Source of the DNA: Rugalucina vietnamica
Taxonomy: Eukaryota > Mollusca > Bivalvia > Lucinida > Lucinidae
Direction: 5' to 3'
Assembly: GCA_964017185.1 (NCBI GenBank)
Contig: OZ024876.1
Span: 18,116,226 to 18,180,225 of the forward strand
Length of the DNA stretch: 64,000 nucleotides
Below the pieces are notes generated by a model. It was not told where the DNA came from. It was given only the letters and a program-made list of their open reading frames with translations, and ran no database searches. Position 1 is the first letter of the stretch. Each line of letters starts with the position of its first letter. Positions 1 through 64,000 of the stretch are shown one piece after another. A program made the translations under genes and the position numbers.

Positions 1-1830
1 GTAGAGGACCATTAGCCATTGCTACATACCAAATATCAAAGCTGTGGGCCTAGTGGTTTCAGAGAAGAAGTTTAGTTTTTCCTATTGTAGGTCTATGGAG
101 ACTATCGACCCCCGGGGCGTTGCCAAATTTGACCCTGGGGACATGATTGGCATAATTTATGTAGAGGACCATTAGCCATTGCCACATACAAAATATCAAA
201 GCTGTGGGCCCTGTGGTTTTAGAGAAGAAGAATTTTGAATTTTTTTCCCATAGTAAGTCTATGGAGACTATCAACCCCCGGGGCGTGGCCAAATTTGACC
301 CCAGGGGCATGAATGGCACAATTTATGTAGAGGACCATTAGCCATTGCTACATACCAAATATCAAAGCTGTTGGCCTAGTGGTTTCAGAGGAGAAGATTT
401 TTTTAGTTTTTTTCCTATTGTAGGTCTATAGAGACTATCGACCCCCGGGCATGGCCAAATTTGACCCCAGGGACATGATTGGCATAATTTATGAAGAGGA
501 CCATTAGCCATTGCCACATACAAAATATCAAAGCTGTGGGCCCTGTGGTTTCAGAGAAGAAGATTTTTTTAATTTTTTTCCCATAGTAAGTCTATGGAGA
601 CTATCAACCCCCGGGGCGTGGCCAAATTGGACCCCAGGGGCATGAATGGCACAATTTATGTAGAGGACCATTAGCCATTGCTACATACCAAATATCAAAG
701 CTGTGGGCCTAGTGGTTTCAGAGAAGAAGATTTTTTTAGTTTTTCCAATTGTAAGTCTATGGAGACTATCGACCCCTGGGGCGTGGCCAAATTTGACCCC
801 AGGGGCATGGCTGGCACAATTTATGTAGAGGACCATTAGCCATTGCCACATACCAAATATCAAAGCTATGGGCCCTGTGGTTTCAGAGAAGAAGATTTTT
901 GAATTTTTTTTCCCATAGTAAGTCTATGGAGACTATCGACCCCCGGGGCGTGGCCAAATTTAACCCCAGGGGCATGAATGGCACAAATTATGTAGAGGTC
1001 CATTAGCCATTGCTACATACCAAATATCAAAGTTGTGGGCATAGTGGTTTCAGAGAAGAAGATTTTTTTAGTTTTTCCCATAGTAAGTCTATGGAGACTA
1101 TCGACCCCCGGGGCGTGGCCAAATTTGACCCCAGGGGCATGAATGGCACAATTTATGTAGAAGACCATTAGCCATTGCTACATACCAAATATCAAAGTTG
1201 TGGGCATAGTGGTTTCAGAGAAGAAGATTTTTTTAGTTTTTCCCATTGTAAGTCTATGGAGACTATCGACCCCCGGGGCGTGGCCAAATTTGACCCCAGG
1301 GGCATGGCTGGCACAATTTATGTAGAGGACCATTAGCCATTGCTACATACCAAATATCAAAGCTGTGGGCCCTGTGGTTTCAGAGAAGAAGATTTTTTAA
1401 TTTTTTTCCCATAGTAAGTCTATGGAGACTATCGACCCCCCGGGGCGTGGCCAAATTTGACCCCAGGGGCATGAATGGCACAATTTATGTAGAGGACCAT
1501 TAGCCATTGCTACATACCAAATATCAAAGCTGTGGGCCTAGTGGTTTCAGAGAAGAAGATTTTTTTAGTTTTTCCCATTGTAAGTCTATGGGACCTATCT
1601 GTTGCCATGGAAACCACAATTTTGATACAATCTGCTCCAAAACCTAATGCCATCAATCCCCCAACCCAATTATGGTTCACATTAAATTTGATCAAGATCG
1701 GCCTACTAGCTTCAGAAATATTCTTCTTTGAAATTGTGGACGGACGACGACGGACGACGACGACGACGGACGACGGATGCCTGCCTATCCTATAAGCTCA
1801 CCTTGTGAGCCTTCGGCTCAGGTGAGCTAA
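1..1830 (+). mobile_element. Tandem-core (pearl/Helentron-associated-like) element, copy P1, left end cut by window
   Basis: About nine tandem monomers of ~165 bp fill 1-1590; the phrase GGCGTGGCCAAATTTGACC recurs in most of them. A unique ~170-bp right part follows, then a GGACGACGAC-type microsatellite (1738-1785) and a terminal stem-loop (GAGCC-TTC-GGCTC, 1807-1819) running into AGGTGAGCTAA. This order (core repeats, microsatellite, 3' hairpin, CTAA end) is known from bivalve pearl elements and Helentron-associated elements, which are non-autonomous rolling-circle relatives. The 5' end is outside the window. No real gene lies inside: the minus-strand open frames persist because the monomer is a multiple of three. 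Confidence 0.8.
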
Positions 1831-1851
1831 AAATAGAATACCCAGTTTAAC

Positions 1852-2064
1852 TACTGTACATCCGTAAATATTCGCGAGAACTTAATTTTCGCTAATATTC
1901 GCGAATTGGTTACCTCACAAATTCAAAGTTCTCGCTAATAAAAAGTCGCTATAAACTTAATAGAATACATGGACACACACTCGCGAATTCAAGAACTCGC
2001 TAATAATTCGGTAATAGAAAATTCGTGAAATAAAACTCACATGAAAATTTCCGAATTTACAGTA
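1852..2064. mobile_element. Short MITE with TA duplication (Tc1/mariner type)
   Basis: The ends are imperfect inverted repeats: TACTGTACATCCGTAAAT at the left, and the complement of AATTTACAGTA at the right. TA sits at both borders. The inside is AT-rich with several TTCGCGA/TCGCGAA motifs and has no coding capacity. Confidence 0.6.
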
Positions 2065-2164
2065 TATTAAATTGGGGTTCATTGAGTGTTCTTAGGACCT
2101 TTGGTCTTCTAGTATTGTATTTCTGATGATGTTGCTTATTTCTTACTTGAGCTGCATCACCAGA

Positions 2165-2330
2165 AAGCCAACAATGTGGTTTTTGAACAGGTCTGACTCA
2201 AACCAAGCTGTAGAAGCACAGAAGATGGCTAGAGGCTGGAAAAGAAGAGGCATTGTACAATCCATGTAATGAAAACAAAGGCGCTGATCAGCTTCGCATG
2301 CATGTTTTCGTAAAGCCTAGTTCTGATGGT
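2165..2330 (-). mobile_element. MITE-A, truncated copy
   Basis: It carries the landmarks of the family described at 58745-58984: CCAACAATGTGG near one end, then CACAGAAGATGGCTAGAGGC, TTGTACAATCC, and the start of the central palindrome (GCGCTGATCAGCTTCGCA). The other half and the second terminal repeat are missing. Confidence 0.7.
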
Positions 2331-2417
2331 TTGGATCACATCTCCTGGCTTTAATCAAACCAAAATAAATGGATTACCTTCTACTTTGTCTCTTGTGATC
2401 AGAATCAAAGGTTATAA

Positions 2418-2655
2418 AAAACATTTTCATGCTCAACTCAGCTGAGCTTGATATTTAAAGTGCTCACAAATGCTGAAATAGCCCAAATGAATTGAAATTC
2501 AAGGCTTACATCACCAAAGCCAGTAATTTATCCTGCTCATAAATGTTAAATGCCAACCATGGTTGGCATTTTTGTTAAATGCCAACCATGGTTGGCATTT
2601 TAACATTTATGAGCAGGATAAATTTTAGTGTCAGCTGAGTTGGGCCTAGGATTTT
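2418..2655. mobile_element. MITE-C foldback copy
   Basis: The ends TCATGCTCAACTCAGCTGAG and CTGAGTTGGGC are inverted. Inside, TTTATCCTGCTCATAAATGT and ACATTTATGAGCAGGATAAA face each other. The palindrome AATGCCAACCATGGTTGGCA is present twice in tandem here but once in other copies. Confidence 0.75.
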
Positions 2656-3308
2656 CCTGCGGAAGTCACTCATATGATCTAACCCGTAATATATAATTTA
2701 GGTACTCAAGTCAAGTGATTGTACAATCCTGCTCTATACTAAATCCAGTGTGTGAAGCCTTCAACTTTTGTTTGTGGCAGTACAGCCCAGTTTACGTTAG
2801 ACCTGGTCGAAAACTCTTGTTACATGTAGTTTTCTTTTGAACATAGCTAATACACAAGTATAAGCGTTTCCAAAACGCTTGCGATCTCTCAGCACTAATT
2901 TCACTGTATGACCACGTATAAATCCACGGCGATAACCACAGACCGAAAAGACTCTGACAGCTCGGTTCAACGTGAGCTTTCATACCCGAGCCGGCATGCG
3001 CTATTTAGTGTGACCCAATCGAAGCTGCCTTGTCCAATCAAGTACGACCGGAAGTGTGGTCGATTCACAACAAGATTCCAGCCCTGTTCAATTATATATG
3101 CGCTCTCGCCGTGGCGAGATCGCAATGAATTCACAAACCTTTATATTGGTTTCTAGCTGTTTCTTGACTTCCTCATTGAGGTTTTTCAACACTACTGTGC
3201 TTGTGTTGTTGAGAGGCTTCACCAAACTGAAATTGAATTAAGGTCATTATAATGTGCCTCACTATAATGCAATTTACATTATAACATAGCGTTGTACTAG
3301 TTCCTAAG
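2656..3308. other. No gene or repeat recognised
   Basis: The stretch is of ordinary composition. Open frames of 60-80 codons on both strands lack recognisable domains and overlap one another, so I call nothing here. Confidence 0.5.
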
Positions 3309-4056
3309 CAGGGCTTTTTTTAAGAGAGGGCCCACTGGCCCTGGCCAGTAAATTTTGGTCTTGGGCCAGTTAAAATGTGGTGCAGCTGGTCCTCTGGGCC
3401 AGCTGAATTTTTCAGAAAAAGAAAGTGTTTGTTCGAAATGGTGCTGCTTATTCTCAAAGTGAAAGTTCAAGTGTGATGTAAATAGTTTAACCAACTGAAT
3501 GTAGTGTTGGAAAGCTGTTGACTTCAGGGATTTTCCTGGGCTGATTTTGGGGCCCATTATGGGCCCCTTTCCCAATTGAGAAAATGTGTAAAATTTCCCA
3601 ATTTTCAGGTAAAAAATCCCAAAATAATAAATAAATCCTTGTACATTTGTTGTAGATACGTAGAGGATACCCTCGAACTATTTCTTTCGGAGAAATATCC
3701 TCAAATTAACACCAAATATGCATATTATCACCTGTTCTGTTTTGTATCCATTTTCCCAATTTGACTGATATACATATTATTTTTCCCAAAATCATTGGTC
3801 CCGGGTCCCTGTTTTGAAAAGGTAGGAAAATCCCTGGACTTGTATTTGGTGCAATGACTGGCTTACAGGCTACATTAGTATTGTGTGCAAATAATTTATG
3901 TGCTGTTATGGCCAACTGTTTCGCTGACCTCTGTATCCAAAACAACTTCGACCTGGAAAAAATAGTTGGGCCAGTTGAAAATTCAGAGGGCCAGTAGATT
4001 TTGAGACCATTTGGCCCTCCATGCCAGTGGTATGTTGGTAGTTAGCAAAACCCCTG
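3309..4056. mobile_element. Non-autonomous DNA transposon with CAGGG ends and 5-bp target duplication (outer)
   Basis: It begins CAGGGCTTTT and ends AAAACCCCTG, with CTAAG on both sides (3304-3308 and 4057-4061). Subterminal GGGCCAGT / ACTGGCCC motifs recur near both ends. There is no transposase frame. CAGGG termini suggest a hAT-like or related superfamily; the 5-bp duplication is shorter than the usual 8 bp of hAT. It is interrupted by the element at 3525-3836. Confidence 0.7.
3525..3836. mobile_element. Second CAGGG-ended MITE nested in the first
   Basis: It begins CAGGGATTTTCCT and ends AGGAAAATCCCTG (13-bp perfect inverted ends), with GACTT on both sides (3520-3524, 3837-3841). It is 312 bp long with no coding capacity. 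The duplication length matches the outer element, so both were probably moved by the same kind of transposase, this one later. Confidence 0.8.
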
Positions 4057-4500
4057 CTAAGATAGTGATTTTGCTATACAGTGTTTTCCCTGGTGCACAA
4101 AAATGCGTGTTTTGACACAATTTGGGCTGAATGTCCCAAAAAATATACCCAGGCACACCATGTGTGCGCAATTTTTGTCTGGTTGAAACATCTCGGTAAT
4201 TTTGGTCCGGTTTTCTCGTGGCTGTTACCCATCTCTGTTACAACTACAAAGTGTCACGCATGAGTATATAGATTGGAAATTGTGGTAGTTGTTATTTCTT
4301 GCTCTAAGAATTCTATAGGGGCATGTTACTGGAGAGAAAGAAGAAAGAAATAATTTTGTGTAAGTGGAAATCGATTATATATTAAGATTGTATAGAAGGT
4401 GTGAAAACTTGTGTCAGGTTACCATGCTGTAATCGAATTATCAATCACGTCTGTTTGCGAGGTGTAAAAACTAGAAATTGGCTGCAAGCAAGGCTTTCAG
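4057..4500. other. No gene recognised
   Basis: Unique-looking AT-rich sequence between two mobile elements. The short open frames have no family resemblance. Confidence 0.4.
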
Positions 4501-6289
4501 TATACCCCCCGCAAAATTATCTGAAGCTGGCCAATAACTTTCTAAGTCAAACATGCAGAAAATTTGTCAAAGATATCTTTTCAGCATTATAATCCTTCAT
4601 GTACATCCCCAGTATGCCAGTCACATCTATAAGAATATATTGAAAGCTTGAGGTTGATTTCACTGTATGCACTATGATCATTGTTTATCATGAGAAATGG
4701 TAAAAATTGGCTAAGTTAAATAAAAGCTGTAAGTTTGTCAAAAATTAAATTTTCAGCATGAAAATTATTCATGCACATCTAAAATATATCTGGAACAAAT
4801 CTACAAAGAATCTAAAAGAAACATTGAAAGCCCTAGGAGGAGTTGATTTCACAAAGTATGCACTACCAACCATTATTGTATATAAGCAATGGTCAAGAAA
4901 TGGCTATGTTGAAAAATGATGTAAATTTGTCAAATATCACTTTTTCAGTATTATAATTATTCATGCACATCTTCAATATGTGTGGAACATGTCTGCAAAG
5001 TATTGAAAAGAAATACTGAAAGCCCTAGGAGGAGTTGATTTCACAAACCATCATTGTATAAAAGCAATGGTCAAAAAATGGCTATGTTAAAAAATGCTGT
5101 AAATTTGTCAAAAATTAATTTTTCAGTATTATAATTCTTCATGCACATCTTCAATATGTGAGGAACATGTCTGCAAAGTATCAAAAAGAAATAATGAAAG
5201 CCCTTGGAGGAGTTGATTTCACAAAATGTGCACTACCAACCATTTTCGTATATAAGCAATGGTCAAAAAATGGCTATGTTAAAAAATGCTGTAAATTTGT
5301 CAAAAATTATTTTTTCACCATTATAATTCTTCATGCACATCTTCAATACGTGTGGAACATATCTGCAAAGTATTGAAAAGAAATACTGAAAGCCCTAGGA
5401 GGAGTTGATTTCACAAAATATGCACTACCAACCATTATTGTTTAAGCAATGGTCAAAAAATGGCTATGTTAAAAAATGCTGTAAATTTGTCAAAAATTAT
5501 TTTTTCAGCATTATAATTCTTCATGCACATCTTAAATATGTGTGGAACATGTCTGCAAAGTATTGAAAAGAAATACTGAAAGCCCTAGGAGAAGATGATT
5601 TCACAAACTATGAACTACCAATAATTATTGTATATAAGCAATGGTCAAAAAATGGCTATGTTGAAAAATGCTGTAAATTTGTCAAAAATTATTTTTTCAG
5701 CATTATAATTCTTCATGCACATCTTCAATATGTGTGGAGCATGTCTACAAAGTATTGAAAAGAAATACTGAAAGCCCTAGGAGGAGTTGATTTCACAAAC
5801 TATGCACTACCAACCATTATTGAATATGGCAATTATCGAAAATTGGCTAAGTTCAAAATGCTGTAAATTTGTCAAAATTCATTTTTTCAGCATAATACTT
5901 CTTCATGCATATCTTCAATATCTCTGGCACATATTTGCAAAGTATCAAAAGAGAATATTGAAAGCTGTAGGAGGAGTTGATTTCACAAAGTATGCACTAT
6001 TAGCACTAAGGCAAGCATTCTATGTATAGATTTAAAAAGTCCCATAACTCTTGCAAAACTGACCCTTTGGCCCCTAAATTCATACCACACATGTGTTGTC
6101 TTATGGTACAGGTGTGTTGAAAATTTAAAGAACATCGGGCAAAAACTACTTAAGTTATTCAGCAAAGATGTCAAAATGTTGACGGAATGACGGAATCACG
6201 GAATGACGGAATCACGGAATGACGGAATCACGGAATTACGGACAGACTGAAAACAGTATACCCCCCTAAAACTTCGTTTTGCGGGGGGT
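4501..6289 (+). mobile_element. Tandem-core element with TATACCCCCC ends (type Q, copy Q1)
   Basis: The left end is TATACCCCCCGCAAAA and the right end carries its inverse, TTTTGCGGGGGGTATA. Between them lie about eight monomers of ~190 bp (landmark GGAGGAGTTGATTTCACAAA near 4836, 5028, 5209, 5400, 5778 and 5971), then a microsatellite of TGACGGAATCACGGAA units (6180-6243). A terminal stem-loop follows (6250-6289) in which CCCCCCTAAAAC pairs with GTTTTGCGGGGGG around TTC. The architecture parallels the P elements, but the ends are unrelated. Confidence 0.75.
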
Positions 6290-6649
6290 ATAATAATTGG
6301 CTACTGTTGTTGAATTAATAGCGAGTGTCATTAATTAGATTATCGGGTTTATTGTAAAATTAAATGAAACTGAAATGTTTCCTAATTTGAAATTAGAATG
6401 TTTCATACCGACTGTGGTAATCTAATGGATAGCGTATTAACTTTGCATTCAAGAAAAATGCTGGCTGCTAAATGCTTGCCGTGTTGGCAATCGACAAATG
6501 TTCATCCTGACGTTATAAAGGCAAACTGTCCATAGGGTTTAATATTTTCTTTTCTGCTCGAAAGGGAAACATGCATGGTGTTACATTTTTTGTTCGGTGC
6601 AGCACTTTTTTGCAACTTAAATTTTTGCACGATGATAAATTCCATTTAT
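6290..6649. other. No gene or repeat recognised
   Basis: AT-rich, with no domain-bearing frame and no clear repeat. Confidence 0.4.
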
Positions 6650-7298
6650 CAGGGTGAAGTAAAACGTCGTTATGAGCGTTACGCGTGACATTGCTTTGTG
6701 AAGCCAGCGGAACAAGAATCAACGCTCTTATGTCGCGCCTTTTTGAACAGGAGAAAGCTGTAGCTTTTACGTCATTTAGTACCAATTTTACATTTTTCTT
6801 CCCTTAAAGACTGCGACAAATTTTTACCAAAACACAGATATGAGAATTTCTGCAGTAAAAGTCATTTATTGTAATTCTTGGGTCAGTCGCACACTGAAAT
6901 GCAATGCCTGTTCGCGCCACGATGTTCCGTTACGTCGCGCAAAATACCAAAAACTCACTACCACAGTATCAAAACCTCCAATAGCACGAAAACGAGCCTG
7001 GTTGTCAAGGACTTTTTTTCAAGCAACCTGTTCCAAACTGATTCACACAGATAATATCAGTTTTTAAAAAAACTTCGTGGAATTTAGGAGAAAAATATTT
7101 TTATGTGAGAAATCCGACATCTATTTCCCTTTTCCCCATTGAGTTCAACGGCAAAAATGGTGTTTTTGGATAGCCTGTAGCTCAAAAACTAATCCGGTAG
7201 TCAAGGAATATTTTTGCATATTCCGATGGGGGAGCATTAAATACATTGATATGTAAAAAATAAGCAAATTTCATCGTGGCGTTTTTTACTTCACCCTG
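6650..7298. mobile_element. Possible non-autonomous transposon with CAGGGTGAAGTAAAA ends
   Basis: CAGGGTGAAGTAAAA at the left is inverted as TTTTACTTCACCCTG at the right, 649 bp apart. No convincing target duplication flanks it (CATTTAT versus ACCTTAA). No transposase frame is seen. The CAGGG terminus is shared with the elements at 3309 and 3525. Confidence 0.5.
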
Positions 7299-7745
7299 AC
7301 CTTAAGCAAAATTTTCGATTGCACAGCTATGATACGTCCATTAGTTTTCTGGCAAAATAACACTGCCATTATGAGTGACATGCTTAGTTTTATATAACCA
7401 TGAAATTCTAAAATGCATACTGAATGAAAATCAGGATGTAACTTTGTAAAATAGTGCTTATTCACTAGATATAAATCAACGGAATAAATCGCATCACTAA
7501 GAAACAACTGATAATCTCACAATATTCACTCTGCCTAAGTCTGCACAGCACGGAATAAATTTATCCTATCCGTTTTACGATTTATTCCCTAAAAATTTTA
7601 TGTCTATATGGGACCTAAGATACTATTTTCAGAAAAAGTATAGACCTGTATCACACATCTGTTCAAGCAGAATAAGAATGCTTAATGAAAGAAATACTTA
7701 TTTGACATGTTAGAATAATTTGTTTCATGATCAGCGCAATAAAAA
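7299..7745. other. No gene or repeat recognised
   Basis: AT-rich sequence up to the 5' end of the next tandem-core element. Nothing coding is supported. Confidence 0.4.
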
Positions 7746-9580
7746 CTAGAGGACCATTGGTCCTGTAGCTCACCTGAGAGATTATCACATTGTAAGCTCA
7801 TGAGATTTAAATTAATTGAGAATCGACCAATGAAAGTCTATGCATGGACACTATTGACCCCCAGGGCATGGCCAAATTTGACCCCAGGGGCATGACTGGC
7901 ACAATTCATAATGGGGACTACCGAACATTGCTACATACAAAATATAGAAGCTCTGGGCCTTTTGGTTTCAGAGAAGAAGATTTTTTTAGTTTTTCCCATT
8001 GTAAGTCTATGGAGACTATCTACCCCCGGGGCGTGGCCAAATTTGACCACAAGGGCATGGCTGGCACAATTTATGTAGAGGACCATTAGCCATTGCCACA
8101 TACAAAATATCAAAGCTGTGTGCCCTGTGGTTTCAGAGAAGAAGATTTTTGAATTTTTTTCCCATAGCAAGTCTATTGAGACTATCAACCTCCGGGGCCT
8201 GGCCAAATTTGACCCCAGGGGCATGAATGGCACAATTTATGTAGAGGACCATTAGCCATTGCCACATACCAAATATCAAAGCTGTGGGCCCTGTGGTTTC
8301 AGAGAAGAAGATTTTTGATTGTTTTTCCCATTGTAAGTCTATGGAGACTATCGACCCCCGGGGCGTGGCCAAATTTGACCCCGGGTACATGATTGGCACA
8401 ATTTATGTAGAGGACCATTAGCCATTGCCACATACCAAATATCAAAGCTGTGGGCCCTGTGGTTTCAGAGAAGAAGATTTTTGAATTTTTTTCCCATAGT
8501 AAGTCTATGGAGACTATCAACCCCCGGGGCGTGGCCAAATTTGACCCCAGGGGCATGAATGGCACAATTTATGTAGAGGACCATTAGCCATTGCTACATA
8601 CCAAATATCAAAGCTGTTGGCCTAGTGGTTTCAGAGAAGAAGATTTTTATAGTTTTTTTTTCCTATTGTAGGTCTATGGAGACTATCGACCGCCAAAGCG
8701 TGGCCAAATTTGACCCCAGGGGCATGATTGGCATAATTTATATAGAGGACCATTAGCCATTGCCACATACAAAATATCAAAGCTGTGGGCCCTGTGGTTT
8801 CAGAGAAGAAGATTTTTGAATTTTTTTCCCATAGTAAGTCTATGGAGACTATCAACCCCCGGGGCGTGGCCAAATTTGACCCCAGGGGCATGAATGGCAC
8901 AATTTATGTAGAGGACCATTAGCCATTGCTACATACCAAATATCAAAGCTGTGGGCCTAGTGGTTTCAGAGAAGAAGATTTTTTTAGTTTTTCCAATTGT
9001 AAGTCTATGGAGACTATCGACCCCCGGGGCGTGGCCAAATTTGATCCCAGGGGCATGGCTGGCACAATTTATGTAGAGGACCATTAGCCATTGCCGCATA
9101 CCAAATATCAAAGCTGTGGGCCCTGTGGTTTCAGAGAAGAAGATTTTTGAATTTTTTTCCCATAGTAAGTCTATGGAGACTATCGACCCCCGGGGCGTGG
9201 CAAAATTTGACCCCAGGGGCATGAATGGCACAATTTATGTAGAGGACCATTAGCCATTGCTACATACCAAATATCAAAGCTGTGGGCCTAGTGGTTTCAG
9301 AGAAGAAGATTTTTTTTTGTTTTTCCCATTGTAAGTCTATGGGACCTATCTGTTGCCATGGAAACCACAATTTTGATACAATCTGCTCCAAAACCTAATG
9401 CCATCAATCCCCCAACCCAATTATGGTTCACATTAAATTTGATCAAGATCGGCCTACTAGCTTCAGAAATATTCTTTGAAATTGTGGACGGACGACGGAC
9501 GGACGGACGGACGGACGGACGACGACGGATCCTGCCTATCCTATAAGCTCACCTGTGAGCCTTCGGCTCAGGTGAGCTAA
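7746..9580 (+). mobile_element. Tandem-core element, complete copy P2
   Basis: Full-length relative of P1. The 5' end has a perfect stem-loop (AGGACCATTGGTCCT, 7750-7764) followed by GTAGCTCACCTGA. Then come about nine ~165-bp monomers (GTCTATGGAGACTA starting near 8007, 8337, 8504, 8674, 8838, 9003 and 9168), a unique right part, a GGAC microsatellite (9486-9530), and the 3' stem-loop GAGCCTTCGGCTC followed by AGGTGAGCTAA. TAGCTCACCTGA near the 5' end is the inverse of TCAGGTGAGCTA near the 3' end, i.e. subterminal inverted repeats. No protein is encoded. Confidence 0.85.
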
Positions 9581-9654
9581 AAAGCAGGGAAATGTTTTTC
9601 GCCAATTTCCGTGTTAAATCACGGAAATTACCATTAAATGAAATAAAGACACTG

Positions 9655-9745
9655 GCTATCCGCACGACGGTCGTGCCGATAACACCGCTTATCGGCACGA
9701 CAGTCGTGCGGATAAGCGGCGTTATCTGCACGACAGGGAAATCGA
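9655..9745. repeat. GC-rich palindrome cluster 1
   Basis: Repeated GCACGAC-GTCGTGC inverted units joined by CGATAA / TTATCG, e.g. GCACGACGGTCGTGCCGATA. The base composition contrasts sharply with its surroundings. Confidence 0.8.
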
Positions 9746-10269
9746 TATCCAAAAGTTAAAAATGTCTAAAAATGGATACATTTTAAGTTGATAAATATAT
9801 TACACTGGCTTCAAAACTGAAACAGAATATTACACATGCAGGAATTTTTTACTTTTTAATTAACAAAATTGTAATTTTGCTGAAATTGGCTTACCTGTGA
9901 ATTTACCTGTAAAAATCAGTCATGCGTATGCGTAAATGAGAAAGAAATTATGTCAATTATCGTAACCTAAATATTAAGAAAAAATTGTGGTAAGGTAATC
10001 CAAAAGAATAAACAGCCTTTGATTTTAACAATGAAGTGTGGAAACATTTCAGTTACACAATTAAATAATTTCAATGATTATATTTTTTCTCCGTCTGCTG
10101 TGATTCAGTTTGCATCAGCTGGATAAATCAAATCAAACTAGTTTTCTTAGTCATAATTAACAAAAATGTTAATTCCGAATGTATTTCTATATAGCTAAAA
10201 CCATAATTTATTTATTTAATGACAAATTAATAGTTTAATGCATTCGTAAGCTTGTAAGAAAATCTTATA

Positions 10270-10405
10270 CTCCCGTCGTGCCGATAGCCAATACCTGTAG
10301 CATTGGCTATCCGCATGACGGTCGGGCCGATAACGCCGCTTATCGGCACGACCGTCGTGCGGATAACGCCGCTTATCGGCACGACCGTCGTGCGGATAGC
10401 CTCAG
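10270..10405. repeat. GC-rich palindrome cluster 2
   Basis: The same units as at 9655-9745: GCTTATCGGCACGACCGTCG repeated in tandem with its inverse. It sits ~550 bp from the first cluster. Confidence 0.8.
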
Positions 10406-10499
10406 CCTGAAATAAATGCACGAGTCTCAGTGATTTTGATCATCAAATTCCTTAAAATTTGACGTACCAAAAATATTTCTAAAAAGTCTGTTACAAATC

Positions 10500-10690
10500 C
10501 TGCCAGCTGGCAGTTTAATAGTAGATTGCCGGGACTGGAATGACCTCCCTGATCTCCTCTGCTGAAATGCCTGATGACTACGTGTCTAAGTTCGCATCTC
10601 TTGTGACAGCCAGGGACTAACTTCCCTCCTACTGAGTCGATTAATTTCTGATCATTGCCTCAAGTGTGGGGGTGGCAAAATTTAGCCAAG
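10500..10690. pseudogene. LINE 3' fragments, two abutting in opposite orientation
   Basis: 10530-10621 (+) matches the C-terminal RT end found at 20095-20186 (AATGACCTCCCTGAT ... AGAGCCAGGGACTAA in that copy). From 10630 to 10690 the sequence is the complement of a LINE tail containing TGATCAGAAATTGATCGACT, as at 16962. Confidence 0.6.
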
Positions 10691-11300
10691 GGGTAAGTAT
10701 GTAGTGAATACGAAATCGATCAGCTCTTTTTCTAGAACTAGCCAAGGGGAAAAACATTTGGCAGGTCTAAGAAACTCATAAAACGACATAATTATGTCAA
10801 AGGACAGATATTCTGTGACAGATTGTACCAATGAAACGACGGATACCTGGATATTTTGTCACAATTTTCACATGGAGGTGATTGCATATGTAGAGAAACA
10901 GCAAAATATGACTGCTGGACTTCCGCAGAAAATGCACTCAACTTAGGCACTTCTGATCTTCACTAAACGGTAGGTTCCATTGAAAATTAATGATTTCAAC
11001 ATGTATCTCAATGCGGTTTTGTTGATTTGCATGTTTTTCTCATGAAAACAACTTTTAAAACAGCATGTATCTGTCAATTGGCAGAAAGTCAGATCTGTCA
11101 AACGACAGAACTTCTGTCCTTCGACATAATTCCGGTTCCGGTTGCGCATGCGCCAAGTGCTATACGCTCTTTTCTTAGCTCTTGGGATTTTCCCAATTTT
11201 CATCTTCCTTCACTGGTTATAAAGGTGAGATCCATCCATCATCTGGCACAGTATCACTTGCTGAGCCATCCCATTCAATGCATCAGCGTCCGTAGCCCGA
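10691..11300. other. No gene recognised
   Basis: Between LINE debris and the likely 5' region of the next LINE. Short open frames only. Confidence 0.4.
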
Positions 11301-11462
11301 AATAACCTGCTACCTGGAACTTCCCCCATACTTTGTGTTGTTACACGGTGGCTGCCGCCATTTTTGGCCATTTCTACCATAAACTTCCGGTTTGGAAAAA
11401 CCCAAAGCAGTGTGACATTCTTTGGATTTTCACCATGTCTATAATGCTGGAAGCGTGGTAAA

Positions 11463-14021
11463 ATGTGTTTCAGAACAGATCAACAGGTAATTGACCCCCA
11501 ATTAACCCCCCAGGTGCTCTCCAAAAGCACTCGCCCCACCCACGTACAGAACACGAAGAAACTACAGATTATTTTCTGTGTTTCCTTGGCCCTTCTTACC
11601 CTCTCCCTGACACAGTTTGCACTTACAATGACCATGGATACAGACTCACACGTTAGTTCAGAGACTGATTACCCATGCGGAAAGTGCCAGCTACCAGTCA
11701 CATACGACCATAAAGGTCTCCTGTGTGACACTTGCAACCATTGGTTTCACGCCCCCTGCCAAAGAGTGGGTGATCATTTGTATGACTACCTGTCGAAATC
11801 AGACTGCTCCTGGCATTGTACTAGATGTAATTCTCTAAATTACTCCAAAGCCTCCTCACATGATCTCAGCTCCCTATCAAGTGAAAACAGGTTCAGCCCT
11901 CTGAGCTTGAACGCTTCACCTGTACATGACTTCACACCGGACTCAACATCAACACCATCTAAAACCAGACCCCATAGGACGTACAAAGTAGATAAACCAC
12001 TGAAATTCGCACATATCAACTTCCGGTCAATCAGGGAAAAGAAACCCCAGTTCCATTCTTTTGTAGAAACATATAGTTCTGATATAATTGTGGGAACAGA
12101 AACATGGTTAACCCCAGATATCTTTGATGCTGAGCTCTTCCCACCTGAACTAGGATATACCATCTATAGGCGTGACCGTGTCAATCAGAGGGGGGGTGGG
12201 GTGATAATTCTTGTCAACTCAGCCCTCCTTTCTGAAAGCAGACCAGATTTCCAAACCAACTGTGAAAACCTCTGGGTACAGCTGAATCTTGCTGGCTCAA
12301 GATCATTGCTTATTGGAGCCTACTACAAACCACATGAGCTTGATCAGAAAAGTTTTGAGGAATTTAACAAGTCCCTAGACTTAGTTAAAAAGTCCAACTC
12401 AACATTATGCATCCTAGGGGATTTCAATCTTCCCAAGATTGACTGGGTGACAAAGACTCTCAAACCAGACTGCCCCAACATTGACTTCTATAGTAAATGT
12501 CTCGAGGCCTTTGATGATTGCCTACTGGAGCAAATGGTGACCTCGCCAACCCGAGGTCAAAACATTCTGGACCTTTTCTTTACTACAAATCCAACCCTCA
12601 TAGACAAAACGTCAGTCCTCCCTGGTCTCTCTGACCATGATATAATAACTGCGGAAGTAAATGTCAAGCCCAAAATGATTAAGCAGGTCCCCCGTAATAT
12701 CTTCCTATACAAAAAGGCCAACTGGGACCAGCTAAAAGAGTCTATGAGGGAATTCCACTCAGTACTTCAGTCGGACCTTGCTACCGCAGACATCCAGACT
12801 CTGTGGGATGAGTTTGTCACCAAACTCCAGCATGGTATCGACACCTACATTCCAATACGCAAGGCAAGATCAAGAGATGGTCTCCCATGGATCAATCAAG
12901 AGATCCGCCGCCTGATGCGTAAACGAGACAGACACTATAAGAGATGGACCAGGTCAAACAGACCTGTTGATCACATGAAATTTCTTGACTATAAACACCT
13001 GGTACGCCGGGTATCTGAAACGGCCTATGAAAAATACATCGGTGACATTCTTGGCCTACAGCAAGAAGCCGATGACCCTGACCTTGACACCCCTACCAAG
13101 GTCAATACCAAGAAATTATACTCCCTGCTGAAACACTCCAGGCAAGACAATAGTGGCATAACATCCTTAAAGGCCAATGGACAGACTTTCACCTCTGACA
13201 CAGACAAGGCCAATACTCTAAACCTTCAGTTTCAATCTGTTTTTAGCCCAAAATCACCCACATCACTGAAAGCCATGGCACAAAAGACCTTACAGGACCT
13301 ACATGACCTAGGTCCAAACCTTCCCTTCCAAGCCAGCCCATACACTAAAATGCCGGACATAGAAATTTCATCAAAGGGTATTGAATGCCTTTTGAAAAAG
13401 CTCAATCCCCATAAAGCATCTGGTCCCGACCAACTCAAACCCATTGTACTACAAACTCTTCATAAGGAATTAGCCCCCATTCTCGAAATAATCTTCCAGA
13501 GGTCCTTAGACCAAGGTAAACTCCCTACCATCTGGAAGGAAGCAAATGTGTCCCCTATATTCAAAAAAGGGGACAAGACGGACCCAGCCAATTACCGCCC
13601 CATATCGCTCACATGTGTTCTTTGCAAAGTACTGGAACACATCGTGGCATCCAACATATCAAAACATTTCACGGACCAGAATATCCTCTATGACTTACAG
13701 CATGGGTTCCGAGAGCGGCGGTCCTGCGAGACCCAGTTGATCATGCTTATTGATGAACTCTCCAAAAACATGGAGTCCAAAAAACAGACAGACTTAATAC
13801 TTTTAGATTTTAGTAAAGCTTTTGATAAAGTCGCCCATGAAAAATTGCTCCAAAAACTTCATGCCTATGGCATTCGGGGTGACACTCTAAAATGGATAAA
13901 AGACTTTTTGGACAATAGGAAACAATCTGTAGTAACCAACGGTATCAGCTCCAGCCCCATCCCTGTCTCCTCTGGTGTCCCGCAGGGCTCTGTTCTCGGA
14001 CCAATCCAATCCTATTCTTAG
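11463..14021 (+). CDS. LINE polyprotein, PHD finger + endonuclease + RT N-terminal part
   Basis: The frame opens at 11463, but the likelier start is the ATG at 11628 (MTMDTDSHV). A PHD-type zinc finger follows (CGKC..., CDTCNHWFHAPC, WHCTRC). Next is an AP-like endonuclease (FAHINFRSIREK, GTETWL, GGGVIILV, ILGDFNLPKIDW, LSDHDII) that would nick target DNA, and the reverse transcriptase fingers and palm (NVSPIFKKGDKTDPANYRPI, LLDFSKAFDKVAHEKLL, SGVPQGSVLGPI). The frame then hits a stop because CAATC is duplicated near 14001-14011; without that 5-bp repeat GPILFLAYINDL would read through. Codon quality is good throughout, so the element is young. It is a mobile-element gene, not a host PHD protein. 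Confidence 0.85.
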   Translation: MCFRTDQQVIDPQLTPQVLSKSTRPTHVQNTKKLQIIFCVSLALLTLSLTQFALTMTMDTDSHVSSETDYPCGKCQLPVTYDHKGLLCDTCNHWFHAPCQRVGDHLYDYLSKSDCSWHCTRCNSLNYSKASSHDLSSLSSENRFSPLSLNASPVHDFTPDSTSTPSKTRPHRTYKVDKPLKFAHINFRSIREKKPQFHSFVETYSSDIIVGTETWLTPDIFDAELFPPELGYTIYRRDRVNQRGGGVIILVNSALLSESRPDFQTNCENLWVQLNLAGSRSLLIGAYYKPHELDQKSFEEFNKSLDLVKKSNSTLCILGDFNLPKIDWVTKTLKPDCPNIDFYSKCLEAFDDCLLEQMVTSPTRGQNILDLFFTTNPTLIDKTSVLPGLSDHDIITAEVNVKPKMIKQVPRNIFLYKKANWDQLKESMREFHSVLQSDLATADIQTLWDEFVTKLQHGIDTYIPIRKARSRDGLPWINQEIRRLMRKRDRHYKRWTRSNRPVDHMKFLDYKHLVRRVSETAYEKYIGDILGLQQEADDPDLDTPTKVNTKKLYSLLKHSRQDNSGITSLKANGQTFTSDTDKANTLNLQFQSVFSPKSPTSLKAMAQKTLQDLHDLGPNLPFQASPYTKMPDIEISSKGIECLLKKLNPHKASGPDQLKPIVLQTLHKELAPILEIIFQRSLDQGKLPTIWKEANVSPIFKKGDKTDPANYRPISLTCVLCKVLEHIVASNISKHFTDQNILYDLQHGFRERRSCETQLIMLIDELSKNMESKKQTDLILLDFSKAFDKVAHEKLLQKLHAYGIRGDTLKWIKDFLDNRKQSVVTNGISSSPIPVSSGVPQGSVLGPIQSYS

Positions 14022-14884
14022 CCTACATTAATGACCTCCCAGAACAGGTAAGGTCAAGAGTCAGACTTTTCGCAGACGACACAGCAATGTATCTATGCAT
14101 CAGCTCACTCTCAGAAGCAAACATCCTTCAAGAAGACCTCCTGAAACTCGAGAAATGGGAAGAAGATTGGGATATGAACTTTAACCCAGCAAAATGTCAG
14201 GTCCTACATGTGACCAGATTCAAGACTCCCATTCCATCCAAATACTTTCTACACAACACTGAACTTGAAAGTGTACCCACTGCCAAGTACCTTGGGGTCA
14301 CAATATCAGAAGACCTCAGCTGGGGAAATCACATAAATAACATCACTAAAAAAGCAAATCAAACGCTGGGCTTTCTCAAACGCAATATCAAAGTTCGTAA
14401 CCAAGACCTCAAATCCACAGCCTACAAAACACTTGTCAGACCACAGCTGGAATACGCCTCCTCTGTATGGTCTCCCCACACCGACACTGACATAAAAAAG
14501 ATAGAATCTGTTCAACGGAGATCGGCCAGGTGGGCTACCCATGACTACAGGTCCACCTCCAGTGTTACTGAAATGCTTAATAAACTTTCCTGGCGTCCAT
14601 TAGACCAAAGGCGAATAGATACCCGACTGATCATGCTGTACAAGATCACATATGATCTTGTAGCAATCCCCCTAACTGACTATCTCACACCAAATCGCAG
14701 GCAGTCCAAATTCATCCACCCGCTGGCATACAGACAAATCAGCACTACTACCAATTACTGCAAGTATAGCTTTTTTCCAAGAACTGCAGTACATTGGAAC
14801 GCTTTACCCATCAGTATTGTCATGCTCCCCACCGTGGCACAGTTCAGTCATGCTGTTTGCCAGGTGGTGCATGTGTCTCCCTAA
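14006..14884 (+). CDS. LINE polyprotein continued, RT C-terminal part
   Basis: This is the continuation of the preceding ORF in another frame. It starts PILFLAYINDLP and contains the catalytic FADD box (RLFADDTAMY), then the thumb region common to CR1/Jockey RTs (KYLGVTISEDLSWGNHI, LVRPQLEYASSVW, IESVQRRSARW). It ends at a normal stop. The only lesion between the two halves is the 5-bp tandem duplication, so at most one event inactivated the protein. Confidence 0.85.
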   Translation, partial: PILFLAYINDLPEQVRSRVRLFADDTAMYLCISSLSEANILQEDLLKLEKWEEDWDMNFNPAKCQVLHVTRFKTPIPSKYFLHNTELESVPTAKYLGVTISEDLSWGNHINNITKKANQTLGFLKRNIKVRNQDLKSTAYKTLVRPQLEYASSVWSPHTDTDIKKIESVQRRSARWATHDYRSTSSVTEMLNKLSWRPLDQRRIDTRLIMLYKITYDLVAIPLTDYLTPNRRQSKFIHPLAYRQISTTTNYCKYSFFPRTAVHWNALPISIVMLPTVAQFSHAVCQVVHVSP

Positions 14885-15118
14885 TCACCATCTGAATCTG
14901 AATAGTTTACTGGTGACACGCCAAATGACATTATTTCACCAGATTCTGTTTTTTATCTTTTAAACTATACTAACACTCTTCTTTCACTGTACAAACTCAT
15001 TTCACCCACTTCACTTTTCTTTTATTTCAGCTAACCCCCTTTAGCACTTGGTATACCGGAATTCCTTCTGAAGTCCTCTGATGAGGTTAAGAAGTAGTGG
15101 AAGATAGAAGATAGAATT

Positions 15119-15484
15119 CTGTGGTTTCTTGAAGACTTGAGTTCACGAGACGGGGTAGACCATCACCTGAGGCGGGATATAAACGCCTTTACTGTTTTAT
15201 TCATTGTGTTTCTGAGACATCGCAACCTCTTGCCATCAAATGCTTCTTCACTGTTATCCATGCTCTGGTCTTCAGTACGTTCAGATGTTTTAACAGGTTT
15301 TAGAGTGGTTTCATCCATAATTTTTTTTAATTTTGGCGGGAAAATGATCGGGTGAAATGACGCGGACGAACATAAAGTCGTTTCTTTCCAACACGTTGGA
15401 AAAGGGGTCACACGATTTGCCTGAATCACCGAAATCACCGCAGAATTAGAGGATCTACGGGATTAGAGGATCTTACGGGATTAG
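15119..15484. repeat. Spacer with a short GGATTAGAGGATC tandem
   Basis: Mostly unique sequence. Around 15443-15495 the unit GGATTAGAGGATCT(T)AC occurs about three times, directly before the next LINE fragment. No gene is supported. Confidence 0.5.
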
Positions 15485-15735
15485 AGGATCTACTCACAAA
15501 TGGATCGCTTCATGGCTCTCTGAGCGCTATCAAAAAGTGGTGTTAGATGGCCAAGCCTCAGATCCAGTCCCGGTCTTATCTGGAGTCCCACAAGGATCGG
15601 TCTTGGGACCGGTATTTATTGATATTTATTAACGACCAGGTCATCTGTTCGTCTTTTTGCAGACGATTAAGTTTTGTATAGGAACATAAATTCACTCAAT
15701 GATTGCCAAATTCTACAAGAAGACCTGAATAGCCT
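15485..15735 (+). pseudogene. LINE RT fragment
   Basis: It encodes WIASWLSERYQKVVLDG and SGVPQGSVLGPVF, then a disrupted FADD region (SSVRLFADD followed by a stop) and LQEDLNSLA. It is the same general CR1/Jockey-like RT as the LINE at 11.6 kb but another lineage. The frame is broken several times. The matching C-terminal part lies at 16100-16780. Confidence 0.75.
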
Positions 15736-16095
15736 TGCACCTTATTAATATTCCCAGTGCGCAAGTGCAGAGCCCCGAGTTCCTAACCCAGTTAACATTG
15801 GATGCTTCAGCAGTGTTGGACATAGAGCAGTGTGAGAAAGACATTTGGGGGTTGCTTGAACTTCAAACTCGAGAATACATAAGTAAAATTCACCATAAGA
15901 GAATCTCAGAGCTTAAAAGACTGTCAGTATTTTGAGCGACTCAGTACAGTGAACAAGAATTGATGAAACTGTAAATAGTATATTCACCAGTGTATATAGA
16001 GCTCACAAAATCAGACATAAATACCAACATAATTGTATTCTTCAACTACGTCGTCAGACGGTTCTCCGAAAAGTCAGCGGAGGAGATTTACCTTG
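15736..16095 (+). other. Unidentified segment splitting the LINE fragment
   Basis: About 360 bp unrelated to the flanking RT. A 66-codon frame (15735-15935) includes LTLDASAVLDIEQCEKDIW and ELQTREYISKIHHKRISEL, an amphipathic helical-looking piece of no family I recognise. It may be an inserted fragment of another gene or element. Confidence 0.3.
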
Positions 16096-16099
16096 AACA

Positions 16100-16780
16100 G
16101 AACAGAATGGGAGACCGATTAGCAAATGAAATTCAACGTTGCCAAATCTCACTCAATGAGGGTGACCCGGCACCTCCCTAGCAATCAAATACATTTCAGC
16201 TACTCTCTACATCAGCAAACTCTGGAACAGGTTCGATCCGCCAAATACCTTGAACTTACTATCACTGACGACTTAGAATGGGGTCAACATATTTCAGAAA
16301 TTTCTTGTAAAGCAACTAAGACATTGGGTTTTCTTCGGCGCAATTTGGCTCTTGCACCTCGGCACACAAAGGAAATTGCATACAAAACATTGGTTCGCCC
16401 TCAGGTTGAGTATGCAGCTCCTATTTGGCATCCCTATAATGAAACTGAGACAAAAAAGTTGGAGAAAGTGCAGAAGACAGCAGCCAGGTGGACCTGCAGG
16501 CGATGGCGTAACAGGAGTAGCGTTGACGATATGTTGGACGATCTCGAGTGGCCATCCCTGGAGGACCGCAGGGTGAAGTCTTCCTTAACTTTCTTTTACA
16601 AGATTCACTCCGGTACAGTGTCTCTTGATAAAGATAGATATCTGATCCCAGCACCCAACTTAAGAAGTACCAGGGCATCTCATAATTCACAATACACAAG
16701 ATATATAGCCTATAGTGAATTAGTGATGCTCTTAAGAATTCTTTTTCCCGAGGACTATCCCTTTATGGAATAGTCGTCCC
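16100..16780 (+). pseudogene. LINE RT C-terminal fragment
   Basis: The frame 16126-16773 encodes the C-terminal RT/thumb: FNVAKSHSMRVTR, SAKYLELTITDDLEWGQHI, TKTLGFLRRNLALAPRH, TLVRPQVEYAAPIWHPY, LEKVQKTAARW. It resembles the homologous part of the 11.6-kb LINE at moderate divergence. It continues the fragment at 15485 after the unidentified insert. The 3' region runs to the TGATCAGAAATTGATCGACT tail at 16962 and GATAGATAGA at 17000. Confidence 0.8.
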
Positions 16781-17572
16781 TCTTCAGTGGTCTCATCAAA
16801 GACTGCTGAAGAATTTAAGGGTCTCATTTAGATCAGGGGTTCAGAGGTATACGTTTTAGTATGCCTCTGTTTAGCTTCTTGTAAATAGTTTTAATGGCCT
16901 ATCCCGAATGTTCTCCCCATCTTGCTAAATTCAAAATTTAGCACCCACCCAACACCTGAGATGATGATCAGAAATTGATCGACTCAGTACATGTATATGA
17001 AGATAGATAGAAGTATCGCCTTAGAACGATCAGTAACACAAAGTTACTGGCACTCCATGACCTTTGGGCAGGTCTCTACTTCTATATTCTTCCCGATGTC
17101 ACTAAACTTTTTGAATATACAGTGCTAAATAAGCTAGATCTTGATCATCTCAACAATTCGGGTTCACAGAGGGACTCTCTCCAATCATGACAGGACTGTT
17201 AGTTAGTGAGGCAAAAGCTGAAGCTCAACATACTTTATTTGGCGACGCTCGATATCCAGAAGGCGTTCGACGTTGTCTATCACTCTATATTGTTTGATAA
17301 GTTGGCAGCAAAATGTGTTAATAAAGACATTTGGCAAATTGTTAAAAACCTGATGTAATGAGACTGAAATTTTCTTGGACCGATCTAGTACCTGAGTAAC
17401 CGTTGAAGAATCTTTCCTTTGCAAATTTTAGTGTTTCGGCTCATATTATATATTAGCTTTCAGCTTCATTGTTTTCGACCAGGACATGGCTTCATCATGA
17501 TGAAACCTATAAAATAAGCAGCGCTTCAAGGGCAAAAGTTGTCCGAAAGTGCATTAAAATCGTCTCTATGGA
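16781..17572. repeat. LINE 3' region, tail and unclassified repeat
   Basis: 16781-17008 is the LINE 3' end with its (GATA)n tail. 17005-17060 (AAGTATCGCCTTAGAACGAT, then CAGTAACAC) matches 24225-24262, so it is a dispersed repeat of unknown class. The rest to 17572 shows no gene. Confidence 0.5.
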
Positions 17573-17934
17573 CGTCCAGAAATATGAAATTTTCCCCTTT
17601 TCATACCCCCTCTCGTGCTCTCCCCCACTCGTCAAATGTCTTTGATATTTGGCACTCGTCAAATGTCTTTGATATTTCATGGCCGGACCACTTTTCAAAA
17701 GCCGACGACGGCCCTGACATAGATTCATAATCACCTTTCTGATAACGATGCACTGTTCTCATAGGTTTCTTTATAGGGGGGATAGCTATGTTCATTGTGC
17801 CAGAAACAATGTCATGATCACTGAGCTAGTCCGCGGAATGAATGTCTACAAACTGACCAGGAAGAGGGTTCAAAATTAAGTCCAAAGTATTTCTTTCTCT
17901 GGTGAGGAAATTGACTAATTGTTCCAATCCATGG

Positions 17935-18479
17935 TCATTCATGATATAGATCTGTCAAAATTTGACCCTCCGCGTGACCCAATGATGACCCAGATTTGTT
18001 GAGTCTGTCAGGCCATCCTATATCTCTAAAGTTAAATTCACCTAAAACGTGAACAAAGGGGGGGGGGTTGTTGTCTTTATTGATATGTTTGAATTTGTCT
18101 AGCTGATCTCTAAATAAATTGTCAAACTTTTCCAGGGAATTCAGTAAATAATTTTCGTTGTCCGAGACTGGTAAGTGACCATCGACAGGCGGTCGATACC
18201 AGCTAGCCACAAAGTGAGCGGTCTTATTTGCAAAAAGTTTTACCCGAACTGACTCTTAGTCAATGTCCTTGTGGACATGTGGACAAGTAACATAACACCA
18301 CCACCATTTAATGTTCTATCTTTTCTGTACACGCAGTATGGAAAAGATTCCGGAAATAATTCAGACGTTGATATGGAGCTGTCAATTTTTGTCTCTTGAA
18401 TCGGGATATCAGGAATCAGCATGAACTTTACGTGAACAACTTGGTAGGAGATGTTAAGGCTAATCCTAGAGAGCTTCAC
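17935..18479 (-). pseudogene. LINE endonuclease fragment, inverted, duplicate copy 1
   Basis: Minus-strand frames encode IQETKIDSSISTSELFPE, YCVYRKDRTLNGGGVMLLVH and, after a break, ASWYRPPVDGHL plus VHVLGEFNFRDIGWPDRL. These are AP-endonuclease motifs of a CR1/Jockey-like LINE (GEFN for the usual GDFN). It faces away from the forward LINE piece that follows. Confidence 0.75.
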
Positions 18480-18720
18480 AGGTATAATCAGTCAGAAAAA
18501 AGATACCCAAGGTATTCCCCCGTTGAAAAAGAGGAATGGAATTCCACACAGTCCGAATTTGAGAAGGCGGAAGAATTTAATGGTCAGTTTTCGGATGTTT
18601 TCACTACAAGTGAATATAAACAGGTCCCTCTTCTGGATAGATCTGAAATTATGTTTTTGAAACAGGGAGAATGACTGGCATTTTAGGTCAACTGAAATGG
18701 GAATCTCTAAGAATCTCTAA
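18396..18720 (+). pseudogene. LINE linker and RT-end fragment, duplicate copy 1
   Basis: The plus-strand frame NPRELHRYNQSEKRYPRYSP ... EEFNGQFSDVFTTSEYKQVP is the region between endonuclease and RT. It then joins GILGQLKWESLRISKDSS from the far C-terminus, with the whole RT core missing. Confidence 0.7.
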
Positions 18721-19132
18721 GGATAGTAGTCCATATGGACGTCCAGAAATATGAAATTTTCTCGGGGGAGATCCCCCGAACCCCCCTTACGAGAGGGGGA
18801 GTACCCCCTCTCGTGCTCTCCCCCACTCGTCAAATGTCTTTGATATTTGGCACTCGTCAAATGTCTTTGATATTTCATGGCCGGACCACTTTTCAAAAGC
18901 CGACGACGGCCCTGACATAGATTCATAATCACCTTTCTGATAACGATGCACTGTTCTCATAGGTTTCTTTATAGGGGGGATAGCTATGTTCATTGTGCCA
19001 GAAACAATGTCATGATCACTGAGCTAGTCCGCGGAATGAATGTCTACAAACTGACCAGGAAGAGGGTTCAAAATTAAGTCCAAAGTATTTCTTTCTCTGG
19101 TGAGGAAATTGACTAATTGTTCCAATCCATGG

Positions 19133-19677
19133 TCATTCATGATATAGATCTGTCAAAATTTGACCCTCCGCGTGACCCAATGATGACCCAGATTTGTTGA
19201 GTCTGTCAGGCCATCCTATATCTCTAAAGTTAAATTCACCTAAAACGTGAACAAAGGGGGGGGGGTTGTTGTCTTTATTGATATGTTTGAATTTGTCTAG
19301 CTGATCTCTAAATAAATTGTCAAACTTTTCCAGGGAATTCAGTAAATAATTTTCGTTGTCCGAGACTGGTAAGTGACCATCGACAGGCGGTCGATACCAG
19401 CTAGCCACAAAGTGAGCGGTCTTATTTGCAAAAAGTTATACCCGAACTGACTCTTAGTCAATGTCCTTGTGGACATGTGGACAAGTAACATAACACCACC
19501 ACCATTTAATGTTCTATCTTTTCTGTACACGCAGTATGGAAAAGATTCCGGAAATAATTCAGACGTTGATATGGAGCTGTCAATTTTTGTCTCTTGAATC
19601 GGGATATCAGGAATCAGCATGAACTTTACGTGAACAACTTGGTAGGAGATGTTAAGGCTAATCCTAGAGAGCTTCAC
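19133..19677 (-). pseudogene. LINE endonuclease fragment, inverted, duplicate copy 2
   Basis: Second copy of the fragment at 17935-18479, same frames and essentially the same residues. One base change opens its upstream frame further (to 19677). Confidence 0.75.
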
Positions 19678-20186
19678 AGGTATAATCAGTCAGAAAAAAG
19701 ATACCCAAGGTATTCCCCCGTTGAAAAAGAGGAATGGAATTCCACACAGTCCGAATTTGAGAAGGCGGAAGAATTTAATGGTCAGTTTTCGGATGTTTTC
19801 ACTACAAGTGAATATAAACAGGTCCCTCTTCTGGATAGATCTGAAATTATGTTTTTGAAACAGGGAGAATGACTGGCATTTTAGGTCAACTGAAATGGGA
19901 ATCTCTAAGAATCTCTAAGGATAGTAGTCTTATATTGCTATACAAAGGTCTAAAGGGTAAAGCCAGAATATCCACAGTTGACATTATCCCAAAGAATAGG
20001 CGTTGTAGAAATCAACACTCTTTGGCTTTTCAGATACCTTCAGCTAGCAAAGAAGCGTACAAAAGTAGTTTCTTTCCACAGACTATCAGGGACTTGAATG
20101 ACCTCCCTGATTCTCTGATTTCCTCTGCTGAAATGTCTGATGACTGTGTGTCCAAGTTCGCATCTCTTGTGAGAGCCAGGGACTAA
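19594..20186 (+). pseudogene. LINE linker and RT C-terminal end, duplicate copy 2
   Basis: Second copy of the forward part. Unlike copy 1 it continues into the authentic C-terminal end of the RT ORF (19869-20186: LLYKGLKGKARISTVDIIPK, SFFPQTIRDLNDLPDSL), so copy 2 carries the original right border and copy 1 is the added unit. Confidence 0.75.
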
Positions 20187-20199
20187 TTTCAACGAGTTC

Positions 20200-21490
20200 T
20201 TAGATATTCTCGAATATGAAAGGCTGGGTTTGAGAACTGGAACAGTGTTTGTTGGAAATAAAATAAGTCAAGCTTGTTGTGACGATATGACTTCTTGGCG
20301 AAATCTTTTAAAAGACCAGCTGCGAAGGAAAACAGTATTCGGGAAAGCATAGATATGAAATTCATCCGACCAAAACCAACATTGTAGATTAAGTTACTTT
20401 AATGGGTGTAAAGTCAAAGATGATATGACATGGAATTTGGGAGTTACCATCTTAAGCTTCTCAGACACTGCAGTTCATTTGGGTTTTACTCGTGCTGGCA
20501 AAAACAAAGAATCAGGCATTAATATTGATGTATTTCATTGGCTAGAAAGACTTCCTACTCACTGATGAATACTGGCCTACACGGAGCTAATGGACTAAAC
20601 CCTGAAGTTTCATACCAGATTTTTTAAGATATAATATGTTATTCCACGTCTGCTATATGGATTTGAAATTGTACCTCTCGACAAAACTCAATTAGAAAAA
20701 GTTAATAGATTGGAGTGGGAGTCTTTTTCTGATTGCGACTTTTCCTGATCTTTGCCTACTTGTACTTTTTCATGTAAAGATACTGAGAAATTTACAGTCA
20801 TTACCTCAGCGGACTGCAACATCAGCAGTGTAGTTGCTCCTTGATGCTCTGCCTATTGAAGGATAACTTCATAAAATACTTTTGAGTTTACTCTACAGTG
20901 TCATCAAAAGTGAAAATAAATGTCTACAGGCTTTAGTAGAAAGGCAGTTAGCCTGCAGCTTCAACAACCTACATAGTTTTTTTCAATGTGGCAGGACAGA
21001 TTCTTCTGAAGTATGAATTACCCAGTCTTAATGAACTTGTAATCTCAGATATTAGTAAATTCCAATGGAAACGCACATATATCAAAGCATTTCGGTACTT
21101 GGAAACTAGCAATCTCAGGGTTGGTATAACGCACCTTGTGTGGAGAGATATGGATACTGCTGCCCAGGTGAAAAGGGTATTGTGAGAGCTCGTATACTGA
21201 CGGGTACCTACGCCCTTCAGGCAAACAGACACCTTCAGCAAGAAAATTCCTACTTGCAACCACTGTCAACTCGAGGCTGAGGTTCTGTATCATATGGTCT
21301 GCAGATGTCCGGTTTTCAATGAATATAGAAATGTAGCCGTGAAACAGCTGAAAGACATTGTGTTGCAGAAATGTGAATATTCAGTGTGGGACTGTCACTT
21401 CGCAAGTTGGTCGAAAATTATTCGAGTTTTAGTGTGTCCAGACTTTCATGGTGATGATTCAGCATATACACTTAGCAAAAATGCCAACGC
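20200..21490 (+). pseudogene. Degenerate LINE remnant with zinc-knuckle end
   Basis: Pieces in shifting frames include HLGFTRAGKNKESGINID, YSLMNTGLHGANGLNPEVSY (typical after the RT palm) and CNHCQLEAEVLYHMVCRCPV, a C-x2-C-x9-H-x3-C knuckle seen at the C-terminus of several non-LTR elements. Many breaks make it an old copy of a lineage distinct from the other LINEs here. Confidence 0.6.
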
Positions 21491-22589
21491 ATCAGTTTTA
21501 AAAATTGAACAAATTTCGTTTCATTTAATATTTTGCTTTTAAATTTTGCATACTCTTCCTTGACGAGCATTTACACATAATGATTAGATTATTTCAAATA
21601 AATTTAATCACGTGACCTCCCCATAAGAAAATCATACAAAAGCAGATTTTACTGCTCGTGGCGATTGTCTTTTGGTAATCTTTTAATGGACTTTAGAAAA
21701 CTTATTGTTCGTCGAATGGAAGTCGAGAAAAATAATTCGCTTCTTCATCGAAAAAGTCACTGAAGCGGTCGTCTTAGTAGAGGCTGTAGCTCGTTTAGCC
21801 TAGATACGTTTAAATACGTTCAGAATGAAAAGAACAATGAAACCTTTCGCAGTTTTACTCCCACAAGTCGCTTGTATCATACCACGCCTAGTTTTGGCGT
21901 CGACCGATTCTTCTTATTTTAGCATTTTCCATCACTTTTACTTTTCAAATTTCAGCATTCTGTGTGAAAATGTTTTTTTTTTTTTCAGCATGCTGAGAAT
22001 TTGAAGTATTTCATTTGTTTCGTTTTTGAAATATTTAACAAAATATTACTAGGTGCGTTTGGAATTTGGTTAAGTATATGTACAGACTTAAAGAGCCATA
22101 TGAAAGGCATTGTACAGATTTCACGAGAACTTCTTTTTTTACAAAATACATGTAAAGAAACTTCAATTACAATAAGGGTAATGGTAGCTGTCCTCATCAA
22201 CCGAATGTTTAAATAGATGTTCTAGTAGTTTCAGTAGATACCAGTTATTTTCTATTTATCACACTCTATGAGTGGTGCTCCAATCGTGTAGAGGAATATA
22301 CTATCGACAAGACAAGACAAGACATTAAATACAGTAAAGTACCGTAAAGTGGCGTTAAGAGGCGCAAAGTTGCGTAAAGTTGGCGCAAAGTGATGTAAAA
22401 TGACATTAAACCGTATTATTTATCAAATTTGAGGTAAAAGATGCACCTTTAGTCATATACATGTATGTAATTCACATGTATGGATGGGTAGAGGGGGTTG
22501 GGCGCAACATAGTCTAACAAACAGAAACCTTTTTCTTTTTAATTAATGTTTAGATCTATCACGTAAAGTAGTACAACGTGGTGAAAAGA
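21491..22589. other. No gene; degenerate GTAAAGT-like short repeats near 22330
   Basis: AT-rich. Between 22320 and 22420 variants of GTAAAGT/GCAAAGT recur at irregular spacing after an ACAAG run. The 71-codon frames at 21985-22216 overlap on opposite strands and show no domain. Confidence 0.4.
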
Positions 22590-23122
22590 AGGTATCACGA
22601 TTTATCGGAACGGACCGCGGCTATTTTCTAAGCCCGTTCCGGCCCTTCTCATCATGTAAATTTAGCAACTTGCCAAGTAGATAAAAAAACTGGCCCATTT
22701 TGCTATTTTCTAAGCCTGTTCCGGCCCGTTTTTGTCGTTCTGGTCTTGTAAATTTAGCAAGTAGATACAAACTTCCCTTGAAACGGTCCGTTTTGCTATT
22801 TTCTAAGCCCATTCTGGTCGTTCTGGTCATGTAAATTTAGCAGTAGATACAAACTTGGCCTTGAAACGGTCTGTTTTGCTATTTTTTAAGCCCATTCGGG
22901 TCATTCTAGTCATGTAAATTTACCATGTAGATACAAACTTGGCCTTTAGACGGTCTGTTTTGCAGTTTTCTAAGCCCGTTCAGGCCCTTCAGGATATGTA
23001 AATTTAGCAAGTAGATACAAACTTGGCCTTGAAACGGTCTGTTTTGCTGCTTGCTAAGCCCGTTCCGGTCCTTCTGGTTATGTAAATTTACCAAGTAGAT
23101 AAAAACTGGCCCATGTTGCTAT

Positions 23123-23324
23123 TGTAACGGGGTAGTCTCCCTTGGAAAAATACGTTGGTGCAACGTTTTAGCGGCATTAAGTGCTTGTAATATGCAAATT
23201 TCAAACTCGAAACTTTGTGAATCGAGTAAGTGTTGAGTATATAGCGCAGTAAAGCACCCTTGGTGGATGAGCATGCTTTTCCACCGACGGGGTTTGCTGT
23301 GGCTCGGCTCGGCTGTTCGTTACA
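23123..23324. mobile_element. Candidate solo LTR (fossil) inside the minisatellite
   Basis: A 202-bp insertion begins TGTAACG and ends CGTTACA, flanked by CTAT on both sides. Removing it with one CTAT restores a perfect minisatellite monomer. TG...CA ends plus a 4-bp duplication fit a solo LTR; a small MITE is the alternative. No coding parts are present. Confidence 0.5.
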
Positions 23325-23964
23325 CTATTTTCTAAGTCCGTTCCAACCCGTTTCAGTCGTTCTGGTCATGTAAATTTAGCAAGTAGATACAAACTTGGCC
23401 TTGAAACGGTCTGTTTTGTTATTTTCCTAGCCCGTTCCGGTCGTTCTGGTATGTCAATTTAGCAAGTAGATACAAACTTGGCCTTGAAACGGTCTCTTTG
23501 TTATTTTCCTAGCCCGTTCTGGTCGTTCTGGTATGTCAATTTAGCAAGTAGATACAAACTTGGCCTTGAAACGGTCTGTTTTGCTATTTTCTAAGCCCGT
23601 TCCGGCCCTTCTGGTCATGTAAATTTATCAAGTAGATAAAAACTGGACCATTTTATTTTCTAAGGCCGTTCCGGCCCGTTTCAGTCGGTCTGGTCATGTA
23701 AATTTATCAAGTAGATACAAACTTGGCCTTGAAACGGTCTGTTTTGTTATTTTCCTAGCCCGTTCCGGTCGTTCTGGTATTATTTGCAAGTAGATACAGA
23801 CTTGGCCTTGAATCGGTCTGTTTCGCTATTTTCTAAGCTCGTTCAGGTCGTTCATGTCATGTAAATTTACCAAGTAGATACAAACTTGGCCAAGAAACGG
23901 TCTGTTTTGCTATATTCTAAGACCGTTCCGGCCCTTCTGGTCATGTAAAAGCAAGTAGATAAAA

Positions 23965-24712
23965 AAAGTACATGTAGGCAAAGATCAGGAAAAGGCACAA
24001 TCAGAAAAAGATTCCCACTCCAAAAACCGAGGTGGGAAAAAGCTAAATTAACAAACAGGTACTTATACCATGAAAACATATCGTAAGCCGAATGAGCAGC
24101 TATTTCCCAATAGGTGGCCACTCAGTTACCTAAACTTAACTAAAAATATGAAAACATACATAAGGCGCCAACAGCACAAAAATTTCAAACACCAAGAGAT
24201 AAAACAAAAAGAACCACCACAGAAGTATCGACTTGGAACGATCAGTAACACACAGTCACTGGCGGGCTTAAACCGGTTTTACATGGCCATAACCTCACCC
24301 TCAGCTTCTGCAGTGGTTCATAACATTTAGTTAGTTCTTCGGTCCTCGTGGTGAATCTCTAACTAGTCAATGAATCATCAAGAACAAACAAATAAATCAC
24401 GATAAACATCCTGATGAATCAAAAACCAGGACTCACAGATTGAGTAAGCTGCCCGACGATGGAGATCCCTGGGCGCCGAATAACCTACTAACTCCGGAGC
24501 AAAAGAAAAACACCAGTTGGACCCCGGTGGGCCAAGCAACACACAAGAAGCTCCGGCCCTAGCCAACTAAAATGAATAGCTTTAAGTCGGGGCCATCATA
24601 GAGTCTGACGCCCGACCCACCGGCGTGCAATTAAAGAAGGCAGCGCAGTTATCAACCATGATTGGGTTAAAAACTAAGCATGCAGACTGTCGCATAACAT
24701 TCAAGTTAACAC
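23965..24712. mobile_element. Unclassified ~750-bp insertion in the minisatellite
   Basis: Non-minisatellite sequence separates two halves of the array. It includes AAGTATCGACTTGGAACGAT shared with 17005-17060 and a GC-richer part (24440-24640). No ORF is convincing. Termini and target duplication are not clear. Confidence 0.5.
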
Positions 24713-24889
24713 TGACCCATTTTGCTATTTTCTAAGCCCGTTCCGGTCCATTTCGGTTGTTCTGGTCATGTAAATTTAGCAAGTAGATACAAACTGGCCC
24801 TTGAAACGGTTTGTTTTTGCTTTTTTCTAAGCTTGTTCCGGTCCGTGCCGGTAAATCGTGATACCGAAATCGTGATACCGAATCGCATT

Positions 24890-25189
24890 AAAATGAACGT
24901 TCCAATCTGACCAAGACGAACGAGTTTAATTCGTGTAGCGCTTTTGGTAAAAAACAATATGGCGGCGCCCATGTACACACCAACAAATTACGGAAAAACA
25001 AATATTTGCAACATGACAAAGTTCTTATACATCTGATGCAGGTAACAAGGCCATTCATAAAATCTCGTACAAGTATGTGGCAAAATCCCACTACTGATAG
25101 CTACCCTTGAGAGTTTGAAAAAATGATATGACAATGAGCATTCACTTGAAGCTAAACAAGCCGATGATTTTCAGAGACTAAACGTACTG
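24890..25189. other. No gene recognised
   Basis: Possible 5' region of the LINE that follows; nothing specific is visible. Confidence 0.35.
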
Positions 25190-25630
25190 ATGGAAGGCCC
25201 AATGAAATTGGATCAGGAGACTGTACAGATAAGAAATCTGGTCAGGCTGGGAGCTGTTAAAGCAAGCAAACAAAATGAAGTACAAAATCCAAGACCCATC
25301 AAATTCACGGTTGAAAACTTTGAACACAAAAACAAAATTCTTAAAGCCAACGCTAAACTTAGGGAAGAAACTGGTGATCTCAAGAGTGTTTTCTTTACGC
25401 CTGACTTGACGAAAACACAAAGGAAAGAAGCATTTTTGCTTAGGGAAAAATTAAGATACCAAAAGAATGTATTAAAGAAAAAGAACTTGAAAATAAGCCG
25501 GGGTAGAATAGTTGAAGTTGTGACAGAAGCTACCAACGAAGATAGTCAAACTGATGAACAAGGAACAGGGTTGTTTGATGATGCTGGCGGGGGTGCAACA
25601 GCTTCGGCTGGGCATCCAATAAGTAATTAA
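25190..25630 (+). CDS. LINE ORF1 protein (C-terminal RNA-binding part)
   Basis: The 146-codon frame encodes RPIKFTVENFEHKNKILKAN, KSVFFTPDLTKTQRKEAFLL, REKLRYQKNVLKKKNLKISR and GRIVEV. This is the pattern of ORF1 nucleic-acid-binding proteins of CR1/Jockey-type and related LINEs (RPLKV ... VFI.PDLT..QR ... LR.EL..R ... NL.IR.GKIV). It would coat the LINE RNA. The N-terminal region is missing or starts at an upstream ATG I cannot identify. The RT of the same element follows at 26480. It is a mobile-element gene, not a host gene. Confidence 0.65.
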   Translation: MEGPMKLDQETVQIRNLVRLGAVKASKQNEVQNPRPIKFTVENFEHKNKILKANAKLREETGDLKSVFFTPDLTKTQRKEAFLLREKLRYQKNVLKKKNLKISRGRIVEVVTEATNEDSQTDEQGTGLFDDAGGGATASAGHPISN

Positions 25631-26479
25631 ATATGGCTATGACCTTAAACTGTAAATATGTTAGTGTTTCAAGTTTTTGAGTTTTGCTTCGTTGACTTTT
25701 GAAGTTTACATTTACAAAATAGTTTATAAACATTGGAAGACAATACATGTATATATGCATCTTAATCAACAAACATGTTTGTGTTACAACTTATTGAAAG
25801 ACACTAGTGAAATGAAGAGAGTATCTAAATTTATTCCAACTGAAGAATATGATTGTCTACTAAATATTCTGGAATATTAGAAATGAAGATGACACACCAT
25901 TAGAGATGAGATTCTATGACACAAGTTGTGACTTAAATATAACAGAAGTGTACCCTAAATTGGTGATTCTAGAGAAACTTTAAATATTGAAATACAAATG
26001 AGGGAGTACAATCTGTAACTGTAGCAAAGTTGAGAAAGAGAGCTGAGGAGTCATTATTTGTGCCATAGACAAATAATTTAATTATAAAAGATGTATTAGT
26101 CACTTCACTAGAAAACGGAAATTCAGTAGACATGATATATTAGGTCGTCATTGACCTCAGGCGTACCACAAAGGTTACTGCCATTATAGTTACCAGTTCA
26201 AGACTTTACTAAATAAACATCTGTTACATCTACAATATTTTGACTCAAGTGAGGTCTACTAATCATGGTATTGGTAGACAATTATTATTTTGCATCCTAA
26301 TACTAAACATACATGAATCCTTATATCACACCGGAAGTCACAAAGTTTTGAGAAGATTACAGAGGGGGAAATACGAGCCGTCCGGGCTCATCAGTTCCCA
26401 CAAGAAACAAGTAAACAAGTAAACAAGTAAACAATATGCCAGAATTTTAACCAAACATAACCATAACCAGATAACCAGT
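25631..26479. other. Region between LINE ORF1 and RT; endonuclease not visible
   Basis: Where an endonuclease domain should lie there are only short frames. An AAACAAGT microsatellite occurs at 26405-26432. Either an internal deletion or an unrelated insertion replaced the domain. Confidence 0.45.
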
Positions 26480-27253
26480 TCAGTATGTGACATTACTATA
26501 ACTAAACAGAAAGTAGAATCAATGCTTAAGCTATTGAATGTATCCAAGTCGACAGGACCTGATGAATTTCATCCGCGTTTCCTTAAAGAAACAGCTGTAT
26601 CTATAGCATTGCCACTGACTATATTGTTTAACAAATCTTTAACTGAAGGAACTATACCTCAAGAATGGAAACTTGCAAATGTGACATGTATACACAAAAG
26701 TGGTGACAAGACGGCTGCCTCAAATTATAGGCCAATTAGTATCACAAGCATTTTATGCAGAATGTTAGAAAGTATTATCAAGACAGTTTTAATGGATCAT
26801 TGTAATGACAATCAGATTTTCTCAGATTCACAATGTGGATTCAGACAACGAAGAGGGTGTATACTTCAATTGTTGAAAGTATTTGATGATTGGTCCAAAT
26901 TTGTTGACACTGACACACCGGTAGATGCGGCCTTCCTAGATTTTAGGAAGGCCTTTGACTGTGTGCCGCACAAGCGGCTACTTATGAAAATTGAAAGACT
27001 TGGAATAACTGGTAATCTCCTGAAGTGGATCACAGACTTTTTATCAAATCGACAACAACGAGTGCTCATTAATGGTATATCATCAGAGTGGACTGAAGTT
27101 TCTAGTGGGGTACCTCAGGGATCCGTCCTGGGGCCCTTGTTATTCATCTTGTATGTGAATGATCTACCGTCACAAGTGAGTTCCTTCTGCAAATTGTTTG
27201 CAGACGATGCAAAACTATATAAAGACTTAGTTACAGAATCTGGAAGACTTTGA
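26480..27253 (+). pseudogene. LINE reverse transcriptase, first part
   Basis: The frame encodes LLNVSKSTGPDEFHPRFLKE, EWKLANVTCIHKSGDKTAAS, NYRPISITSILCRMLESI, AFLDFRKAFDCVPHKRLL, SSGVPQGSVLGPLLFILYVN and the catalytic FADDAKLY. It stops at 27251 after a one-base shift near 27230; LQNLEDFEVIQ follows in the next frame. RT motifs are intact, so this is a rather young CR1/Jockey-like copy. Confidence 0.8.
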
Positions 27254-28028
27254 AGTTATTCAAAATGATATTGATAAACTCTGTCAGTGGACAATCAAGT
27301 GGCTTATGTTTTTCAATGTAAACAAATGTAAAATTTTACACATTGGTAAAGACAATCCGCAATTTGATTATCAAATGGAAGATAAAGATGGGAACGTCAA
27401 AAACCTCACTGTAGTAAACTGTGAAAAAGACCTTGGTGTTCATGTTCAAGACAATCTAAAATTCGATCAACACATCGATCAACAGAGCAAACAGATTAGT
27501 TGGCTTATTAAACGAGCATTCTCCTATCTGGATGAAGAAACACTTCTAGTTTTATACAAGACATTGATTCGCCCGATCCTTGACTACGGAAACTTTATTT
27601 GGTTTCCTACATTGAAAAAAGACATTAGAGCTATAGAAAATGTTCAGAGAAGGGTTACTAAAATCTTACCTGAGTTGGCAAATCTGAGTTATGAGGAACG
27701 ATTACAAAGACTCTCTCTAACAACCTTATTGTATCGACGAAATAGAATGGATATGATACAAGTCTTTAAGATTATACAAAATATAGATGACATTTCAATG
27801 GATGGCTTGTTTGAATTCTCAGACTCCCAAACTCGTGGTAATTCAAAGAAACTCAAGAAGCCTAGAGCCTTGAAAACTTTTAGACTTAACTCATTCTGTG
27901 TACGAACAATCAACAAATGGAACAGTTTAACAGATGAAATTGTGAACTCCAAAACAGTACTCTGTTTTAAAACCAAATATGACAGATACATGGGAAACAA
28001 CAAATTCACAACCAATGAAATCTACTAA
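27229..28028 (+). pseudogene. LINE reverse transcriptase, C-terminal part
   Basis: Continuation in a shifted frame: FEVIQNDIDKLCQWTIKWLM, FNVNKCKILHIGK, EKDLGVHVQDNLKFDQHI, LIRPILDYGNFIWFP, IENVQRRVTKILPEL, and the C-terminal TINKWNSLTDEIVNSKT with a normal stop. The 3' region ends near 28190 in a GTACCA triplet repeat, where a LINE tail in the other orientation begins. Confidence 0.8.
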
Positions 28029-28190
28029 ATTTATTTTTAATACTGATAAACGACTGTCAGAATACTACTCAAGAACTGTCTATTAAACCCGGAAGTTGGA
28101 ATATACTATAAGTCACGAAAAAAAGAGATGTAGAAGACGAGTTTTTGGAACTCATCAACTCTACTAGAACCAGTACCAGTACCAGTACCA

Positions 28191-28262
28191 ATATCTATCT
28201 ATCTATCTTCTGATACTGAGTCGATCAATTTCTGATCATCACCTCAGGTATCTGGGGACAGG
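28191..28262 (-). mobile_element. LINE 3' tail fragment, minus strand
   Basis: On the complement: GATGATCAGAAATTGATCGA, CTCAGTATCAGAA and (GATA)n. It is the tail seen at 16962 and 38985. Its 3' end meets the 3' end of the LINE at 26.5-28.2 kb, tail to tail. Confidence 0.65.
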
Positions 28263-29611
28263 TAGCAGATTGAGATTCCAAGGTCTCTCTATACACTCTA
28301 TGCACAGGTACAAACAATACGTCACAAACCACGTGGTCTATAAAATACAGGTAAGTCATGTAACTATCACATGACCTTTTCTCACTTCCGGGTAAGTTTT
28401 GCATCTCGGTCAAAAGATAAAGTATTCCCACGGAATAAAAATCAGTAATCAGCGTTCAATAATTTCCGTGTTTGAATCAATTTTTAAGCTTTATAAATAC
28501 AAAAAGAAACGGGAATATCTTTAAGCCGTCATTTTGCGCTCTCTCTCACACTCTCAAGAGCACATGATTTAAATTTGTTTTGCATGCGGTGAAATAAAAA
28601 AAATAAAAACAAAAACATTACTTTCATTCCGTGAAATAAATCTAATTTATTCACAAATTAAAATTACTTTTATGTGTAGTGTATCCATTTTTATCTACGA
28701 CACTAATTATCTTTTGCTAATCCAAGCGATGTCAACATATGTAATGATAATTAATCGACTGACTGATGAACACACAAGCCGGCTGGCCGGGGGACTTCAT
28801 TAATCCCATGGATCATTCATTCATAATTTTTGCATTATCCGCTGGTTCCCAGCTTTAGAAAAATCAATATTGGAAAAACAGGTAACCAGAACCCCCCTGA
28901 CCTTTGAGGTCAGGGGGGTTCTGGTTACCTGTTTTTCCAATATTGATTTTTTGTAAGCAGGAAACCAGCCGATAATGCAAAAATGGTGAATATTGTACCC
29001 CAAGAATGTGTTGTTTCTTTAAAGAAGGTGTCATATATAATAACAAAAGCCTATGAAGGCGAAAGCCGGCATCGGCAATAGGTTTAGGAAACATGTGACT
29101 AATTTCTCCGGCTTCCCGCCCAGATATTTGTTCTATAATTAGAACAGGCATTGTAAAGAGAATATGTCGAGATAGCAGCAGGAGGCTCCATCATAACAGC
29201 TGATTAGCTCGGAGCTAATCAGCTGCTATGATGGCCCTCTCAGGAATTTAATTGACACATACTTGATAATCAACGAGCCTGAACGAGGGCCATTTACAAT
29301 CATGACGTGAAGGCGATACAATTCTTAAAGAAATATTTACAAAATATGATTATAAATTAAAAAAAACAAAAAAAAACAGCATACCCAAAAATAAGTGTTT
29401 GACTCGGTGTATTTCTAAAACTTTATCAAATCCGACGAAGGAAATTTTTATTTTTTCCATTATGAATGGTTTTAGTCTGATGGCAGACGTGGCCGCGTGG
29501 TTGGCGCAAATTGTTAATTAATTATAAACAATATCTAAGTAATACATGTATTTTTGTTCGCGTGATTCAAACATCATTTAGGATACTTGAGACGCCCAAG
29601 AAGGTGTTAAT
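28263..29611. repeat. Gene-free stretch with two strong palindromes
   Basis: 28824-28991 is a near-perfect palindrome: ~45 bp of perfect inner arm around a 3-base loop (inner part AACCCCCCTGACCT / AGGTCAGGGGGGTT), with outer arms GCATTATC and GATAATGC. 29191-29237 is a second with ~22-bp arms around CAGCTGATTAGCTC / GAGCTAATCAGCTG. Both look like foldback elements. The rest shows no gene. Confidence 0.7.
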
Positions 29612-31362
29612 AAGAGCTGTCGCAGGACAGCGTAGCTCGCCTGACTTGTGCTTTGCCACTACATCTGTTAAAATCTATGACCCATGACCTTGACCTCAAG
29701 GTCACTCAGGTGGGTCATGATGGTACAACATAAAACTTCAGACCAATGCAAAATATCAACTTGATCAATCTACATGTTCAAGAGATATAGACTTATAAAA
29801 ACATTAACCAAAACTTAAACACAAAACTACCAAGTCCATAACCCTGACCTCAAGGTCATCCAGGTGAGTTGTGATGTACAGCATAAAACCCGAGACCAAT
29901 ATCTATCAACATGCAAGTATCAACTTTATCCATCAACATGATCAAGAGATTTAGACTTTAACCAAAACATTTAACACAAAATTTCTAAGTCTGTGACCTT
30001 GACCTCAAGGTCACCCAGGGTAGGTCATGATGGTACTGCATAAAACTTCAGACCAATATCTACCAACATGCAAAGTATCAACTCGATCAATCAACATGGT
30101 CAAGAGATATAGACTTACAAAAACTTAAACACAAAATTTCTAAGTCTGTGACCTTGACCTCAAGGTCACCAAGAGTGGATCATGATGGTACTGCATAAAA
30201 CTTCAGACCAATATCTAGCAACATGCAAAGTATCAACTCAATCCATCAATATGGTAAAGAGATATAGACTTACAAAAACTTTAACCAAAAATTTAACCAC
30301 AAAAATTCTGTCCGTGACCTTGACCTCAAGGTCACCCACGGTAGGTCATGATGGTACTGCATAAAACTTCAGACCAATATCTACCAACATGCAAAGTATC
30401 AACTCGATCAATCAACATGGTCAAGAGATATAGACTTACAAAAACTTAAACACAAAATTTCTAAGTCTGTGACCTTGACCTCAAGGTCACCAAGAGTGGA
30501 TCATGATGGTACTGCATAAAACTTCAGACCAATATCTAGCAACATGCAAAGTATCAACTCAATCCATCAATATGGTAAAGAGATATAGACTTACAAAAAC
30601 TTTAACCAAAAATTTAACCACAAAAATTCTGTCCGTGACCTTGACCTCAAGGTCACCCAGGGTGGGTCATGATGTTACTGCATAAAACTTCAGACCAATA
30701 TCTAGCAACATGCAAAGTATCAACTCAATCCATCGATATGGTCAAGAGATATAGACTTACAAAAACTTTAACCAAAAACTTAAACACAAAATTTCTATGT
30801 CTATGACCTTGACCTCAAGGTCACCCAGGGTGGGTCATGATGGTACTGCGTAAAACTTCAGACCAATATCTAGCTGCTAAGCAACATGCAAAGTATCAAC
30901 TCAATCCATCAATATGGTCAAGAGATATAGACTTACAAAAACATTAACCAAAAACTTAAACACAAAATTTCTAAGGTCACCCAGGGTGGGTCATGATGGT
31001 ACCGCGTAAAACTTCAGACCAATATCTAGCGACATGCAAAGTATCAACTTGATCCATCAACATGGTCAAGAGATATAGACTTTTAAAAAACTTTAACCAA
31101 AAACTTAAACACAAAATATCTAAGTCTGTGACCTTGACCTCAAGGTCACCCAGGGTGGGTCATGATGGTACTGCGTAAAACTTCAGACCAATATCTAGCA
31201 ACATGCAAAGTATCAACTTGATCCATCAACATGGTCAAGAGATATAGACTTTTAAAAAACTTTAACCGAAAGTGTGACGCGGACGCACACGCACACGTAA
31301 ACGTAAACGCGCACGACCGAGGTGACTACAATAGCTCTATGCACTTCGTGCAGGCGAGCTAA
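29612..31362 (+). mobile_element. Tandem-core element, complete copy P3 (different core and stems)
   Basis: The 5' end has a stem-loop GCTGTC-GCAG-GACAGC followed by GTAGCTCGCCTGAC. About ten ~160-bp monomers follow, each with TGACCTTGACCTCAAGGTCA (starts near 29686, 29847, 29997, 30150, 30315, 30471, 30636, 30804 and 31131). Then come a CGCACACG/GTAAACG microsatellite (31276-31312) and a 3' stem-loop TGCACTTCGTGCA (31340-31352) leading to GGCGAGCTAA. The subterminal repeats TAGCTCGCCTG / CAGGCGAGCTA are inverted. It has the plan of P2 with both stems changed. Confidence 0.85.
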
Positions 31363-31490
31363 AAATGAAATTATTTATAAAGGAGCAAACAAATCAATGA
31401 AAACAAATGCCAAAAATTATTAGTGATTTTCTATTCAGTGGTCATCATCTTTCACTGATTTAAATGGCACCACACATTTGACTTTCATTA

Positions 31491-32150
31491 TTATACCCCC
31501 GGCATTTATGCCGACGGGTATATAGTTTTCGCTTTTCCGTTTGTCCGTTCGTATGTTCGTTAGTTCGTTCGTTCGTTCGTTAGTTCAGTAGAATTTGCGT
31601 CAAAGTTTTGGTTAAAGTTTCTCTAGTGGTGTATATCTCATGCAGTTATAGTCAGAAACCATTCATATTTGGACCATAGGTACCCTATACTGCTATAGGG
31701 TTTGCCTTGTTTCCATGAGTTCGGACCCCAGGGTCCATGCCCGGGGGTGGGGCTAGAGATCAAAATCAAGGTCACCTTTAATTTGCGACAAAGTTTTGGT
31801 TAAAGTTTCTCTAGTGGTGTATATCTCAAGAACCATTTATCAGAAATCATTCATGTTTGGACTTTAGGTACCCTATAGGGTTAGCTTTGATTCCAAGAGT
31901 TCGGACCCCAGGGTCCATGCCTGGGGGTGGGGCTAGAGTTCAAAATCTAGGTCACCTTTACTTTGCATCAAAGTTTTGGTTAAAGTTTCTCTAATGGTGT
32001 ATATCTCATCAGCCAATTTTCAGAAATCATTCATATTTGGACTTTAAGTACCCTATAAGGTTTGCTTTGTTTCCGTTAGTTCAGACCTGAGGGTCCGTGC
32101 TTGGGGGGGTGGGGCTAGAGTTCAAAATTTAGGTCACCCTGAAAATGTGC
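31491..32150 (-). mobile_element. Tandem-core element with TATACCCCC end (Q2), truncated
   Basis: The left end is a stem-loop (TATACCCCCGGCAT / ATGCCGACGGGTATA), followed by a GTTC microsatellite (31530-31585) and three ~180-bp monomers (AAAGTTTTGGTTAAAGTTTC near 31601, 31787 and 31973). Because hairpin and microsatellite mark the 3' side in Q1, Q2 probably runs on the minus strand. Its other end is lost where LINE sequence starts. Confidence 0.65.
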
Positions 32151-32151
32151 T

Positions 32152-34853
32152 AGACCTGGGAAGGAGTTATAGGTCCAGAAGGGGTTGGAAAGTGCAACAG
32201 CAATGGTCTCTTGCTTCTCAGGAAGTGTGCTGAACATGATCTTCTAATCACCAACACAGTCTTCCGTCTACCTAATAGGAACAAAACATCCTGGATGCAT
32301 CCCCGTTCCAAACACTGGCATCTCATAGACTATGTCATAGTGCGGAGAACAGACAGGCAGGATGTTAAAGTGACAAAGACTATGTGTGGTGCAGACTGCT
32401 GGACAGATCATAGACTGGTTGTCAGCAAACTCAACCTAAGAATACAGCCTGCGATGCGACCTCAAGGCAAGAAAGCTCCTAAGAGACTGGATGTCTCAAA
32501 GCTGAATAAAGACAGCATGAGACAAGATTTCTTAACAGACATTTGCAACCAACTGGATGCAATGAATCTCAGTTCAGAGGACCCCGAAGAAAACTGGACA
32601 GTTTTCCATAAAACAGTTCTTTCTTCAGCTGCAAGCACCTTAGGCCATCCATCTCGCAAACATCAAGACTGGTTTGATGAGAATGATGATGAAATTCAGA
32701 GGCTTCTTGAAGAAAAGCACAGTTTGCTCAAGGCACATCAAGATGATACTAGCTCAGTATCAAAGAAAGCAGCCTACAGCAACATTTGTAAGGACATGCA
32801 AGATTCCTGGCTGAGGAAGAAAACAGAAGAAATTCAGTCTTTTGCGGATAGAAAGGACATGAAGAAATTTCATGATGCACTGAAAACCATTTATGGTCCA
32901 AAGAGTTCTGGAGCCACCACATTGCTCAGTGCAGATGGAAACACTCTTCTCACAGATAAAGGAGCTATCTTGGAAAGGTGGGCAGAACACTTCAATAGTG
33001 TGCTTAATCGACCATCAAGCATCAATCAGGATGCAATTGACAGACTTCCACAGATAGAGTGCAATGTTCTGTTAGATGAATTTCCTACTGTTACGGAAAC
33101 AAGAAAAGCGGTTCAACAACTATCATCTGGCAAAGCCCCAGGTGCAGATGCAATTCCTGCCGAAGTTTACAAGGCTGGGGGGCTACCCATGGCAGAGAAA
33201 CTGACAGAGTTGTTTCACTGTATGTGGAGGAAGGAGGCTATCCCACAAGAATTTAAGGATGCATCCATAATCCACCTATACAAGCAGAAAGGAAATCCTC
33301 AAGTCTGTGACAATCACAGAGGCATCTCCCTCCTATCAATTGCTGGGAAGATACTTGCAAAAATTCTGTTAAATCGTCTGAATGCTCATCTTGATCAGAC
33401 GGGACTTATCCCAGAAAGTCAATGTGGATTCAGAAAAGACAGAGGGACAATAGACATGATCTTCACAGCAAGACAGCTTCAGGAGAAATGCCAAGAACAG
33501 AATGTAGATCTATACATGACGTTTGTTGACCTCACCAAAGCTTTTGACACTGTTAGTCGTGATGGACTCTGGAAAATCATGGCCAAGTTTGGCTGTCCAC
33601 CCAGATTCATAGCTATGGTGTGGCAGTTTCATGATGGCATGCAGGCACGTGTGCAAAATGATGGAGAGTTCTCTGAACCATTTGAAGTAACAAATGGGGT
33701 CAAACAAGGCTGTGTTCTGGCACCAACACTGTTCAGCATGATGTTTTCTGCCATGCTTATGGATGCTTTTCAGGACAGTGACACTGGTTTTCCAATCAGG
33801 TACCGTTTTGATGGCAACATATTCAACCTCAGAAGGTTGCAAGCCAAAACTAAGGTCCAGACTGATGTGCTAGATGAGCTCCTCTATGCAGATGATATGG
33901 ATAAGAATGCCAACACAGAGGCAAAAATGCAAAGAGCCATGGATCAAGTCTCACAGTCATGTGATAACTATGATCTCACAATCAGCACAAAAAAGACAGA
34001 GGTTGTACACCAACCAGCCCCCGGAAAACCATATAATGAACCAACCATCACTGTGAATGGGCAAAAACTGAAAGTTGTTGACAAGTTCACCTACCTGGGA
34101 AGCACTCTCTCCAGAGCAGTGCATATTGATGATGAGATCACTGCCAGAATTGCAAAAGCTAGTGTGGCATTCGGAAGACTCCGTGCAAATGTCTGGGAGC
34201 GAAATGGAATCAAGCTTGACACCAAGCTGAAAGTCTACAAGGCTGTGGTACTGCCAACCCTCTTGTATGCATGTGAGACCTGGACAGTATACCAACGCCA
34301 TGCAAAGAGACTTAACCATTTCCACGTAAGCTGTTTGAGAAAGTTGTTAAAAATCAAGTGGCAGGACAAGATTCCAGACACAGAGGTCCTGAGGAAAGCA
34401 GGGATGCAAAGCATGCATACAGTCTTAAAGCTAGCACAGCTAAGATGGACTGGCCATGTTATAAGAATGCCTGATGCGCGACTTCCAAAGAAAGTTTTCT
34501 ATGGAGAACTACAGGAGGGAAAGCGCTCTCAAGGTGGCCAGAAGAAACGCTACAAAGACACCCTCAAAGCCTCTCTGAAGGATTTCGAAATACCAATGGG
34601 GTCCTGGGAACAGACTGCACAGGAGCGATCAAAGTGGCGAGGTCTCATCAACAAAGGAGCAGCTCTCTATGAAAAGAAGAGAATCTGTGAAGCTGAAAGA
34701 AAGCGAAGAGAGCGCAAAGCCAAAACAAATGTGCCACCAGCAGACTCTATGACATTGACTTGCTCTACTTGCAACCGACAGTTCAGAGCCAGAATTGGCC
34801 TAGTCAGCCATCAAAGAACTCACCAACACACATCAGCACTATTCAAGAAATAA
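32152..34853 (+). CDS. 5'-truncated LINE ORF: endonuclease end, RT, C2H2 finger; frame intact
   Basis: One uninterrupted frame of about 900 codons, opening just after a TAG near 32150 and ending at 34853. It starts inside the AP-endonuclease ([49 protein letters not shown]). It continues through a complete RT ([48 protein letters not shown] with the catalytic YADD) and a C-terminal region ([46 protein letters not shown]), and closes with a C2H2 finger ([20 protein letters not shown]). The start lies within the endonuclease, so the copy is a 5' truncation that cannot make a whole protein. I leave the clade open. Confidence 0.85.
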
Positions 34854-34903
34854 TGATGGTCTTTCTCATTAGTGAGAGACGAACTATCATGTGGTAAAAA
34901 CCC

Positions 34904-35270
34904 TTCAAATATCTTCTTCTCTGAAACCAATAGATTGACTTCAATGAAACTTGGCGTGAAGCATCCATGGCTATAGTACTACAATGTATATATAAATCAT
35001 GACCCTGTGATGACCTTGACCAAGTTTATGGCAAGGTCAACATGGGTTGCCCATGCATTTGAATGGGAAAAACTGTTAAAATGTCATTTGAAGGGAAAAG
35101 CCAGCAAGAAATTGGCAAATGGACAGAATATTGATTATTCTGAAAAAGGAAAACGGCCCAAGGGCTTCATCTGCCCCTGCACTGGGGTTAAATACCATAA
35201 TCTTCAAACCTGTTTATTGGTATATGCGGCAGACTCAGGTGAGCGTTTACAGGACCATTGGTCCTCTGGT
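34904..35270 (-). mobile_element. Tandem-core element fragment P6, 5' end only, reversed
   Basis: The complement carries CCAGAGGACCAATGGTCCTG at its 5' end (35250-35269), CGCTCACCTGAGTC, and then one monomer related to those at 46 and 52 kb (ATGCATTTGAATGGG, GACCTTGACC). The rest of the element is absent where LINE 3' sequence begins. Confidence 0.7.
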
Positions 35271-35865
35271 TTTTTTTTTAAAGAATGACACTCTATTTTC
35301 ATTCCAATCTAGGACTGAGGACCTGACCCACAATGTCCGTGGATTATGTCCTAGATTGAGTATACACGTCAGCTCTGTATACTGCTTTAAAATAGATCTG
35401 TCATTCTAAAACACCACTCCCCCATGTTTGTGTGCAATGTGCTTCACAGTGCTTATTTCTAAAGTGTACTTGATAAGGGTACTGTCTTTCATTTGGGATA
35501 ATTTCTGATTGATCACAGGTCCGCTTATGCTATCTCAAATGAATTTAAAATTTAACCAGACCCCATTACTGATTGTGGATTTAACTGCACTTGAGTGTTT
35601 GAAAAATGCTTATAAGTGTGCTACAGATGGTTCTAATCAAGTTGATTCTCAGGTGGGCGATCATTGCCCTTTGGGCTACTTGTTTGTTATGTCACTTTTC
35701 CCATTAATCATTGTCACCTTGACGTTGGACAGCATGACGTCGTTTCAGTGCATTGTTAATAAATGTGTAAATATTCCCATTGCAGTCTAACATTCAATGT
35801 GGGACGCTGAATAATATTTATACAGTTTCAGCTACTTTATTCTGTTTGTTAGAATCCAGATACAT
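35271..35865. other. Upstream region of FKRP, no gene
   Basis: 35282-35411 holds inverted pieces (CCAATCTAGGAC / GTCCTAGATTG, and AGAATGACA / TGTCATTCT), possibly a foldback element. A non-coding first exon of FKRP may lie here, but I cannot place it. Confidence 0.4.
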
Positions 35866-36070
35866 TATGAAAACACGTCCATGTAATACACAGATTTTTC
35901 CTAAGTTGTAAAAATTGAAGATTTTTGCCGAGGCGGTTCTAATGAGTACCCACAATATATGATTTGGATCAAAAATAAGAAAATTAGGTACCCCTGCAAA
36001 CCCCAGTTTTTCTATATACAAATGGGGTTTATGGGGGTATACATTTTATGGATGTTTTTCTGATGGATCA
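35866..36070. mobile_element. MITE-B copy 1
   Basis: It contains CCATGTAATACACAGATTTT, GCCGAGGCGGTTCTAATGAG, TACCCACAATATATG and the hairpin CCCCAGTTTTTCTATATACA / AAATGGGG. It preserves an uninterrupted TATATAGAAAAACTGGGG (on the complement), the exact empty site of the insertion at 52232. Confidence 0.75.
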
Positions 36071-36415
36071 GCTGATTCAGCTCAAATCTGTGAATTTTCC
36101 AGTATTAAATCGCTGTCAGTCAGTTGTAAGAATAAAATTACTTGTGACGTTTGTGATTTGATGGTCTTTACAACTGACATCCAATAAGTAAATTACTGTT
36201 ATTACTTGACAAATCACTGCTAGTCGGATCTTTTTCTTAATATAAACAAACAAAATTTTAGTGTGTTAATATTTAAGTTTTAAAAGTTTAAATTTCAGAC
36301 ATCAAATTGCTTTTCCATTATTCTTAATGTGTCAGTATATTTACATTTTTTTAAATAATTATTGTAAAATTTTTTTTTGTTTTTAAAAGAACTATTATTT
36401 TTCTCTTTTGTACAG

Positions 36416-36521
36416 GAATGATTTATGAACTTTGGGTGTCAAGATGAAGATAAATTGACTTGTGACATAAAATTCTCAACTGAGATTGGTCATCTGAGGC
36501 AGCAATCAGAATGACTTCAAA
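36416..36521 (+). promoter_or_regulatory. FKRP: FKRP 5' leader with short upstream ORFs
   Basis: TTCTCTTTTGTACAG ends at 36415 and looks like a splice acceptor, as expected if the first FKRP exon is non-coding. The 106-base leader contains uORFs at 36418-36447 (9 residues), 36425-36514 (29 residues), 36444-36458 (4 residues) and 36511-36525 (ATGACTTCAAAATGA). The last one's stop overlaps the FKRP ATG at 36522. None is in frame with FKRP. Acceptor use and uORF translation are inferred. Confidence 0.5.
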
Positions 36522-38051
36522 ATGAGGCTACAAAGATACTGTCGATATCTTCTGGTTGCCGTGGCAGTCAACATCCTGGTTCTGATCATTCTAAGTTGGT
36601 GGCAACAGAATATAGCCAGTAGCTCGGCAACAAGAAAACTTGAAGTGACCACAACAGCTGTGACTGTACCGGAACCGTCCATTACTATTGTTTACCAGGA
36701 TTTTGATTTGTCCAATAATGTGATGAGAGAGACTGTTGAAGGTGTTGTTAGAAATTTTTCGGATATTAATGTCATGGTTGTGTCGAAAACAGTCCCATAT
36801 CCTCCGCTTAACATTCTAGAAAGGAGAAATGTAAGGCAAATAATTTTGAAGAGTGAGTTGAAGCAAACATTTAATGAATCAAGACCAGAGCTCAATATCA
36901 GGACAAATTATGTACTTTTCTTGCCAGACGGTGTATCCATTTCGTATGAATTTAAAAAGAAACTGCAACAAAAGCTGAGAGAACAGGCAATGATTAATAG
37001 AGACAAACCATCTGTATTCATATTGCCAGTAAAACGTTCAAAGTTCAACTGTCATGGCCTCACTGTGGATTATAAGACATGGACAATTCAGATAGGAGAT
37101 ATAATATCCCTAGACGATGCTGAGCAGGTCCTACAGTGTGGCTATGTGACTGGTGATCATGGGCTCTTGTTCAGAACTCAAGACCTATATCTGTTAACCA
37201 ATCCATTTCTTGTGCCATCTTTCGTTAGTTTGTATATCCAATTATCTGTGATTGACCTAGAACCAGAGGTTCTAAGAACAGTGCTGTTACAAAGGTTTAA
37301 AAGTATTAGAAACGATCCACATTCCACGTGGCAGCATAAACAAACATATCAGGAAAATCTCAAAAATGTATATTCCCATCTTGGTATCAAACGTGTGATA
37401 CATGCTAACGGCAAAACAGATTGGTTTGGGTGCTCAAAAGAGACAAATCGTTGCTTTGACACTGTTTATAATGATATGCCAGAATATCTTTATCATGGCC
37501 GATGGACGCCTCCATGTTGTTTAAAAGCTTTACGGGAAACTGCTCAACACGTGTTTACTATTCTGGAATCTTGTAAAGTGCGCTACTGGTTAGAAGGAGG
37601 GAGTTTATTAGGAGCAGTACGGTATAAAGATATAATTCCATGGGATTATGATATTGATATTGGAATTTACAGAGATGACATGGTCAAATGTCCTGTGTTA
37701 ATGCAAATTAAAAAACAACCATTTGTAAATGAGGAAGGCTTCTCATGGGAGAAATCCATTGAGGGAGAGGGAGACTTTTTCCGAGTGCAATACAGTGAAA
37801 CTAACCATCTACATGTTGATATTTTCCCATTTTATTCCAGAAAAGGCATAATGACTAAAGATACTTGGATCAAGGGGCATAAGCAGGATACTGAATTCCC
37901 TGAGCATTTCTTGAAGCCCTTGACACAAGTAGAGTTTGCAGGGCTGAAAGCTTCTGCTCCAAATAATGTCAGGAAGTTTCTGGAATACAAGTTTGGGAAA
38001 GGTGTAATAGAGAGTCCAAGATACCCAAACCAGAAACAGGTCTTTCAATGA
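36522..38051 (+). CDS. FKRP: Fukutin-related protein (ribitol-5-phosphate transferase), single exon, complete
   Basis: 509 residues, close to human FKRP (495) and, as in vertebrates, coded in one exon. The family transfers ribitol-5-phosphate from CDP-ribitol to the O-mannosyl glycan of alpha-dystroglycan in the Golgi. Visible parts: a type II signal anchor (residues ~8-27, CRYLLVAVAVNILVLIILSW); a stem/N-terminal domain; a cysteine set WFGCSKETNRCF ... WTPPCC (~302-330) matching the zinc-binding cysteines of human FKRP; and the LicD-type nucleotidyltransferase core YWLEGGSLLGAVRYKDIIPW followed by DYDIDIGIY (~354-382) with the catalytic aspartates. Then come FFRVQYSETNHLHVDIFPFY and the C-terminal APNNVRKFLEYKFGKGVIES. 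The ATG at 36522 gives MRLQRYCR, like human MRLTRC. A MITE-A starts three bases after the stop. No lesion is seen. Confidence 0.95.
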   Translation: MRLQRYCRYLLVAVAVNILVLIILSWWQQNIASSSATRKLEVTTTAVTVPEPSITIVYQDFDLSNNVMRETVEGVVRNFSDINVMVVSKTVPYPPLNILERRNVRQIILKSELKQTFNESRPELNIRTNYVLFLPDGVSISYEFKKKLQQKLREQAMINRDKPSVFILPVKRSKFNCHGLTVDYKTWTIQIGDIISLDDAEQVLQCGYVTGDHGLLFRTQDLYLLTNPFLVPSFVSLYIQLSVIDLEPEVLRTVLLQRFKSIRNDPHSTWQHKQTYQENLKNVYSHLGIKRVIHANGKTDWFGCSKETNRCFDTVYNDMPEYLYHGRWTPPCCLKALRETAQHVFTILESCKVRYWLEGGSLLGAVRYKDIIPWDYDIDIGIYRDDMVKCPVLMQIKKQPFVNEEGFSWEKSIEGEGDFFRVQYSETNHLHVDIFPFYSRKGIMTKDTWIKGHKQDTEFPEHFLKPLTQVEFAGLKASAPNNVRKFLEYKFGKGVIESPRYPNQKQVFQ

Positions 38052-38054
38052 ATT

Positions 38055-38288
38055 GAGCCTGTGCGTGAGAAAACCAACAATCTGCATATGCGAAACCAAA
38101 GGCGCAGACCAGCTTCGCGGTCACCGCGAAGCTGATCAGCGCCTTTGTTTTCGCTACATGGATAATACAAATCCTCTACTTCCTAAATCCAAAATTTCCA
38201 GTCTCTAGCCATCTTCCGTGCTTGTACAGCCCAGTTTGTGTTGGACCTGTTTGGAAACCACATTGTTGGTTTTCCCACGAGGCGGCTC
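38055..38288 (+). mobile_element. MITE-A copy in the FKRP 3' UTR
   Basis: 234 bp from GAGCCTGTGCGTGAGAAAAC to TTCCCACGAGGCGGCTC, flanked by AATT on both sides (38051-38054, 38289-38292). The central palindrome is CAGCTTCGCGG / CCGCGAAGCTG. The first A of the left AATT is the last base of the FKRP TGA. Confidence 0.85.
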
Positions 38289-38292
38289 AATT

Positions 38293-39166
38293 TATTTGTA
38301 CTGTGGTTTTACATTCCAGTCAACAGTTTTTCATCCCTATCAGCATGTTATACTGTGGGGAGTTTATGTACATGTATCTTGCTGAAAGACAATTTGGCAC
38401 CAGTGACAGATATGCTCTATCACTAGTGCACCACGTTCCCCTCAATGATTTTTTTAAAGAGAACAAATGCATTGTGGTATATTAGTAGTCTTCAAATTAA
38501 GAGGTTTAAGCCAGATTTAAACCCACTTTTGCCGGGTTGTGCTCTGTGCCCTTGAGCATACATCAACAGTATTTAACATCCCATATACTGATCAAGTATC
38601 CAAAAACATCAGTCACTGGGAAGCGGATCTGCGCCTTTGTTTTTGCATATGCAGATACATGTACATTGTAGTTTGGGGTCCATACAGGCCACACCCCAGG
38701 CATGTCATTATCTACCAATTTCGATGTATAAAGGAAATACATGAAAAAATCTTCTTCTCTGCAACCGCTTGACACAAAGCTTGTATATTTGATATGCAAC
38801 AATTTTATGTGGAGCTCTACATAAATCCTGCCAATCATGCCCCTGGGGTCAAATATGGCCCCACCCCAGGGGTCATTATAGGACCCTGACCTTGTATGAT
38901 GATTTTTTAAGTGAACCAAAATGGCGGACACGAGGATACACAATCCAGAAAAGAGCTATTCTGCTGATGTAAGTAGGGTTTCAAGGGTTTTGATCGACTC
39001 AGTATCAGAAGATAGATAGATAGTCACATGACCAAGATGGCCACCATACCCATATATGGGGTAAAAACCCCAGCTACTTTGTCCAGTGACTGTACTTGTT
39101 GATTCTCAGTTGAGCGATCGTTACCCTTGGGCTACTTGTTATTTTATACATGGAAGTTATTTATTT
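38293..39166. repeat. Intergenic stretch with old repeat fragments
   Basis: 38690-38885 is a reversed, degraded piece of the P1/P2-type monomer (CCCCTGGGGTCAAATATGGC). 38985-39030 has a LINE tail (TTGATCGACTCAGTATCAGA then GATAGATAGATAG). No gene is supported. Confidence 0.55.
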
Positions 39167-39402
39167 GAGTATCTGCATGAGAAAGCCAACCAGGTCCAAC
39201 ACTAACCTGGCTGTACATCTATGGAAGAAGACTAGAAGCTTTAAATTTTGGATTTTAGAAGAAGAGGGATACAACTATCTAAGACGCAAAAACAAGGGGA
39301 CTGATAAGCTGTGCGAGCTGATTAGTTGTGCAGTTACTGCACAGCTGATCTGCATCTTTGATATTGCATATGCAGATTGCTGGTTTTCTGATGCAGAGAC
39401 TC
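39167..39402 (-). mobile_element. MITE-A copy
   Basis: It shows the family landmarks in reverse: GTCCAACACTAACCTGGCTG, AGAAGCTTTAAATTTTGGAT, and the palindrome CAGTTACTGCACAGCTGATC. It is diverged and the target duplication is not clear. Confidence 0.7.
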
Positions 39403-39636
39403 AGTTACCTACATTACACACTACATATATGTACTTCTTTGGAATAAAAATCTCAGACATTTGGCTGTGATACATGTAGTTACACACTATATAGTACAAG
39501 ATTTTGGCTGCGATACAATGTAGTTACACATATGGGAATACATTTTTTACATGTAGCTTGTGCTTAATTATAACCCACAAATATTAAGTATTTAGTTTTT
39601 GGTTTTTCTACCTCTGGCATTTTAATATGGGTGCAT

Positions 39637-39790
39637 TTATAGGCGAGGCGGCTCTCTACGTGTACCCACAAACAATGTTTTGAGCAAAAATATTGAAAAT
39701 ATCGAACATTTTCCAATGAAATCTTCAATTTTTAAGGATGAAAAATTGCATGGGCATATTTTCATCGTATTCAAAACATGATGTCAGACA
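39637..39790. mobile_element. MITE-B partial copy
   Basis: AGGCGAGGCGGCTCTCTACG, TGTACCCACAAACAATGTTT and GAGCAAAAATA mark the central part of MITE-B. The ends are degraded. Confidence 0.55.
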
Positions 39791-40274
39791 CCAGTGTCCA
39801 TGCCCAGGGTGGGGCAAGTTTTGCCTGTTTTCTCATCCATTCTTTGGCAGTGTATATGTAAGTGTGAGTACAGTCAAAGTCACGTGTCTGGAATTCAACC
39901 CTTTTTTTAATGAACTTCGATACAGAAAAAACAAGTCAAAACAAAGTAAAATCCACTTTAACAATTTTAATTAAAATTTTTATAATAAAATGCATTAAAA
40001 ATCACAGATACTGAAAATGTTCAATTTGGCCACATATATAAAAATCTGCTATGTGCATGGAAAACTGAAAGTAAAATTGTTTTGAAATAACATTCTTGAA
40101 CATTTGGACGGATAGGAAAATAATTGTATGCATACATAAGAAGATCAATCTTTTAACTGCGAAGAAATAAAAAACATTGTCTTTAATGATACCAAAATGG
40201 TATGTTTGTCTTTTTGAAGGGAATGTTTGTTTGATGTTGTTCTTTGCATAACTGGACATGTACAAGCATTTGGG

Positions 40275-40318
40275 CCATTTATTTTCACTGTTAATCTTGG
40301 CAAATTTATTTGTTTTAT
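40275..40318 (-). terminator. DNAI1: Possible DNAI1 polyadenylation signals
   Basis: Three AATAAA hexamers on the minus strand (TTTATT on the plus near 40278, 40304 and 40313) lie 165-210 bases after the DNAI1 stop. They are the nearest cluster downstream. Assignment is by position only. Confidence 0.4.
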
Positions 40319-40483
40319 TCCTAGCTCATAGCTTCCCAAGAGTCTTCCACATACACTGTATTTAAATAGGATTTTTTTTTTATCAAAATCATGTATTGTC
40401 AAATCTTCCGCACACATCCTCGCTGGCACAATAACTTTTCACTGATGGAACATGAAACTGTCTGTCGATAACTAACTCAGACC

Positions 40484-40600
40484 TCAGTTGGTCTTAGCCT
40501 CTGGGGGTGGGTCACGCACCATGGATAACAGTTTGTCTAGCTTGGCAATCTCCAACTTTTCTCTTTCTTGTGGGTCCTGGGCAGGGGCCCCTTTCTTCTC
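40484..40600 (-). CDS. DNAI1: DNAI1 last coding exon
   Basis: After TGTTTCAG it encodes [38 protein letters not shown] and the stop. The EIAKLDKLL tail is the conserved C-terminus of the family. Phase 0. Confidence 0.92.
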   Translation of the reverse strand, partial: EKKGAPAQDPQEREKLEIAKLDKLLSMVRDPPPEAKTN

Positions 40601-43600
40601 CTGAAACACATGGAGGATATAGATAACTATTTGCTGCAAAGATGATAAATTTGCCACAACATGAGAAAACTTAAGGAATTCCGACCAGGTTCGACACACA
40701 TCAGGCTGTGCAGTCACAGAAGAATGCTAGAACCTCATCATTTCAGATTTAAGAAGAGGGATTGTTACCAAGTCACTTGAGAAACATTTAACTAGTTTCA
40801 GAGAAAAAGAAAGCTGTGAAAATCTCTTAAAAATCAAAGATAAATGACATTTTCAAAAAATCACTTAGGACTTATGGCAAATATACACAAACATACAGGT
40901 CTGTAGTACACATATGTATCATGATATGCTTTATTATGTTGAGAGCTGACCCAGCCTGTTCAACAGTTGTCAAAGACTTAAAATTTCCGAGGCAGCTACA
41001 CAAATGATTGATTAAAATTCTAACTGAATTTGAACTGCATCTTAAATGTTTACAAAGTCATGAAGACGTTTTCAGTACAAAATTGTGTGCATATTTTGTG
41101 CAATATAATACATGTATTTAAGCTGTGCCGGATTGATGATCACATGGACCAAGTGTTGAGTACAACATATCATGCAGTGAATACATAAAATTTCAACATT
41201 GATTATATCAAGGAACATTGTACTGATCAATAATTAGATTATAATTTAGTTTAATCCCATTATGTAAACATGTCGTGGCAAAGGTCACTTTGGTTCGGTG
41301 TTCCGTTAACAGGTAAACGGGACACAGTTGGTCACAGGGAGGTGACAATCAACAATGCAAGGATTATACATGCCTTATTTGGACACTGTGAGGTTTTTCT
41401 TTTACAGTTTAAAATCAAGGCCAACGATATGGTCATGTTATGTTCCCGAACTTGTACCCCTCCTTTTGGAGTCTGACATTGAACCGCTGGGCTACCTCAC
41501 TACATACATGTATTATATACATTGTACTTAAAACAGACAGTGACTTAGACATAGCTCCAAGATTATAAAACTATTTTCATGCTCAACTCAGTCGAGGATG
41601 AACTTTGAAGTCTTCATATATTCTGAAATAGGCCATGTTAATTGAAATTTTCGGTTTGGCCCATCTAATCTAGTAGTTTATCCTGCTTATAAATATTAAA
41701 ATGCCAACAATTTTTGGCATTTTAACATTTATGAGCAGGATAAATTTTAGTCTCACCTGAGCTGAGCATGAAAAAAGTTTTTTAACCTCGGGTCATTGTA
41801 TATACACATGAGGGGTAAGGGTACTTGACATTGGCTACAAATCTACTTATATACAATCTTACTTGTGCTTCCTTTTTAAAATAAGAACATTATTTATTAA
41901 TTTCATGTGAACATGAACATACACAGATAGCTAAGAAAAAATCAAAACAAAAAAAAAAAATGTGAGCTAGCATTGTTTTTAAAAATCTTGCTGTGTATTG
42001 AAAAGGCATCTTGACAATAATGATATGGGATTTTGTCAATATGATAATAGATTTCCAAACAGAAGAAAGCATGAGCCACATCATGAGAAAACCAATATTT
42101 TACAATATGTTAAAACAAATGTGCAGATCAGCTTCGCAGTAACTGCGAAGCGAACTGCTAAGGGATCAGCGCCTTTGTTTTTGATCAGCGCCTTTGCTTT
42201 TGCCTCACAGATAGTGCAATTCCCGAGCAATTCCCCTACTTTCTAAATCCATAGCCTCCTTTTGTGACTGTACAGGTTTGTTTGTGTTAGACCTGGTCGG
42301 AAACCACATTGTTGGTTTTCTCATGACGCTGCTAAGTCCAGACATGCTATACAGCACAGTGTGCAGTTGTCACAATTTATAAACTATATATGCAAAAGCG
42401 TAGTAGATTTTTTTTCCATATGTAATACAACAAACAATGCTATTTATTCATATCATATTTCAGATGCCATGCTTTAATTATTTCACATTTGAACATGCAT
42501 ACAGAATCAGAAGAAAACCCTTAACAAAAACGTTTTGTAAAGCAATCAAAATACAATACAAATGCCCCTGTTCTTTTTTTCTGAAACCCCTTAAATATAC
42601 TACGAAAAGACTTAAAGGTGTAACAATTCATGATTGATATCAAAAATGCTAGAGATGAAGTGAAACAAACTCTGGAATTTATCCTAGGGTGGATCATCTT
42701 TTCCTTACACAGTACAGAGTAAAATGATTATTAGCCCATTCCAAAACTTTCAGTTAAAAATCATGTAGGCACAAAAAAAGACGCAGTTGTCCAAAACTTC
42801 GTTAGCTTAACGCTGTCATTGAATCCTCAATTTGTTGCCTATATATCGACTTCAAAAGCAAATACACTTATTTTTTGTTGAAAAAATGTGAGAATCCTTT
42901 GCATTGCAAAAAATATTATTTTTTGTTGAAAAATGTGAGAATCCTTTGCATTGCAAAGGATCCTCACATTTTTTCAACAAAAAATAACAGTGTATTTGTA
43001 ATATTGCCATTTGAAACTTTAACGAATCGTTAACTAACCACATCCAATCGTTAATTCTCGACATCGTTAATTTTGAACAACTGGCCCCTGGTATACACAG
43101 TTCAAGTTTCCTTCTGATTCTATTCATATGTGCGCATGCTATACATGGGACTTACTGCTAACTTATGATACAATTTCTGAATAGGAGATTCCTCGGGAAT
43201 GTCAAGCTTACAATGATAAATAAACATGTTAACATGCACACAGATACTGGGGTATATAAAATGAGTTCTATCATGAGAAAAACAGATTTTTGTGTATGCA
43301 AAAACAATGACACAGATCAGCTGTGCAATACATGTAAATGCATGGCTGTGATCAGTGCCTTAATTTTGTTTCAAGATAGTAAATCCCTTTTCTTCATATA
43401 TCAGAAATTTCAAGCTTCTAGCCTTCTTCTGTGATAGTACAGGCAGGTTTTTGTCTGAGCTGATAGGATATCCTGAAAACAGGTTTTCTTGTGATACAGC
43501 ATAACTAAGCCGTGACACGAGAAAACTGGTCTTCAGGATTTCCTACCAGATGCAACATAAATGGGTCTGTGCAGCCACAGAAAAGGGCTAGAAGCTTGAA

Positions 43601-44310
43601 ATTTCGAATTTAATAAGAAGAGGGATTGTACTATCTGAGTAGTGAAAACAAAAGTGCTGATCTGCGGCTTTGTTTCGCATAGGCAAAAATACGGTTTTCT
43701 CATGACATGGCTCAAATGATATATTGAGAAACTTAAAAGAAACTCCTAGAATCATTGTACATGTAACTACAATGAATGAAAACCTCCAAAGATTGCTTTT
43801 CATATCATGTAAAAAGCTTTGTAAAAAGCCTTAATCGTCATTTTGCAACCAGAGCAGTTCAGAAACCATCTATCAGAAACACATAATTTTAAGTCAACAG
43901 CTCAATAGCCCTTTTCACTTAATAGGCTGTTCAATAGCTCTTCTTTTGAAGTTAGAAAATACAAACTTTTAGTCACTGTTAGTGACTGTTAAGGTTTGAG
44001 CCTGATTTGTGTCTAACCTGGTTGGAGATCCAAGGGACAGTGTGGCTCAACAAAGTCATTATGAGCCAGTCAGTGTTGGATTGGAAAAATTCGGAATTAC
44101 AAGCAGAAAATTCCTTCATTTGGCAAAGCCTCATCTCGTCTCACCTATCCTGTCTTCAGTAGACAGTCAGCTTACACTAGTAATTTTCTATCAGAAAATT
44201 CATGAGCCTACGCATGAGGAAACCAACAATCTTGGTTTCTGAACAGGTCCAACACAAATCAGGCTGCACAGACAATGAAAATAGCTAGTAACCTGAAATT
44301 TCAGACAGAG

Positions 44311-44343
<33 letters not shown>

Positions 44344-47300
44344 GCTGATCAGCTGTGCAGTAACTGCACAGATGAGCTGCGGCTTTTTTTTCGCTCATGC
44401 AGAATGATGGTTTACTGATACGTCTGCTCAAATAATAGAAATATGATATTGTAAATCACATCTCCTTTGGTGTTAAAAGATGGTTTAGAATTCTGCAGCA
44501 GATTGATATTTCTACAAAAATACATGTATGGGCATACCTTTGGCTGTTTCCTGAGATTCGGTGACAGCTTACAACTAGTAACATTACCCCTGGAAAAGTA
44601 AACAAACAGTTGTGAGATACATTATGAATAAACACCCATGTAATATACAGGTTTTACCTAAGTTGTAAAAATTGAAAAATTTCAGAAGAAATTTTTTTCA
44701 TATTTTTCTTATTTTGTACACGGTTCTAACGAGTACCCACAATCCATGTTTTGGAGCAAAAATAAGAAAAATAGACATACCCCAGTTTTGCTATATAAAA
44801 GTGGGGTATAAGGGGCTATATGTTACATGGAAATGTTATTCTGATGTAAGTTCCCTCACGAGTTGTCACATCAGGCTCAGAGCTTAAAAAATTGTTTTCA
44901 TGCTCAACTCAGCTGAGACCAAAATTTATCCTGCTCATAGATGTTAGAATGCCAACATAATCTTAACCTGAAATTTCTACCAATTTCAGTTATTTTAAGA
45001 TTTAAGAGCAGATTAAAATTACATGCTCAGCTGAGTTGAGCATGAATTATCGGGCCTGGACAAAAACAGGTCCACCAAGAAATGACTCGTTATAATGGAA
45101 AATGCATTTTTTTTTTTACCACAATTCCTCTTCTACTTAAATCCGAAATTTCAAGCTTCTAGCTCTTTTCTGTGCTTGTACAGCTCGGTTTGTGTCGGAC
45201 CTGTTTGGAAACCACATTGTTGGTTTTCCCATGAGGCGGCTCATTTTGTAGTAAAAAAGTTACCTATCATCTCCTACTATGAGAATGGGGTAGGTGGGGT
45301 TAAACTCTAGATGTGTCAGTTTGGTCTTCTTCTTCTGAGCCACCATCTGTTCACACAATGGCTCGTACTTGTTCACGTTCAGATCATACACAAATAACTG
45401 AAACAGCAGGGAAATCATTAACTCGTTACGAAAACCAGCCGTGCAATATACAGAGATTTTTACAGCTGGAAAATGAATTATTTCATTTCAGCCTGCGCGT
45501 GAGAACCAAACAATTTGGGTTCCGACCAGAGCCGACACATACTGGGCTGTACAGTCACAGAAGACGGTTAGAGGCTGGAAAGTTTGGATTTAGAAAGTAA
45601 TGGAATTGTACTATCCATGTAGCGAAAACAAAGGCGCTGATCAGCTTCGCAGTTACTGCGAAGCTGATCTGCACCTTTGTTTTCGCCTATGCAGATTGTT
45701 GGTTTTCCCATCCGGCGACTCATTTAAAGATGCCGCCATACTATATCCTATGTACTGAGAAACCATCTTAGGCATAGTGGTTAAGCCATTCCACTTGTCA
45801 ACCAGGGTTCGAGGATTTGAATGCGGGTTTTTTTCTGTCCTTCAGTTGAGATGACAAACTGAGGTCCCTTAAAAATGTCCAGCACAAACTTCTGACAAGG
45901 ATATAGTGTAATGAGGCTGTGTGCCAATAAGTAGTCAAATGGACCCAGTCTTCAGTACTGACTAATGGACAGAATCTCTACATACATATACAAAGCATAT
46001 ACAGATAAATGGTGGTCTAAAATTTTTAAGTTTTGTTGATTAAATAAGAAGGTTATAATTACTTTAAAATTCAGGAACCAGAGGACCAATGGTCCTGTAA
46101 AACGCTCACCTGAAACACGAGATACCAATAAACTTGTTTGACTAGAATGGTAATATACATGTATATAACCCCAGGGCCGGGTCAGAGCAACCCTTGGAGT
46201 CAATTTCTTTTTGAAAACATAAAACTTCAGTCCATTTGCCAATATACTGCAAGTTTTGCCCTTCAAATGACATTTTAACAATTTTCCCCATTCAAATGCA
46301 TGGGCGACCTATGTTGACCATGCCGTAAAATAGGTCAAGGCCATCCAAGGGTCACGATTTATATAAAATTTGTAGAGCCTGATGCTTCATGCCAAGTTTC
46401 AAAATCATAGGCCTTCTGGTTCTGGACAAAAAAGATTTTTAAAGGTTTTTGCTATTTATAGCCATGACGGCCATCTTGGTCATGTGACCTGGACCATTTA
46501 TATAAACTTTCGTTCCCCCTTCCTAAGGATGCTCCACATGAAGTTTGGCTTTGATTGGCCAAGCCATTTCAGAGAAGAAGATCTTTGAACATTATGATAA
46601 TATACATGTATATTACCCCGGGGTGGGGGCAGACCTGCCCCTGGGGTCCAATTTGTTTTAGAATCATAAATGTCAAGTCCCTTTGCCCATTTCCATTAAG
46701 TATTTTCCCTCAAATGACATTTTGACAATTTTCCCCATTCAAATGCATGGGCGACACATGTTGACCTTGCCATAAAATAGGTCAAGGTCATCCCAGGGTC
46801 ATGATCTATATAAACTTTGTAGAGCTCCTCACCCTGATGCTTCATGCCAAGTTTCAAAATCGTAGGCCTTCTGGTTCTGGAGAAGAAGATTTTTAAAGGT
46901 TTATGCTATTTATAGCCATGGCAGCCATCTTGGTCATGTGACCTTGACCAATTATACATACTTTCATTCCCACTTCCTAATAATGTTCCTCATAAAGTTT
47001 GGCTTTGATTGGCCAAGCAGTTTCAGAGAAGAAGATCTTTGAATATCACTGTAATATACATGTATATTGCCCCGGGGTGGGGCAGACAGACCCCTGGGGT
47101 CCAAATTTTTTCAGAATCATCAATCTTAAGTGCATTTGCCCATTTCCTGCAAGTTTTTCCCTACAAATGACATTTCAACACTTTTCCCAATTCAAATGCA
47201 TGAGTGAACTATGTTGACCTTGCCGTAAAATAGGTCAAGGTCATCCCAGTGTCATGATTTATATAAAATTTGTAGAACTCCAGTCACTGATGCTTCACAC

Positions 47301-50300
47301 CAAGTTTCAAAATCATTGGCCTTCTGGTTCTGGAGAAGAAGATTTTTAAAGTTTTTTTTTCTATTTATAGCCTTGGCAGCCATCTTGGTCATGTGACCTT
47401 GACCATTTATATAAACTTTCTTTCCCCCTTCCCAAGGATGCTCCATATGAAGTTTGGCTTTGATTGGCCAAGCGGTTTCAGGGGAGAAGACGTTTCATTA
47501 TTATGGAAATATACATGTATATAGCCCCGGGGCAGGGGCAGACACACCCCCAGGGGCTAAAATTTTCCATTAACATTAATCTTCTGTCCATTTGCCTATT
47601 CCCAGTTAGTTTTACCCATTTAATAGCATTTTACCATTTTTTCCCATTCAAATGCATTGGCGACCTAAGTTGACCTTGCCGTAAAATAGGTCAAGGTCAT
47701 CCTAGGGTCATGATTTATATAAACTATGATGGACCCACATCCCCGATACTACATACCAAGTTTCATGGAAATCGGCCCACTGGTTCTGGAGAAGAAGATT
47801 TTTAAAGGTTTTTGCTATTTATAGCCATGGCGGCCATCTTGGTCATGTGACCTGGACCATTTATATAAACTTTCGTTCCCCCTTCCTAAGGATGCTCCAC
47901 ATGAAGTTTGGCTTTGATTGGCCAAGCGGTTTCAGAGGAGAAGATCTTTGAAATTGTGAACGACGGACGACGACGGAGCATGGGTATACTATAAGCTCAC
48001 CTGTGAGCCTTCGGCTCAGGTGAGCTAAAAAATTAAGCAATTGCAACACAAGTCACAGTAAAGTGGCAATAAACTTTAAGGATAAAAAATAAGAATGCAG
48101 TGGATATATTTCCTCAGATTAAAGATAAACTCCTGCTGAATTAGATTAACATCAATTGACTCCTCCGCCAGCAAGGTATAGCCACGCCAACCCCTATTTC
48201 CTTAGACAAACATTGTGTTTTTGTACCTGTAAAAAGCACATGTTGGTTTGTTTGTCTAACCCACGTGTTGTCTAACCGTCATTGACCGTTAGCTAATGTG
48301 CACGTTTGAATGGTCAATATAAAATGAATATTAATGATGGGTGGTTTGACGGAGGACTCAATTACATGACAGCTGCGATGCCAGAAAACTGGTATTCCTG
48401 GTTTCCAACCAGATCTGACACAAACCAGTCTGAAAAGTAACAGAAGAAAGCTAGAAATTTCAGATTTAAGAAGAGAGATTGTAATATCTGAGAAGCGAAA
48501 ACATGGGCGCTGGTTACTGAACAGCTGATCTGCGTCTTTGTTTTTGCATATAGGTAAAAATAATCTAGTTTTCTAATGACGAGGTGTATGTGAAATGAGC
48601 CACCTCATGGGAAAACCAACAATTTGCATATGCGAAAACAAAGACGCAGAACAGCTTCATGGTAACCGCGAAGCTGATCAGCGCCTTTATTTTCGCTACA
48701 CGGATAGTACAATCCCTCTACTTCCTAAATAGGAAATTTCATGCTTCTAGCTGTTTTCTGTTACTGTGCAGTCCGGTTTGTGTCAGACCTGGTCGGACAC
48801 CACATTGTTTGTTTTCCCACGAGGCAGCCCACAAGAAAGAAAAGCCAACCTTTCCATCAGCTGTGACAGCAGCAAATACTGTGGAGGAGTATGGTGCCCA
48901 CGCTACATCACCCACAGAGTTGTTGAGGTCAAACGTGAACAAGGGTTTCCTGAAACATTCAAAAGTATGTGTGGCATGAAATTATTTCTAAATATACATG
49001 TAGTATGAATTTGTTAATTTGAACAAAGATTTTGAAAGTACTAAAATTTTCAGACATTGTTTGCTGGTCCTGAAAATTTCCATTATATTATTTTTTGTGA
49101 TTTTTTTTTTTTAAAGTTTGAACTCTCAATCGTTCGAAAGATTTTATGTTACCCCTTGCAATTTGAATTATTGAACTTAAGACTTTACTTCACATAATGA
49201 GCAGTATAGAGGGAAAGCCTGTTCCAGAGATTATATAAACTTCTTCACTTTTCATTCTAGACTGAGCACAATATCTAAAATGCTATAGATAGATTCTGAA
49301 ATAACCAAATGTGGTAGGAATTTCAGATTTACATTAGAAAAGCCTGTCATTTATTTTGCTGACAAATGTTAAAATGTCAACGACTTTTGGCATTTTAACA
49401 TTTATCAGCAACATAAATCTTAGTCTCAGACGTGTTGAGCATGAAATGTTTCATAAACTTGGAGCCTGGGCTTTCGCATATGCAAAAAAAAAAGTACAGA
49501 TCAGCTGCGCAGTACATCTGCACAGCTGATCAGCGCTTTTGTTTTCGCTTCTTCTTAATTCCAAAATTTTAAGCTTCTAGCCTGTTTCAGTGACCAGTTT
49601 GTGTCAGATGTGGCCAGAAACCTTCAGTCTTACTTGTTTGTGGAGTCTGGTCCTGAGTCATTCTTATCAGCTGTTGTTTTGGTTCCAACTTCCCAGATCT
49701 TCACTGTCCAGTCAGCACTGCACGTGAGGTAAATACGAGGGTGGTACGGGTTCCAGCGAACCTACAAATGTTTAGGATACATTCATTATTATAATAACAC
49801 ATTTTTTGTTGCTTTATGTCCTTGGTCAGCAGCAGTAGTCATGTTGGGCTAGTCATTTATCCTAGCCACACTGTTCCTCGGCAAGCTGTTAGCAGCAGGT
49901 ACCAGTATTCAGTGCACATTTCTTTTTTATTAACTTGCAAATGATTGTTCAGGAATCAGTGGACACTGAAGATTGGCCCTTCATGAGGATTGCTACCTTG
50001 TTGGGAAAGAGCTAGTCTTTCAGCTCTTCGAGTGTGTTGGAAAAATGTTTTGTTATGTTTATGTATTTTCTTTCCCACCTGGTGTCTATGTTGGTACATT
50101 AGATTTAATTGCATCGATTCCTGGTCCCTCTGTTCTTACTTTTCTCCAATTGTATGTTGTGGGCTTACCCATGTGGTGAAATAGGTGACATTTATTTGAT
50201 CAAAATGGCCAACATATTTGCAAAAGGAAAAGCTGTTTCTATCCCTACCTTATATACTGCCATATTATGAGCATCCATGGAATCTAAAAACTGACTACTG

Positions 50301-51451
50301 TACGCTTTAGAACATGTGTGGATCTTCCCCTCCTCTGATCCGACCAGAAACAGGTAATCATTCTTTGGGTGGAAGTCAAATGCTGTGCCACAGCCTGAAA
50401 TGTATTGTTTTAGATATTAAGCAAATTTTATATGAGGCTGTGCATAGGAAAACCAACAATTTGGTTTTCGGACCAGGTCCGACACAAACCGGGCTGTACA
50501 GTCACAGAAGATGGTTGGAAACTTGAAATTTTGGATTTAAGAAGAAGCGGGATTGTGCTATCTGTGTAGAGAAAATAAAGATGCTGAACAGCTGTGCAGT
50601 TACTGCACATCTGATCTGCGCCTTTGTTTTTGCCTATGAGGATTGTTGGTTTCCCCATGCGGCAGCTCATATTACATTTTTCATGCTTTATGGAGCATGA
50701 AAGCTTATTCTCTCATTAATGTTAAGATTGTTTTCAGCTTTTAAACATCACAGCATATTGCAATGGTATCCTGTTGATTGATGTTTACATACCAACACTT
50801 TTATTAAAGCTAACTTTTTACCAAAAATTCTCGGTTAAGAAAGTTTGATGCTGTATATAATGCAATATTTGTATTTTTTATTTTGTTGGTTATGTGTTCT
50901 ATCTTCCAAAATTTTTACTGTAAGTTAGTAAATAAATAAATGAGCTGCACCATGAGAAAACCAACATTTTGCATAAGCGAAAACAAAGGCACAGATCAGC
51001 ATCGCAGTAACTGCGAAGCTGATCAGCGCCTTTGTTTTCCTACACTGCTAGTACAATTCCTCTTCTTTATAAATCTAAAATTTCCAGCCTCTAGCTATCT
51101 TCTGTACTTGTAAAGCTCGATTGTGTCGGACCTGTTCAGAAACCACATTGTTTTTTCATGATGCGGCTTTAATAAAAGGTAGTTCTGCACAACCTTCAGG
51201 TTAATCATTTAAGAAACCATCGAAGAAAAATTCCCAAATTAATGCTAAACATTATCAACAGCCCTAGCACCTCACACAAATATGCTAAAAATTCTCAAGT
51301 ACCGCTGAATGTTGATCTTGGTACATGTACCATGATGTCCTTTAGACAGACAGGACAGACAGACAGACAAGACAGACAGACAGACAGACAGACAGACAGG
51401 GGGTCTTGTATTACTAACCTAGTGTTTATCTTGGTACCATCTGGTCCATCT

Positions 51452-51487
<36 letters not shown>

Positions 51488-54400
51488 GGGGCTCTTGTAT
51501 TACTAACCTAGAGTGTTTATCTTGGTACCATCTGGTCCATCTGAGGGGGTATCAGGTGATGCAAGCTTGATGATATCCTGGAATACTAGCTCATTCTGGA
51601 AATATATAGGCCATTATATTATCATGGGAAAACTGGCTTTTTGCACATGCAAAAACAAAGACCCAGTTGTAACTGCACAGCTGATCAGCGTTATTGTTTT
51701 TTCTTCATGAAAAGTACAATCCCTCTTCTTAAATTCTAAACTTTAAGCTCACAGCCATCTTCTATGATGGAAACCCTGAAGACCTGTTTTCTTGGGTCAT
51801 GGCTAATATAGGTAAACTGGTCAACATAAGTTAAGCATAGGCTTAAATTTTACCACAGGTTTAATGCAAAATCTGTCAACTATTTTGACACATTGTAATT
51901 TAACTGATTAATATTTTCGTTCAAATATGGGAGGCAAAGCAGCAATGATTCTCCTAACTTACCATATCCATTCTATCTAGCGCACTGTGCACTTGATTTT
52001 TAACACTTGTCTCCAAAATGTTATTAAAGTTTCATTCTACTTAGCGCACACAAAACTAAAACTGGGCTTATTGTCACATGCACCAATTTGAACAAATACA
52101 GTAGTTTGAACTAGTTTCACTCTTATCAATAAGGATTCCACAGAGCACCAGACATTTCAGAAACCATCCTGAACATCAGGAAAACATGTCCGTGCAATAT
52201 ATACCCCCTTAAACCCCACTTTTATATAGAATCAGAGGACCAATGGTCCTGTAAACGCTCACCTGAGACCTGAGATATATATATGTACCAATAAACTTGT
52301 TAGACTAGAATGGTACAATGCATGTATATAACCCTAGGGCAGGGTCAGAATAACTCCTGGAGTCAATGTCTTTTTCAAATCATAAAAATACAGTCCATTT
52401 GCCAATTAACTGCAAGTTTTGTCCTTCAAATGACATTTTAACAATTTTCTCCATTCAAATTGATGGGCCATCTAAGTTGACCTTGCCGTGAAATAGGTCA
52501 AGGTCATCCCAGTGTCATGATTTATACATATTTATGGTTCTGAAGAAGAAGATTCTTAAAAATTATTGCTATTTATAGCCATGGCGGCCATCTTGGTCAT
52601 GTGACCTTGACCATTTATATAAACTTTCATTTCCTCTTCCTAAGGATGCTCCACATAAAGTTTGGCTTTGATTGGCTAAGCAGTTTCTGAGAAAAAGCTG
52701 TTTGAATATTATGGTCATCAACATGTATAATATAGCTCCGGGGCAGGGGCAGACAACTCCTGGGCCTAAAATATTTTCATAAGCATAAATCTTTTGTCCA
52801 TTTGCTCATTCCTAGCAAGTTTTCTGCAATTACATGACATTTTCCTATTTTTCCCATTCAAATGCATGGGCGACCTAAGTTGACCATGCCGTAAAATAGG
52901 TCAAGGTCATGCCAGGGTCATGATTTACATAAACTTTGAAGAGCTCCATTCCCAGATGCTTCATACCAAGTTTCAAAATCACAGGCCTTCTGGTTATGAA
53001 GAAGAAGATTTTAAAACGTTTTTGCTATCTATAGCCATGGCGGCCATCTTGGTCATGTGACCATGACCATTTATACAAACTTTCATTCCCTCTTCCTAAG
53101 GATGTTCCACACAAAGTTTGGCTTTGATTGGCCAAGTGGTTTCAGAGAAGAAGATGTTTCAATATTATGGTCATATACAAGTATATAGCCCCGGGGCAGG
53201 GGCAGACAACCCCCTGGGCCCAAAATATTTTCTTAAACATAAATCTTCTGTCCATTTGCTCATTTCTAGCAAGTTTTCTGCCATTTAATTACATTTTCCT
53301 ATTTTTTCCCATTCCAATGCATGGGAGACCTAAGTTGACCATGCCGTAAAATAGGTCAAGGTCATCCCAGGGACATGATTTATATTAACTTTGTAGAGCT
53401 CCATTCCCAGATGTTTCACACCAAGTTTCAAAGTCATAGGCCTTCTGGTTCTGAAGAAGAAGATTTTTAAACGTTTTTGCTATTTATAGCCATGGCGGCC
53501 ATCTTGGTCATGTGACCTTAACCACTTATATAAACTTTCATTCCCCCTTTCCCAAGGATGCTCCACATGAAGTTTGGCTTTGATTGGCAAAGCGGTTTCA
53601 GAGAAGAAGATGTTTGAATATTATGGTCATATACATGTATATAGCCCCGGGGCAGGGGCAGACAACCCCCCAGGGGCTTAAATTTTCCATTAACATTAAT
53701 CTTCTGTCCATTTGCCTATTCCCAGTAAGTTTTACCCATTAAATAGCTTTTTACCATTTTTCCCATTCAAATGCATTGGCGACCTAAGTTGACCTTGCCG
53801 TAAAATAGGTCAAGGTCATCCTAGGGTCATGATTTATATAAACTATGATGGGCCCGCCTCCGGGCTTACCTCCCCGATGCTACATACCAAGTTTCGTGGA
53901 AATCAGCCCACTGGTTCTGGAGAAGAAGATTTTTAAACTTTTTGCTATTTATAGCCATGGTGGCCATCTTGTTCATGTGACCTGAACCATTTATATAAAC
54001 TTTCGTTCCCCCTTCCTAAGGATGCTCCACATGAAGTTTGGCCTTGATTGGCCAAGCGGTTTCAGAGGAGAAGATCTTTGAAATTGTGGACGACGGACGA
54101 CGACGGACGGACGCCGGAGCATGGGTATACTATAAGCTCACTTGTGAGCCTTCGGCTCAGGTGAGCTAAAAACTGGGGTATGCAGGGGTATACCCTTATT
54201 TCTCAAAACACAGATTGTGGGTACACGTTAGAACCGCCTCATCGAGTGTACCCCCCAAAATCGAGTGTACCCCCCAAAATCTATGCTTTGAGCAAAAATA
54301 AGAAAAATATCAAAAATTTTCTACTGAAAATTTTCAAGTTTTATGACTGGAGAAAAATCTGTATATTACATGGGCCTGTTTACGTAATGATGGCTGCAAA

Positions 54401-57400
54401 TTATTCCTTTAGTTTAACTGACTAAAACATGGATTATCTCTGAAAATCTAGCACATAGTGAAAGACAAATTGTACATTTAATTGAAACTTTGTATAATCA
54501 CACCATAAATTTTCTTGCCCAACTTGCTTCTTTGCACAAAGGTTCAACATGCTTACAACAGATTACTGGATGTAAGTGGTCCAGCTGAATCAAACCTCAA
54601 AATAAATACTGGCTCTGATGTTATAAAATGTTTATGCTCAACTCAACTGAGCATGAAATTTCAGACTGAACTAGCAAACACTGGTGGAAATTTCATGTTT
54701 AGATCACAAAAGGCAATAATTTATCCTGCTCATAAACATTATAATGCCAATAATTGTTGACATTTTAACATTTATAAGCAGGACAAATTTTAGTCTCAGC
54801 TAACTTGAGCATAAAAAAGTTTTATAATCTTGGGTCTCTGGATCTCACCTAAATCTACATCTCACCTTTAAGATAGTCCATTGTACAATTCTGCCATCTG
54901 AAGAAATTGAGTAGAAATTTAAGTTGTTCTCTAAATCATCCTTCTGCCATCTGACCTGTGAAAGAAACAGACCAAGCTTATTAGGCTGTACACTTTCAGA
55001 ATTATTATCAATGCCTTTTAAATAAATTAAACATTCAAATTTCTTTTCTTTTCCTTAGCAGAGTAATTTTTTATGGAAAATATGGCCCTGCAAAGCTTCA
55101 GGTATTTAAAATGTCAAAATGTCAATATTTTTGTTTTACTAACAATCTGGTTTGGTTTTCTTAGGGCTTCATTTCACAGCCAACAATTTGTCAGTCACAT
55201 CATAATTGAGCTGCTTTTTCCTGGGTATAAATTGCTACTATAGAGAGATATATGGCAGAAGTAGGACCTCTTGCTACTGATTCTGGTAATCTAACGCTGA
55301 GCCACTAACTAATGAAAAACTGAAGATTGAATTTATTACTGACCTTTAACAAGACTGTGTAAATTTGAACAATCGGGTTCATGTGTCAACTATTTCGATA
55401 CTTATTTGGATAATCTGTTTATATTGTTTGTATTGAGGTATGATGTCCCAGTCAATATTTTTCAGTCATGTCGGGACAGAGCCACTGCTTCCTGAATTGT
55501 AACCAGTAATCTGGGGAGTTAATGTGTCTTGCTCGAGGACACAACACGGTGCTGCCAGTAGGGATTGAACCTGGGACCTCTCGATTCGGTCCAATGCTCT
55601 ACCACTATGCCACCCCGGTCCCAAATTTGGATAATCATCCCGCAGTTCCATTACCTGCCATACAGGATCTGTGTGCTTGCCATTCTTTGCTGTACATCTA
55701 TGCATGGGCCCATCCTTCTTCTCAAAGTTTATAACTCCCACACTGCCATCATAGAAGCCCACAGCCACCATGTAGGGGTGTTCTGGGTGGATATCGAGGC
55801 ACATAACTCCGCTGTCCATCTCATAGACGTTTTCAGGGAATGAAGGGTTCTTCAGTGAGTAGAACAATAACATGCCATTGCCTTGCTTCATAAAGTCATC
55901 TGTAAATATGAAATGAGCCCCCGCATTAGAAAACCAACAGTCTACATATACGCCTTTGTTTTTCGCTACTCGGATAGTACAATCCCTGTTCTTCAATCCA
56001 AAATTCCAAACTTCTAGCCTATTTCTGTGAGTGTACTGCCCATTTTGTGTTGGACATGGTGGGAAACCCGGATTGACACAGGGGTATACATTTTTTTCTT
56101 ATTTTCAATCCAAAACATACATGTAGATTGTGGGTACTTGCTAGAACTGCCTCGGTGAGATGTTTAACGTGTACCCACAATCAATGTTTTGAGAAAAACC
56201 AATGAAATTTTCAATTTTTACAGCTTAAAAAAAGAATTCTACGTATATTGCATGGGCAAGCTTCTATAATGTGTTACTTAAAATGCTACTCACATGAACC
56301 AAATGAGACTGCAAATAGATCCTTATATCTGGGACTCCAGCACATAGATGTGACGGCCAGTTTCTTGGCTTTCTCGTAGCAGAATCTCCACAGAGGTAAC
56401 AGGGTACCATCCATGTCCCGGAACTCGTCCGACGGATCCTCGTAGTACTTGAAATCTGAATGACAAAGTAGGCAACAAAATATGAGACTGGGTGTCTTGA
56501 AACACATCAAAGGGGTCCTTGTAATGCTTGAAATATGAACAACAAAATTGGCAACAGAATAAGGGTCCTGGGGCGAGTAGTTCATGATTTGTTAAAATTT
56601 CAAATGGCTATTACAAATACAGTTATTTTTTGTTGAAAAAAAGTGAGATTATTGCAAAGGATTCTCACATTTTATCAACTTGCAAAGGATTCTCACATTT
56701 TATCAACAAAAAATGAGTGTATTTGCTTACGTAGTAGGCATTTACTTAACGAGTTGAGGTCTTAACAATGACATTAAGCTAACAAAGTTTTGAACAACTG
56801 GTGTAGTAAATTTTAACATAACTAAAAGGTGACATGTGGGTCATTTGTTTTTCTACAGCATTCTGTCCCCTATTATATTAAATATTGACCTCCACACCCA
56901 CTGAGTGTTTATATGTCAAATCTTTTAAAACTATGAGATGCAAAACCAAAGGGGCAGATCAGCTGTGCAATAAATGTGCAGCTGATCAGTGTCTTTGTTT
57001 TTTGTACATTAGTTATCTCTCTACTTTCTAAATCTGAACCATCTTACGTAGTTGAAATTTCAAGCCTCTAACCATCTTATGTAGTTGAAATTTCAAGCCT
57101 CTAACCATCTTGTGTAGTTGAAATTTCAAGCCTCTAACCGTCTTATGTAGTTGAAATTTCAAGCCTCTAACTATCTTATGTAAATGAAATTTCAAGCCTC
57201 TAACCATCATTTGTGGTTGTAAAGCCCATTATTAATTAACTACATTAATATTGGTATTTGTATGAATAAATCAGCCCGCATCATACGAATAAAAACTCGG
57301 CCAATATAGAATAAGTCGGCCAATACGAGAAAAACTGGGCCAATACGAGAAAAGTCGGCCAATATGAAAATGACGTCATTCAACGTTCTTTTTCAAAAGA

Positions 57401-57782
57401 AAATGGCAGCCATGTTTTCCTCCGCATCGCCGCTTATAAACTGCAGTTGTATTTGTAATATATGCTGCAACTGCAGTTACATTTATAGAATTAGAAATAA
57501 TTGTCAACAGTTATCGCTAATAAAAAGGATATACAGAATTCAGACGACGAATTTGGTTTTGTATCTAGATCTAGCCATTCTTGTATGAAAACATAAGGTT
57601 AGTTGGCATTTCACTACGACTTTCCAAGTCTCAAAAGCGCTTGTTTCATCTTTTGAAACTTTAATTATTTATCCAGGAAAATATAATGTTATTATAATTC
57701 ATTGGCCTTCTTCAAGAGCCGACTCACTAGATCAAGAATTTCGTGTCACCAAGCTATGGGCTGCTTTCCCGGGGATGTGTGT

Positions 57783-57813
<31 letters not shown>

Positions 57814-60800
57814 GGGAGAGAGAATAGAATGGTTGATAGAATTTTATTTTTTGTTCTTTAACATTTTTGTGTCTTTTACATTTTTGTGTCTTTTGTGTCT
57901 TATAGTCTTTGTCAACTGCGTTGCATTGTCACAAGTAGACGGAATATTTCCATCGGTATTCCGTTAAACCTCTCCATGTCAAGGAAGTGGAATGAGGTAC
58001 CGAAGTGGAGCGGCGTGACAGTTAGCCAGCTGATCTATGTCACAAGGAGCACAATTCAAATAGAAAAGTTAATTAATAAAATTTTCATTAATCAAGTAAT
58101 TTCGTATTGGCCCAGTTACAGGTCCTCGGTCAGCTGTATTGGCCCTCGGCTTCGCCTCGGGCCAATACAGCAGACCTTGGACCTGTAACTGGGCCAATAC
58201 GAAATTACTTGTTTAATAACATTATAGTATATATCAAATGACCAGAAAGACAGCATGGCTCATTTCAGCCTTCACGTGGGAACACCAACAATGTGGTTTC
58301 CGAACAGATATGACACAAACCGAGCTGTACAAGATGGCTAGAGGCTGAAAATTTTGGATTTAGAAAGTAGAGGAATTATACTATCTATGTAGCAAAAACA
58401 AAGGCGCTGATCAGCTTCGCAGTTACTGCGACACTGATCTGCATCTTTGTTTTTGCATATGCAGGTTTTCTGGTGTTGCGGCTCATTTATTGTTAAACTT
58501 GTCATATCTCACCTTGAGCAATGTCGTCATAGGAGTTCTGGTTGACCATCCTCTCTATAATCTTGGCGGCACCACATATTCTGGAGATATCGTCACTCTG
58601 TAAACACACATACGCCAGAGGTGTAAGCAATTGTATAATCCTAAATTCTTTAATTATACACCATGGCACTAACTCTGTGCAAGTTTAATAAGACAATTTG
58701 ATTGTGTATGTTTTATGAACTTGCAAAAGATGATATAGATATATGAGCCGCCCCATGGGAAAACCAACAATGTACATAGGCGAAAACAAAGACGCAGATC
58801 AGCTTCGCGGTAACCGCGAAAGCTGATCAGCGTCTTTGTTTTCGCTACACGGAAAGTACACTTCCTCTTGAAGACTTCTTAAATCCAAAATTTCAAGCTT
58901 CTTACTCTTTTCTGTGCTTGTACAGGTCGGTTTGTATCAGACCTGTTCGGAAACCACATTGTTTGTTTTCCCACGAGACGGCTCATATTATGTAATTGTG
59001 GCCATCCTCCAACACCCAGGGGGTGTAGGGCTCCAACACTAAAGGACACAGCATACTCCACTACTCAATCAAGACATGTGTCATAAACATGTACATTTAT
59101 ATAAAAAATATTTATATTGTAATGAAATCTTTTGCATTTAAAAAGTAATTGTATTTAAATTGAAAGGCATGGAGACAATTTCAAATTTTGATGTTTTAAG
59201 CCATGGGTATTCTCATAGTTTCTACTCAACACTATGTACCATGGTAATGATAATCATAGAGATACAGACAGCAAAACATTTAGTTAATAATAAATGATGA
59301 ACATCAGGATAGCATGTCCTTGTAATATGTACCCCAGTATACCCCACATTTATATATACACATGGAAATAAGTTAGGGAACACCTGTAATAATGTGAATG
59401 CCAACTTTGGACTGTATGTATCCTTATTTGTAAAAAATATGAAGACTTTTTTGACACTTTGTCAGAATCTACAGTATGAAAAGTTGATTTAATGTGAAAA
59501 TTGCTAGCATCAAACATAAACTGCGGCTGACAGCGGCCACTTTGATTCAGAAACGTTTTGCAAGATTTAAAAAACGTGCTGATATTCGTTGAGACAACTT
59601 CATTCTCTTAACTCGCGTTGTCGTAATTTTTCGTAAGCATCACGCCGTGACATTGCTTGTTGAACTTTGACCATCGATTCTTTATTTCCTGACCGACTGT
59701 CTGCGGTAGATCCATACTTTTCCGGGTGTATGTTTCATGGTCATGTTTTGTTTTTTGGTTATACAATTTTCAGGTTGTAAATGTTGGGCCAAATATTCAA
59801 TATGACCCTTTAGGAATTTAAACATGCACGTCCTGGTCAATGTGTCATAGCGCAATTATTCTTTTGCTGCTTTATTTGCAAAAATTCCATGAATTTTGCT
59901 TTCCAAACTGCAGATTTTGTATGATTAATTGGTTTGGTGATGAAACGTGAAGTTTTAGATCCGAAGTCGTTTATTCATTGAGAACTATCAGATTCAACAT
60001 TGTATTCCTGTTTCACTTTAAAAATTTGAGTTTTGCAGAATGCAGAAGCAAAAAGGCAAACTCGTATTCAGTAAAAGTGGAATTTCCATAAATTGGCCTG
60101 TAGCTAGGCCAAGGTATGAAATATATGTGATAAAAATTTCAGCATCGCCAGAAAAAAGGAAAATTGATTTTTTCAAACTTTTCCGAAGAGATAAAAGTGT
60201 TCCCTAACTTATTTCCATGTGTATAGCAAAATTGGGATATACAGGGGTTTACCTATTTTTCTTATTTTTGCTCCAAAACATAGATTGTGGGTACTCGTTA
60301 GAACTGCCTCGGCGAGGCGGTTCTAACGTGTACCCACAATCTATGTTTAGAGCTAAAATAAAAAAAAAAAATTCAATTTTTACAATTTAAAAATCTCTGT
60401 ATAATGCATGGGTGTGTTTTTGTAATGGTCAATAATACATGTCAAGTTTTTTTAACTCTACCCCAAAAAACTCAGCAATCAGCACGCCAGCAAAGCAATA
60501 CTGATATCAGTCCTGGTCTGGTCAGATACCATCCCATTCTTCCAGACCCCAATTATATTTTCCTTCTCAACTCATAAACTGAGCATGAATTTAAACTGTT
60601 CATAAATACTAATATAACCAAAATTAGCGGAAATTTCAGAATTCATTCACAAACGCCTTATAAAATGTTGAAATACAGCCATGTGTAGGCATTTTAACAA
60701 TTATGAGCAAGATAAATTACCATCTCAGCTGAGTTGAACATGACAAACAGTTTGGTGCTGAGCTAAGGTTTGCATGGGAACATAATGTTTGGCTGGTACT

Positions 60801-63596
60801 TCATGTGACAGCTCAAAAAAACACACTTTAAAGTGCTTTAGTGTGAGAGAATAAGTGAATGATAAAACTCAGAGAATTCAAATTAGCCACAAAAGCTTAT
60901 ATATAGGCTTAAAAAGTGTAAGAAAACAAGACCTGATATACTAAGTGATGAACAACAAAGAGTCGCACAGTGAGTCACAAGATTTTCCCCATTTTATGGT
61001 AGATTATTGCATAAATACCTGTGTCACACAATATTAACAGCCGTTTATTATTGAAGAGAAAGCCATGCATTAATATTGCAATTCACGCGCGCATGTGCTG
61101 TTAATACATGGCTTTCACTTATGCTCATTACTGTGCGCCACGCAAAGCATGTGCTAGTAATGAGAAACTGAAGTCCGCCCAGAACGAGCATAAAAGTGAA
61201 AGCTTTTACGCCTATGAAAATGTGACGAGGCTGTAAAATATAGTGCACCATTATTTCTTTCGTTTCTGCAGAATTTTTGCAATAATAGCGATCAAAAATG
61301 ATTTTGTCATTCATTAACAACCGCTAGGTCCCTCAGGGAATGTTGAAAACCTTGGGCTACTCCCTCGGTTTTCAACAGTCCCCTCTGGACCTAGCGAATG
61401 TTAATGAATGGAAAATCATATTTGATCCCTATATTGAAACTCAAAGGCAAACATTTTTGTGAAACATGTTCAGCTGGAAAGATGCCCATACTTGTTCAAA
61501 TCAATGCTCTAAGTTTAAGTGATTTTCTTCAATTTTGTCACACTGTGATTGAGTTAGTAACCGAGATTAATTGAGTTTCATGAGAAAGAGGTGGTGATTT
61601 TACAAGAAAGAGATAAATCAAATGCAATTTACCTGCTGTAAAACAGAAGATAAGAAAACACAGTTTAACAAAATGGCTTTAAAATAACACCACAGAAATA
61701 CCATAATTGTCTCCCTGGGTTAGTATGCTTCAAGATTTTACTGTTCCTTAAATTATGGCTAGTTTATTAACCCTTGAAAATTCTATGACTACAGTGCTGC
61801 TAACCAAATATGATCATAACTTAGTCTGTCATTAAAAAATTAAATGAATACTGATCCAATGTTTAATCTAAGTGTCTTATAAAGTGCAAAAAAGGGGGAA
61901 AAAACTCTTCCCCTCCCCCCACAAACATGGCATTCAATGAAAATATAATGTATGAAAATAGAAAGCATCACAGACCACTAAATTAAAATGGCATCTTTTA
62001 TAGTAAGACCATAAAAAGATAAAAAAGAAGAAAAAGAAAAAAAAAACAAACAAAAAAAAAACAAAAAAAAACTACCAAACATAAATTTCAAAGATGCCTG
62101 TTTCCATAAGGAAATGGCATAATGTGAAGCTATCTGTACTGTAAAAGAATCCTATATGCTTAAATCCCTAAATAAATTATTTCTTTATCAAAGGATGTTA
62201 TTGTCTATGATGTTTAACTCACCGATGTTTCTGTAATTGTGAGTTTTTTCCTCGTTTTCTCCTCCTCTTTACGACCAGGGACAAACTTCTTCTCTTTGCT
62301 CTTTTCCTGCAAACACATATGAGCCTGTGCGTGAGAACACCATCGATTTGGGTTTTTGACCAGGTCCGGCACAAACTGGCCTGTACAATCTCAGGAGCAG
62401 GCTAGAACCTTGAAATTTTGGATTTAAGAAGAAGAGGTATTGCACTATCTATGGTGCGAAAACAAAGGCGATGATCAGCTGTGCAATTACTGCACAGCTG
62501 ATCTGTGGCTTTGTTTTCGCATATGCAGACTGGTGGTTAAGGTTTTCTGATGCAGTAGCTCATATACATTAATCCTATGCCATAGCATAACACATGATTT
62601 TATCAAATGTGAGACAAATGATAATTTTCTGTAGAAAAAAAAACATGATTTTTTCTTTTCCTTGCTTTTTGCACAAAACATAGATTGTGGGTACACATTA
62701 GGTGCCTACAACCTATGTTTTGAAGATTTATCTTCAACTACATGTCCTCAAATTAAATAATATGTTTTCTTCACCTGTTTTTCAAAGTCTTCCTGGTAGG
62801 CATCAAAGATCTCCCATTGTGTACAGTTGGATGAGAAAGTAGCCCGGGGTGGGGGTTCTGTCGCTGTGCCTCGCTCCTGAAACAATGGGCGAAAATGACA
62901 GTAAGTGCTATCATATTGGAGCCTCGACCCGAGAAAACCGGTCTTCGGGGATTCCGACCAGGCCAAACATAAACCGGGCTGTACAGTCACAGAAGATGGC
63001 TAGAAGCTTGAAATTTCGGATTTAAGGAGAAGAGGAATTGTACTATCAGTGTAGTGAAAACAAAGGTGCTGAACAGCTTCGCAGTTACTGCGAAGCTGAT
63101 CTGCGCCTTTGTTTTTGCATAGGCAAAAATCTGGTTTTCTCATGACGCGGCTCATTGGGTCTATAATTGTTCTGTATAATGAGAAGACCAGTCCTCATGG
63201 TTTACAACCAAGGTTTGACACAAATCAGCCTGCACCAACAACTAAGGCTTTCGATTTAGGAAGATAGATAATACTTATCTTTCTGCAGTTTTCATTGGCA
63301 CTGATAATTTGTTGCAAAGTTACTAAGAAGCTGATCTATGCAGACAAATATGTTATTTTTGAAAATTGCAAAAGAATCGTTAAAAATAAAGACCTTAAAC
63401 AGCCTTTGAAGATTACTATACTGTTCTGAATATTTTCTGGATGTAAGGGTTTATGTGTTCACAATACACCTACCCTATATGGATTATTGTAGGTCTGTGA
63501 AGCTCTCTCACTAAAGTTGAATTGATTGGTCAGTTTCTTGGCCCCAGGGGCCGCTGGGGTAGGGGATGCTCCTTCTTCTCTCGCCTCATCCTTTGC
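40484..63596 (-). CDS. DNAI1: Dynein axonemal intermediate chain 1 (14 exons, 5' part outside window)
   Basis: Exons from 5' to 3': 63596-63474, 62876-62775, 62306-62223, 58597-58513, 56455-56294, 55899-55655, 54955-54866, 51595-51508, 50394-50249, 49761-49634, 48949-48850, 45397-45264, 44589-44538, 40600-40484. Together they give 1656 nt, 551 residues and a stop. Every junction is AG/GT and the phases join. Human DNAI1 has 699 residues, so about 150 N-terminal ones lie past 64000. DNAI1 is the IC78-type WD-repeat chain that docks outer-arm dynein on ciliary and sperm doublets. Hallmarks: [139 protein letters not shown] and [13 protein letters not shown]. Unusual: an ~18-residue linker after WTVKIW. 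No stop or frameshift is seen. Confidence 0.95.
40668..40760 (-). mobile_element. MITE-A fragment beside the last DNAI1 exon
   Basis: TTCCGACCAGGTTCGACACA, GGCTGTGCAGTCACAGAAGA and TTTCAGATTTAAGAAGAGGG are MITE-A landmarks. The palindrome and far end are missing. Confidence 0.6.
41380..41505 (-). mobile_element. Possible tRNA-like SINE head
   Basis: The minus strand reads GGTAGCCCAGCGGTTCAATG (box-A-like) and, ~35 bases on, ACAAGTTCGGGAACA (box-B-like). No tail or target duplication was identified. Confidence 0.35.
41577..41775. mobile_element. MITE-C copy
   Basis: TTCATGCTCAACTCAGTCGA at the left, TTTATCCTGCTTATAAATAT and ACATTTATGAGCAGGATAAA around AATGCCAACAATTTTTGGCA, and CTGAGCTGAGCATGAA at the right. 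Confidence 0.75.
42071..42340 (+). mobile_element. MITE-A copy
   Basis: GAGCCACATCATGAGAAAAC, GATCAGCTTCGCAGTAACTG, CGCCTTTGTTTTTG (partly duplicated), TTAGACCTGGTCGGAAACCA and TTGGTTTTCTCATGACG. Confidence 0.7.
42790..43083. mobile_element. MITE-E foldback copy 1
   Basis: The outer inverted ends are CAGTTGTCCAAAACTTCGTT and TAATTTTGAACAACTG. The inside is a long hairpin built from GAGAATCCTTTGCATTGCAA and TTTTTTGTTGAAAAAATGTG repeats. A second copy lies at 56585-56805. Confidence 0.6.
43271..43498 (+). mobile_element. MITE-A copy (diverged)
   Basis: TCATGAGAAAAACAGATTTT, CAGATCAGCTGTGCAATACA, TTTCAAGCTTCTAGCCTTCT and GGTTTTCTTGTGATACAGC. Terminal motifs are eroded. Confidence 0.6.
43510..43722 (-). 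mobile_element. MITE-A copy (reverse, palindrome partly deleted)
   Basis: ACGAGAAAACTGGTCTTCAG, AGGGCTAGAAGCTTGAAATT, GGGATTGTACTATCTGAGTA and GGTTTTCTCATGACATGGCT. The central palindrome is reduced to one arm. Confidence 0.65.
44204..44429 (-). mobile_element. MITE-A copy with poly-A expansion
   Basis: GAGCCTACGCATGAGGAAAC, GGTCCAACACAAATCAGGCT, a run of ~30 A (44312-44341) where GATTTAAGAAGAG would be, then the palindrome CAGCTGTGCAGTAACTGCAC. Confidence 0.7.
44538..44589 (-). CDS. DNAI1: DNAI1 exon (second to last)
   Basis: Encodes (R)[17 protein letters not shown] between TTTTCCAG and GTATGC. It matches the LSPNLRKMPK segment of vertebrate DNAI1. 52 nt, entering in phase 2 and leaving in phase 0. 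Confidence 0.9.
44622..44846. mobile_element. MITE-B copy
   Basis: CCCATGTAATATACAGGTTT, CGGTTCTAACGAGTACCCAC and the hairpin TACCCCAGTTTTGCTATATA / AAGTGGGGTA, uninterrupted. Confidence 0.7.
44897..45046. mobile_element. MITE-C copy (shortened)
   Basis: TTTTCATGCTCAACTCAGCT at the left and AGCTGAGTTGAGCATGAA at the right, with an eroded centre. Confidence 0.7.
45118..45244 (+). mobile_element. MITE-A half copy
   Basis: From ACAATTCCTCTTCTACTTAA through TCGGACCTGTTTGGAAACCA to TTCCCATGAGGCGGCTC. The left half with the palindrome is missing. It ends 20 bp from a DNAI1 exon. Confidence 0.7.
45264..45397 (-). CDS. DNAI1: DNAI1 exon
   Basis: Encodes [20 protein letters not shown] and [20 protein letters not shown], then VGDD(R); a WD-repeat blade of the C-terminal propeller. 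Acceptor TGTTTCAG, donor GTAACT. 134 nt. Confidence 0.92.
45489..45721 (-). mobile_element. MITE-A copy with ATTT duplication
   Basis: From CAGCCTGCGCGTGAGAACCA to TTCCCATCCGGCGACTC, with ATTT on both sides (45485-45488, 45722-45725). The palindrome CAGCTTCGCAGTTACTGCGA is intact. Confidence 0.85.
45755..45950 (+). mobile_element. Probable tRNA-derived SINE
   Basis: A tRNA-like head (GGCATAGTGGTTAAGCC; CAGGGTTCGAGGATTTGA) is followed by CAGTTGAGATGACAAACTGA then GGTCCC, which resembles a conserved central domain of some invertebrate SINEs. Ends were not resolved. Confidence 0.5.
46078..48027 (+). mobile_element. Tandem-core element, complete copy P4 (~455-bp monomers)
   Basis: The 5' stem-loop AGGACCAATGGTCCT is followed by CGCTCACCTGA. 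Four monomers of ~455 bp follow (GGCCATCTTGGTCATGTGAC near 46470, 46926, 47381 and 47831), each with TAAAATAGGTCAAGG. A CGGACGACG stretch (47962-47980) precedes the 3' stem-loop GAGCCTTCGGCTC and AGGTGAGCTAA. The last ~50 bp match P1/P2, so the ends are shared while the cores differ. It lies in a DNAI1 intron, antisense to the gene. Confidence 0.85.
48366..48592 (-). mobile_element. MITE-A copy (diverged)
   Basis: GGTTTCCAACCAGATCTGAC, GAAGAAAGCTAGAAATTTCA and AGCTGATCTGCGTCTTTGTT. It lies back to back with the next copy. Confidence 0.65.
48597..48832 (+). mobile_element. MITE-A copy 18 bp from a DNAI1 exon
   Basis: GAGCCACCTCATGGGAAAAC, GCATATGCGAAAACAAAGAC, GGATAGTACAATCCCTCTAC and GTTTTCCCACGAGGCAGCCC. 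Its right end falls in the first 20 bases of the intron after exon 48850-48949. Confidence 0.8.
48850..48949 (-). CDS. DNAI1: DNAI1 exon
   Basis: Encodes (K)[20 protein letters not shown] then [13 protein letters not shown], a highly conserved WD-repeat segment. Acceptor TGTTTCAG, donor GTTGGC. 100 nt, phases 1 to 0. Confidence 0.95.
49235..49445. mobile_element. MITE-C copy (diverged)
   Basis: TGCTGACAAATGTTAAAATG / CATTTTAACATTTATCAGCA facing each other and CGTGTTGAGCATGAAA at the right. Confidence 0.65.
49468..49622 (+). mobile_element. MITE-A copy (truncated) next to a splice donor
   Basis: TTTCGCATATGCAAAAAAAA, CAGATCAGCTGCGCAGTACA, AATTTTAAGCTTCTAGCCTG and TTTGTGTCAGATGTGGCCAG. It stops about 12 bp from the exon at 49634. 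Confidence 0.65.
49634..49761 (-). CDS. DNAI1: DNAI1 exon with lineage-specific linker
   Basis: Encodes [37 protein letters not shown] and PDSTN(K). The first part is a standard WD blade (human [21 protein letters not shown]). The polar stretch after KIWEVG is longer than in human DNAI1. Donor GTAAGA. Confidence 0.93.
50249..50394 (-). CDS. DNAI1: DNAI1 exon
   Basis: Encodes (G)[40 protein letters not shown] and AHNMAVYK. Acceptor ATTTCAG, donor GTAGGG. 146 nt, phases 1 to 0. Confidence 0.95.
50434..50668 (-). mobile_element. MITE-A copy with ATAT duplication
   Basis: From GAGGCTGTGCATAGGAAAAC to TTCCCCATGCGGCAGCTC, ATAT on both sides (50430-50433, 50669-50672). The palindrome is CAGCTGTGCAGTTACTGCAC. 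Confidence 0.85.
50942..51169 (+). mobile_element. MITE-A copy
   Basis: GAGCTGCACCATGAGAAAAC, GCAGTAACTGCGAAGCTGAT, GCTAGTACAATTCCTCTTCT and GTCGGACCTGTTCAGAAACC. The right end is eroded. Confidence 0.75.
51307..51488. repeat. CAGA microsatellite with embedded copies of a DNAI1 exon end
   Basis: CAGA tracts at 51348-51399 and 51453-51488 flank 51401-51452, a near-copy of 51490-51542 (exon end plus splice donor). An older third trace (ATCTTGGTAC...ATGATGTCC) sits at 51313-51336. Confidence 0.8.
51508..51595 (-). CDS. DNAI1: DNAI1 exon
   Basis: Encodes [20 protein letters not shown] then PDGTKINTL(G), matching KLVHIDVIKL... of the human protein. Acceptor ATTTCCAG, donor GTTAGT. 88 nt, phases 0 to 1. 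Confidence 0.9.
51622..51795 (+). mobile_element. MITE-A copy (shortened)
   Basis: ATCATGGGAAAACTGGCTTT, GCACATGCAAAAACAAAGAC, TAACTGCACAGCTGATCAGC and AAAGTACAATCCCTCTTCTT. The right third is deleted. Confidence 0.65.
52178..52231. mobile_element. MITE-B, left half (split by P5)
   Basis: AACATGTCCGTGCAATATAT, ACCCC and AAACCCCACTTTTATATAGA, then abrupt change to the P5 5' end. The right half resumes at 54170. Confidence 0.8.
52232..54169 (+). mobile_element. Tandem-core element, complete copy P5, inserted in MITE-B
   Basis: It starts TCAGAGGACCAATGGTCCTG, with CGCTCACCTGA following. It has four ~455-bp monomers (GCCATGGCGGCCATCTTGGT near 52577, 53034, 53489 and 53953), a CGGACG microsatellite, the stem-loop GAGCCTTCGGCTC, and ends GGTGAGCTAA. 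The flanks rejoin as TATATAGAA + AAACTGGGG, the uninterrupted MITE-B sequence at 35998-36016 (complement). So it went in without loss or duplication, or with at most an ambiguous AA. Confidence 0.88.
54170..54392. mobile_element. MITE-B, right half (split by P5)
   Basis: AAACTGGGGTATGCAGGGGT, GATTGTGGGTACACGTTAGA, ACCGCCTCATCGAGTGTACC (a GAGTGTACCCCCCAAAATC unit is doubled here) and CTGTATATTACATGGGCCTG. Confidence 0.8.
54632..54803. mobile_element. MITE-C copy
   Basis: TTTATGCTCAACTCAACTGA, TTTATCCTGCTCATAAACAT, ACATTTATAAGCAGGACAAA and AACTTGAGCATAAA. Confidence 0.75.
54866..54955 (-). CDS. DNAI1: DNAI1 exon
   Basis: Encodes [20 protein letters not shown] then [10 protein letters not shown], a WD blade (human [20 protein letters not shown]). 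Acceptor TTTCACAG, donor GTGAGA. 90 nt, phase 0. Confidence 0.95.
55416..55624 (-). mobile_element. tRNA-derived SINE with perfect 12-bp target duplication
   Basis: Minus strand: tRNA-like head GGACCGGGGTGGCATAGTGG then TAGAGC (box A), and CCAGGTTCAATCCC (box B). A central TTGTGTCCTCGAGCAAGAC resembles a domain shared by several fish and invertebrate SINEs. The 3' part ends in an A-rich ACAAACAATATAAAC. ATTTGGATAATC flanks it on both sides (55404-55415, 55625-55636). It sits 17 bases inside the intron after the DNAI1 exon at 55655. Confidence 0.88.
55655..55899 (-). CDS. DNAI1: DNAI1 exon (largest in window)
   Basis: Encodes (Y)DDFMKQ-type start: after joining, [80 protein letters not shown] and PVWQ. 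It covers two WD blades. Acceptor TTTACAG, donor GTAATG. 245 nt, phases 1 to 0. Confidence 0.96.
55912..56070 (+). mobile_element. MITE-A copy (palindrome lost) 13 bp from exon
   Basis: GAGCCCCCGCATTAGAAAAC, TACGCCTTTGTTTTTCGCTA, CGGATAGTACAATCCCTGTT and TTTGTGTTGGACATGGTGGG. It begins right after the splice acceptor of the exon at 55899. Confidence 0.7.
56085..56272. mobile_element. MITE-B copy (partial)
   Basis: AGATTGTGGGTACTTGCTAG, AACTGCCTCGGTGAGATGTT, ACGTGTACCCACAATCAATG and TATTGCATGGGCAAGCTTCT. Confidence 0.65.
56294..56455 (-). CDS. DNAI1: DNAI1 exon
   Basis: Encodes (D)[40 protein letters not shown] and [13 protein letters not shown](Y), the entry into the WD propeller. Acceptor TCATTCAG, donor GTGAGT. 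162 nt, phases 1 to 1. Confidence 0.96.
56500..56580 (-). pseudogene. Degenerate duplicate of a DNAI1 exon start with its intron edge
   Basis: On the minus strand, ATTCTGTTGCCAATTTTGTT, GTTCAT, then ATTTCAAGCATTACAAGGAC and CCCTTTGATG. It parallels the real acceptor and exon start (ATTTCAAGTACTACGAGGAT then CCGTCGGACG) 70-80 bp away, but the AG acceptor is lost. Confidence 0.7.
56585..56805. mobile_element. MITE-E foldback copy 2
   Basis: TTTTTTGTTGAAAAAAAGTG, GCAAAGGATTCTCACATTTT (twice), ATCAACAAAAAATGAG and the end AAGTTTTGAACAACTGG. It shares hairpin and end with 42790-43083. Confidence 0.55.
56932..57228 (+). mobile_element. MITE-A copy with internal 33-bp tandem
   Basis: Normal left half with palindrome (CAGCTGTGCAATAAATGTGC). 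Then the unit GTAGTTGAAATTTCAAGCCT + CTAACCATCTTAT repeats about five times (57040-57223), where other copies have it once. Confidence 0.75.
57286..57366. repeat. Short GGCCAATACGAGAAAA repeats
   Basis: Four variants of TCGGCCAATACGAGAAAA in tandem. The GGGCCAATACGA core also forms the arms of the palindrome at 58093-58212. Confidence 0.6.
57777..57832. repeat. GT microsatellite followed by a G run
   Basis: (GT)n from 57777, a run of about 20 G (57797-57817), then GAGAGAGA. The length is likely variable and error-prone in assembly. Confidence 0.85.
58093..58212. repeat. Long palindrome (foldback)
   Basis: CAAGTAATTTCGTATTGGCC at the left is matched by GGCCAATACGAAATTACTTG at the right. Inner arms GTTACAGGTCC / GGACCTGTAAC and TGTATTGGCCC / GGGCCAATACA surround GGCTTCGCC. 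Arms total about 55 bp. Confidence 0.85.
58266..58484 (-). mobile_element. MITE-A copy with ATTT duplication
   Basis: From CAGCCTTCACGTGGGAACAC to GGTGTTGCGGCTC, ATTT on both sides (58262-58265, 58485-58488). The palindrome is CAGCTTCGCAGTTACTGCGA. Confidence 0.85.
58513..58597 (-). CDS. DNAI1: DNAI1 exon
   Basis: Encodes [20 protein letters not shown] then NSYDDIAQ(D), matching the ERMVNQNTYDDIAQDFKYY region before the propeller. Acceptor TTTACAG, donor GTGAGA. 85 nt, phases 0 to 1. Confidence 0.94.
58745..58984 (+). mobile_element. MITE-A reference copy with ATAT duplication
   Basis: 240 bp from GAGCCGCCCCATGGGAAAAC to GTTTTCCCACGAGACGGCTC, ATAT on both sides (58741-58744, 58985-58988). 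Imperfect terminal inverted repeats of ~35 bp enclose GCGAAAACAAAGACGCAGAT, the palindrome CAGCTTCGCGGTAACCGCGA, GGAAAGTACACTTCCTCTTG and TCGGTTTGTATCAGACCTGT. It is non-coding. Confidence 0.88.
59290..59358. mobile_element. MITE-B, left half (split by 59359-60221)
   Basis: CATGTCCTTGTAATATGTAC, CCCAGTATACCCCACATTTA and TATATA, then the next element. The right half resumes at 60222. Confidence 0.75.
59359..60221. mobile_element. Non-autonomous Tc1/mariner-type element with perfect 25-bp TIRs
   Basis: Ends CACATGGAAATAAGTTAGGG(AACAC) and the exact inverse (GTGTT)CCCTAACTTATTTCCATGTG, with TA on both sides. 863 bp; no transposase motif was recognised in any frame. Perfect ends suggest recent movement. 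Confidence 0.8.
60222..60430. mobile_element. MITE-B, right half (split)
   Basis: TATAGCAAAATTGGGATATA, then a central palindrome: ACATAGATTGTGGGTACTCG + TTAGAACTGCCTCGG faces CGAGGCGGTTCTAACGTGTA + CCCACAATCTATGT. It ends near ATAATGCATGGGTGTGTTTT. Confidence 0.8.
60566..60745. mobile_element. MITE-C copy (diverged)
   Basis: CTCATAAACTGAGCATGAAT at the left, AACAATTATGAGCAAGATAA and CTCAGCTGAGTTGAACATGA at the right. Confidence 0.65.
60746..62222. other. DNAI1 intron sequence with a palindrome, otherwise unremarkable
   Basis: 61279-61434 is a palindrome: ATCAAAAATGATTTTGTCAT, TCATTAACAACCGCTAGGTC and TGTTGAAAACC face GGTTTTCAACA, GACCTAGCGAATGTTAATGA and AAAATCATATTTGAT. The remainder is AT-rich with an A-rich run at 62020-62072. 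Confidence 0.65.
62223..62306 (-). CDS. DNAI1: DNAI1 exon (lysine-rich linker)
   Basis: Encodes [20 protein letters not shown] then KLTITETS, corresponding to the charged linker EKTKEKEKAK... of the human protein. Acceptor GTTTGCAG, donor GTGAGT. 84 nt, phase 0. Confidence 0.9.
62321..62561 (-). mobile_element. MITE-A copy with ATAT duplication
   Basis: From GAGCCTGTGCGTGAGAACAC to GTTTTCTGATGCAGTAGCTC, ATAT on both sides (62317-62320, 62562-62565). It starts 14 bp from an exon edge. Confidence 0.85.
62670..62720. mobile_element. MITE-B fragment
   Basis: ACATAGATTGTGGGTACACA facing CCTACAACCTATGTTTTG, a collapsed central palindrome. Confidence 0.5.
62775..62876 (-). CDS. DNAI1: DNAI1 exon
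   Basis: Encodes [20 protein letters not shown] then [14 protein letters not shown], matching CQTEPPPR...QWEIYDAYVEELEKQ of DNAI1. Acceptor TGTTTCAG, donor GTGAAG. 102 nt, phase 0. Confidence 0.95.
62919..63153 (-). mobile_element. MITE-A copy with ATTG duplication
   Basis: From GAGCCTCGACCCGAGAAAAC to GTTTTCTCATGACGCGGCTC, ATTG on both sides (62915-62918, 63154-63157). The non-palindromic ATTG proves a true 4-bp direct repeat. Confidence 0.87.
63176..63340 (-). mobile_element. MITE-A fragment
   Basis: GTTTACAACCAAGGTTTGAC, ACAAATCAGCCTGCAC and GTTACTAAGAAGCTGATCTA. Heavily eroded. Confidence 0.5.
63474..63596 (-). CDS. DNAI1: DNAI1, most 5' exon in window
   Basis: Encodes [40 protein letters not shown] and [17 protein letters not shown] is strongly conserved in DNAI1. 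Acceptor TGATTCAG, donor GTAGGT. 123 nt, phase 0 both ends. Preceding exons must lie beyond 64000. Confidence 0.95.
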
Positions 63597-63629
63597 CTGA
63601 ATCAGATCAACATAGAAATAACATTACGA

Positions 63630-63902
63630 AACACACCCATGCAATATACAGAGCATTTTTTCAGCATTAAAAATTGAAAACTTCATTGGAAAAAAAATGA
63701 TGTTCTTAATATATTTGCTCAAAACATTGATTGTGGATACAGGTTAGAACTGCCTCGGCGAGGCAGTTCTAACGAGTACCCACAATCTATGTTTTGGATA
63801 AAAAAAAAAGAAAAATATATATATATCCATGTAGACCCCAGTTTTTCTAATGAAAAAATGGGGTGTATGGGGTATATAATTACACAGAAATGTTAGTCTG
63901 AT
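63630..63902. mobile_element. MITE-B copy
   Basis: CACCCATGCAATATACAGAG, GGTTAGAACTGCCTCGGCGA facing GAGGCAGTTCTAACGAGTAC, and the hairpin CCCCAGTTTTTCTAATGAAA / AAATGGGG. Uninterrupted. Confidence 0.75.
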
Positions 63903-64000
63903 GAGTTGATTTATTTTAATAGAAATATTCCAAAATCTTTTGCTCTCACATATTTTTTTTTCATCTTTATTGTATCAAAAATAAGTTTGATCTCTATGTT

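Follow-up and report, generated by a model that had tools for sequence, protein, structure and literature searches.

The element P5, found in a 64,000-nucleotide stretch of the Rugalucina vietnamica genome (the window; contig OZ024876.1, positions 18,116,226 to 18,180,225), is with a probability of about 0.94 a HINE, i.e., a non-autonomous, internally repetitive rolling-circle transposon of the Helentron/Helitron2 branch, lying on the minus strand and most likely mobilised by a RepHel-endonuclease encoded in the same genome. This reading rests on its termini, palindromes, asymmetric repeats and target, on the absence of a long target duplication, and on coding relatives with the same ends and core, all of which were observed. 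The element and the DNA around its insertion were mapped as follows (window coordinates):

52232..54169, minus strand: the whole element, a HINE of non-autonomous Helentron type, 1,938 bp (empty-site comparison and shared termini)
52178..52231, plus strand: left host flank, part of the interrupted MITE-B (empty-site comparison)
54170..54392, plus strand: right host flank, the rest of the MITE-B and sequence past its end (empty-site comparison)
35998..36016, minus strand: empty target site, identical to the joined flanks (alignment of joined flanks)

Read on the forward strand, the junctions are ..TATATAGAA ^ TCAGAGGACC ... GAGCTAA ^ AAACTGGGG.. at 52231/52232 and 54169/54170 (^ marks a junction here and below). 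The joined flanks, TATATAGAAAAACTGGGG, are kept exactly in the MITE-B copy at 35998-36016 (complement), with one base different at the junction in the copy near 44780 and with more differences in the copy near 63845 (the initial annotation had named all three, the last two as near matches); in the window, the joined-flank query aligned over the junction at 36065-35930, 44847-44721 and 63903-63754. In a genome search with 100 nt of joined flanks, 40 of 571 candidates were scored as matches. All 40 crossed the junction, and 31 ran from base 1-3 to base 99-100. Within the fetched DNA, 50 matches spanned the junction, 44 of them without an indel near it (some places counted twice). The claim that P5 splits a MITE-B at these very bases is borne out, since the joined flanks are uninterrupted elsewhere in the window and in 40/40 genome matches, and so is the claim that the insertion made no target duplication: nothing past an ambiguous T/A run is needed to account for the junction. 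The right flank also holds a 19-bp short direct repeat of 2.2 copies (54241-54281).

Both ends of P5 are shared by a large family. With one mismatch or fewer, the genome held 23,140 left ends and 18,725 right ends and none of the reversed control patterns, so these ends are not chance matches. Forty places, chosen by likeness to P5 over its length, were read (one of them, L050, is a copy already in the window), and 35 of them presented an ungapped left/right end pair, the exceptions being L022, L029, L034, L046 and L049. Together with two window copies and the abutting ends of L070, the 35 pairs made 38 entries, corresponding to 37 elements, 36 of them distinct because L050 and the window copy at 46079-48028 are one locus. 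The 36 distinct full copies, P5 included, had the same two ends and measured 1,920-2,076 bp, a narrow range that partly reflects their selection by likeness to P5; among exact ends on chromosome C1, 18 of 93 left ends had an exact right end within 6 kb, at distances from 1.05 to 5.06 kb. The median identity of each entry to the others was 93-96%, except for P5 (91%) and the 46079-48028 copy (86%). In L070 and L094 a right end directly abuts the next left end, forming head-to-tail neighbours without host DNA; the abutting ends of L094 read ..GGTCCTCTGG-T-TTAGCTCACC.. A literature search with the end sequences gave no related paper, judged by titles. The other family members in the window were:

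46079..48028, minus strand, as P5: second full copy, 84% identical over its length
7747..9580, minus strand: related copy, right end 7747-7769 and left end 9565-9580, which probably belong to one element
1657..1830, minus strand, as P5: left-end piece of a further related copy (alignment within the window)
34897..35268, plus strand, opposite to P5: right-end piece of a further copy

Once copies were compared, the two ends on which the initial annotation had relied fared differently. The CTAA end, from which it allowed no variation, is constant, with T frequencies of 99% and 96% over 90 distinct left ends, about one third of them fetched with a pattern already containing the CTAA letters. The TC start, taken for a Helitron-type terminus, turned out to be a private substitution: of 54 distinct right ends, 94% have G as the first base after ..CTCT and 93% as the second, most copies having CTGG, and P5 alone of the 54 reads ..CTCTGA.

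On the minus strand the 5′ end of P5 is at 54169 and its 3′ end at 52232, and the parts between them are:

54130..54169, minus strand: 5′ end TTAGCTCACCTGAGCCGAAGGCTCACAAGTGAGCTTATAG, a near-complete palindrome forming a hairpin with a GAA loop (folding)
54156..54166, minus strand: 5′ subterminal inverted repeat GCTCACCTGAG, from the fourth base of the element
54088..54112, minus strand: short GTCC/GTCG microsatellite beside the 5′ module (coordinates counted by eye)
52535..54089, minus strand: satellite-like tandem core, unit of ~456 bp, ~3.4 copies (Tandem Repeats Finder)
52257..52267, minus strand: 3′ subterminal inverted repeat CTCAGGTGAGC, 25 bases before the 3′ end
52236..52250, minus strand: 3′ hairpin AGGACC-ATT-GGTCCT, followed by CTGA (CTGG in most copies) (folding)

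The 5′ palindrome, which opens TTA-GCTCACCTGAG.., folded at -10.1 kcal/mol (z -4.3), and 0/200 shuffles were as stable; the 3′ side ends CTCAGGTGAGC-GTTTAC-AGGACCATTGGTCCT-CTGA, and its hairpin was of modest stability (-4.4 kcal/mol, z -2.3, 5/200 shuffles as stable). The coding copy described below has a stronger 5′ palindrome (-14.3) and a 3′ hairpin that did not stand out from shuffles (z -0.8, 37/200). In HINEs and Helentrons the subterminal repeats share 11 or more identical bp and the 5′ repeat lies 2-4 nt in; that of P5 starts at nt 4. The asymmetric terminal inverted repeats of Helitron2 (5′, 0-2 bp in with a hairpin; 3′, 20-30 bp before the end with a hairpin) are matched as well, with the shared 11-bp repeat starting 3 bp in.

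The last five bases before AGCTCACC were TTTTT in 59, TTATT in 14 and TTGTT in 6 of 90 distinct left flanks, the final TT being the element's own end, and the first host base after ..CTCTGG was T in 94% of the 54 distinct right ends. The target is T-rich, TT[T/A/G]^T, which appears A-rich in the orientation of the initial annotation, and is not A^T. Twelve copies, including P5, had an element-free match to their joined flanks in the fetched DNA. No base was added at the junction in eight of them (L013, L015, L027, L028, L032, L045, L047 and P5, by their best comparisons, some of which reached only 71-85% identity). None of the 36 comparisons for L020 was indel-free near the junction, the six printed having one T fewer than the occupied site; likewise none of 11 for L033, where the six printed are without 2-3 bases and the extra bases cannot be assigned. 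L014 showed a G/T difference at the junction, and the comparison for L024 was strongly diverged. At L013 the occupied letters ..GGTTA^TAAAAC, set against the empty ..GGTTATAAAAC, exclude a TT duplication. Target duplications longer than 2 bp, which the initial annotation had named as evidence against its reading, were thus not clear in any of the 12 copies. A T-rich, TT-type target, no target duplication and ends confirmed by empty sites are what is found in HINEs and Helentrons, a 1-bp T duplication being possible within the T run. At least three of the 12 copies (L014, L020 and L032) had landed in a further abundant repeat, which occurs at 10 places with three mismatches or fewer in the window (38223-62985) and whose 20-mer has 17,442 exact genome copies.

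Coding relatives were sought with the Helitron_like_N model (PF14214), which gave 150 scored matches out of 409 candidates in the genome; open frames of at least 2,500 aa hold 48 of the 150. The region C1:9276001-9295000, read whole, contains a coding element at C1:9279486-9292994, with its left end at 9279486 and its right end, CTCAGGTGAGCGTTTACAGGACCAATGGTCCTCTGG^TTTT, from 9292959; no other family end was found between the two. Its core repeats are spaced 455 bp, and the tandem core of P5 aligns to them with only 75% identity, which speaks somewhat against a close relation. One 2,521-codon frame carries matches to Herpes_teg_N, DUF6570, Helitron_like_N and PIF1, followed by a C-terminal part resembling endonucleases/exonucleases/phosphatases; the domain search gave no DDE transposase match in this copy. 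The C-terminal part matched PF03372 at E 5e-5 (23.5 v 24.5 bits, below the Pfam cut-off) and PF14529 at E 1e-4, also below the cut-off, and had no PDB match by sequence. It also has GDFN and SDH motifs, which we take to be hallmarks of the endonuclease/exonuclease/phosphatase family. The upstream extension of the RepHel frame into the Herpes_teg_N match and DUF6570 was seen at L083:6960-8999 and L081:3-5522, and other Helitron_like_N matches lie in frames of up to 3,542 aa. The same region (L083 and L081) has three members one after another on one strand: the first is represented by its right end, the second is ~2.5 kb long and the third is the coding element, the gaps being ~64 and 437 bp; core matches in the ~2.5-kb member are spaced in multiples of ~166 bp, against ~456. 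The strongest Helitron_like_N match (C10:56656966-56657502, E 9e-53, in a frame of 1,453 aa) stood apart from the others in score and may represent a different Helitron family.

From the 150, twelve further RepHel copies with long frames and a similar profile range were picked. A search of the RepHel strand placed the right end where it was expected in 11 of the 12, and the twelfth window stopped in sequence that the whole-read copy has upstream of its right end; the left end, sought for six of the 12, was found in all six. The left part of one copy with a 2,621-aa frame (L098) was ~95% identical to HINE copies over the 691 nt that were read, a stretch separated by 5.6 kb from the RepHel match, and the other five left ends were 79-86% identical to HINE copies. 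Coding partners with the same termini, as expected of HINEs and Helentrons, were therefore present, one as an element read end to end and the rest in partial windows. Judged by these shared ends and core, P5 likely has coding partners in its own genome. The authors of the oyster study were unable to link any of their 10 autonomous elements to the Cg_HINEs (PMC7492417), and a small literature search, over sources available in part, found no such coding partner named for bivalve HINEs.

Accepting P5 as a HINE, the RepHel-endonuclease of the coding copies would most likely nick at the 5′ end (TTAGCTCACC.., palindrome), one strand would be peeled off while the donor is resynthesised, transfer would stop at the 3′ module (subterminal repeat, hairpin and CTCTGG), and the copy would be joined into a T-rich TT[T/A/G]^T site without target duplication. 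The 5′ subterminal repeat could pair either within its own palindrome or with the 3′ repeat, and Bao and Jurka suggested that alternative pairing of the 5′ repeat with the 3′ one marks the end point (PMC3627910). P5 itself would have been moved by these proteins and may have arisen by loss of the coding part.

The placement of P5 with rolling-circle transposons made by the initial annotation stands, as elements of the same genome with Rep, helicase and endonuclease-like parts share its termini and core; its subtype, its polarity and the argument from TC and CTAA do not. The right-to-left polarity in the window is based on the direction of RepHel and on analogy, with the caveat that some published Helitron2/Helentron families have a reversed RepHel (PMC3627910, PMC4067079). 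A variant of this explanation is that the element belongs to Helitron2 without endonuclease, i.e., that the mobiliser is a plain RepHel whose C-terminal part is no nuclease. Helitron2 is defined by the same termini (PMC3627910). We consider the variant improbable: the endonuclease match falls just under the Pfam cut-off, but two models of the endonuclease/exonuclease/phosphatase family hit the same C-terminal part (E 5e-5 and 1e-4). The GDFN and SDH motifs, presumed hallmarks, are also present there.

Much less credible is a canonical Helitron (Helitron1) in the orientation of the initial annotation, with TC at its 5′ end, a hairpin and then CTAA at its 3′ end, and A residues on both sides of the insertion. 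P5 does start TC and end in a hairpin and CTAA, and the hairpin before CTAA is stable (energy z -5.4); however, the TC occurs in 1/54 distinct right ends, a hairpin is found at the other end too, whereas Helitron1 has none at its 5′ end, the target is T-rich rather than A^T, and RepHel copies with these ends run the opposite way. On the coding strand the stem-loop with CTAA, formerly taken for the 3′ end, is the 5′ end, TTAG and a palindrome. The GTCC/GTCG microsatellite, moreover, lies beside what this reading takes for the 3′ end; in Cg_HINEs that position corresponds to the left flank, for which the motif GTCY/GTCC/GTCK has been published in several elements (PMC7492417). We reject the canonical reading on the private TC, the second hairpin, the RepHel direction and the target. 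A foldback or MITE-like cut-and-paste element, which the inverted repeats near both P5 ends and the high copy number might recall, can be practically dismissed, as there is no clear target duplication, the repeats are asymmetric and not terminal, and the whole-read coding copy encodes a Helitron Rep and a PIF1 helicase domain and nothing that matches a DDE transposase.

Among the closest known systems is the Cg_HINE group of the Pacific oyster (Vojvoda Zeljko et al. 2020, PMC7492417), which shares with P5 a left module composed of a subTIR, a complementary IR and a GTCY/GTCC/GTCK microsatellite, a satellite-like core, a right module of subTIR and palindrome, and a T-rich, preferably TT target without TSD; P5 differs in its core unit of ~456 bp and in having coding elements with the same termini and core. 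HINE/DINE-1 elements and Helentrons (Thomas et al. 2014, PMC4067079) have in common with P5 the subTIRs of at least 11 bp, the 3′ stem-loop and the tandem core, and mite HINEs have a palindromic 5′ subTIR, as in P5, although their 3′ subTIR lies 38-60 nt from the end as compared with 25 nt in P5 (PMC4067079). Helentrons also share the T-flanked insertion and a RepHel fused to an endonuclease (here a match below the cut-off), whereas the long N-terminal part with the Herpes_teg_N match and DUF6570 in the same frame as RepHel distinguishes the family studied here (PMC4067079). Helitron2 (Bao and Jurka 2013, PMC3627910) has asymmetric terminal inverted repeats in the same positions, hairpins at both ends and a 5′ T, and the P5 3′ repeat, at 25 nt, falls within its range of 20-30; its RepHel protein is without endonuclease according to PMC4067079, unlike that of the coding family here. 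FoHeli1/2 of Fusarium oxysporum (PMC5148889) resemble P5 in a 5′ hairpin with a GAA loop (CC-GAA-GG) whose arm is the inverted repeat, in a 3′ inverted repeat upstream of the end, and in termini confirmed by pre-insertion sites; they differ in being fungal, in ending ATTTT, in the target TNAT^A and, in the available text, in having no satellite core described.

Neighbouring copies of the family share strand over up to ~20-50 kb on 19 Mb of C1, and control repeats do not. Three lists of exact left ends, each giving the first places on C1, reached 18.9, 8.8 and 14.2 Mb; the first and second represent the same sequence class to different depth, and the three pooled gave at least 254 distinct left ends (0-18.9 Mb). 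Among the left ends listed, same-strand pairs were 14/14 below 2 kb, 16/18 at 2-6 kb, 62/79 at 6-20 kb, 114/181 at 20-50 kb, 132/225 at 50-100 kb and 252/472 at 100-200 kb, values reached by 0, 1, 0, 0, 6 and 61 of 1,000 label shuffles, respectively. The pairs closer than 6 kb were 30 tandem, 2 tail-to-tail and 0 head-to-head. Thinning to one left end per 6 kb (225 places) left 45/59 at 6-20, 80/130 at 20-50 and 96/177 at 50-100 kb, reached by 0, 9 and 268 of 2,000 shuffles; because of this last value, coherence beyond 50 kb is not established. By region (0-4, 4-8 and 8-19 Mb), the counts were 12/13, 33/43 and 17/23 at 6-20 kb and 22/35, 67/99 and 25/47 at 20-50 kb, so that coherence past 20 kb comes mostly from 4-8 Mb. 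Right ends alone, many from the same elements, gave 15/18 at 6-20 kb and 29/44 at 20-50 kb, and two disjoint left-end sequence classes agreed in strand in 19/24 and 41/65 pairs at these distances. Weaker or contrary counts came from the first list alone, with 6/8 at 6-20, 6/17 at 20-50 and 11/31 at 50-100 kb.

Three control repeats on the same chromosome, the first two reaching only 5.9 Mb and the third sparse, had same-strand counts of 20/49, 12/32 and 3/10 at 6-20 kb (pooled 35/91, below one half), 40/70, 27/57 and 9/16 at 20-50 kb, 4/14, 8/12 and 1/3 at 2-6 kb, and 3/4, 2/6 and 4/9 below 2 kb. The second, MITE-B, is a poor control because its motif also sits inverted in the same repeat, and without it the pooled count at 6-20 kb was 23/59; another control repeat, with 1,059 places, was left out as too sparse. 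Runs tests on the three left-end lists gave z -2.4, -2.2 and -1.3; once same-strand copies closer than 6 kb were merged, the values were -1.7, -1.3 and -0.7. The distance-binned tests were preferred, since merging removes the pairs in question. RepHel copies paired by eye at 50-200 kb (not computed) showed no coherence, with 4 same and 4 opposite. Skew in T-A and G-C relative to element strand was not significant in 60 upstream flanks (z 0.4 and 1.9) or in 31 downstream flanks (z 0.8 and -1.3), and therefore, as a proxy, supports neither replication nor transcription; this test left out L011-L020 as repeats of L001-L010, in the case of L020 wrongly.

Candidate causes of the coherence may include a strand-specific single-stranded state during replication or transcription, selection on orientation in genes, and tandem insertion chains or duplications. 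We tentatively put forward, as a possibility that we rate well short of even, that host DNA sets insertion polarity over tens of kb, in which case the strands of thousands of old insertions would preserve, like fossils, the direction of replication forks or of transcription in the animal germline. The source of polarity might be, by analogy, the lagging-strand template or another strand-specific single-stranded state: for IS200/IS605 a review describes insertion orientation that follows local strand polarity and the direction of replication (PMC5371812), a likeness that concerns strand coherence only, as those elements are bacterial and the replication link is experimental there and only a possibility here.

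Slightly less probable, and in our judgement unlikely, is that coherence comes from tandem or segmental duplication, or from elements carrying flanking DNA and a second copy. Helitron clusters and tandem arrays are known, the arrays being ascribed to bypassed termination (PMC4067079, PMC5148889), and a right end abuts the next left end in two places here (L070 and L094). On the other side, 11 distinct right-to-next-left spacers were mutually unrelated, save two that share a repeat; one spacer, searched with the first 376 of its 611 bases, had no second copy among 40 candidates scored; and the upstream flanks of 33 C1 left ends showed no duplication between neighbours, one pair 1.2 Mb apart being 87% alike. 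These spacer and flank checks cover a minority of the same-strand pairs. The agreement in strand of two left-end sequence classes (19/24 at 6-20 kb) also speaks against duplication. A composite mobile unit as the cause of same-strand chaining was rejected as unsupported by the spacers.

P5 itself is ordinary for its kind; coding elements that share termini and core with high-copy HINEs were lacking in the oyster study. Because the coding elements found here do share them, the idea that satellite arrays are spread by Helentrons can now be put to the test, both in sequences and in assays. The strand coherence may be a new observation: no report of coherence over tens of kb with host DNA between copies was found in the literature covered, which was seen in part and took in few subscription papers. 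If it extends genome-wide and stems from neither selection in genes nor duplication, the orientation of rolling-circle insertions would reflect a strand-specific property of animal chromosomes and would bear on when and on which strand these transposons integrate.
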